Shown here: positions 1 to 23,641 of the stretch, in pieces
How the letters are laid out: every line of letters begins with the position of its first letter
Position numbering within the stretch: position 1 is the stretch's first letter
IMG/VR virus record: IMGVR_UViG_3300023115_000100
Span: 1-23,641 of that record
From: a virus
Reading direction: 5' to 3' (one strand)
Length of the DNA stretch: 23,641 nucleotides
The notes under the pieces: generated by a model
Databases searched by the model: none
What the model saw: the letters and a program-made list of their open reading frames with translations, nothing else
Told to the model about the DNA's origin: nothing
Made by a program: the position numbers and the translations under genes

Positions 1-301
1 CGTATTTACCAACACCCCCAACAAGCTCAGTCCTAATAACGAGGTCATCATCACCAGCGATAGCACCATTGAGCTTGTCTTCGAGCCAGTGGGTTGCGTC
101 GTACCCAAGAGCCTTCTCTTCGTCGTCCTTAGTTCGTTTCTCTGGCGTATCGACTCCTGCCACTCTAACCCTTTCTTTCTTATAAAGATCGAAACCCAGG
201 TCAATAGTGACATCGATTGTATCGCCGTCTACAACCCTATTTATTTCTACAACTCTAAAGTTATAGCAAGACTTCCTGCTTGGTGGTGTCATTGCTCCCA
301 T
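1..301 (-). CDS. Staphylococcal-nuclease-like (thermonuclease) protein, partial at left edge
   Basis: Translation of the minus strand gives a protein running off the left edge after 100 codons. It carries the SNase-family core: VVDGDTID near residues 22-29 (the D21-type calcium ligand), then RVRVAGVDTPE near 45-55, which supplies the R35, D40, T41 and E43 equivalents. The second catalytic arginine (R87 in the S. aureus enzyme) would lie outside the window. The family is Ca2+-dependent and cleaves DNA and RNA; host DNA or RNA breakdown is a plausible role but is inferred. I chose the ATG at 301 because AAAGGAG lies about 7 bases upstream; a second in-frame ATG is at 292. The gene overlaps the preceding 88-aa gene by 41 bases, so it is likely translated from the same message. 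Confidence 0.85.
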   Translation of the reverse strand, partial: MGAMTPPSRKSCYNFRVVEINRVVDGDTIDVTIDLGFDLYKKERVRVAGVDTPEKRTKDDEEKALGYDATHWLEDKLNGAIAGDDDLVIRTELVGGVGKY

Positions 302-527
302 AATTCATCTCCTTTGATTCTAGTGCGCCTGCCAATCCAATAATAGTTATAAGAGCAGTGATGACAGCACCAGCACCCCACACCCATTTTTCAAGTTTAC
401 GAACTCTTTCACGAAGTTCATCAACCATGGCAGAATCTCCACCATTTTCAAGTTGTTCGACCCTATGTTTCAGAAGTGCTATCTCTTGATCCTGCTGAGC
501 ATCTTTGATTTCTATTTGATTAGGCAT
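261..527 (-). CDS. Small coiled-coil protein with C-terminal membrane segment (XhlA-like layout)
   Basis: The protein has 88 residues. Residues about 8-47 form a heptad-rich charged helix (for example EIALLKHRVEQLEN). A single hydrophobic span follows at about 48-69 (WVWGAGAVITALITIIGLAGAL), then a short polar tail. This layout resembles XhlA-type phage membrane proteins that take part in lysis, but I see no family-specific signature, so the role is inferred. The ATG at 527 shares one base with the stop codon of the 35-aa gene upstream (TAATG), which indicates translational coupling. The 3' end overlaps the nuclease gene that follows. Confidence 0.75.
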   Translation of the reverse strand: MPNQIEIKDAQQDQEIALLKHRVEQLENGGDSAMVDELRERVRKLEKWVWGAGAVITALITIIGLAGALESKEMNYGSNDTTKQEVLL

Positions 528-634
528 TACTTCTTCTTGCCTCCGTTCTTAGCCTTCTTCGCTGTTGCGTTGCCCTGGTTCTGCTTCTTGTTGTTTGCAG
601 TCCCCTTCTTGCCCTTGTTCGGACTCTTGGACAT
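527..634 (-). CDS. 35-aa lysine-rich protein overlapping another gene
   Basis: The 35-residue product starts MSKSPNKGKKGT and ends GGKKK. It is almost entirely K, N, G, Q, A and T, with about a dozen lysines, and so is very basic and probably disordered. Its stop codon overlaps the start of the 88-aa gene (TAATG). AGAAGAAG lies just before its ATG and GGAA slightly further upstream. About 86 bases (549-634) are shared in another frame with the 3' part of the 67-aa membrane gene. The coupled stop/start argues that it is real; the low-complexity sequence argues for caution. A nucleic-acid-binding role would fit the charge but is a guess. Confidence 0.55.
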   Translation of the reverse strand: MSKSPNKGKKGTANNKKQNQGNATAKKAKNGGKKK

Positions 635-752
635 CTTCTTCTAGTTCCTTAAATGATAGGATTAGAATATATATGACACAATATAGCGTAAATGCAAGTC
701 CGCAACATAAAAGAATAATAACAGACCAAACAGGATCGTTTATATCTCTCAT
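549..752 (-). CDS. Small single-span membrane protein, unknown
   Basis: The 67-aa protein starts MRDINDPVWS. One strongly hydrophobic segment lies at about residues 9-33 (SVIILLCCGLAFTLYCVIYI), followed by an acidic, Q/E-rich tail. I chose the ATG at 752 because it overlaps the TGA of the preceding gene as ATGA; a GTG two codons upstream is possible. The low-complexity C-terminal third is overprinted by the 35-aa lysine-rich frame, so that tail may be shaped by the other frame. I recognise no family. Confidence 0.65.
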   Translation of the reverse strand: MRDINDPVWSVIILLCCGLAFTLYCVIYILILSFKELEEDVQESEQGQEGDCKQQEAEPGQRNSEEG

Positions 753-1111
753 CGCCACTTCCTATGATTTATGGAAGTATCATTCCAATCATTGGCATCT
801 GACCAAGGAGCAATGATACGAATATCATCGAGTCCTTCTATATCAGACTTTTTGATTTCTGTTACTGGTTCCTGTTTCTCTTCTTCGTTCCAAGTTTTCA
901 TAATCTCATTAACTTGTTTATCCACGTCAGTCATCTCCATATCAACTTTACCTTGAACCCACATAGTCCATAACCACTCTATGAAACCTAGAGCAAGATG
1001 ATTGATGGGAAATTTTTGTTTGTTTGCCCATCTCTTACTCTTAGTATACCAGTTGTCTTCTCCACCCCAATAATACTTAAACTTATGTTCTATTTTAGGA
1101 TCAGCAGTCAT
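749..1111 (-). CDS. Conserved-looking phage protein, unknown function
   Basis: The 120-aa protein starts MTADPKIEHKFKYYWGG. It is rich in tryptophan and charged residues (WYTKSKRW, FIEWLWTMW) and ends in a polar tail. The hydrophobic aromatic stretch at about 42-55 is too short and broken to be a clear membrane span. The ATG at 1111 was preferred over a TTG at 1138 because it gives an 11-base overlap with the upstream 207-aa gene, the usual spacing here. Its stop forms an ATGA overlap with the next gene. No motif assigns a function. Confidence 0.7.
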   Translation of the reverse strand: MTADPKIEHKFKYYWGGEDNWYTKSKRWANKQKFPINHLALGFIEWLWTMWVQGKVDMEMTDVDKQVNEIMKTWNEEEKQEPVTEIKKSDIEGLDDIRIIAPWSDANDWNDTSINHRKWR

Positions 1112-1724
1112 TAAATGTAGACCCCACTTCAGAACCAATATCAGAACCTAATTTCTGTCCCAAAAGAAGTGCCCATCCACCTGCTAGCCATCCAACATAA
1201 GGAATACTAGAAACAGCAGGAACTATGAGTCCAGCACTAATTGCGGTTCCTGCCATCGCACCCTGTGAGCGTGCGCCAGCGTCCGCCCTGATGCACTCTT
1301 CGCTTTTGGCACCCAACTTTCCCTCGGGGTCTAATGCCCCACCTCCTAGGTTTCTAGCACCATCCATTGTATATTGGTCTACACGATATTCTCTTCTACG
1401 TGTTATACCACCACCAAAGAATCCTTTCTTATTCTGGTCCAACTGAAGAGACTTTTCAGAGTTTAAAATAGCAGGGTCGTTTGCTTTATATTCAATTTTA
1501 TATCCATCCCTAGTTGCTTCAACTTTATAGGATGAATAATCTCCCTGTGGAAAATTAATTACTGGATACTGCGGTCGAACAGCATTCAACAAATGACCGA
1601 GAATACCAATATGAGCAATACCAAATACCACACCTAATCCAATAGCAATATTCTTTGTAGAGAATCTCTTTGGTGGTGTGGATGGAATTACTTCTGGAAC
1701 ATCAGTCTTTTTGTTGAATGCCAT
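1101..1724 (-). CDS. Membrane protein with glycine-rich C-terminal region, unknown
   Basis: The 207-aa protein has a hydrophobic segment at about residues 25-46 (IAIGLGVVFGIAHIGILGHLL). A soluble central region of about 100 residues follows, then a second hydrophobic, glycine-rich region at about 155-195 (AISAGLIVPAVSSIPYVGWL, then a GxxxG-rich stretch with LGSDIGSEVGS). GxxxG spacing suits helix packing in membranes. It lies in a run of small membrane proteins, two bases after the 83-aa gene. A structural or envelope-targeted role is possible; no known family was recognised. Confidence 0.7.
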   Translation of the reverse strand: MAFNKKTDVPEVIPSTPPKRFSTKNIAIGLGVVFGIAHIGILGHLLNAVRPQYPVINFPQGDYSSYKVEATRDGYKIEYKANDPAILNSEKSLQLDQNKKGFFGGGITRRREYRVDQYTMDGARNLGGGALDPEGKLGAKSEECIRADAGARSQGAMAGTAISAGLIVPAVSSIPYVGWLAGGWALLLGQKLGSDIGSEVGSTFNDC

Positions 1725-1726
1725 AA

Positions 1727-1978
1727 TCAGAAGGGAAGAGCGGATCCAGTCTTACCAGTTGGAACGGCACCGCCAGTTACTTCTGGCATCTTAGGCATTG
1801 CCTTTTCAAGCATACCAGGGAGAGCACCAGCAACTGCTTCGGTTGCTGCTTTAGTTGCTGCTGCTTTGGCAGATTCAATCAAAGCATCCTTATTAAGATA
1901 CACATAAGCACCACCACCAACAATGGCAGCAGATACACCAAATGAAGCAAGAGCTAAAACGTTAATAAGTTTTTGCAT
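1727..1978 (-). CDS. Small membrane-anchored alanine-rich protein
   Basis: The 83-aa protein has an N-terminal hydrophobic segment at about residues 5-28 (INVLALASFGVSAAIVGGGAYVY). An alanine-rich amphipathic helix follows (about 32-54), then a proline/glycine-rich tail. The N-terminus could be an uncleaved signal anchor. The ATG at 1978 follows the stop of the 52-aa gene by one base. Function unknown; it belongs to the membrane-protein cassette of this block. Confidence 0.7.
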   Translation of the reverse strand: MQKLINVLALASFGVSAAIVGGGAYVYLNKDALIESAKAAATKAATEAVAGALPGMLEKAMPKMPEVTGGAVPTGKTGSALPF

Positions 1979-1979
1979 T

Positions 1980-2138
1980 TTATTGTCCAGTAAAGGTTTT
2001 ATCTAAATCCTTCAACTCAGAGTAATATTCACAGGGATATTCCATAGCAACTGGTTCATCATAAATCATCATTTCGGTACGGCAAATTCCATTACCAATT
2101 TCCATATGACCAACAATAAACAAAGTGAGTAGCATCAT
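1980..2138 (-). CDS. 52-aa protein with hydrophobic N-terminus, unknown
   Basis: This short frame fills the gap between the 158-aa and 83-aa genes. It starts MMLLTLFIVGHMEIGNG and continues with ICRTEMMIYDEPVAMEY, then an acidic tail ending in TGQ. The first nine residues are hydrophobic but too short for a full membrane span. It has two cysteines (residues 19 and 36). Position supports it: it starts four bases after the upstream stop, ends one base before the next ATG, and leaves no unused space. No family was recognised. Confidence 0.6.
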   Translation of the reverse strand: MMLLTLFIVGHMEIGNGICRTEMMIYDEPVAMEYPCEYYSELKDLDKTFTGQ

Positions 2139-2142
2139 GGCA

Positions 2143-2619
2143 TTAAATTGTAGGCATTACGGGTGGTTCACCGTCGTTCTTAGGAGCAGCGGTACTAATC
2201 TGAAGAGGTGCTTGCTCAATACGAATCGTTTGAGCAGGAGCAGTTGCGGCAGCAGCAGCAATCAGTTTCTCCAAATCTGCCTTAGATACACCGCCAGCAT
2301 TACCCATCTTCATCGTTCCATCGCCAGACTTCTTAGCAGTCTGAACACCGAATGTTGCTAAAACACCAGTAAAGACCGATGCGATAAAAGTGGGATCAAG
2401 TTTCTGCTCAGGAATACCAAATGCAGCAGGAAGTTTAATGTAAGCAAGAGTTAAAATACCACCAGACCAGACAAGAATACCAAGTCTGACCATTGTGCTA
2501 ATTGCTTCCAACTGACCTTCATGATCAGTAGCAGCATCTCTTAGTTTAGCAAATGGACCCTTCTTTTTTTCTTCTTCCTTTGCTTCTGCTTTAGAAACTT
2601 CTTTTACTTCTTCTGGCAT
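2143..2619 (-). CDS. Two-span membrane protein (holin candidate)
   Basis: The 158-aa protein begins with a highly charged K/E segment (residues 1-28). Two hydrophobic helices follow: about 40-62 (STMVRLGILVWSGGILTLAYI) and about 78-96 (FIASVFTGVLATFGVQTA). Between them is a short loop with PEQKLDP. An alanine-rich helix and a proline-rich tail complete it. Charged N-terminus, two spans and soluble C-terminus are compatible with a two-span holin, but holins share little sequence, so this rests on topology and on neighbouring small membrane proteins. No endolysin gene is visible beside it. Confidence 0.65.
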   Translation of the reverse strand: MPEEVKEVSKAEAKEEEKKKGPFAKLRDAATDHEGQLEAISTMVRLGILVWSGGILTLAYIKLPAAFGIPEQKLDPTFIASVFTGVLATFGVQTAKKSGDGTMKMGNAGGVSKADLEKLIAAAAATAPAQTIRIEQAPLQISTAAPKNDGEPPVMPTI

Positions 2620-2644
2620 TATGTGTGAAATAAGGCACTGCTAT

Positions 2645-2896
2645 TTAGGGTGCCAATATTTCAACAGTGATGTTTGAGTTTTGTATTTGGTTATATCTTT
2701 TACAAAGGGTTTCACTTGATTCGTGTTCCCATCGATGATATGCACTTTTTAGGGATTTGACGTAATCAGTACCACCACAACCTACCATTTCTTCGGCAAC
2801 GATGGTCTTGATTAACACATCTCTCGTTAAATGTGTCATATGTAAATTCTTGTTTCCAACAATAAATTCTACATTATAATTCTTAAGAGAAATCAA
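2645..2896 (-). CDS. Hypothetical protein, 83 aa
   Basis: A soluble, mixed alpha/beta-looking protein with no recognised motif. The longest frame begins at a TTG at 2896, giving MISLKNYNVEFIVGNK. The first ATG is at 2839 (MTHLTRDVLIK) and would give 64 residues. Neither has a strong ribosome-binding site, so the start is uncertain; I give the longer form because the upstream part reads like ordinary protein (NYNVEFIVGNKNLHMTH). It lies between the metallopeptidase and the two-span membrane protein, with about 40 bases upstream holding a perfect 7-bp hairpin. Confidence 0.6.
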   Translation of the reverse strand: MISLKNYNVEFIVGNKNLHMTHLTRDVLIKTIVAEEMVGCGGTDYVKSLKSAYHRWEHESSETLCKRYNQIQNSNITVEILAP

Positions 2897-2917
2897 AGAA
2901 TTTATCTTGGGTGGTCT

Positions 2918-2933
2918 TCCGAAAAATTTCGGA
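2918..2933. repeat. Perfect short hairpin between two genes
   Basis: TCCGAAA, two A bases, then TTTCGGA form a perfect 7-bp stem in the gap after the metallopeptidase gene. No T-run follows on either strand, so it is not a convincing intrinsic terminator. It may be an RNA-processing or stabilising hairpin; this is inferred. Confidence 0.4.
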
Positions 2934-2938
2934 TGTTA

Positions 2939-3610
2939 TTATTTAGTGATATATCCCTCTTCACGTAACCACTTTTCAGTCAAAGGGGTCGGTTTATACA
3001 CCTCCCACATTTTACCATTAGCACAAGCATCCAGTGCTTTAGCAGTCATTCCTTCAGTTCTTCCTGCCCATCCCGCCTCTGCTTCCCAGGGAACAGCAGA
3101 TGCTGGGTAAGACCGTTCTGCCATTTCACGGTACATTGTAGGTACATCTTCTTCAGGATTGATAATGGCAATCAAAGAGTTCTTAATAGTACCTGCCATA
3201 CAATCCTGTGCTGCATGCCATCCCTCATGACGCATCACAGACATCAATACACCAGGGCGACGCATGTAAGTCTTATTCAGGAAGAAGTTATTACTTACAG
3301 TGTGATAGACACCACGATGTCCAACAGGAAAATATTTTTCATCTGCTAGAAACACCTCAACTCCGACCTTATCAAGGGCAACGAGCATTCTACCGAACTC
3401 GTCAGCAATGATACTATAATCACTATCGGGATAAACATTAGCAATAATGCTGATATCTTTGACTCGCTGGACATCTTTGGTGCATTCGCGGACAATCATA
3501 CACCCCATTGAGTCCATAGTGTAATAACCCTTGGTGATTTTAGAGTTATCGGCAAAAGCAGGAGTTCCCACAGAAACTGCTGCCAGCATAGCAAAAATAG
3601 TTTTGATCAT
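2939..3610 (-). CDS. Exported HExxH-type metallopeptidase (putative)
   Basis: The 223-aa protein has a clear signal peptide: MIKTIF, a hydrophobic stretch, and a likely signal-peptidase I site after residue 20 (TPAFA before DNS). The zinc-binding motif is HEGWH at residues 128-132, with E129 as the presumed catalytic base. The glutamates of PWEAEAGW (176 and 178), about 45 residues on, are candidates for the third ligand, as in gluzincins. Four cysteines (37, 43, 137, 196) could form disulfides in the periplasm. The substrate is unknown; export and membrane-gene neighbours suggest an envelope target, possibly at lysis. The ATG overlaps the stop of the upstream 37-aa gene (ATGA). Confidence 0.7.
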   Translation of the reverse strand: MIKTIFAMLAAVSVGTPAFADNSKITKGYYTMDSMGCMIVRECTKDVQRVKDISIIANVYPDSDYSIIADEFGRMLVALDKVGVEVFLADEKYFPVGHRGVYHTVSNNFFLNKTYMRRPGVLMSVMRHEGWHAAQDCMAGTIKNSLIAIINPEEDVPTMYREMAERSYPASAVPWEAEAGWAGRTEGMTAKALDACANGKMWEVYKPTPLTEKWLREEGYITK

Positions 3611-3720
3611 GTGAAGTATTTTTTATAAAGAGCAGATGCTTCAAGATGTTTACCACTATTGGTAAGTAATTTGATTCTATCTAGAATCTTCTTTTTGAAA
3701 ACCTTAGACGTTACCTCCAT
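3607..3720 (-). CDS. 37-aa basic protein, unknown
   Basis: This short frame starts MEVTSKVFKKKILDRIK and ends LYKKYFT. It is lysine-rich and probably helical. AGGAGA about nine bases before the ATG is a good ribosome-binding site. The stop codon overlaps the start of the metallopeptidase gene (ATGA), and the start lies 17 bases inside the end of the 64-aa gene. These signals support a real gene and suggest coupled translation of the peptidase. No family was recognised. Confidence 0.6.
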   Translation of the reverse strand: MEVTSKVFKKKILDRIKLLTNSGKHLEASALYKKYFT

Positions 3721-3898
3721 CTTCATCTCCTATGTATTCTAGTGAAATTACATCAGTACTTTTAATCTTTGGGTTCATCCATTCCTTGAACTCACAGTGT
3801 ACAGCATAAGCATTATCTATGTCATCTTCACAAAGAATATGAATCCTATCAATTACATAATCATGTATCTTGTATAGGTTTTCTTGTAAAGTTACCAT
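3704..3898 (-). CDS. Hypothetical protein, 64 aa
   Basis: A small acidic protein starting MVTLQENLYKIHDYVID. It has two cysteines and an acidic C-terminus (GDEDGGNV). The ATG at 3898 follows AAGGA at close spacing and lies 38 bases inside the end of the GIY-YIG gene. The 37-aa gene starts inside its 3' end. No recognised domain. Confidence 0.65.
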   Translation of the reverse strand: MVTLQENLYKIHDYVIDRIHILCEDDIDNAYAVHCEFKEWMNPKIKSTDVISLEYIGDEDGGNV

Positions 3899-4310
3899 AG
3901 TCCTTACGCATGTAGCGACCTAGAATATTACTATTATAATAGGCAGGACTTCCGTCGTCAAGTGCTTCTGATAATACATTGTTAAGAAACAATTGTTTTG
4001 TTTCTTCAAAGTTACAATTGCCTTTTGTATCGTGAATACTCAGTATTTCTCTACTGAAGATCTCTTTGCCATACTTTTTTATATCCTCCTTTAATTCTGG
4101 GCAAGAACCATAGTACTTTTTCCAATCTGATTCTTGTTTTACTTTTCTTTTCTTTCCTGGTGGCTTTCTAAAGGACCAAAAGTATTTTCTACCGATGTAC
4201 CGTTTACCTGTTTGTAAATTAGTAATCCTGTAGACAAAACCATACAAATCGTTAATGTCCTCAGATAGAAAAATTCTACCTTTAAAAACCCATGGGTTTT
4301 CATAACTCAT
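3861..4310 (-). CDS. GIY-YIG nuclease-family protein
   Basis: The 149-aa protein shows the GIY-YIG layout: YGFVYRITN at residues 23-31 (GIY half), then GKRYIGRK at 35-42 (YIG half). A conserved basic/aromatic segment follows (ESDWKKYYGS, 60-69), then FSREIL (85-90) and N100-x-E102 near the C-terminal helix, where the family has its metal-binding glutamate. Family members cleave DNA with one metal ion and include T4 homing endonucleases such as I-TevI. No separate DNA-binding domain is seen, so it may be a freestanding homing or host-DNA-directed nuclease; I cannot tell which. It is the first gene leftward from the divergent promoter region. Confidence 0.75.
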   Translation of the reverse strand: MSYENPWVFKGRIFLSEDINDLYGFVYRITNLQTGKRYIGRKYFWSFRKPPGKKRKVKQESDWKKYYGSCPELKEDIKKYGKEIFSREILSIHDTKGNCNFEETKQLFLNNVLSEALDDGSPAYYNSNILGRYMRKDYGNFTRKPIQDT

Positions 4311-4421
4311 ACTTTAAAATTATATGAGCTATTATTTATCTTTAACCGGGACAAACCTAGTCTATTCACAATCAAGGTTTATGTCAAGCCCTTGATAAAT
4401 AATCAATAAAGAGTTATACTG
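4311..4421. promoter_or_regulatory. Divergent promoter region with paired GATAAATAAT boxes
   Basis: This is the only place where minus- and plus-strand genes diverge. GATAAATAAT occurs on the minus strand (complement of 4331-4340), 20 bases before the ATG at 4310, and on the plus strand at 4394-4403, 18 bases before the ATG at 4422. Both are one base from the T4-type late promoter TATAAATA. A TATAAT-like box lies even closer to the leftward gene. ATCAAGG (4371-4377) and CCTTGAT (4390-4396) form an inverted repeat next to the rightward box. Promoter activity is inferred. Confidence 0.5.
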
Positions 4422-4766
4422 ATGTCGGTCTACGTCAGAAATTTAACAATAAGTTCTCATTCTGATTTTTCAGAAAACTTTGAATTGTATCAGTTAGGTG
4501 GTCTACCTACAAATCTGTCTGGATACACAGTAGAGTCTCAAATGAGAAAGCATCCAGACAGTTCCACTGCCTATAACTTTACTGTAGGTATTACCAGTGC
4601 TGCTGATGGTAATTTGACCTTATCGATGACAGATAGCGATACTTCATTGATAAAACCTGGAAGATATGTATATGATGTAATGGCAACAAGACCTAATGGT
4701 GATAAATTAATTGTTCTAGAAGGAACTGTGAATGTGAGAGCAGGATTTTCTACTAACTGTCCATAA
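4422..4766 (+). CDS. Probable virion (tail or baseplate) protein, paralogue 1
   Basis: The 114-aa, mostly beta-strand protein has no cysteine clusters or enzyme motifs. Landmarks shared with the next gene are DF...F.L near the start, NLSGYT...QMR at about 31-42, FTV at about 53-55, GNLTLSMT at about 63-70, KPGRYVYDV at about 78-86 and LEGTVNV at about 99-105. The compact beta-sandwich look and the unit of two paralogues suggest a structural component such as a baseplate or fibre protein; the assignment is inferred. The stop overlaps the start of the next gene (TAATG). Confidence 0.7.
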   Translation: MSVYVRNLTISSHSDFSENFELYQLGGLPTNLSGYTVESQMRKHPDSSTAYNFTVGITSAADGNLTLSMTDSDTSLIKPGRYVYDVMATRPNGDKLIVLEGTVNVRAGFSTNCP

Positions 4767-5116
4767 TGTCACAACAACCAACATTTATCGTAAATCTGTT
4801 AATGTATACAGGTTGCGACTTTACTCAAACATTTGTATTAGAAGATACTCAGTCAAATTCACCAAAGAATCTGACTGGATACACTGCGTGTTGTAAAATG
4901 AGACGCTACGAAACTTCTAGTGAAGCGGGAACCTTTACAGTTGACTTTGGTAATGATAGAAGAGGAGGACGTTTAGAAATTATAATGACAAAAGCAAATA
5001 CTATTAACTTGAAAGCAGGAAAATATTTTTACGATGTCGTACTACAAGATCCTAACAACGAAAGGACAAGAGTCGTTGAAGGAACCATTTTAGTTAAGAG
5101 AGCAGTTACTCGTTAG
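4766..5116 (+). CDS. Probable virion (tail or baseplate) protein, paralogue 2
   Basis: The 116-aa protein is clearly related to its upstream neighbour: DFTQTFVL, NLTGYTACCKMR, FTVDF, GRLEIIMT, KAGKYFYDV and VEGTILV occur in the same order and spacing. It is a diverged tandem duplicate, translationally coupled to the first copy (TAATG). It has a local cysteine pair (ACCK) that the first copy lacks. It converges on the 852-aa minus-strand gene, and the two stop codons overlap (5113-5116) with no terminator between them. Confidence 0.7.
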   Translation: MSQQPTFIVNLLMYTGCDFTQTFVLEDTQSNSPKNLTGYTACCKMRRYETSSEAGTFTVDFGNDRRGGRLEIIMTKANTINLKAGKYFYDVVLQDPNNERTRVVEGTILVKRAVTR

Positions 5117-7671
5117 TTTTGCTTACTTACTGGTCTACCAGCATGTGATTTCTTCCACCAACCATAAGCATCCATGGTATTTGGATCGCTATTTGGATTT
5201 GGAATTATATCTTTAGTGGGATCATCTTCTACTTTTACCCCCTGCCCCTTTCCTTTCTCAGCATCAAGAATATTCTTTGTAGCAACTCCAAGACCTAATC
5301 CAAGTGTTCCAAGGGCAGCAATTTTACCTGCTGTTCCAAGAGGTTTTCTTGGTGGTTTTGGAATGTTTCTACCAGTTACTTGAGTTTTTGGTTTGCCAAA
5401 AACTCTCTTCATGAAACCAGTATTGAATAATCCACCTCTGGTCTGACTGCGAGTGATAGTAGTGGTTCCAGATCTGCCGAAAAGACCTTTTAACTTACCT
5501 GCTTGCCTTAATGCCCAAGGAGCAATTCTTGTTAGTGCTCCAATTCCCTCACAAACGGCATAGAGATCACTATCATAGCTAACACTCTCAGTAAGAGTCA
5601 GTGAAGAAATCACTTTCTCAGCAAGTTCTTCATCTTCAAGAGTCCAGAATTGAATAGTCTCATCAATAGTGTATCCACTCTTCAGCATAGCATCAGAGGT
5701 CTCAAGTACAAACTCTTCAAAAGTCTTCATTGAGAATGTATTTTTTCTTGGTTTTGGATTTGCTTTTTCCGCCTTTCTCTTAGCAACAATCTTATCATAC
5801 TGAGACTTAGTTACCAAATTCATTGCTGCTGGATTATCCACAACAACAGCAGTTCCTGCCTTATTCAATTTAAAAGAAGCAGTTTGCTGCTTATTTTTAA
5901 GATTATTCGCAGTGTTCTGAACCTGCTGTTGATTTACTCTAGGTCTTTGTGCTGGTGGTTTCATGGTCTTATTAAGGACCTTAGTAGCAAGTCCTCTAGC
6001 ACCTGCGTAACCAGCAATACCGCCAGCAATACCACCAAGAGCACCGCCTATCAGAGCCCCCTTAGGACCTAAGAAAGAACCAATCTTTGCTCCAAGTGCG
6101 AGACCTGCCTTAGCACCTGCCCATCCGCCAGCTGTTCCCGCACCGACCTGTGCGGCAGTTCTCTTAACTGACTGACGCTTAGAATATCCAGCGTCTCTAG
6201 CATCTTTGTAGGAAAGTCCAACATCTGCGATAGCAGCAGCAGGACCAGCAACACGACCAATACCACGGAGAGCACCTTTGACGCCCTTAACAGCAGGTGA
6301 AGATGGTTTATATGAGTAAGATCCTCTGCGACTGGTTGTAAATCCTGTTTGTGTACGCAAGTCACGAAAAGTCATTTTCTGACCTTGTGACTGAGGTTTG
6401 GTAGGTGATGGTTTTGCTGGTGGTTGAACGAAATTAGTTTGACTTGAAGTGACTCTAGCAGCACCTGTTGGTTTGGTAGGTGATGGTTTTGCTGGTGGTT
6501 GAACGAAATTAGTTTGACTTGAAGTGACTCTAGCAGCACCTGTTGGTTTTGAAGGTGCTTGAGTTGTTGGTGGAGTTCCTAAATTTAAAGTTTGTGAAGT
6601 TTTTGTCTTTGTCAGAGTGGCAGTTCCACCCTGAGAAGTACTAGGTTGTGTTGGAGTGCTACCGCTGCCACCACGACCACTACCAGTACCAGAACTTGGT
6701 TTGCTGCTAGATGGTGCTGTACCACCAGCAGACGGTGGTCTTTGAGCAGCAGGAGCATTGAACGCCCTTTTTAAAGCACGTCTTCTAGCATCCTCCAACG
6801 ACTTAAATGCCGCTTCACGTCTTGCAGTTTGTGGAACAATATCTTTATAACGACTAGTCATAGACTTATAAGTCTTTCTGACTTTGCTTCTTGCTGGTTT
6901 ATCACCAGCAGCTGCTCTACTCACAAGATCATCAACAGTCTTTGCTGATTGTCCTGGATTTTTTACACCACGTTTTGATGGATTATAATCAGCATCGCCA
7001 TATCCCCTAGTTACACTTCTAGTAGCATAAGTTTGAATACCTTTTGCTGTTGGTACTCCAGATTGTCCGATATAACCTCTTACACGACCTTTCTTAAAGG
7101 TTTTTAGTTGTGCTGCTGTAGGTGGTTTATTTACTGCTGCTCTTTTTCGCTCCAACTCTGCTCTGCGGGATTTTAAAGCTTTGGAAACTTCTGCTTGCTT
7201 AACTCCTTTTGGTTTCTCTACTGCTCTAGTCGCTTGGCGATATTTTTTTCCAGTTCCAGGTTCTGCACGTTTACCGACCATCGTTTCCTCTGGACCAGAA
7301 CTTTGTGCTGCTTGAAGTTCTGCAGATCCACCCTGATTTTTTAAAAGAGTGTCTTTAACTTGTTGTCTTTTTTCTTGCTCTTGTGCAGTTTTGATTGCTT
7401 TTTTAGAACTACCGAAATATACACCAGATTCTGGTTTACTTGATGTAGCAACAACTGATGGTTTTGTAGATTTGGCAGATTTCCAAAGACCTATAATCTC
7501 ATCAGAAGAAAGTGGTTTTCTTGCTGTATCAAGTCCTCTACGAATTCGTTGAGAAGAAAGTGATGATGTTTCTGGTCTAGCCTGACGCTGCAATTTCTTT
7601 TTGTCAGCATCAGATACAGGAAACGCTTCTTCTTTTATATTTTCAGTAATAAATTTCCTAAACGACTTCAT
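5113..7671 (-). CDS. Large basic modular protein with T4-type capsid-targeting N-terminus; probable packaged virion protein
   Basis: The 852-aa protein begins MKSFRKFITE, which fits the T4 internal-protein capsid-targeting sequence and its gp21 cleavage rule (I-x-E, cut after residue 10). Residues 11-310 are highly basic and probably disordered. Residues 310-430 are rich in P, S, T and G and contain an exact 25-residue tandem repeat. Residues 455-570 hold a glycine/alanine-rich hydrophobic stretch (for example GALIGGALGGIAGGIAGYAG at 538-557) that resembles a glycine zipper. Residue 648 starts a second targeting-like segment (MKTFEEFVLE), and 785-797 is another glycine-rich hydrophobic run. 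A late promoter lies 28 bases before the ATG. No enzymatic domain was seen. Packaging is inferred from the N-terminus, the promoter and the basic composition. Confidence 0.8.
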   Translation of the reverse strand: MKSFRKFITENIKEEAFPVSDADKKKLQRQARPETSSLSSQRIRRGLDTARKPLSSDEIIGLWKSAKSTKPSVVATSSKPESGVYFGSSKKAIKTAQEQEKRQQVKDTLLKNQGGSAELQAAQSSGPEETMVGKRAEPGTGKKYRQATRAVEKPKGVKQAEVSKALKSRRAELERKRAAVNKPPTAAQLKTFKKGRVRGYIGQSGVPTAKGIQTYATRSVTRGYGDADYNPSKRGVKNPGQSAKTVDDLVSRAAAGDKPARSKVRKTYKSMTSRYKDIVPQTARREAAFKSLEDARRRALKRAFNAPAAQRPPSAGGTAPSSSKPSSGTGSGRGGSGSTPTQPSTSQGGTATLTKTKTSQTLNLGTPPTTQAPSKPTGAARVTSSQTNFVQPPAKPSPTKPTGAARVTSSQTNFVQPPAKPSPTKPQSQGQKMTFRDLRTQTGFTTSRRGSYSYKPSSPAVKGVKGALRGIGRVAGPAAAIADVGLSYKDARDAGYSKRQSVKRTAAQVGAGTAGGWAGAKAGLALGAKIGSFLGPKGALIGGALGGIAGGIAGYAGARGLATKVLNKTMKPPAQRPRVNQQQVQNTANNLKNKQQTASFKLNKAGTAVVVDNPAAMNLVTKSQYDKIVAKRKAEKANPKPRKNTFSMKTFEEFVLETSDAMLKSGYTIDETIQFWTLEDEELAEKVISSLTLTESVSYDSDLYAVCEGIGALTRIAPWALRQAGKLKGLFGRSGTTTITRSQTRGGLFNTGFMKRVFGKPKTQVTGRNIPKPPRKPLGTAGKIAALGTLGLGLGVATKNILDAEKGKGQGVKVEDDPTKDIIPNPNSDPNTMDAYGWWKKSHAGRPVSKQN
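6395..6544 (-). repeat. Exact 75-bp tandem duplication within the 852-aa gene
   Basis: Two adjacent 75-base units (6395-6469 and 6470-6544) are identical, and the first five bases recur again at 6545-6549. Each unit encodes 25 residues of proline-rich linker containing TGAARVTSSQTNFVQPPAKP. Identity at every silent position shows that the duplication is recent or being homogenised. The length is a multiple of three, so the frame is kept. Confidence 0.95.
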
Positions 7672-7699
7672 CTGACGACAACACTTTTTCCTATATGGG

Positions 7700-7707
7700 T
7701 ATTTATA
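7700..7707 (-). promoter_or_regulatory. T4-type late promoter (TATAAATA)
   Basis: The minus strand reads TATAAATA 28 bases before the ATG of the 852-aa gene. This is the octamer recognised by the phage late sigma factor gp55 in T4-like phages. Its first bases come directly after the T-run of the terminator just upstream. Confidence 0.8.
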
Positions 7708-7734
7708 AAAAAAGAGAGGACCTCAGTCCTCTCT
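7707..7734 (-). terminator. Rho-independent terminator after the nrd transcription unit
   Basis: On the minus strand, AGAGAGGAC, a four-base loop (TGAG) and GTCCTCTCT form a perfect 9-bp stem followed directly by seven T residues. The stop codon of the 103-aa gene (7725-7723) lies inside the hairpin. It should end transcripts coming through gp61, nrdA and nrdB. Confidence 0.85.
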
Positions 7735-8034
7735 AGTATAAGCGTCGTATGCGTCATAAGCACCAAATAAAAAGTCATCAGAAGCAGCTGCCTCTTGGTA
7801 TGCTGCTAATGATGCTTCCTTAATATCTTCCGATGGTTGCGGAATCGGAGTAAGTGGTTCAATTTCGTCCATCTCTTTCCAGATTCTGGCAAATTCATCA
7901 GATTCGGTAGATTCAGTAGATTCGGTCCAAGTATGATCATGGGGAATAGGTTCAGTACCATATTCCCATGTATCATAATCTTCTTCGTTTCTTGGGTCAG
8001 AGTTGGAATCCTGAGAATGTATCTTTTTTGACAT
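7723..8034 (-). CDS. Acidic protein downstream of nrdB, unknown
   Basis: The 103-aa protein starts MSKKIHSQDSNSDP and is strongly acidic, with short repeats (TESTESTES; AYDAYDAY). I chose the ATG at 8034 because GGAGGT lies about ten bases upstream; a longer reading would run deep into nrdB in another frame and is not credible. The gene overlaps nrdB by 38 bases and ends inside the terminator hairpin, so it is the last gene of that transcription unit. No domain was recognised. Confidence 0.7.
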   Translation of the reverse strand: MSKKIHSQDSNSDPRNEEDYDTWEYGTEPIPHDHTWTESTESTESDEFARIWKEMDEIEPLTPIPQPSEDIKEASLAAYQEAAASDDFLFGAYDAYDAYTRED

Positions 8035-9181
8035 CTTGCTTGATACCTCCAACGATATATGATTCCACTTCAGTTTCCTGAGGGGCAACTTGGAGACCTT
8101 TGGAAGAAATCCAGTGTTCCGTCCAGGGCAGTGGATTGTTTTTAGCGGAGATGTCATAAAGTGGTTTCAGTCCGATTGCTTTCATTCTACGATTAGCGAC
8201 CCATTCGACATATTGTTGTAACAATTTGTCATTAAGACCTATCATAGACCCATCTTTGAACAGGTACTCTGCCCAAAGTTTTTCTTGATTTACACAGTTT
8301 TCAAATGTGCTGATCAACCAAGGTTCTTCTTCCTTGGCAATCTTTGCCATTTCTGGGTCATCTCCCTGCTTCCATTTATTTAGAATGTTCTGAGTGATGG
8401 CAAGATGCTGGTTTTCGTCTCTGGCAATTAAGGAGATGATCTTTGCACTTCCTTCCATAAGCTTGAGTTCGCCAAAAGCAAAACTACAAGCAAATGAGAC
8501 GTAAAAGCGAATACCTTCAAGAATATTAACGTTTGCAACTGCTCTGAAGAGTTTGCGTTTAAGTTCATACCTTGAATCGAGTGCGTAGGGGACTTGCTCT
8601 AATGCGTGCTGCCACTCCATAGAGTTATCATACTGATGGGCAGCGTTGATGAAGTCATTGTATGCTTCAGTAACGCTCTGAGCGCGTTCTACGATACGGT
8701 CATCGGTCAAGATGTGGTCAAACACGTCTGATGGGTCAGCATAGACGTTCTTGATGATGTGAGTGTATGAACGACTGTGAATCATTTCCATGAATCCCCA
8801 GACTTCCATACATGCTTCCAATTCAGGGAGGGAGCAGTATGGAATGAATGCCATACCAGGACCACGACCCTGAACAGAGTCCAGCATAATCTGATACTTT
8901 AGGTTAGAAGTGAAGATATGCTTTTGCTCTGGACGCAGTGTCTGATAGTCACTGCGATCTTTTTGTAAGGAGACCTCCTCAGGTCTCCAGAAATAACCAA
9001 GTTGTTGTGTTGTTAGTTTATCAAAAACTGGGTACTTGTAAGAGTCGTATCTTTGGATACCCAAAGGTTTTCCAAAGAACATTGGTTGCTTCTTGGTGTC
9101 AACTGTTTCTGAGTTGAACACCGTCATAGAATTTACCACGGGTTTACTCTCGCTGTTCGTCTTAAATCTTACAAGACTCAC
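7997..9181 (-). CDS. nrdB: Class Ia ribonucleotide reductase small subunit
   Basis: This 394-aa R2 protein supplies the tyrosyl radical with which NrdA reduces NDPs to dNDPs. It aligns along its length with E. coli NrdB: PMFFGKPL near 33-40, FWRPEEV at 64-70, metal ligands D101, E132, H135, E222, E256 and H259, and the radical tyrosine Y139 in IHSRSYTHI. The C-terminal tail (SGFQL) that docks on NrdA is intact. Translation probably starts at the GTG at 9181: AGGAGGAAGA sits just upstream, while the first internal ATG (9127) has no ribosome-binding site. The start overlaps the end of nrdA by 20 bases. The enzyme boosts dNTP supply for replication. Confidence 0.97.
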   Translation of the reverse strand: MSLVRFKTNSESKPVVNSMTVFNSETVDTKKQPMFFGKPLGIQRYDSYKYPVFDKLTTQQLGYFWRPEEVSLQKDRSDYQTLRPEQKHIFTSNLKYQIMLDSVQGRGPGMAFIPYCSLPELEACMEVWGFMEMIHSRSYTHIIKNVYADPSDVFDHILTDDRIVERAQSVTEAYNDFINAAHQYDNSMEWQHALEQVPYALDSRYELKRKLFRAVANVNILEGIRFYVSFACSFAFGELKLMEGSAKIISLIARDENQHLAITQNILNKWKQGDDPEMAKIAKEEEPWLISTFENCVNQEKLWAEYLFKDGSMIGLNDKLLQQYVEWVANRRMKAIGLKPLYDISAKNNPLPWTEHWISSKGLQVAPQETEVESYIVGGIKQDVKKDTFSGFQL

Positions 9182-11459
9182 ACTCTTCCTCCTCTGCTTG
9201 TTCTATTTGAGCGATTAGATTATCAAGACTTTCTTTGGTATCTTCTACCTCATCGGTCTTGAAGTCATATGTGTTTTGGTAGTAACTTGTCTTCCAACCA
9301 TACTTATAAGTGGTCAGAAGGTCCTGTGCCATCACGGAGACGGGTACTTCATTATCTGGATACTGGGTTGGGTTATAACTCCAGTTTCCACTGATTGCTT
9401 GGTCAAAAAACTTTTGCATAACAGCAACAATATTAATGTAACCCCTATTAGACTCCATGTCCCAGAGAAGTGTGTAATTGTTCTTAAGGCTAGCATACTG
9501 GGGAACGATTTGTTTGAGTGGTCCTTTTTTGCTCTTCTTAATGGACAAATACCCTCTAGGTGGTTCGATGCCATTTGTTGCGTTTGACACAACGGAACTG
9601 CTCTCTGATGGCATTTGAGCAGACAGTGTTGAGTTCCGTACTCCATGTTCCTTGACCCTAAGTCTAAGACTCTCCCAATCATAGTGAAGCTCATTCGGAA
9701 CTATTTCATCGACATCATGTTTATATGTATCGATTGGAAGAATTCCATTGCCATACTTGGTACGGTTACTGTATTCACAGGCACCTTTCTCTTGTGCCAG
9801 GTCCACTGTAGCAGAAATCAAGTAATATTGGAAGGCTTCTGTCAGTTTGTGAACTGCTTCCCAAGCACCTTTATCGGCGTAATTGTACCCCTGCTTCGCC
9901 AGGAAGTGTGCTAAACCGATATAACCGATTCCAAGTGAGCGGCGTGCCTTTGTGGCGATTTCTGCTGCTGTGATGGGGTAGTTTTGAAAATCAATAAGTT
10001 CATCAAGACTCCTAACAGCAAGATCGCAGAGAACTTCAAGATCCTCAAGATCCCTAATTTTTCCAACATTAATAGCAGAAAGAATGCAGAGAGCAATTTC
10101 ACCGTTAGGGTCGTCAATGTGTTGGAGTGGTTTGGTTGGGAGAGTAATCTCCTGACAGAGGTTACTCATCTCAACTTTATCCATGAAGGAAGAGTGAGAG
10201 TTGCAGTGGTCAATGTTCATGATGTACAAACGACCAGTCTCTGCGCGTTCTTTCAGGATGTCGAGGAAGAGTTCTTGAGCACCAATGGTTTTTCTAGGGA
10301 CCGACGCATCTGCTTCGTACTTTCCATATAACTCATCAAACTCAGGAGTACCGAAAGCATCATAAAGCCCAGGCACATCGTGAGGACTAAAGAGACTAAT
10401 GTCCTTGTTAGTGATAAACCTTTCATAGAAAAGTTTAGAGATTTGGATGGAGTAATCAAGTTTTCGGACACGGTTATCTTCGGTTCCTTTATTATTTTTT
10501 AGGACAATGATGTCTTCGATTTCTTGGTGCCAGATTGGGAAGTGGACAGTCGCTGATCCACCTCTGATGCCATTTTGAGTGCAGCATCGGACAGTTGCTT
10601 CAAACTTCTTGAGGAAAGGGACAACGCCTGTGTGCTGAACTTCTCCGCCTCTGATTTTAGCGTTGATGCCACGGATTCGACCTGCGTTGATGCCGATTCC
10701 CGCCCTTTGTGCAACATACCTGCCAATTGCCATATCAGAGCTAAAGATAGAATCGAGGGAGTCATCAACATCAACAAGAACACAGCTAGCATATTGTCGA
10801 AGTGGAGTTCGCACTCCCGCCATGATAGGTGTGGGAATGTTGATTTTGTGCTTTGAGATTGCGTTGTAGTATTTTCTGACATATTCCAGTCTGGTTTCCT
10901 TAGGATACTTAGAAAAAATAGTTGCCGCAATCAAGAGGTACATGAATTGTGGTGTCTCATATTGAGCACCTGTGCTGCGGTCTTGAACCAGGTACTTGTC
11001 AACAACCTGACGAAGACCTGCGTAAGTAAACAGGTAATCACGTTGATGGTCAATAAAAGATTCGAGTTTATCAAACTCTTCCCTAGTATAAAGATTTAGA
11101 ATCTCTGGATCGTAGACTCCTTTATTAACACAATTCTTAGTGTGCTCGTAAACAGTCAGAGTGTCATGTCTACGACCATTAATTTGCTTTCTGAGAGCGA
11201 ACAGAAGCAAACGTGCTGCCACGAATTGATAGTTGGGATGGTCCAGATCAATAAGGTCGCTAGCAGAGCGAATCAGAATCTCTTGAATCTCTGCTGTAGT
11301 GATGCCATCATAAAACTGAATTCCAGACTGCATTTCAACCTGAGAAGCAGAAACTCCTGCTAGATCTTTACATGCTTCTTCCACCATAACGTGGAGTTTA
11401 TTCAAATCAAGAGGTTCAGTTTTTCCGTTTCTCTTAACTACCTTTGTCCCGTTGCTCAT
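9162..11459 (-). CDS. nrdA: Class Ia ribonucleotide reductase large subunit
   Basis: The 765-aa catalytic subunit is full length (E. coli has 761). An N-terminal ATP-cone (VVKRNGKTEPLDLNKLH onward, about 1-90) indicates allosteric control by ATP/dATP. Active-site residues are present: C226 in YASCVLVD, N433/C435/E437 in SNLCQE, and C458 in EIALC. The YY pair of the radical-transfer path is in KTSYYQNT near the C-terminus, and the shuttle cysteines are in the terminal CESCKI. The ATG at 11459 overlaps the gp61 stop (ATGA); a TTG four codons earlier is less likely. nrdB follows with overlap, so the subunits are probably co-translated. Confidence 0.97.
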   Translation of the reverse strand: MSNGTKVVKRNGKTEPLDLNKLHVMVEEACKDLAGVSASQVEMQSGIQFYDGITTAEIQEILIRSASDLIDLDHPNYQFVAARLLLFALRKQINGRRHDTLTVYEHTKNCVNKGVYDPEILNLYTREEFDKLESFIDHQRDYLFTYAGLRQVVDKYLVQDRSTGAQYETPQFMYLLIAATIFSKYPKETRLEYVRKYYNAISKHKINIPTPIMAGVRTPLRQYASCVLVDVDDSLDSIFSSDMAIGRYVAQRAGIGINAGRIRGINAKIRGGEVQHTGVVPFLKKFEATVRCCTQNGIRGGSATVHFPIWHQEIEDIIVLKNNKGTEDNRVRKLDYSIQISKLFYERFITNKDISLFSPHDVPGLYDAFGTPEFDELYGKYEADASVPRKTIGAQELFLDILKERAETGRLYIMNIDHCNSHSSFMDKVEMSNLCQEITLPTKPLQHIDDPNGEIALCILSAINVGKIRDLEDLEVLCDLAVRSLDELIDFQNYPITAAEIATKARRSLGIGYIGLAHFLAKQGYNYADKGAWEAVHKLTEAFQYYLISATVDLAQEKGACEYSNRTKYGNGILPIDTYKHDVDEIVPNELHYDWESLRLRVKEHGVRNSTLSAQMPSESSSVVSNATNGIEPPRGYLSIKKSKKGPLKQIVPQYASLKNNYTLLWDMESNRGYINIVAVMQKFFDQAISGNWSYNPTQYPDNEVPVSVMAQDLLTTYKYGWKTSYYQNTYDFKTDEVEDTKESLDNLIAQIEQAEEEECESCKI

Positions 11460-12427
11460 ATTTTTTTCCAAGTGTTGAATTTAACTTTTGCTTCTAAACC
11501 AGAATATGTATTTAATTTTAACATAGACATAACGTCATGTCCAGCAAGGATCATATCGTTAATATCTTTCTCTACAATGTTGTTTCCCCAGATAACTACT
11601 TTGTCTCCTCTATCGATAAGTTTGGCGATTCGGTTGACGATTTCTCGGTTACGTGGTTCATTATCAAGAACCCAAATATAATCGCGCCAACCAAGCGACC
11701 GAATATCAACATCGGACCCGCACATAGCAACAGCGTTTTCCACGAACGTGGAGTCAAAGGGTCCTTCAACAATGTAAATCGGTTTTTCTTCATCGATGGT
11801 TTCAAGTCCGTATAGTTTCGGAGAATCATCGTTCAACATCACAGTGATATATTTAACCGGATTAGGAACTAGACTTCTACCCTGAAAACCGATTAGATTT
11901 TTATCCCTATCGTACATAGGGATGATAATACGCTGCTCATCTCTACCAATAGTGTCAAAGGTTTGTTTTTGTGTATTTGTCCACTGTTTGAACTTGTCAG
12001 CAAAGTAAAACTTTTCTGGATTTAGATTTCTTTTAAGTAAGTATTCCCTAGCAACTTCAGATTCAGATGCTCTAGGTAAATCGACCTTCTTTTTGAAAAT
12101 AGGTTTCTTGAAAGTGAACTCTGGTTCATCAACAACAAAACTTCTACCAGTATGTCCCTCCTTGAACTTCTCAAGGGTATACTGCTTATAGAGGGTTGTA
12201 TCAATCTTCTTGAGGAAATTATTCAAGGACAAACTAGCACCGCAGTTATGGCATTTGAAGTTTGTATTATTCTTCACGACATAAAAATACCCCCGCGTCT
12301 TGTTCTTGTTCTTCTGTGAATCACCACAGATAGGACAGCGGAAGTTATACAGGTCTGCCTTGACCTTCTTGAATTTTTGTAGACGCGAAGATACTAGTCC
12401 AATATACTTGGAATCAACTAGATCCAT
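11456..12427 (-). CDS. 61: DNA primase subunit (T4 gp61-type)
   Basis: The 323-aa protein makes RNA primers on the lagging strand together with gp41 helicase (T4 gp61 is 342 aa). An N-terminal zinc ribbon has CPICGD (C31, C34) and KCHNCG (C59, C62). The TOPRIM catalytic region carries EGPFD at 221-225 (catalytic glutamate) and DNE at 255-257 (metal-binding acidic pair). It lies well away from gp41 and uvsX and directly upstream of nrdA, with which it overlaps (ATGA), linking primer synthesis to nucleotide supply in one message. Confidence 0.92.
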   Translation of the reverse strand: MDLVDSKYIGLVSSRLQKFKKVKADLYNFRCPICGDSQKNKNKTRGYFYVVKNNTNFKCHNCGASLSLNNFLKKIDTTLYKQYTLEKFKEGHTGRSFVVDEPEFTFKKPIFKKKVDLPRASESEVAREYLLKRNLNPEKFYFADKFKQWTNTQKQTFDTIGRDEQRIIIPMYDRDKNLIGFQGRSLVPNPVKYITVMLNDDSPKLYGLETIDEEKPIYIVEGPFDSTFVENAVAMCGSDVDIRSLGWRDYIWVLDNEPRNREIVNRIAKLIDRGDKVVIWGNNIVEKDINDMILAGHDVMSMLKLNTYSGLEAKVKFNTWKKI

Positions 12428-12439
12428 TACAAAAGGTCT

Positions 12440-12853
12440 TTACTGTCGCTCTATTATAGCAGCGGCTTGGGGTGAAGTCAAGAAAAATGGTGCTAATCTG
12501 CTGCCCGCACCAATAAGAAGTGCTGCCACTACTAGCACTCCACCAACTTGCCAACGGAACTTTGAGAATGCTTTTATTTCTACCTGTAACCTATCAATTC
12601 TATCGTGAATAATCTTATGGTCCTTTTCACTTTCTGCTTTTAACTCATCAATCATTTTGATAATGAGTGTATCAGTCTTCATACTTTGCTCTATTCTCTC
12701 ATCGTGCTTTGTGAGAATCTGAGCAATACGATTATTACCTTCAGATATCTTTTCTACAGCGGACTCCAACTTTGCCAGCATTTCGCGTGACAGGTCTTCA
12801 TACATATCAAGTTTAGATTCAAGAACCGCTACCTTTGAACCTTGACTGAACAT
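12440..12853 (-). CDS. Coiled-coil protein with C-terminal membrane segment
   Basis: The 137-aa protein starts MFSQGSKVAVLESKLDMYED. Residues about 7-98 form one long heptad-type helix with no proline. A hydrophobic span follows at about 104-118 (VGGVLVVAALLIGAG), then a short tail. The topology resembles XhlA-like or other tail-anchored phage proteins; the role is unknown. The ATG at 12853 lies one base after the stop of the upstream gene. An upstream TTG reading was rejected for lack of a ribosome-binding site and for its overlap. Confidence 0.7.
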   Translation of the reverse strand: MFSQGSKVAVLESKLDMYEDLSREMLAKLESAVEKISEGNNRIAQILTKHDERIEQSMKTDTLIIKMIDELKAESEKDHKIIHDRIDRLQVEIKAFSKFRWQVGGVLVVAALLIGAGSRLAPFFLTSPQAAAIIERQ

Positions 12854-12854
12854 T

Positions 12855-13055
12855 TTATGCCATCCAGCGTTTTCTAACACCAGGAAAACATCCTCTACCA
12901 ATAATAGTGGGTTCTCCTTTCTTTCTCTTTTTCTTTACAGGAGGATCATCACCTGCTTCAACAGTACCAGCAATCTGACCATGTGATATAGACATGGTTG
13001 GACCACCCTCCTCTTTGAGAGTTCTAACAATATCAATAATTCTATCGATGTCCAT
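12855..13055 (-). CDS. Small protein with basic C-terminus, unknown
   Basis: The 66-aa protein starts MDIDRIIDIVRTLKEEGGPT. A short amphipathic N-terminal helix leads to a region with AGTVEAGDDPP, then a lysine/arginine-rich tail (PVKKKRKKGEP, ending in RKRW). The ATG shares a base with the stop of the 123-aa gene (TAATG), showing coupling. No function was recognised; the basic tail could bind nucleic acid. Confidence 0.7.
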   Translation of the reverse strand: MDIDRIIDIVRTLKEEGGPTMSISHGQIAGTVEAGDDPPVKKKRKKGEPTIIGRGCFPGVRKRWMA

Positions 13056-13426
13056 TAGAGATTCTTTAACTCTTGTAAGCAAACTTCGTCTATTTCAATC
13101 TCATTTATTACTGTCTTAGGATACTCTGGTACCCTATTCAAGAAAACAAGAAAACTTTTTATTGCTGGCCAAAGGTCTTGCTCCAAGTTATAGAACAAAA
13201 GAGGAACAGCGGCATCATCAAATACATTGAAAAGAATGATAAGATGATTTAATATCAGATGAATCTTAAGTTCACCAGTATTCTTATATCTTTTCAACAA
13301 TCTTTTTATATAACGAATCCGTTTCAGATCAGACTCAAAGTCATCTCTGGTAACAGCTTGAGGATTGTTATAGAATTTTATAGCGAAGAGTAAGTAATTA
13401 CTCTCATTCAATTCGTCAAATCTCAT
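13055..13426 (-). CDS. Conserved-looking helical protein, unknown
   Basis: The 123-aa protein starts MRFDELNESNYLLFAIKFYNNPQ and appears wholly alpha-helical, with alternating basic (LKRIRYIKRLLKRYK) and hydrophobic (HLILNHLIILFNVF) segments and an acidic C-terminus. The hydrophobic stretches look amphipathic rather than transmembrane. It resembles small conserved proteins I associate with T4-like phages but cannot name. It lies downstream of the late-promoter gene and is coupled to the next gene. Confidence 0.7.
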   Translation of the reverse strand: MRFDELNESNYLLFAIKFYNNPQAVTRDDFESDLKRIRYIKRLLKRYKNTGELKIHLILNHLIILFNVFDDAAVPLLFYNLEQDLWPAIKSFLVFLNRVPEYPKTVINEIEIDEVCLQELKNL

Positions 13427-13440
13427 ACATCACTCAATTA

Positions 13441-13719
13441 TCATTCTGGGAATACTGCGTCGTCGTTTTGATCCAGACCAGTGATTCCGATTGCTACCAG
13501 AGTTTCTGACTTAACTCTAAGAGTTCCATGAACATCGACATAGGTTGTGATTCCAACCCATCCGCCATGAGTAACTGCATAGGCAGTTGTTGCTGCTAAT
13601 CCAACCTCAGTTTCATCGACACCATATACTGTGAAGTTGGAAGTATCCATCCCTTCATGATGTGCCGCGAACTTTGGCTCGTCACCAGATACATCTCCAG
13701 ATCCCCAAAGTGGTGCCAT
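13441..13719 (-). CDS. Small probable structural protein with its own late promoter
   Basis: The 92-aa protein starts MAPLWGSGDVSGDEPKF. It is glycine- and beta-rich, with YGVDETEVGLA (about 32-42) and HGGWVGITTYVD (about 51-62), and has no enzyme motif. A perfect TATAAATA late promoter lies 30 bases before the ATG, which implies late expression and hence a virion or assembly role. I cannot assign a position in the particle. Confidence 0.75.
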   Translation of the reverse strand: MAPLWGSGDVSGDEPKFAAHHEGMDTSNFTVYGVDETEVGLAATTAYAVTHGGWVGITTYVDVHGTLRVKSETLVAIGITGLDQNDDAVFPE

Positions 13720-13749
13720 GTCGTTTTACCTTTGAATCTTGTATAAAGA

Positions 13750-13757
13750 TATTTATA
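13750..13757 (-). promoter_or_regulatory. T4-type late promoter (TATAAATA)
   Basis: The minus strand reads TATAAATA in the 50-base gap between the 66-aa and 92-aa genes, 30 bases before the ATG at 13719. Spacing is close to that of the late promoter upstream of the 852-aa gene. Confidence 0.75.
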
Positions 13758-13769
13758 AAAAGTAAGGTA

Positions 13770-13970
13770 TCACTCTTCGCGTGCAACCATTGCCTTCTTG
13801 ACAACTTCAAGAAGTTGATCGTCCATGTCAGTCTTGGTTAACTTAACCGCTTTACCCAAGATAACAAGACAGATCTCAACCAACTTTTCACCGAGTTCTT
13901 CGTTCTCTGGAATCTTGTTGACGGCATCAGAAATTACCTTAGATGCTAAAGGGAGTAAAAATGAAAGCAT
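13770..13970 (-). CDS. Small helical protein with hydrophobic N-terminus
   Basis: The 66-aa protein starts MLSFLLPLASKVISDAVNKI and has a second hydrophobic helix (LVEICLVILGKAVKL, about 30-44) before a polar C-terminus. Both helices look amphipathic, so membrane association is possible but not certain. It lies 45 bases after the 508-aa gene; a TATAAT-like sequence in that gap has no matching upstream element. Function unknown. Confidence 0.65.
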   Translation of the reverse strand: MLSFLLPLASKVISDAVNKIPENEELGEKLVEICLVILGKAVKLTKTDMDDQLLEVVKKAMVAREE

Positions 13971-14015
13971 TGTTTTATCACATACTTACATTATATAGTA
14001 TACTTTGGTATTTTT

Positions 14016-15542
14016 TTAGACTCCCTTCAATCCACCAGGAAGTTGTGGACCCGTTCTCTTCAAAAATTCTTTTTCCGATCCCATTCCACGAATTGCCTTG
14101 TTATATATCCTTGCAGTTTTTTTTGCTTGATTGTGCTTATCATAATCAATTGGATCAGGCATTACACCTTCGCAAGTTGCTGCCAGTTTAGCATCAGAAG
14201 ATGTCATTGCCTTCATGGTTTTTTCTTCACCAGGCATCATATCCATAATCAATGGGTTCTTAATGCCCATTGCTCTTAACTTATTCTTGAGAAGTTCTCT
14301 ATAAGTTCTTCTTTCTTGTGGAGAACATTCCTTCTCTTCAGATTTCTTTTCTTCCTTGACAGATTCTTCTACCTTACCCTTTCCACCACAGTGTTCGCAG
14401 TCAGAACCACATCCACATCCACTTTCAGTAATTTTGTTTCCACAGCAGGAACATTCCTTGCCAATCTTGCTTTCTTCTACTTTCTTCTTCTCAGCAATCA
14501 TATCAAGAAGTTTAGAAGTGCTCTCACTAACACCTTCTTTCGTTCCATCCATTACTTTGACAACACCATTCTTGTAGTTGTCTACGTTTGTTCCGGTAAT
14601 TTTACCTCTATTTTGACCTTCAGTTGAAGTAGTTCCATCAACAAGGAACTCTTCGTTCATTTTTTTCTTCTTAGCAATCGCTGCGTTGATAGCATCACGA
14701 CGATTGTAGATATAAGAATCAGTCTTATCCTTCTTACCGTCGTCGTTTACATCACCATCTCTCTTGCTCTTAGCAACGGGTTTGTCAAGACCACCTTTGT
14801 TGGGAACTTCTTTCTTTTTGCCCTCATAAGGATCACCGTGCTCGGTCATCTCAACATCAAGACCCTTTGCTCTCAGTTCGGTGATTTTCTGGCGGTCAGC
14901 ATATCTGACATAAGAACGACCAGACTTTTTATCAGTAACTCTTACCTTATATTTCTTCTCCGAAGTCATATCTTCCTCAATGACTTCTTCCTTAATATTC
15001 TTCTCAACGAAGACTTGGAACATTGCCTTTGCGACGGCACTGCTGGCACCATCAGACATAGCATCATAATGTGCTACTTGCATTTCTTTATTCTTGTTCA
15101 CTTCCGCCTTCTTGATAAAAACTCCACCCCCAAGAGGTCCACCTTCTTTGGGTTTGCCAGTTTTGGGATCTGTATATACTTTGATTCCGGACTTTCCAGT
15201 CTTAGGATCTTCCCAAGGATTCAGAGTTCCTTGAACATTTGGGAAACCCTCTTTGACTTCTTTCTTCTCACCACCACCACCATCTTTGCCAAACAGTTTT
15301 GCTCTAACTGCTGCCTGCTCAGGAGCAGTAAGATTGCTGTTAGACATATACTGAGAATACGCTGCTCTTAGATCGATGCCCTCTCTTCTGGCACGATAGC
15401 GAATATCATAGACCGCCTGACGGATCTTCTTCTCAGAACCCTCACCTTCTACATTACCTTCACCTTTTGACGCAGCAGCAGGTGCCGCCTTCGCAGGGGC
15501 GAACTTGCGTGCTGGGAGTTCCTCAAATATCTTTTTAGTCAT
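14016..15542 (-). CDS. Modular probable virion protein with dockerin-like calcium loop and cysteine cluster
   Basis: The 508-aa protein is highly charged and lysine/glutamate-rich. An alanine-rich N-terminus (10-25) precedes a helical region (37-85), then a duplicated PKTGK motif (113-131). An EF-hand/dockerin-like loop, DGDVNDDGKKDKTD, lies at 262-275 with the D-x-N-x-D-G pattern. A cysteine cluster spans 364-385 (CSCCG, CGCG, CEHCG), probably zinc-binding, and the C-terminus is basic and helical. IFE at residues 5-7 fits the gp21 cleavage pattern weakly. A TATAAATA late promoter lies 38 bases before the ATG, supporting a virion or assembly role. The 15 bases before the ATG are the only spacer from the upstream gene. 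Confidence 0.75.
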   Translation of the reverse strand: MTKKIFEELPARKFAPAKAAPAAASKGEGNVEGEGSEKKIRQAVYDIRYRARREGIDLRAAYSQYMSNSNLTAPEQAAVRAKLFGKDGGGGEKKEVKEGFPNVQGTLNPWEDPKTGKSGIKVYTDPKTGKPKEGGPLGGGVFIKKAEVNKNKEMQVAHYDAMSDGASSAVAKAMFQVFVEKNIKEEVIEEDMTSEKKYKVRVTDKKSGRSYVRYADRQKITELRAKGLDVEMTEHGDPYEGKKKEVPNKGGLDKPVAKSKRDGDVNDDGKKDKTDSYIYNRRDAINAAIAKKKKMNEEFLVDGTTSTEGQNRGKITGTNVDNYKNGVVKVMDGTKEGVSESTSKLLDMIAEKKKVEESKIGKECSCCGNKITESGCGCGSDCEHCGGKGKVEESVKEEKKSEEKECSPQERRTYRELLKNKLRAMGIKNPLIMDMMPGEEKTMKAMTSSDAKLAATCEGVMPDPIDYDKHNQAKKTARIYNKAIRGMGSEKEFLKRTGPQLPGGLKGV

Positions 15543-15557
15543 CGGAAGATTCTACGA

Positions 15558-16895
15558 TTACGATTTCCTTATCTTATATTTATTTATAAATGCGATTCCG
15601 CTAGACATAGCGCCTGGAACCATTGATTCAACATACTTTCGGTGAGCATCAGTTCCAATTAAACGTTGATTTGCGGGGACACCAGAACGAGTAGTTCCAT
15701 TGACAACTGCTTCGGTTACATCCTTAATCCATGCCTTAAACATAATCTTATCCTCAGTAACACAGATAAGATGATTAGCACCTCTACGAACAATACGACC
15801 AACCAATCCAGTATTGAGATTCTCCACCAATTCACCAATACGGAAAATTGCTTTACTTACATAATTTTCACGAAGAGTATCTTGGTCAAACTTAGGTGCC
15901 ATCTCCCAGATACCCCACTCCTCGTTGATACCCATCGACATTCTTGTGGTATCAAAAAGTTGCTTTGCTTCTCTGCGAGGGAAACCCTCAGGCATAGCAG
16001 ACATAAAAGTTTTGAAATCGTTCTCGGAAGCAGCAAGTCTCAATCGAGACGCAGACATCCCTTCAACTCCATCAGCATCAGGGTCTCTATCACCAGCAGA
16101 AACGACCTCAACATTGTCGAACTGATACAGAGAACCATTATAGTTATTAGCAAGTTTATCAAACTCCTTTACTCTATCGGCACCACCAACAATTCTTACA
16201 TTGGTGTATCCATCATTATGTGCTTTCTTTAAAACGTCAAAAATAGTTCTAGTATTCTGATCATTCTGAATTCTTGAACTATGCTGGGGAAACATCCCTC
16301 TCATAAATGCTACCTTTGTATCAGCATCCAAAGGATTCTTTTTAGGATCATTTGAACGTGAAGGTACAATCATATAATCACTTCCGTCTGCTTCAGCAGC
16401 AGAGGCAGCAGTATCCATTAACTGTTGGTGACCAGCATGTGGAGGATTAAATCTACCAAAAGCAATGGTCAAAGTTCCTTTTGTTTTGGGCACAGGAGGT
16501 GGACCTGCTTTTAAATCTGGACTCTGAAGTTGAGACTGAACAGCATCCGCTTGTACTGCCTGTTGTTCTATCTCCTTTTCAGCAGCAACAGCATCCATCT
16601 CATCTGCTTGTGCTCTCAGTTCATCAGACGATGGTTCGGATGCGGGTTCTTGTTGCTTAAGTGATGGATCTGTAAAGTTTGGATCTGAGATATTCTTTTC
16701 CAGTTCAGTTTGGTCAGGATCTCCCTTACCAACTTGCTGTCTCTTATTATAAAACTTTAATCTTCCCTTTTCTGTTTTGGCGACAAACTCTTTGGTGGTT
16801 CTATCATACCATCCACCATGCCCGTCTCCTTCAAGACCAAGACGTGCTGCCTGCTGCGCTGCAGATTCACTAAGAAATTGGAAAAAACTTTTCAT
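15558..16895 (-). CDS. HxGH nucleotidyltransferase with T4-type capsid-targeting N-terminus
   Basis: The 445-aa protein begins MKSFFQFLSE, matching the T4 capsid-targeting layout with a gp21-type site (L-S-E) after residue 10. Residues 55-135 are a P/Q/E-rich linker. The catalytic domain has GRFNPPHAGH (147-156, the HxGH signature), IVGGAD (235-240) and GMSASRLR (279-286, equivalent to the ISSTxxR motif). This places it in the nicotinamide-nucleotide adenylyltransferase/cytidylyltransferase superfamily; the substrate cannot be told. Residues 350-400 (GELVENLNTGLVGRIVRRG and on) look like a small SH3/KOW-like beta domain. The ATG overlaps the 71-aa gene stop (ATGA). Packaging in the head is inferred. 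Confidence 0.85.
   Translation of the reverse strand: MKSFFQFLSESAAQQAARLGLEGDGHGGWYDRTTKEFVAKTEKGRLKFYNKRQQVGKGDPDQTELEKNISDPNFTDPSLKQQEPASEPSSDELRAQADEMDAVAAEKEIEQQAVQADAVQSQLQSPDLKAGPPPVPKTKGTLTIAFGRFNPPHAGHQQLMDTAASAAEADGSDYMIVPSRSNDPKKNPLDADTKVAFMRGMFPQHSSRIQNDQNTRTIFDVLKKAHNDGYTNVRIVGGADRVKEFDKLANNYNGSLYQFDNVEVVSAGDRDPDADGVEGMSASRLRLAASENDFKTFMSAMPEGFPRREAKQLFDTTRMSMGINEEWGIWEMAPKFDQDTLRENYVSKAIFRIGELVENLNTGLVGRIVRRGANHLICVTEDKIMFKAWIKDVTEAVVNGTTRSGVPANQRLIGTDAHRKYVESMVPGAMSSGIAFINKYKIRKS
15581..15588 (-). promoter_or_regulatory. T4-type late promoter inside the 3' end of the nucleotidyltransferase gene
   Basis: The minus strand reads TATAAATA 38 bases before the ATG of the 508-aa gene, within the last codons of the upstream gene. 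It would let the 508-aa gene be expressed late, independently of read-through. Confidence 0.75.
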
Positions 16896-17107
16896 TGATA
16901 TTTGTTTCTGCGAAGTTCTAAAGTTACAGAGCCTCGATTGGCGGTAATGTACTTTAGTATGTCGTTGCGTATCTTTATATATTTATTCTTTTGTGCGCCC
17001 TTGCTGGAATCAATCTCACGTTGAAAAGTCATGTAGATATAACGAGCAAAATGTTCGTAACTCGTTCCTTTATAATCTTTTATCAATTCTGAAACATAAT
17101 CAGACAT
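16892..17107 (-). CDS. Small helical protein, 71 aa, unknown
   Basis: The protein starts MSDYVSELIKDYKGTSYEHF and is charged and helical (FARYIYMTFQREID; YIKIRNDILKYI). I chose the ATG at 17107, which overlaps the end of the 309-aa gene by eight bases; a longer frame starting further inside that gene is not credible. Its stop overlaps the start of the nucleotidyltransferase gene (ATGA), so the two are probably co-translated. No family was recognised. Confidence 0.65.
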   Translation of the reverse strand: MSDYVSELIKDYKGTSYEHFARYIYMTFQREIDSSKGAQKNKYIKIRNDILKYITANRGSVTLELRRNKYQ

Positions 17108-18029
17108 ATTGCTTGATGCTCCTACCACCTTTTCCACTGATAACCATCCTAGCACCTTTTATTCCATAGTTAGAGCGGTCGCCTTTGTAGATACACATGA
17201 ATACTGGTTCATAGGCACCACCGATAGAATCCCCATTACTATGAGTCTGTGATGAAGCAACTAACTTATACTTCCCAACTCCAGTTCTAGTGATATTCAC
17301 CGTGCCCTGAAGAAGAACATCAACATTCTGTATACTTGGACCACCACCATATCCATTACCATAAACTGCCATCATTTTGAGGTTATTATCTTTAATCTTT
17401 CTAGCAACAGTTGTTGCGTTAGGCATCTGTGTTCCAAACATTGCTTGGCAAGTTTGTACAAACGCTTTTGTCTCTGGATGAGCTGCTAACATTGGTTCAC
17501 CCTTTACAGTAATACCACCCCACTGCTGAATTGATGTAGCAGAGGAACCATCCTTGTGAGAAACAAATCCAACCATATTTCCATTCACATCTCTAAAATG
17601 AAAGTCGGACTTTGGAGTTCCAGGTGTACTCTCAACATTCACAACCTGATATGTATTCTTACCAACCTGTAGATTTACAAAATCAGATCCAAGTTGATTC
17701 TTTATCTGTTCTAGTTTTCTTCTTATAGAACTTACTTCAGCATCTTCAGCAGCAGTTGTATTTTGACTCCTACCAGAAAATACAGAATCCTTGTACAACT
17801 GAGTCAATCTGACTTGACCTTTCATTGTAGTGGGAAGAATAATGCTCTGACCTTGCTGATACTGAGAAAGATCGTCAACACTTCTAAGTGTATTAGCAAC
17901 GGTAGGATCAATCTTTACCTTTTGACCATTGCTTTCCACAAGAGTAAAGTCTCCCCTGCTAGCAATCCTTGTCCTAAACAGGGAAAAATTATTTCTTTTC
18001 CTAAGTTCTGCGGGAGATAAACCTGCCAT
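17100..18029 (-). CDS. 309-aa protein, possible diverged nuclease fold, otherwise unknown
   Basis: The protein starts MAGLSPAELRKRNNF at 18029; AAGGGA lies just upstream, and a longer reading would enter the tRNA gene. Residues 95-115 are a helical segment. The best-conserved-looking part is SDFHFRDVNGNMVGFVSHKDG (141-161), followed by IQQWGG (167-172): an aspartate, a short hairpin and an S-x-K strand, which recalls the D...(E/S)xK core of PD-(D/E)xK nucleases. The C-terminal part (about 215-309) is beta- and glycine-rich. That comparison is inference only. It sits directly after the tRNA-Ala gene. Confidence 0.65.
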   Translation of the reverse strand: MAGLSPAELRKRNNFSLFRTRIASRGDFTLVESNGQKVKIDPTVANTLRSVDDLSQYQQGQSIILPTTMKGQVRLTQLYKDSVFSGRSQNTTAAEDAEVSSIRRKLEQIKNQLGSDFVNLQVGKNTYQVVNVESTPGTPKSDFHFRDVNGNMVGFVSHKDGSSATSIQQWGGITVKGEPMLAAHPETKAFVQTCQAMFGTQMPNATTVARKIKDNNLKMMAVYGNGYGGGPSIQNVDVLLQGTVNITRTGVGKYKLVASSQTHSNGDSIGGAYEPVFMCIYKGDRSNYGIKGARMVISGKGGRSIKQYV

Positions 18030-18048
18030 ATCCCTTTTTAGGTATTTA

Positions 18049-18121
18049 TGGAGAATAGCGGACTCGAACCGCTGACATCCTGCTTGCAAAGCAGGCGCTC
18101 TACCAACTGAGCTAATTCCCC
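18049..18121 (-). tRNA. tRNA-Ala (anticodon UGC)
   Basis: The minus strand folds as a complete cloverleaf of 73 bases. The acceptor stem is GGGGAAT/ATTCTCC (with one G-T pair), the D arm is GCTC...GAGC, and the anticodon arm is CCTGC-TTTGCAA-GCAGG with anticodon TGC. The T arm is AGCGG-TTCGAGT-CCGCT and the discriminator is A. CCA is not encoded, so it must be added by a host enzyme. The 5' end overlaps the stop codon of the 63-aa gene upstream, and the 309-aa gene starts 20 bases after its 3' end. Confidence 0.95.
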
Positions 18122-18303
18122 TTGAGATAGTCCTTTTCGGATTGATAAGGAACTATTTCACCAGTGTAATGCTTAATTCCTTCTTGAATGTCTGGAATTA
18201 ACCACTGGTCAACCCGATAACAGTATTTCCAGTTAACGGGTTGAATACAATTCATTATAACAACTGTCCAGAATGCTGTCAAGTAGTTAAGAATCGTGTA
18301 CAT
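18112..18303 (-). CDS. Hypothetical protein, 63 aa, ending inside tRNA-Ala
   Basis: The protein starts MYTILNYLTAFWTVVIMNCI, a hydrophobic first 20 residues that could be a membrane anchor, followed by an aromatic-rich soluble part. Its last codons (GGG GAA T then TAG, read as KGN-stop) use the first ten bases of the tRNA gene. The start overlaps the 112-aa gene by 17 bases. No family was recognised. Confidence 0.6.
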   Translation of the reverse strand: MYTILNYLTAFWTVVIMNCIQPVNWKYCYRVDQWLIPDIQEGIKHYTGEIVPYQSEKDYLKGN

Positions 18304-18625
18304 CTTTTTCTAGTTTTTTAATTCCTTTACTTGTCCACAGTGCGGTAAGAATAATAATCGCATAGAACAGTGTATCATCTAGCATTGTTAGAAAGAAGAT
18401 AACTGAACCACCATACTTAATGATATTAGGTAGTGGAGCAATAATCCTGGAAAAAATGTAGCGGTATGTATCTTCAAACTTAAAGTATAAGAGGAAGAAG
18501 AGAGTAACTACAAACTCACTGTAAGGAACAATAAAGTAGAGTGAGATAAAAATAAAGATTGGCCAGTAATGCCTTTCGGGTATCTTAGCGGCAAGTTTAA
18601 GATACTTATGAATCAGTTTATTCAT
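18287..18625 (-). CDS. Membrane protein, 112 aa, unknown
   Basis: Three hydrophobic segments are visible: about residues 22-46 (IFIFISLYFIVPYSEFVVTLF), about 60-80 (IAPLPNIIKYGGSVIFFLTML) and about 84-97 (LFYAIIILTALWTS). A basic N-terminus precedes them and a charged C-terminus follows (KGIKKLEKDV). It overlaps the genes on both sides by 8 and 17 bases. The role is not known; a small polytopic membrane protein in an early/middle replication block could act on the host envelope. Confidence 0.7.
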   Translation of the reverse strand: MNKLIHKYLKLAAKIPERHYWPIFIFISLYFIVPYSEFVVTLFFLLYFKFEDTYRYIFSRIIAPLPNIIKYGGSVIFFLTMLDDTLFYAIIILTALWTSKGIKKLEKDVHDS

Positions 18626-18809
18626 TTACCCCAAGAACGGCACCAAGATTGTCATCAATATCACGAATCACATCACGAATATCAGCAACTCGTGCAGGAA
18701 CACAAGTGGGGTCATAAGTATAACCCCTTTGTGATTCAAATAACACTTGACGAACTGCTGCTGCTTGACGAGCGTCCATCTTGATGATTACAAGTTTAGT
18801 ATCGCTCAC
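18618..18809 (-). CDS. Hypothetical protein, 63 aa
   Basis: A small soluble protein starting at GTG (MSDTKLVIIKMDARQAAAV) with a conserved-looking helix (IRDVIRDIDDNLG). The GTG overlaps the stop of the MazG-like gene (GTGA), which fixes the start and implies coupling. No domain was recognised. Confidence 0.7.
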   Translation of the reverse strand: MSDTKLVIIKMDARQAAAVRQVLFESQRGYTYDPTCVPARVADIRDVIRDIDDNLGAVLGVNE

Positions 18810-19216
18810 AGGTCTCCCTCAGCACGATTCTCAGAATAGTATACATCAAAACTACCACCTGGGTAACGCTTCTCCAGTTTCTGAACGTTGCGAGCAATCA
18901 CATCGTCGAAGGAAACACCGAGTGCCATGCAGGCTTGAGCAACGTACCACATAAGATCACCGAGTTCAATAATAAGATGCTCACGGTTATGGTCGTCCCA
19001 AGGTTTTCCTTGGAAAACCATCTTCTTGATGATTTCAAGGAACTCCCCACCTTCAGCATTAATACCAACACCCGCAGTAAGTAGTCGCTCAATATTGGCA
19101 CCCTTCTCATCAAGGGTAACAAGGCGGTCGGAAAGTGCGACAAAATCAGTAGAGGCATCGCTAGTAACCGCATCAACAAATTTTTGATAGCGTTCAAAAT
19201 CAACTTGCTTAGTCAT
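18806..19216 (-). CDS. MazG-like NTP pyrophosphohydrolase
   Basis: The 136-aa all-alpha NTP-pyrophosphatase has the diagnostic metal-binding pattern: E55-x-x-E58 in AEGGEFLE and E84-x-x-D87 in IIELGDLMWY, 25 residues apart. These enzymes hydrolyse (d)NTPs to (d)NMPs plus pyrophosphate. In cyanophages MazG-type enzymes have been linked to recycling of nucleotides from degraded host DNA; the substrate here is not known. The ATG shares a base with the gp41 stop (TAATG), placing it in the replication operon. The C-terminal KRYPGGSFD is another family-like feature. Confidence 0.88.
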   Translation of the reverse strand: MTKQVDFERYQKFVDAVTSDASTDFVALSDRLVTLDEKGANIERLLTAGVGINAEGGEFLEIIKKMVFQGKPWDDHNREHLIIELGDLMWYVAQACMALGVSFDDVIARNVQKLEKRYPGGSFDVYYSENRAEGDL

Positions 19217-20595
19217 TAAAATTTAAATCCGTCGAATGATTTTTTGGGTTTCTTTTCATCTTCATAATTATACTGCTCTTCCCGCCCAGAGTCAAGTATA
19301 TCGTCTTGTGCGGTTTGCTCACAATCATAAAGGCGCATCTTGGCACGGTCGATGCCAACAATGAATCGTTTATAAATCGTTGGGTCATTATAACGATTCT
19401 TCAACTGCTTCACCATAATCTGTCCCAATTGTTCCAGTTCTTCCGTGCTAATAAGGGCAAACATAAGATCAGCAGTAGCAGGGAGACCAAAGGATTCAGA
19501 AGTGTCAGTAAGGTCAACATCAGAGCTACCATAACCAGAACGAGTGGTCTGGGTGGCAGATACGATAGGGACCTCGGCTTCGACAGCCAACCCTCTAAGT
19601 TCTTCTGCAATTGACTTAACAAGAGTATAGGAATTAATATTGGCAGATCCTTTGTAACGTGACGAGGCACAAATATTAAGATAATCCACAAAGATGATAT
19701 CAGGTTTAAAAGACTTCTTAAGTGCAAGTTCATTAAGAAGTGCCTTAAAGTGTCCACTATGTGCGCTCGCAGTAGGATACTCTTTAATTATAAGTTGTCC
19801 CTGAGTTTTCTTGCTGAGATTAGTTACTTTATTCTCAAACGAAGTTCTAGGAAGGTCGGCAAGGTCTTGAATAGGAACATTCAGAAGGTTTGCATCAATA
19901 CGTTCAGCAATTTTCTCCTCTGCCATCTCCATTGTAATGTAAAGCACATTACGTCCGTTAAGCAGAACGGAGCTAGCCATATGACACATGAAAAGAGACT
20001 TACCAACACCTGTCCCAGCAAGAGCGACATTAAGAGTCTTGTTAGGAAGACCGCCTTTTGTAATCTTGTTGAAATACTCCAGGTCAAACGGGATACGGTC
20101 CTCTTTCCGATGATACGCTTCATAACGTTCCTTATAATCCTCTAAGTAGTTGTGACCAATGTGATTATCAAAAGAAACTGCTAGAGCATCCGACAAGATT
20201 GAAGGAATAGCATCACGATTCTTTTTCTCATCTTGACCATCAGCAATGCTGACAGATTCCATCAGGGCAAGATAAATCGCACGGTCACGGCACCACTTCT
20301 CAGTGGTATCAAGTAACCACTGATTTTCTACAGGAGAATCATTAAATGCCGCAGTAATTTCACGACATTCTCTAATTTCCATTTCGGAGAGATCAGTACG
20401 ATTCTCCAATTCAATCTGCAGTGCCTCTGTAGTAATAGCGGCACCATATTTCACAATGAACTGAGTAATCTCCTTAAAGATAATCTTTTCGGTTCTCTGT
20501 TCAAAATAATCAGGTTCAATAAACGGAATTACTTTGCGAGAGTACTCTTCATTGAAAACAAGGTTTCGCAGAATAGTTGCCTCAATTCGTTCCAT
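19216..20595 (-). CDS. 41: Replicative DNA helicase (T4 gp41-type)
   Basis: The 459-aa DnaB-family hexameric helicase unwinds DNA at the fork and works with gp61 primase (T4 gp41 is 475 aa). The N-terminal helical domain (1-150) is followed by the RecA-like motor with Walker A GTGVGKS at 194-200, a Walker B-like PDIIFVDYLN, and a later QLKNRYNDP segment of the DnaB type. I chose the ATG at 20595, which overlaps the end of uvsX by 14 bases; an upstream TTG would add ten residues and is less likely. It ends with a lysine-rich tail (KKPKKSFDGFKF). Confidence 0.93.
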   Translation of the reverse strand: MERIEATILRNLVFNEEYSRKVIPFIEPDYFEQRTEKIIFKEITQFIVKYGAAITTEALQIELENRTDLSEMEIRECREITAAFNDSPVENQWLLDTTEKWCRDRAIYLALMESVSIADGQDEKKNRDAIPSILSDALAVSFDNHIGHNYLEDYKERYEAYHRKEDRIPFDLEYFNKITKGGLPNKTLNVALAGTGVGKSLFMCHMASSVLLNGRNVLYITMEMAEEKIAERIDANLLNVPIQDLADLPRTSFENKVTNLSKKTQGQLIIKEYPTASAHSGHFKALLNELALKKSFKPDIIFVDYLNICASSRYKGSANINSYTLVKSIAEELRGLAVEAEVPIVSATQTTRSGYGSSDVDLTDTSESFGLPATADLMFALISTEELEQLGQIMVKQLKNRYNDPTIYKRFIVGIDRAKMRLYDCEQTAQDDILDSGREEQYNYEDEKKPKKSFDGFKF

Positions 20596-21589
20596 AAGAA
20601 TAGTTTTGTTTAGCAATCTGGTCAAGTTTCTCCATTACTTCTGGAGTGAAATATTGCTCGGGGTCTTTGAGTATAGCTTTAGCATAGACTTTTTTACCGT
20701 CGATTTCATAGCGTCCTGCGACATTCTTCCAGAGACCGCCCAGTTCACCGAGTTCAAGAAGACCGTAATAACGATCAAGACCACGCTCATCGTAAAACAA
20801 ACGTACCGTAACATCTTGGTTCTCCTTACTTAAACGCGACTTAGCAGTCTTAGCCTTGATAAGGTTTCCGACGATTTCAGTTCCGTCTTTTTCCTTTTTC
20901 TTGCTGAGGTGAATAATGGTAGAAGCAGCGTACTTAAGACCAGAACCGCCGCCCATCTCTTTAGTAGGTACGTAAGCGCCAATGACATCGTAGGTGTGGT
21001 TAGTAACAATCATGGGAATGTTTGCCTGACCCAACTTGAGTGTGAGCATACGGAAAGCACCTTTGATAAGTTGGGATTTGGTCATATCCCGAACTTGTTT
21101 ATCATTCAGCGCATCAGTAATTTCTTTCTCTGTGGAAAGCATACCCAAAGAGTCTAACACAAACATACAGGGTTTGCGTTCTTCTACAGATTTTTTTAAG
21201 TAAATATCTACTGCCTTGAGTGCCTTGCTACGGAACTCCTCAACCGTTACAACATTTACTACTACAACACGGTTAAGGTCTAACCCACGACTTGCAAGAA
21301 GTGATTTGTTAACAGCAGCCTCAGTGTCAAAATAGAGGCAGTAACCATCAGGGTTGGAATCAAGAAAATTCTTAACGACAGCGAGAGAGAAGAAAGTCTT
21401 TCCAGTAGAAGACTCTCCAGCAATAGCAGTAATCTTATTCCCAGATACACCACCAAATATGCTACCTGAAACCAGTGCATTAAAAATGTACGAACCTGTG
21501 TCAACATAAGTTTCAGTTTCATCAATATCAGATGCAAGTTTGGTGTAATCATCACCAATCTCTTTTACAATTTCTTTCAAAAAGTCCAT
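20582..21589 (-). CDS. uvsX: UvsX RecA-like recombinase
   Basis: The 335-aa strand-exchange ATPase drives recombination-dependent replication and repair in T4-like phages. Walker A is GESSTGKT at residues 58-65, Walker B is MFVLDSLGML at about 142-151, and the RecA-type VTNHTYD and EMGGGSGLKYAAS segments follow. It is shorter than T4 UvsX (391 aa), mostly at the C-terminus. The ATG at 21589 shares a base with the stop of the 48-aa gene (TAATG), so I prefer it to the GTG four codons upstream. Confidence 0.95.
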   Translation of the reverse strand: MDFLKEIVKEIGDDYTKLASDIDETETYVDTGSYIFNALVSGSIFGGVSGNKITAIAGESSTGKTFFSLAVVKNFLDSNPDGYCLYFDTEAAVNKSLLASRGLDLNRVVVVNVVTVEEFRSKALKAVDIYLKKSVEERKPCMFVLDSLGMLSTEKEITDALNDKQVRDMTKSQLIKGAFRMLTLKLGQANIPMIVTNHTYDVIGAYVPTKEMGGGSGLKYAASTIIHLSKKKEKDGTEIVGNLIKAKTAKSRLSKENQDVTVRLFYDERGLDRYYGLLELGELGGLWKNVAGRYEIDGKKVYAKAILKDPEQYFTPEVMEKLDQIAKQNYSYGTN

Positions 21590-21735
21590 TAATTTCTCCA
21601 CTCTGGTCTAATATATGAATAATTTAGATAGTCCCAAAAAATATTTTCATAATCCTCAAGGTCAAATTCAGGATCTGTTCCATCATATGACATTAGTTCT
21701 CTCCAATGCATAAAACATCTTTTAAATAGTTTCAT
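21589..21735 (-). CDS. 48-aa acidic protein between gp43 and uvsX
   Basis: This very short frame starts MKLFKRCFMHWRELMSYDG and continues with an acidic, aromatic segment (EFDLEDYENIFWDYLNYSY). The start overlaps the stop of the 56-aa gene (TGATG) and the stop overlaps the start of uvsX (TAATG). These tight junctions on both sides, with no other use for the DNA, make it a credible coupled gene. No family was recognised. Confidence 0.65.
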   Translation of the reverse strand: MKLFKRCFMHWRELMSYDGTDPEFDLEDYENIFWDYLNYSYIRPEWRN

Positions 21736-21905
21736 CAAGCAACCATCCCGTATTGTTCACGAAGTATTTTTTTATAAGGTCCGCCAGGGTTCTCCTCACG
21801 AATCTCTTTGATAATTTTTAGTTTTTGGTAGAGGGAAGTATCCCCACCAAGGCGAAGAGCACTCACAATAGTAGCGAGTTCTTTGTCGTTAATAGGTAGA
21901 TCCAT
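21735..21905 (-). CDS. 56-aa helical protein after DNA polymerase
   Basis: The protein starts MDLPINDKELATIVSALRLGG and continues LYQKLKIIKEIRE, then GGPYKKILREQYG. It is helical and basic. The ATG shares a base with the gp43 stop (TAATG), so a longer reading reaching into gp43 was rejected. It is the first link of a coupled chain gp43 - 56 aa - 48 aa - uvsX. Function unknown. Confidence 0.7.
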   Translation of the reverse strand: MDLPINDKELATIVSALRLGGDTSLYQKLKIIKEIREENPGGPYKKILREQYGMVA

Positions 21906-23641
21906 TAAGAGAAAAATAGTTCCAGGTTTACAGTTTTTTCCACATTCCACCCAATAGCATCTAAGATTGCCTTGAGTGGTTCTACAAAACTCTTTTGGAA
22001 TTGTAGTTCATAGTCGATATATTTGTCAAGATTAAGTTCCTTTGGAAAATCTTGAATGAAAGAGATCACGTTCTCCTGAATAATGTTTGGTTTCTTCAGG
22101 TACAAAAACTTGATCTTTTCTCCATTACCAATAAGAGAGTACTTATTGGTAAGTTTGTTTTCTTTCACATAGTGATTAAAGAGTAGTGCTCCCCTAACAT
22201 GAATTGGAGTTCCTTTAATATAAATGTCGGCAGAAGAATGATATTTACGTACATCGGATGCTGTACGTGGAAATGCAATTTCTTCTGGGGGAAGTTTTTT
22301 AAATTCATCTCGACATTTATCAATGAAATCAATTACATCGTCTTCAGTTGCATTCATCATCAACTTAAGACCATCTTTAATCATCTTACGGCAAGGTGCA
22401 GGAGTCGAAGACTTCACTGCTTCGATACCCATCATCTTAAGTTTAGGTTCAGTATACTGAACACCCTCACTGTTCCATACGTTGAGAATGTATCGCTTCT
22501 TCGCAGTCCAGATACCACGTTCAGCAATGTTCTCACGTTTCATTTGCATTTTCTGATCATATGCAGAAACATACGTTGCCAACTCTTGATATGAACGTTC
22601 AATAAAAGGTTCGAATTTTTCTTGGCAGATCTTATCAAGTATGGAAACAATTGCTGTTTTATCGTCAGACTTAGCACTAAAAAATTTATTAACAAGAGGT
22701 CCGAGATTAAGATAGATCGAATCAGTATCGGATGCGATAACATAATCCTCTCCGTCAGTTTGCAAAAGATTATTTAGATATTCATTCATTCGGTTCTCAA
22801 TCCAACGGATAGAGACTTGCCCAGAGAGTGTAATCGCTTCTGCGTTTGCGAGTTTGTAATATCTAAAATACTGGTTACCGATAGCGCCATAAGCACTATT
22901 AAGTTGAATCTTACGAGCCATCTGGATATTGTTACACCGTGCAATTTCTTTCTCAAGTGCTTTTGTAGGTGTTTTTTCATAATCCTGTTTTGCCGCAAGC
23001 ATCTTCTTTTTGAAGACAGTTCGATCTTTATAGATCTTCTCCATCAGTTCTGGAAGGAATCCACGAACATCTTTACGATACATAGCACCATTGGCACATA
23101 CCGCATTGTCCTTATACATTTCGAACGTTAGTTCTTCGTTAAGTATTTTATCAACTGTTGCTGATGGATGCCTCGTATCCCTGAGTGTCTCTGGCGAGAT
23201 ATTGTACTGCATAATAAGGTGAGGATACAGACTGTTAAGGTCAAAAGACACAACCCAGTCATACTTTCCAGGAATCGGTTCCTTAACATACGCTCCCGCA
23301 TACTTTGAATCCTTATCAGAACGTTCTTTGGGAGGAATAACAATGTTCCTCTTCTTTAAGTAGTTATAGATGATCGTATCCCACATACGGACTTGTGAAA
23401 ACACATCTTCATAATTTACCTTAGCGTCGTATGCCATGGTCAAGGCAAGTTCAATTAGTTTCATCTTGTCTTCCATACGGTCAACAAGTTCCACGTCAAT
23501 GATGTTGTATTCTACGAACTTCTGCCAACCCTTGGTATAGAAATCCTTAAAGGTATCAAATTCACTGTGATCCAGCTTCTTCTGCCCAAGTTCTACACTG
23601 GCGATGTAGTCAAGACGATACGATTCCTGCGCTTTGTAAGT
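21905..23641 (-). CDS. 43: Family B DNA polymerase (T4 gp43-type), C-terminal 578 residues, cut by right edge
   Basis: The frame stays open to the right edge, so the exonuclease N-terminal part lies outside. In the visible fragment, YNIID (45-49) is the Exo III motif with the catalytic aspartate. DLNSLYPHL (134-142) is polymerase motif A, KIQLNSAYG (244-252) is motif B, and ASDTDS (303-308) is motif C with both catalytic aspartates. The C-terminus NLELFFS resembles the T4 gp43 tail that binds the gp45 sliding clamp. An internal GTG at 23494 is not the start, because the Exo III motif directly upstream is in frame. Confidence 0.96.
   Translation of the reverse strand, partial: TYKAQESYRLDYIASVELGQKKLDHSEFDTFKDFYTKGWQKFVEYNIIDVELVDRMEDKMKLIELALTMAYDAKVNYEDVFSQVRMWDTIIYNYLKKRNIVIPPKERSDKDSKYAGAYVKEPIPGKYDWVVSFDLNSLYPHLIMQYNISPETLRDTRHPSATVDKILNEELTFEMYKDNAVCANGAMYRKDVRGFLPELMEKIYKDRTVFKKKMLAAKQDYEKTPTKALEKEIARCNNIQMARKIQLNSAYGAIGNQYFRYYKLANAEAITLSGQVSIRWIENRMNEYLNNLLQTDGEDYVIASDTDSIYLNLGPLVNKFFSAKSDDKTAIVSILDKICQEKFEPFIERSYQELATYVSAYDQKMQMKRENIAERGIWTAKKRYILNVWNSEGVQYTEPKLKMMGIEAVKSSTPAPCRKMIKDGLKLMMNATEDDVIDFIDKCRDEFKKLPPEEIAFPRTASDVRKYHSSADIYIKGTPIHVRGALLFNHYVKENKLTNKYSLIGNGEKIKFLYLKKPNIIQENVISFIQDFPKELNLDKYIDYELQFQKSFVEPLKAILDAIGWNVEKTVNLELFFS

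What the first reader, a model, noticed from the sequence alone, without database searches (positions are those of the whole stretch)
7642..7671. 852-aa protein starts with a T4-type capsid-targeting sequence
Residues 1-10 read MKSFRKFITE. T4 internal proteins IPI-III begin MKTYQEFIAE, a ten-residue capsid-targeting signal removed by prohead protease gp21 after L/I-x-E. M1, K2, F7, I8 and E10 coincide and the length to the cut is identical. With the late promoter and basic composition, this predicts a protein packaged in the cyanophage head, processed to start at N11, and possibly injected with the DNA. The match is seen; the T4 rule is established; function in this phage is inferred.
Basis: partly seen in the sequence, partly recalled or inferred. 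Interest (0 to 1): 0.85.

Follow-up and report, generated by a model that had tools for sequence, protein, structure and literature searches.

The report
Virus protein with capsid address tag
A large protein of a virus that infects cyanobacteria starts with nearly the same ten-residue address label that phage T4 uses to load proteins into its head, and the same label sits on unrelated enzymes already found in purified cyanophage particles, so it probably marks what these viruses carry into their hosts.

Summary
The 852-aa ORF (5113-7671, minus) begins MKSFRKFITE behind a late-promoter-like TATAAATA. One correction: in T4 only IPII and IPIII start MKTYQEFIAE; IPI starts MKTFKEFTST.

The T4-derived motif M-x-x-[FYLW]-x-x-F-[ILVMF]-x-E occurs at 23 of 4772 first ATGs and 0 of 6257 inner ATGs in ten phage genomes. 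In S-CREM2 all five motif genes are among the 52 proteins detected by mass spectrometry in virions, including the SAM hydrolase, kinase and cytidylyltransferase that its authors could not place. The S-CRM01 kinase reported from virions has it too. In environmental contigs an MKSFxxF[LF]xE tag heads 107 proteins in 35 unrelated clusters, and conservation collapses right after E10.

So a T4-type capsid-targeting sequence most likely works in T4-like cyanophages, and this protein is probably head cargo. Not shown: that this protein is in virions, is cut after E10, or is injected. One of four full-length family members has a weaker tag (MKSYKDLFNE). A second tag-like segment (MKTFEEFVLE, residues 648-657) lies inside the protein and is not a second start.

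The parts
7642..7671 (-). Capsid-targeting-like sequence, residues 1-10 MKSFRKFITE; predicted prohead-protease cut after E10
   Evidence: cleavage is inference
5113..7671 (-). 852-aa basic protein, predicted head cargo; family of four full-length members (window, L005, L268, L269), and P-SSM2 PSSM2_211 at the same gene position, 20% identical
7700..7707 (-). T4-type late promoter element TATAAATA, 35 nt upstream of the start
   Evidence: at -34/-35 in 4 of 4 family members
7713..7734 (-). Intrinsic-terminator-like hairpin of the preceding gene, directly before the late promoter
5701..5730 (-). Internal tag-like segment, residues 648-657 MKTFEEFVLE (SPLEEYILE in L268 and L269)
5548..5667 (-). 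Stretch with four further [LIV]-x-E sites (ending at E671, E685, E695, E708), at the same places in 4 of 4 family members; possible protease-sensitive linker
   Evidence: cleavage not tested
5965..6180 (-). Gly/Ala-rich segment, residues 498-569, well conserved in the family; predicted helical at very low confidence
16866..16895 (-). Second tag in the window: residues 1-10 MKSFFQFLSE of the cytidyltransferase
15558..16895 (-). Cytidyltransferase/NMNAT-like enzyme (T4-GC190 family); relatives are MS-detected virion proteins in S-SM1, S-SCSM1, S-CREM2 and S-SZBM1
16731..16853 (-). 'GLxxDGHGxW' module, about residues 15-55 of the cytidyltransferase, shared with other tagged enzymes

Best explanation
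The first ten residues of the 852-aa protein are a T4-type capsid-targeting sequence. The gene is transcribed late. The decapeptide, probably a short amphipathic helix carrying F4, F7 and I8, binds the prohead scaffold core, so the protein is enclosed in the head before DNA packaging. The phage's gp21-type prohead protease then cuts after E10 (I-T-E|N), frees the basic body from the core, and the body stays in the head with the DNA, from where it may enter the host. Shown here: the tag, its position, the late promoter, the tag's restriction to gene starts, its presence on unrelated proteins, and its link with MS-detected virion proteins in related phages. Inferred: packaging and cleavage of this protein. 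Conjecture: injection and its task in the cell.
For: S-CREM2: 5 of 5 motif genes encode proteins of the 52-member virion proteome: SAM hydrolase MKDFDSFLEE, kinase MKRFDAFLTE, cytidylyltransferase MKNFSSFLTE, ORF13 MKDLHSFLTE, ORF136 MQTFSMFFSE (hypergeometric P 0.0006). Pooled with S-SZBM1 and S-SCSM1: 7 of 9, expected 1.8, P 0.0003. S-CRM01's virion kinase (virion detection per PMC10665884 passage) starts MISFDQFLSE. Non-T4-like S-CBWM1: 0 of 443 first ATGs. Tag at 23 of 4772 first versus 0 of 6257 inner ATGs. Viral contigs: 99 of 121 pattern matches at the first ATG of an ORF, against 6 of 50 for the reversed pattern; 35 unrelated clusters behind the tag; unselected positions 5 and 6 prefer K and E/Q, as in T4; conservation falls from 4.2 to 0.7 bits between positions 10 and 11. 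Tag kept as MKSFxxFITE in 3 of 4 family members, MKSLSQFIIE in PSSM2_211. T4 gp23 cut column L-x-E in 7 of 7 cyanophage capsid proteins.
Against: No virion data were found for this protein or its family; the window is a 23.6-kb fragment without head genes. L268, one of four family members, has MKSYKDLFNE, which breaks the F7 and [LI]-x-E features. Two tagged small proteins, SSZBM1_191 and SSCSM1_30, are not in their virion lists. The relaxed motif also fits the window's UvsX. Tagged T4 gp61.1 and the S-CRM01 acetyltransferase have no virion evidence here.
Confidence: 0.78

Rival explanations
1. The decapeptide targets the protein to the head but is not removed, or is removed only in some relatives; it acts purely as a scaffold-binding helix.
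For: L268 has FNE in place of [LI]-x-E and the internal site of the window is VLE, not a canonical T4 site. No semi-tryptic peptide data were available.
Against: Conservation of the tag ends right after E10. The cyanophage gp23 cut site follows the T4 rule in 7 of 7.
Confidence: 0.15
2. The 852-aa protein is a tail- or fibre-associated protein, and the N-terminal match has another meaning: it lies beside L-shaped tail-fibre assembly genes and its Gly-rich part resembles a tail-associated PHROG family.
For: Neighbouring ORFs 4422-4766 and 4766-5116 match phrog_3304/1084 (L-shaped tail fibre assembly); phrog_1047 (tail-associated lysin) hits residues 323-604 weakly.
Against: Those neighbours are on the opposite strand. 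The PHROG hits centre on a low-complexity Gly/Ala-rich stretch. None of the recognised tail proteins in the three virion proteomes has the tag.
Confidence: 0.1
3. Two proteins are made from this ORF: the full chain and a 205-aa chain starting at Met648 with its own tag.
For: Met648 starts MKTFEEFVLE, itself a motif match, identical in L005.
Against: L268 and L269 have no Met there (SPLEEYILE), and no Shine-Dalgarno-like sequence precedes the codon in window or L005.
Confidence: 0.05
4. Chance resemblance or a generic hydrophobic N-terminal helix of phage proteins with no targeting role.
For: Only 5 of 10 residues equal T4's; the relaxed motif also fits UvsX.
Against: 0 of 6257 inner ATGs and 0 of 998 permuted motifs reaching the count; 5 of 5 tagged S-CREM2 genes are virion proteins.
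Confidence: 0.05

Closest known systems
T4 internal proteins IPII, IPIII (CTS MKTYQEFIAE) and IPI (MKTFKEFTST)
   Same: N-terminal tag with K2, F7, I/L8, E10; unrelated mature parts behind one tag (T4 sequences read; CTS role from passages of PMC9026906)
   Different: T4 internal proteins are 95-193 aa; this one is 852 aa, has a second tag-like segment inside, and has not been measured in a virion
Cyanophage virion-associated enzymes: cytidylyltransferase/NMNAT (T4-GC190), APH/ChoK-like kinase, SAM hydrolase, Cas9-like ORF12 of S-CREM2
   Same: Carry the tag at (or, for ORF12, near) the N-terminus and are detected in purified virions
   Different: They are recognisable or named enzymes; the 852-aa protein has no Pfam domain
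P-SSM2 PSSM2_211 (T4-GC 206)
   Same: Same gene position after nrdB and before tail-fibre assembly genes, starts MKSLSQFIIE, similar Gly-rich block
   Different: 573 aa, 20% identity, lacks the C-terminal 205-aa part; PSSM2_212 is not a detectable homologue of that part
Giant-phage head propeptides (SPN3US, phiKZ) cut at A-x-E / S-x-E
   Same: Propeptide-directed loading of head interior proteins with cutting after Glu (passages of PMC5694885)
   Different: Propeptides there are mostly much longer, several over 100 residues; no MKSFxxFIxE-like sequence in the passages read

Membership tests
T4-type capsid-targeting sequence (CTS) | Sequence at the extreme N-terminus with the targeting residues (positions 4 and 7) and processing residues (8 and 10) | tested here: met
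   MKSFRKFITE: F4, F7, I8, E10; roles of positions 4, 7, 8, 10 from PMC9026906 passage
T4-type capsid-targeting sequence (CTS) | Same tag on proteins with unrelated mature parts | tested here: met
   35 BLAST-unrelated clusters among 107 tagged contig proteins; in this phage also the cytidyltransferase
T4-type capsid-targeting sequence (CTS) | Tagged proteins are in the virion | tested here: inconclusive
   Met for related phages: 5 of 5 S-CREM2, 7 of 9 over three proteomes. No data for the 852-aa protein itself
T4-type capsid-targeting sequence (CTS) | Removal by gp21 after [LI]-x-E | not testable with these tools
   ITE10 fits the rule; cyanophage gp23 site fits; no peptide data
T4-type capsid-targeting sequence (CTS) | Tag is sufficient to carry a foreign protein into the head | not testable with these tools
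   needs a fusion experiment
T4-type capsid-targeting sequence (CTS) | Conserved in relatives of the protein | tested here: inconclusive
   3 of 4 family members keep MKSFxxFITE; L268 has MKSYKDLFNE
T4 internal protein (IP)-like head cargo | Late expression | tested here: met
   TATAAATA at -34/-35 in 4 of 4; promoter match only, no transcript data
T4 internal protein (IP)-like head cargo | Basic protein | tested here: met
   pI 10.5
T4 internal protein (IP)-like head cargo | Ejected into the host with DNA | not testable with these tools
   no evidence either way
Tail-fibre assembly / tail-associated protein | Profile match to a tail family outside low-complexity sequence | tested here: not met
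   only one weak tail-family hit, over the Gly/Ala-rich part; no Pfam match

The most novel reading that the evidence does not exclude
The decapeptide is a general address label of T4-like environmental myoviruses, above all those of cyanobacteria: genes for a varied payload (SAM-degrading enzyme, kinases, NMNAT-like transferases, Cas9-like protein, zeta-toxin-like kinases, lysozymes, a poly-A-polymerase-like enzyme, giant basic proteins such as this one) carry it, are loaded into the head and delivered with the DNA, so that the injected payload of a phage can be read from its protein N-termini. Part of the payload shares a second, 'GHG' module just behind the tag.
Probability: 0.65. Interest if true: 0.85.

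Novelty: new variant of a known kind. Interest (0 to 1): 0.75.

Why it matters
Cyanophage virion proteomes repeatedly contain metabolic and regulatory enzymes, and their authors left open whether these are packaged or were not separated from virions (PMC10665884 and PMC9602691, passages). A T4-type tag on these enzymes gives a simple mechanism and a testable rule: read the first ten residues and predict the head cargo. It would turn many 'hypothetical' marine-phage genes into candidate injected effectors, and offer an address label for loading chosen proteins into cyanophage heads.

Tried and rejected
Internal start at Met648: rejected, as two of four family members lack the Met and no Shine-Dalgarno-like sequence precedes it. 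Depletion of [LI]-x-E sites in the basic body: 0 found, 1.2 expected, not significant, so not used. Fusion of PSSM2_211 and PSSM2_212: no detectable similarity of the C-terminal part to PSSM2_212 (E 0.20). Homology of T4 gp61.1 with P-SSM2 PSSM2_205: only the tag KTFK[EQ]F aligns. Structure: the AlphaFold model has mean pLDDT 37, pTM 0.23, so no fold search was made. tblastn of the 852-aa protein in the phage collection: no match. S-SKS1 SWZG_00082, at the same gene position, starts MKSLSQSDYG and does not carry the full tag. Late promoters upstream of tagged contig genes: 25 of 99 against 145 of 1004 other ORFs, p 0.008, a modest effect with a noisy background, not relied on.

Rows dropped before counts: for the 7-of-9 count I left out an unannotated 87-aa S-SZBM1 ORF (87557-87820) that overlaps the annotated recombinase gene. 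For S-SCSM1 I used 48 records flagged 'virion protein' in GenBank, while the paper says 45 were detected. For clustering I used 107 of 121 matches (length at least 60 aa, upstream stop within 40 codons, at most one earlier ATG). Pfam was run on 18 of the 35 cluster representatives plus two further members. Relaxed-motif hits at late or non-ATG starts in P-SSM2, S-SM1 and Syn9 were taken as background and not followed. S-TIM5 is counted among the eight cyanophages although its record is classed outside Kyanoviridae; its T4-likeness was not tested here.

Full report
What is there. The window is a 23,641-base viral record, a fragment of a T4-like cyanophage: its genes run from DNA polymerase through uvsX, helicase, cytidyltransferase, primase and nrdA/nrdB, and its nearest annotated DNA relatives are S-SKS1, S-SRM01 and P-SSM2. 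The 852-aa ORF lies at 5113-7671 on the minus strand and begins MKSFRKFITE-NIKEE. TATAAATA lies at 7700-7707 (minus), just after a terminator-like hairpin. The protein is very basic, pI 10.5, and has no Pfam match. PHROG hits fall mainly on a Gly/Ala-rich stretch and are of unknown function or weak.

Correction to the finding. The T4 record shows that only IPII and IPIII begin MKTYQEFIAE; IPI begins MKTFKEFTST.

Family. Three further full-length members were found in viral contigs: L005 (975 aa), L268 (975 aa) and L269 (986 aa), with the same flanking genes as far as the contigs reach (nrdB side, opposite-strand L-shaped-fibre assembly genes, GIY-YIG-type endonuclease ORF). Their identity to the window protein is 50-53%. 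N-termini: MKSFKNFITE in L005 and L269, MKSYKDLFNE in L268. TATAAATA lies at -34 or -35 in 4 of 4. P-SSM2 has PSSM2_211 at the same place, starting MKSLSQFIIE, 20% identical. Two near-identical copies of the window protein (L002, L003) and a partial one (L004) were also found.

Is the motif special? I took a motif from the T4 mutagenesis summary (targeting residues 4 and 7, processing residues 8 and 10; passage of PMC9026906): M-x-x-[FYLW]-x-x-F-[ILVMF]-x-E. In ten phage genomes (eight cyanophages taken as T4-like, T4, and the non-T4-like S-CBWM1) it occurs at 23 of 4772 first-in-ORF ATGs and at 0 of 6257 inner ATGs. Among the eight, 20 of 3920 first ATGs carry it; 998 column permutations average 0.65 and none reaches 20, though near-equivalent permutations that only swap the hydrophobic classes reach 14-17. 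S-CBWM1 has 0 of 443. In T4 it picks ipII, ipIII and the uncharacterised gp61.1.

Does it mark virion proteins? S-CREM2 has 52 proteins in its virion proteome (Table 3 of PMC10665884, section read) among about 219 genes. The scan finds five motif genes, and all five are in that list: ORF6 SAM hydrolase, ORF13, ORF14 kinase, ORF136, ORF154 cytidylyltransferase. P is 0.0006. Another non-structural virion protein, ORF12 (Cas9-like), has a tag-like LRFASFMAE at residues 17-25 behind a short extension. S-SZBM1 (30 proteins, Table 1 of PMC9146016): the cytidylyltransferase MRFRQFIIE, one residue shorter, is detected; SSZBM1_191 is not. S-SCSM1: the NMNAT MKSFLQFLKE is flagged as virion protein; SSCSM1_30 is not. 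In all 7 of 9, expected 1.8, P 0.0003. S-SM1's cytidyltransferase MKKFSAFLNE belongs to T4-GC190, detected in S-SM1 virions (passages of PMC3037559). As a check made after the rule was set, S-CRM01's kinase, reported from virions (PMC10665884 passage; the original paper was not seen), starts MISFDQFLSE.

Is it a transferable tag? The reversed pattern gave 50 matches in the whole collection, 6 of them at ORF starts (Fisher p 6e-18). The 107 usable proteins fall into 35 clusters with no BLAST similarity to each other beyond the tag. Pfam matches above the curated cut-off include cytidylyltransferase, zeta-toxin-like kinase, phage lysozyme, class I chitinase, poly-A polymerase head domain, DnaJ and DUF6267. 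Over one representative per cluster, the unselected positions 5 and 6 prefer K (20 of 35) and E/Q (21 of 35), as in T4, and the information falls from 4.15 bits at position 10 to 0.66 at position 11 and 0.2-0.6 beyond; position 10 was part of the selected pattern, so the telling points are positions 5-6 and the absence of any signal after 10. That is the profile of a ten-residue removable tag. Which of these contigs are T4-like was not tested.

Is the cutting rule likely the same? In an alignment of eight major capsid proteins, T4's L-T-E65, the gp23 maturation site (its position is recalled), aligns with L-[TAS]-E in 7 of 7 cyanophages. No cleavage data for tagged cyanophage proteins were available.

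The internal copy. Residues 648-657 read MKTFEEFVLE, identical in L005; L268 and L269 have SPLEEYILE in the same place. No Shine-Dalgarno-like sequence precedes Met648. I read this as an internal tag-like or cut site, followed by four more [LIV]-x-E sites at the same positions in all four proteins, and not as a second start.

A second shared module. A roughly 38-residue 'GLxxDGHGxWxDxxTxxxVAxTxxGxL' block lies just behind the tag of several cytidyltransferases. A profile of it finds, in 8917 six-frame ORFs of seven genomes, the window and part of S-SKS1, six cytidyltransferases (two of them weakly), and in S-CREM2 the virion kinase (two copies) and the virion Cas9-like protein; in S-CRM01 it finds g128 and, weakly, the virion kinase. 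The S-CREM2 and S-SZBM1 cytidylyltransferases lack it.

What is in print. Searches for 'capsid targeting sequence' with 'cyanophage', 'cyanophage' with 'capsid-targeting' and 'capsid targeting' with 'Synechococcus' gave at most one paper each. In the hit the only cyanophage mention is in the reference list. I did not look up the single Synechococcus mention in PMC5694885. The S-CREM2 paper's main text does not contain 'targeting' or 'N-terminal'. The held library lacks most subscription journals, so priority cannot be claimed.

Limits. The 852-aa protein has not been seen in a virion; its cutting and injection are inference; one of four family members has a weaker tag; the relaxed motif also fits the window's UvsX; the predicted structure is unusable (mean pLDDT 37).

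Noticed in passing
window 16731-16853 (minus); S-CREM2 ORF12 and ORF14; S-CRM01 g128 and kinase: A 'GHG' module behind the tag is shared by otherwise unrelated virion enzymes (cytidyltransferase, kinase, Cas9-like): a possible second packaging or ejection element.
   Followed up: partly
T4 18966-19130 (gene 61.1), L017: T4 gp61.1 (54 aa) begins MKTFKEFIKE, a strict tag match; it may be an unrecognised T4 internal protein. No virion evidence was found in the one paper checked.
   Followed up: partly
S-CREM2 ORF12 and S-CRM01 g128: Both start with a similar 16-17 residue extension (MTSRWSNWSTG.., MRQSRWAKWSRG..) before the tag-like segment.
   Followed up: no
L104, L121, L189 and similar; SSZBM1_191; SSCSM1_30: A widespread tagged protein of about 105 aa (MKSFKQFLSESVNIxGDFNGNLY) makes up 20 of 107 tagged contig proteins but is not in the two virion lists checked.
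   Followed up: partly
window 13441-13719 (minus), TATAAATA at 13750-13757: Small late-promoter gene with weak similarity to a head-protein PHROG (phrog_613, E 1.5e-9).
   Followed up: no
window 14016-15542 (minus), TATAAATA at 15581-15588: Late-promoter gene with an internal tag-like segment MFQVFVEKNIKEE; P-SSM2 PSSM2_195 is its positional counterpart.
   Followed up: no
window 12855-13082 (minus): Short protein with IAGTVEAGDDPPVKKKRKK, sharing phrog_3286 with the C-terminus of P-SSM2 PSSM2_205, which starts VKTFKQFQEA.
   Followed up: partly

Follow-up and report, generated by a model that had tools for sequence, protein, structure and literature searches.

Packaging tags in T4 and candidate tags in cyanophages

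In phage T4, the internal proteins IPI-III and Alt carry an N-terminal capsid-targeting sequence (CTS) in which residues 4 and 7 serve targeting, residues 8 and 10 serve processing, and cleavage occurs at L/I-X-E (PMC9026906). Alt, a large packaged protein, is cut at ITE-6 and LTE-619 (PMC5694885). Among cyanophages, the enzyme NMNAT has been detected in virions of S-SCSM1, with the authors allowing for carry-over during purification (PMC9602691), and, as T4-GC190, in virions of S-SM1 (PMC3037559). Among the papers listed by literature searches, no title or abstract opening describes such a tag in cyanophages, and in the library searched the terms "capsid targeting sequence" and "cyanophage" appear together only in a review of T4.

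The window analyzed here is a stretch of 23,641 nucleotides (positions 1 to 23,641 of IMG/VR record IMGVR_UViG_3300023115_000100) that looks like part of a marine cyanophage, with an NrdB that shares 89% identity with its counterpart in Synechococcus phage S-SKS1. On its minus strand, a single open frame (5113-7671) encodes an 852-residue protein that begins MKSFRKFITE (7642-7671) and contains a similar decapeptide, MKTFEEFVLE, in frame at residues 648-657 (nt 5730-5701, by translation). An earlier note, written from this sequence, held that the internal copy is the closer of the two to T4, and identity counts agree (6/10 versus 5/10 for the N-terminal copy, against the T4 decapeptide MKTYQEFIAE quoted in that note); the stretch from Met648 to the C-terminus is 205 residues long, as it had estimated. 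It went on to propose that two tagged proteins had been fused or that an internal start yields a second tagged product. Two parts can be told apart in the protein, each a gene of its own in nine contigs: A (residues 1-643; 5743-7671, minus) and B (residues 644-852; 5113-5742, minus). Part A includes a hydrophobic glycine-zipper region (residues about 466-566; 5974-6276, minus), identified from hydropathy and weak glycine-zipper matches, and, in fused members only, a linker of ~70 residues (5743-5961, minus) that occurs in two divergent types. A stretch of ~25 residues, PTGAARVTSSQTNFVQPPAKPSPTK, stands twice in tandem in the body of A (approximately 6384-6549, minus).

The N-terminus of A resembles the T4 CTS. 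All 15 members for which the start is in hand begin MK[ST][FY], with F or Y at residue 4 and F, Y or L at residue 7, so that the key targeting positions are hydrophobic or aromatic throughout; residues 8-10 read IxE in 13 of the 15, including the window, and FNE in L008 and L025. Profile comparisons hint at the same likeness: three of ten A N-termini matched PHROG profiles of internal head or virion proteins at E 0.07-0.22, below significance (counts that leave out L036 and L040, whose fragments began 20-21 codons before MKSF). The matches to the T4 internal head families PHROG 2667 and 8111 had E values of 0.07-0.54. For PHROG 2667, 8111 and 8765, the likeness is in register over the first 20-30 residues (E 0.07-0.22, not significant) and does not extend beyond the tag. 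Unlike the T4 CTS, the Met648 copy lies inside its protein, with V as its eighth residue; the likeness of A-B to T4 proteins ends at the tag, and the A-B family is known from genes alone.

Cyanophage NMNAT (T4-GC190) starts with the same kind of tag as A in all seven named cyanophages examined (MK[SNR]F), and the window's own cytidylyltransferase/NMNAT-like protein (15558-16895, minus) starts MKSFFQFLSE. Unlike A, NMNAT is a folded enzyme, and the sequences behind the two tags are unrelated. The NMNAT N-terminus is a candidate for a packaging tag, here on an enzyme reported in virions. The NMNAT-like gene of S-SKS1 (72012-73234) gives a two-piece match and stays open for only 111 residues from the tagged start, so the S-SKS1 record seems to be frame-broken there.

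The distribution of potential protease sites differs between A and B. In the bodies of eight A proteins, chosen from 12 and related to each other, [LI]xE occurs twice against 8.8 expected (0.7% of 1,000 shuffles were as low) and [LIV]xE four times against 14.9 expected (none of 1,000 shuffles as low), while the reversed motif occurs about as often as expected (9 versus 8.9). In B, [LI]xE is enriched (17 versus 7.5 expected in five sequences), and in 16 other window proteins it is neutral (54 versus 54.7 expected). We read this pattern as a sign that the A body is exposed and has been cleared of protease sites, whereas B is folded; because the sequences are related, it is no more than suggestive. 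The L-T-E that the earlier note had marked at residues 693-695 (5587-5595, minus) is indeed present, and L-[TS]-E recurs in each of the nine rows aligned, whether from fused or from separate proteins; its conservation fits a prohead-protease site or just a conserved helix end. Cuts at ITE-10 and the putative LTE-695 would parallel the two in T4 Alt. Packaging of the A-B product via its N-terminal tag is plausible.

Fused and separate forms of A and B

Scans of viral contigs recovered 16 contigs with B, plus one (L028) in which A is followed by a different gene. A and B form one open frame in seven IMG/VR contigs (L002, L003, L004, L005, L008, L009 and L025), eight with the window, of which L002, L003 and L004 are near-copies of the window. 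They are two genes in nine (L027, L029, L030, L031, L032, L036, L037, L040 and L041), where B invariably starts 1-18 nt past the A stop. A Shine-Dalgarno core (AGGA or AGGAGG) lies 5-8 nt before B in five measured split contigs; L036, L037 and L040 likewise have such a core before B, and L041 has AGGA at 10 nt. An assembly frameshift as the source of the split state was rejected because nine contigs agree and ribosome-binding sites are present. The separate B of L027 is homologous to the window C-terminus (BLASTP E 6e-11; hhalign probability 98%), and the gene order nrdB, A, B, two opposed LtfC-like genes and GIY-YIG is kept to the contig ends. Phage records annotate relatives of the GIY-YIG-like protein (3861-4310, minus, in the window) inconsistently, some as "NAD synthetase" and others as "GIY-YIG endonuclease".

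The two genes share a frame in five of the nine split contigs and differ in frame in four. In the five (L032, L036, L037, L040 and L041), a single stop codon and 9-18 nt separate them, so loss of that one codon would join A and B, and read-through of it would yield an A-B fusion protein in these contigs as well.

The proteins at the same place in S-SKS1 and S-T4 show no detectable kinship, nor does the gene after A in L028. Searches of the "phages" collection turned up nothing related to the fused protein, to its C-terminus, to A or B as separate proteins, or to the junction segment, and GTDB contigs likewise gave no relative. Pfam gave no match above its cut-off for the fused protein or the C-terminus, NCBIfam gave none above cut-off, and a PDB sequence search gave none below E 0.3.

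Phylogenies place the fused members on one side of a branch, with high support for the B domain (100/99), the glycine region of A (97/98) and GIY-YIG (98/98) and weak support for LtfC (68/64) and NrdB (43/52); L036 and L040 were left out of the A tree, and the trees are not firmly rooted. It is likely, then, that A and B are two adjacent genes, separate in relatives, that merged in one clade. The loose rooting leaves room for the opposite course, in which the fused gene is ancestral and was broken in the split relatives. On the LtfC tree, however, split L027 stands apart from the other split members L029-L032 (100/99), so the split state occurs in two lineages and the fused state in one clade; L028 has a different gene after A; and fission would require each split B to have acquired, at one and the same position, its own start and ribosome-binding site. 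Parsimony favors fusion as the simpler reading, and we regard fission as distinctly improbable.

The decapeptide at the junction

The earlier proposal that two proteins were fused is borne out for the genes themselves, by the nine split contigs, the homology of B and the single fused clade, but finds no support for the decapeptide as the former tag of B. A separate gene corresponding to the C-terminal ~205 residues does exist, as the note had suggested checking; its product begins MYYNY, and MK[ST]F opens none of the separate B proteins. In a nine-row alignment, Met1 of B falls opposite residue ~644 and Met648 opposite Tyr5 of B, though the register at the extreme end is uncertain because a gap of four would align the two methionines. 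Conservation of the motif, on which the note had also staked its reading, is lacking: three of the eight fused proteins (L008, L009 and L025) have Phe at the Met648 site and read FSPLEEYILE in place of MKTF and what follows. These observations together argue that the decapeptide is not the old N-terminus of B.

Measured against the T4 CTS, the decapeptide shares Phe at both targeting positions, 4 and 7. It sits at residue 648 of 852 rather than at an N-terminus, and its positions 8-10 read V-L-E in the window, with I-L-E found only in the relatives that have Phe for Met648. As the earlier note observed, no Shine-Dalgarno core precedes Met648; its argument that this absence favors fusion is weak, since the start of the 852-residue frame also lacks a core.

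A structure model of residues 638-852 was built from nine sequences. Although the model is poor outside residues 648-731 (mean pLDDT 47.9), that segment (5479-5730, minus) is predicted, with moderate confidence (block pLDDT mostly 67-82), to contain five helices, the first spanning residues 648-664. The motif thus opens the first helix of B, which might account for the retention of E652 and E653 among fused members and of L656 across all nine rows, with or without tag-like letters around them. The B model had no BFVD match at E ≤ 0.001, and in a second look at 98 PDB chains none reached a Z of 5. The decapeptide is most likely a resemblance peculiar to one allele, in the opening residues of the helix predicted first in B.

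The motif is nevertheless unusual. The pattern MK[ST][FY]xx[FYL][IVLF]xE appeared in none of 20,000 shuffles of the 852-residue protein, so its likeness to a tag goes beyond chance composition, for which a reading as resemblance only does not account. A six-frame scan with a looser pattern, covering the window, 200 of the 208 kb of S-SKS1 and all of S-SCSM1, found Met648 to be the sole match deep within an open frame: the seven others, all within 29 residues of a frame start, comprise two N-terminal matches in each of the three sequences and a further one in S-SCSM1 in a 56-residue frame cut by the stretch end. A codon-degenerate scan of IMG/VR found the motif in 11 stretches and placed it internally only in the A-B family; beyond near-copies of the window gene and L005, the rest are N-termini of an acetyltransferase-like protein. 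This is a single motif chosen post hoc, and relatives indicate that it is allele-specific. Acetyltransferase-like proteins begin MKTFEEFLFE in L013 (6052-6430) and MKTFDEFLTE in S-CRM01 (139045-139440), and in two phages, S-SCSM1 (44215-44535 of contig L053) and S-SKS1 (112701-113009), a small hypothetical protein adjoining the large terminase gene has MKTFKQFMSE or MKNFKQFLSE at its start.

The DNA around the junction looks mosaic. Over 5658-5761, the window and L005 differ at one of 104 nt; across the 3.4 kb in which the two align, at 76% identity, no other near-exact stretch is as long. In the DNA for residues 464-519, L005 matches L009 at 99-100%, yet its linker is of the window type. The 104-nt island, seen in one pair only, could reflect either a recent exchange at the junction or constraint there.

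This island, surrounding the motif, is one of several observations that could be explained if the decapeptide were a second working tag. After the fusion, the first helix of B may have acquired a face like that of a capsid-targeting sequence, by evolution in place or by recombination, so that the scaffold core would hold the long protein at two places. The two Phe residues at the T4 targeting positions and the shuffling result point the same way, as do matches of the Met648 fragments of the window and L005 to an internal virion protein profile, in register (2/2, E 0.19-0.20), where their Phe-type counterparts (0/2), B N-termini (0/3) and control fragments (0/8) gave none. Those matches are not significant on their own, however; known tags work from the N-terminus; T4 processing requires L or I at position 8, where this copy has V; and the motif is missing from three of the eight fused proteins. 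We therefore consider a second tag quite unlikely. Alternatively, ribosomes may also begin at Met648, releasing a separate, tagged, 205-residue B: the ATG is in frame, would create a tag-like N-terminus and lies in DNA that is near-identical in L005. The replacement of Met by Phe in three of the eight fused proteins speaks against such a start, as does the lack of an upstream Shine-Dalgarno core, though the frame's own start is equally without one, and we judge it highly improbable. A combined version, in which fusion created an internal packaging signal at the junction through reshaping of the first helix of B, and a ~100-nt cassette bearing it spread between phages, giving two-point anchoring in the prohead core or a short product from Met648, also seems unlikely.

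Probable fusion and putative packaging in the A-B family

The explanation we favor, and consider probable, is that A and B merged, that the product is packaged in the head via the N-terminal tag of A with B as its C-terminal domain, and that Met648 marks a likeness only. Gene A encodes a large protein of low complexity that bears a capsid-targeting-like tag at its N-terminus and contains a glycine-zipper region; the product of gene B is small, with a helical domain at its N-terminus and also a glycine-rich hydrophobic segment. In the window lineage, the A stop would have been lost and a linker of ~70 residues would have arisen, making B the C-terminal domain of A, if the direction of change is as we infer. 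The entire product is probably drawn into the prohead core by its N-terminal tag; there, by analogy with T4, a gp21-type protease would clip after ITE-10. Separate B has no such tag, and once fused to A would ride on that of A, while MKTFEEFVLE would be the start of the first helix of B, come to resemble a tag in one allele.

Uncultured relatives within one phage group preserve the separate as well as the fused state of these genes, together with the junction between them. The N-terminal tag is common to the A family and a cyanophage enzyme known from virions. If this tag is a capsid-targeting sequence, ten residues could predict which cyanophage proteins are packaged and injected.

Follow-up and report, generated by a model that had tools for sequence, protein, structure and literature searches.

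The gene at positions 15558-16895 (- strand) of a T4-like cyanophage sequence raises the question of whether a nucleotide-handling enzyme is carried in the phage head and delivered to the host together with the DNA. The sequence, here called the window, corresponds to an entire IMG/VR record (23,641 bases), and its nearest annotated relatives are P-SSM2, S-SKS1, and S-SRM01. The window ORF scan showed the gene to be a real ORF of 445 aa with an ATG start, and no alternative start was found upstream of that ATG. Gene order, judged by eye, is T4-like, with gp43, uvsX, gp41, and mazG on one side of the enzyme gene and gp61, nrdA, and nrdB on the other. The product is T4-GC190, a core gene of T4-like cyanophages usually annotated as 'cytidyltransferase' or 'cytitidyltransferase', and relatives of the enzyme are present in 534 phage records. 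The initial annotation had read the protein as a head-packaged nucleotidyltransferase with a leader bearing an L-x-E site and with HAGH and GMSASRLR motifs; the ORF, the leader, and the two motifs were confirmed at residues 1-10, 153-156, and 279-286, respectively (Table 1).

The domain anatomy of the 445-aa protein was examined with an AlphaFold model built with 47 relatives. In this model, the leader is poorly ordered (pLDDT 48) and precedes residues 12-48, which form a helix and the small beta module. The Rossmann-type domain at residues 139-300 is confident, with pLDDT mostly above 90, and the linker before it is mostly disordered save for a single long helix. The strands of the C-terminal barrel span residues 356-395. 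The linker and C-terminal module proposed earlier are recovered as a disordered acidic/Q-rich segment and a five-stranded barrel, for which the SH3/KOW-like label would fit by strand count. The beta module itself (residues 21-48, pLDDT about 85) lay beyond that description.

Table 1. Features of the 445-aa protein and a second predicted cargo protein, in window positions
Feature	Residues	Positions	Strand	Basis or remark
Leader MKSFFQFLSE	1-10	16866..16895	-	T4-type capsid targeting sequence, predicted gp21-type cleavage after E10
Small beta module SAAQQAARLGLEGDGHGGWYDRTTKEFVAKTEKGRLKF	11-48	16752..16865	-	AlphaFold pLDDT about 85
Acidic/Q-rich low-complexity linker	49-137	16485..16751	-	pLDDT about 46-61 at 50-90; long helix 90-122
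Adenylyltransferase (HIGH/HxGH nucleotidyltransferase) domain	138-300	15996..16484	-	PF01467, TIGR00125, fold comparison
HxGH motif HAGH	153-156	16428..16439	-	G155, H156 invariant in 47 diverse relatives
Second nucleotide-binding motif SASRLR	281-286	16038..16055	-	Conservation in 47 relatives
C-terminal five-stranded small barrel	350-396	15708..15848	-	AlphaFold pLDDT 86-90
Second predicted cargo, 852-aa Gly/Ala-zipper protein, starts MKSFRKFITE/N		5113..7671	-	Leader motif

The C-terminal barrel matches phrog_4808 and phrog_22379. Only residues 336-399 matched phrog_4808, and its name, 'ribonucleotide reductase alpha subunit', was rejected for this module as annotation spill-over. In the leaderless phages P-HM1 (L090:2980-4877) and S-PM2 (L091:5339-5614), the C-terminal barrel is encoded apart from the enzyme domain, by a gene of its own. 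Long relatives such as L244:1396-3798 have an extra domain of ~300 residues (SIIDIPRRTYAPKV...) between the leader and the HxGH enzyme, and an internal site directly ahead of the enzyme may be open to cleavage.

The enzyme domain scored 32.3 bits against Pfam CTP_transf_like (PF01467; cutoff 21) and 29.4 bits against TIGR00125 (cutoff 27.7). The 47 relatives reach down to 30% identity, and the catalytic motifs are invariant throughout; within the second motif S281 and R286 are invariant, with A282 and S283 kept at 90% or more. Comparison of the predicted model by Foldseek and VIA-align returned PPAT, NadD, and NadM as fold templates at Z 12.3-13.9 and 12-19% identity. The HxGH and SxSxxR motifs, together with the predicted Rossmann-type fold, place the protein in the HIGH/HxGH nucleotidyltransferase superfamily, as had been proposed. 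The degenerate active site that the initial annotation had named as evidence against its own reading was not seen, the motif residues being invariant and the predicted fold intact. PDB sequence searches with the enzyme (up to E 1) and with the 47-member profile (up to E 0.01) both came back empty; homology to solved enzymes is therefore by fold only. The best structural templates are adenylyltransferases, and the name 'cytidylyltransferase' was rejected; the comparison with NMNAT and cytidylyltransferases suggested earlier thus came out for adenylyl transfer and against the latter name. A catalytic adenylyltransferase is the likely identity of the enzyme.

The acceptor is a more tentative matter. 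The template Z-scores of 13.9 for PPAT, 12.7 for NadD, and 12.5 for NadM (VIA-align) spread over about 1.4 Z units. In NCBIfam, the NMNAT equivalog cutoffs were missed widely (NadR, 26.2 of 341 bits; NadD, 24.5 of 240 and 21.6 of 112 bits), and the curated PPAT (CoaD) cutoff was also missed (14 of 103 bits). The NMNAT and PPAT templates are tied, and therefore NMN is not singled out as substrate. The earlier description of an NMN adenylyltransferase-like enzyme holds for the adenylyltransferase fold and is hypothetical for NMN specificity, with NadD, NadM, and PPAT level and the scores below the NMNAT cutoffs; NMN or NaMN can be put forward as acceptor only tentatively. The window enzyme resembles NMNAT (NadM, NadR, NadD) and PPAT (CoaD) in its HxGH and S-x-[ST]-x-x-R motifs and Rossmann-type fold, but differs from them in its low identity, its sub-cutoff equivalog scores, and its extra N- and C-terminal modules. 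A literature search for papers tying NMNAT of the T4-GC190 family to NAD+ reconstitution by phages yielded nothing usable. Elsewhere in the window, the ORF at 3861-4310 (- strand) matches phrog_447, named 'NAD synthetase'; it is a SegE-type GIY-YIG nuclease (PF19835, E 4e-56) and was therefore rejected as support for an NAD pathway. The name of PHROG 447 looks wrong and may mislead claims about cyanophage NAD pathways.

The protein could instead be packaged by its leader and adenylate a non-NAD acceptor, either pantetheine-like or a nucleic-acid end, in partnership with a ligase-like DUF6267 protein, an alternative that we regard as possible, if somewhat short of probable. PPAT (CoaD) templates, at Z 13.9, rank level with or above the NMNATs at 12.3-12.7, which favors such an acceptor, whereas sequence profiles place NadR/NadD slightly above CoaD. 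DUF6267 (T4-GC71) is the usual gene just upstream of the enzyme in many relatives, and in S-PM2 the enzyme domain, which is leaderless, stands behind DUF6267 and is fused to it. The family has invariant ligase-type motifs (K-x-D-G, E-G, and KxxDR), its predicted model aligns with RNA/DNA ligases (Z 5.7-7.4), and several copies are leader-tagged. Against the partnership, no DUF6267 gene is listed as adjoining the enzyme gene in the window's own clade (L007-L086), and the best Foldseek E value for the model is 0.14, so that a ligase-like fold is weakly supported by the prediction. A PDB profile search with DUF6267 returned nothing meaningful. Copies of DUF6267 occur at L268:4695-5942, L328:9693-10931, L350:6287-7537, and other loci.

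We then compared the leader with the capsid targeting sequence (CTS) of T4. With a slash marking the predicted cut, the window leader reads MKSFFQFLSE/S, with L8-S9-E10, and IPII and IPIII start MKTYQEFIAE/A in the T4 record. The first ten residues of IPIII suffice to send internal proteins into the T4 prohead core, and mutations have shown that residues 4 and 7 target and that residues 8 and 10 allow processing (PMC9026906). Among 160 orthologues from two distant clades in IMG/VR, M1, K2, F4, and F7 are kept in every one, position 8 is L/I in 155, position 10 is E in 154, and positions 3, 5, 6, and 9 are variable. As judged from these alignments, the conservation is not due to chance. Because residues 4, 7, 8, and 10, mapped in T4, are conserved in the orthologues, we count the leader as a T4-type CTS, and the comparison supports the view that it would behave as one. 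Orthologues detected in virions start MKKFSAFLNE/A (S-SM1), MKSFLQFLKE/A (S-SCSM1), and MKNFSSFLTE/A (S-CREM2), and the likely gp23 cleavage site shares the form of the leader site (GSFLTE/A in T4, GSFLAE/A in S-SCSM1). Pelagiphage relatives of the HTVC008M type keep MKTLKELL, with the Glu and the linker missing, and the S-CAM9 and P-HM1 enzymes are without a leader; packaging is therefore not universal for the T4-GC190 family.

The likeness to T4 IPI, IPII, and IPIII extends to the ten-residue N-terminal leader, K2, an aromatic residue at position 4, F7, I/L8, and E10. Also in common are a small P1' residue, unrelated mature parts, and, for orthologues of the window enzyme, detection in virions of T4-like phages. 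The P1' residue is Ser in the window leader and Ala in the T4 proteins, a difference that counts against the likeness. Unlike the T4 internal proteins, the window protein is in its mature part a multidomain enzyme, larger than they are by a factor of about 2-5; an extra small beta module follows its leader, and its cleavage and ejection are only predicted. T4 Alt ADP-ribosyltransferase is likewise a head-packaged enzyme from a superfamily connected with NAD chemistry, but it differs in fold and reaction; Alt consumes NAD, whereas the window enzyme would make NAD or adenylate another acceptor.

Evidence for presence in virions comes from published mass spectrometry of orthologues rather than from the window's own uncultured phage. 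Sullivan et al. 2010 found the T4-GC190 'citidylyltransferase' in S-SM1 virions (PMC3037559). The S-SCSM1 paper lists ORF91, annotated as NMNAT, among 45 virion proteins and cites a similar detection in S-CBWM1 (PMC9602691), and S-CREM2 ORF154 was detected in virions with 3 peptides (PMC10665884). S-SCSM1 ORF91 and S-SM1 T4-GC190 are orthologues of the window enzyme with the same leader and the same locus between gp41/mazG and gp61/nrdA, although they are only about 44% and 42% identical to it, respectively. S-PM2 encodes T4-GC190, yet the protein was not seen in S-PM2 virions (PMC3037559), an absence that the leaderless state of the S-PM2 enzyme fits. The leader goes unmentioned in the available text of the S-SCSM1 and S-SM1 papers (PMC9602691, PMC3037559), and no peptide starting at residue 11 is reported in the available parts of the published virion analyses of orthologues. 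The earlier prediction of packaging in the head gains from these virion detections and from the conservation and motif statistics that mark the leader as a T4-type CTS, and we consider it very probable that the leader packages the enzyme.

The leader was also evaluated as a predictor of cargo in single genomes, using the motif [start]-[KR]-x-[FYLWIM]-x-x-[FYLIM]-[LIVM]-x-E in six frames on ORFs of at least 60 aa. The strictness of the motif was set after the T4 and cyanophage leaders were known, and the S-CREM2 scan was later than the first motif version. In T4 60-110 kb, ipII and ipIII are the only such ORFs that it picks out. From the 175 kb of S-CREM2, it retrieves exactly gp6 (SAM lyase), gp13, gp14 (kinase), and gp154 (the orthologue of the window enzyme). 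All four were detected by mass spectrometry, the virion list comprising 52 of 219 proteins (hypergeometric p = 0.003 with a GTG-start version, which adds gp14 and was run only after gp14 had been seen); with ATG starts only, 3/3 motif ORFs were in virions (p = 0.013). The leader is thus associated with virion proteins. In S-SCSM1, the motif matches the virion protein ORF91 and also ORF30, which has the leader and is not flagged as a virion protein.

A fifth virion enzyme of S-CREM2, gp12, has a shifted leader (LRFASFMAE/A) followed by a copy of the post-leader module of the window protein, and alignment of the module between the window protein and the otherwise unrelated gp12 scored 97 against a shuffle maximum of 46. 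A homologue of the module also follows the leader in S-CRM01 g128. The syntenic row in S-CRM01 consists of a kinase, a small protein, the module protein, and the adenylyltransferase, all with leaders or leader-like starts. S-CREM2 gp12 (L255:7704-10313), found in virions, is annotated as a CRISPR-Cas9 nuclease; no Pfam domain was found in it.

Within the window, the 852-aa ORF listed in Table 1 is the only other ORF matched by the motif. This Gly/Ala-rich protein has a second, internal leader-like sequence, MKTFEEFVLE/T, at residue 648 (start 5730), and looks as if two cargo proteins were fused that the prohead protease could separate. Both this ORF and the occurrence of the leader as a general tag on many unrelated proteins had been missed by the initial annotation.

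To survey the tag more widely, a DNA pattern for MK.F..FI.E was scanned in IMG/VR with a permuted pattern as control, and the two were compared by match position within ORFs among the matches listed, not as density per genome. Among the matches listed, 113/128 leader matches begin an ORF of at least 60 aa, as compared with 2/120 for the control (88% vs 2%). The residue after the Glu is Ala/Ser in 64/116 vs 0/23 for the control, and a T4-like core gene is present in 87/119 leader loci vs 47/120 control loci, again among the matches listed. The leader starts at least about 69 dissimilar protein families among these matches, a figure obtained with a rough filter on sequence similarity. About ten kinds can be told apart by Pfam among the carriers, including SAM lyase, adenylate kinase, RimK-type ATP-grasp, HicA toxin, HD_4, GNAT, HNH, and DUF6267, with NTP_transf_2 as a weak match.

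Leader-tagged examples are a SAM lyase (L305:1441-2151), an adenylate kinase (L278:590-1174), a RimK-type ATP-grasp protein (L295:3704-5116, - strand), a HicA toxin (L301:12007-12630), and a YHGT-motif protein adjoining a GNAT acetyltransferase (L284:3736-4529). At L328:1226-1783 (- strand), the leader precedes an HD_4 domain resembling ppGpp hydrolases (SpoT/Mesh1-like by motif), possibly an injected alarmone hydrolase.

We think it probable that T4-like phages of marine and fresh waters use the T4-type leader as a general and transferable signal for packaging, one that reveals from sequence alone a large unrecognized injected arsenal. This would include the adenylyltransferase, the ligase-like DUF6267, SAM lyase, kinases, RimK, HicA, ppGpp-hydrolase-like HD proteins, GNAT, and nucleases. 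If so, leader-tagged proteins would already affect the host ahead of any phage gene expression.

These carriers bear on the idea that the protein has a structural or assembly role in the head core, as a scaffold helper whose nucleotidyltransferase domain was kept as a fold and not for catalysis. T4 IPIII also affects head assembly (PMC9026906), and the status of the enzyme as a cyanophage core gene can be counted on the same side; however, a pure scaffold would not need the catalytic motifs that the 47 relatives retain, and related leader carriers are obvious enzymes, so we consider this role unlikely. It is very improbable that an abundant late protein was merely carried over into the virion preparations and that its leader resembles the T4 tag by coincidence: carry-over is allowed for by the authors of PMC9602691 and PMC10665884, and the S-CREM2 detection is of three peptides only, but virion detection was independent in at least three phages, the leader lies at ORF starts far more often than the control among the matches listed, and the S-CREM2 leader ORFs are all in virions.

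The window protein is, in our judgment, likely to be a T4-style internal head protein that is targeted by its leader, cleaved, ejected, and active as an adenylyltransferase in the host. It would be synthesized late in infection and captured as leader residues 1-10 bind the prohead scaffold core. After assembly, a gp21-type prohead protease would cut behind E10, so that the mature protein starts with SAAQQAAR; gp21 was not found within the 23.6-kb window, a genome fragment. The mature protein would be retained in the head with the DNA and ejected on infection. In the host, it would convert ATP and an acceptor to an adenylated product and PPi, the most likely single acceptor being NMN or NaMN, to give NAD or its precursor, with pantetheine-type or nucleic-acid-end acceptors as alternatives. 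Presence in purified virions, published for relatives, is the only one of these steps shown directly; cleavage in the window phage, ejection, the action from the first minute suggested earlier, catalytic activity, the substrate, and any benefit are predicted from T4 precedent and the sequence analysis.

That an injected NMNAT-like enzyme may reach the host cell and affect its NAD pool was already proposed for ORF91 by the S-SCSM1 authors (PMC9602691). Because that proposal and the virion mass spectrometry of orthologues are published, the idea of a packaged enzyme with a possible effect on host NAD is largely known, subject to the carry-over caveat, and the general principle of leader-directed packaging is that of T4. 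The part that appears to be new is the recognition that the leader is a T4-type CTS with predictive power across unrelated proteins; apart from a T4 review holding both terms, no paper joining CTS with cyanophages was found in a search that had preprints and subscription journals outside its range. Virion proteomics cannot separate cargo from carry-over, which makes truly injected cyanophage proteins hard to tell, and the ten-residue tag, since its cleavage site is defined, makes the distinction directly testable through the peptide from residue 11. If the reading is true, genomes and metagenomes of the abundant aquatic T4-like phages could be read for injected host-takeover and anti-defense enzymes, and the 'cytidyltransferase' core gene could be assigned to a stage of infection.

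The gene upstream of the enzyme varies by phage (17100-18089 in the window; L001:10640-11974; L087:591-1793; L093:16447-17280). By eye, these genes often have a D...(E/S)xK pattern resembling PD-(D/E)XK nucleases, and S-SCSM1 ORF90, an upstream gene with this pattern, is a virion protein.
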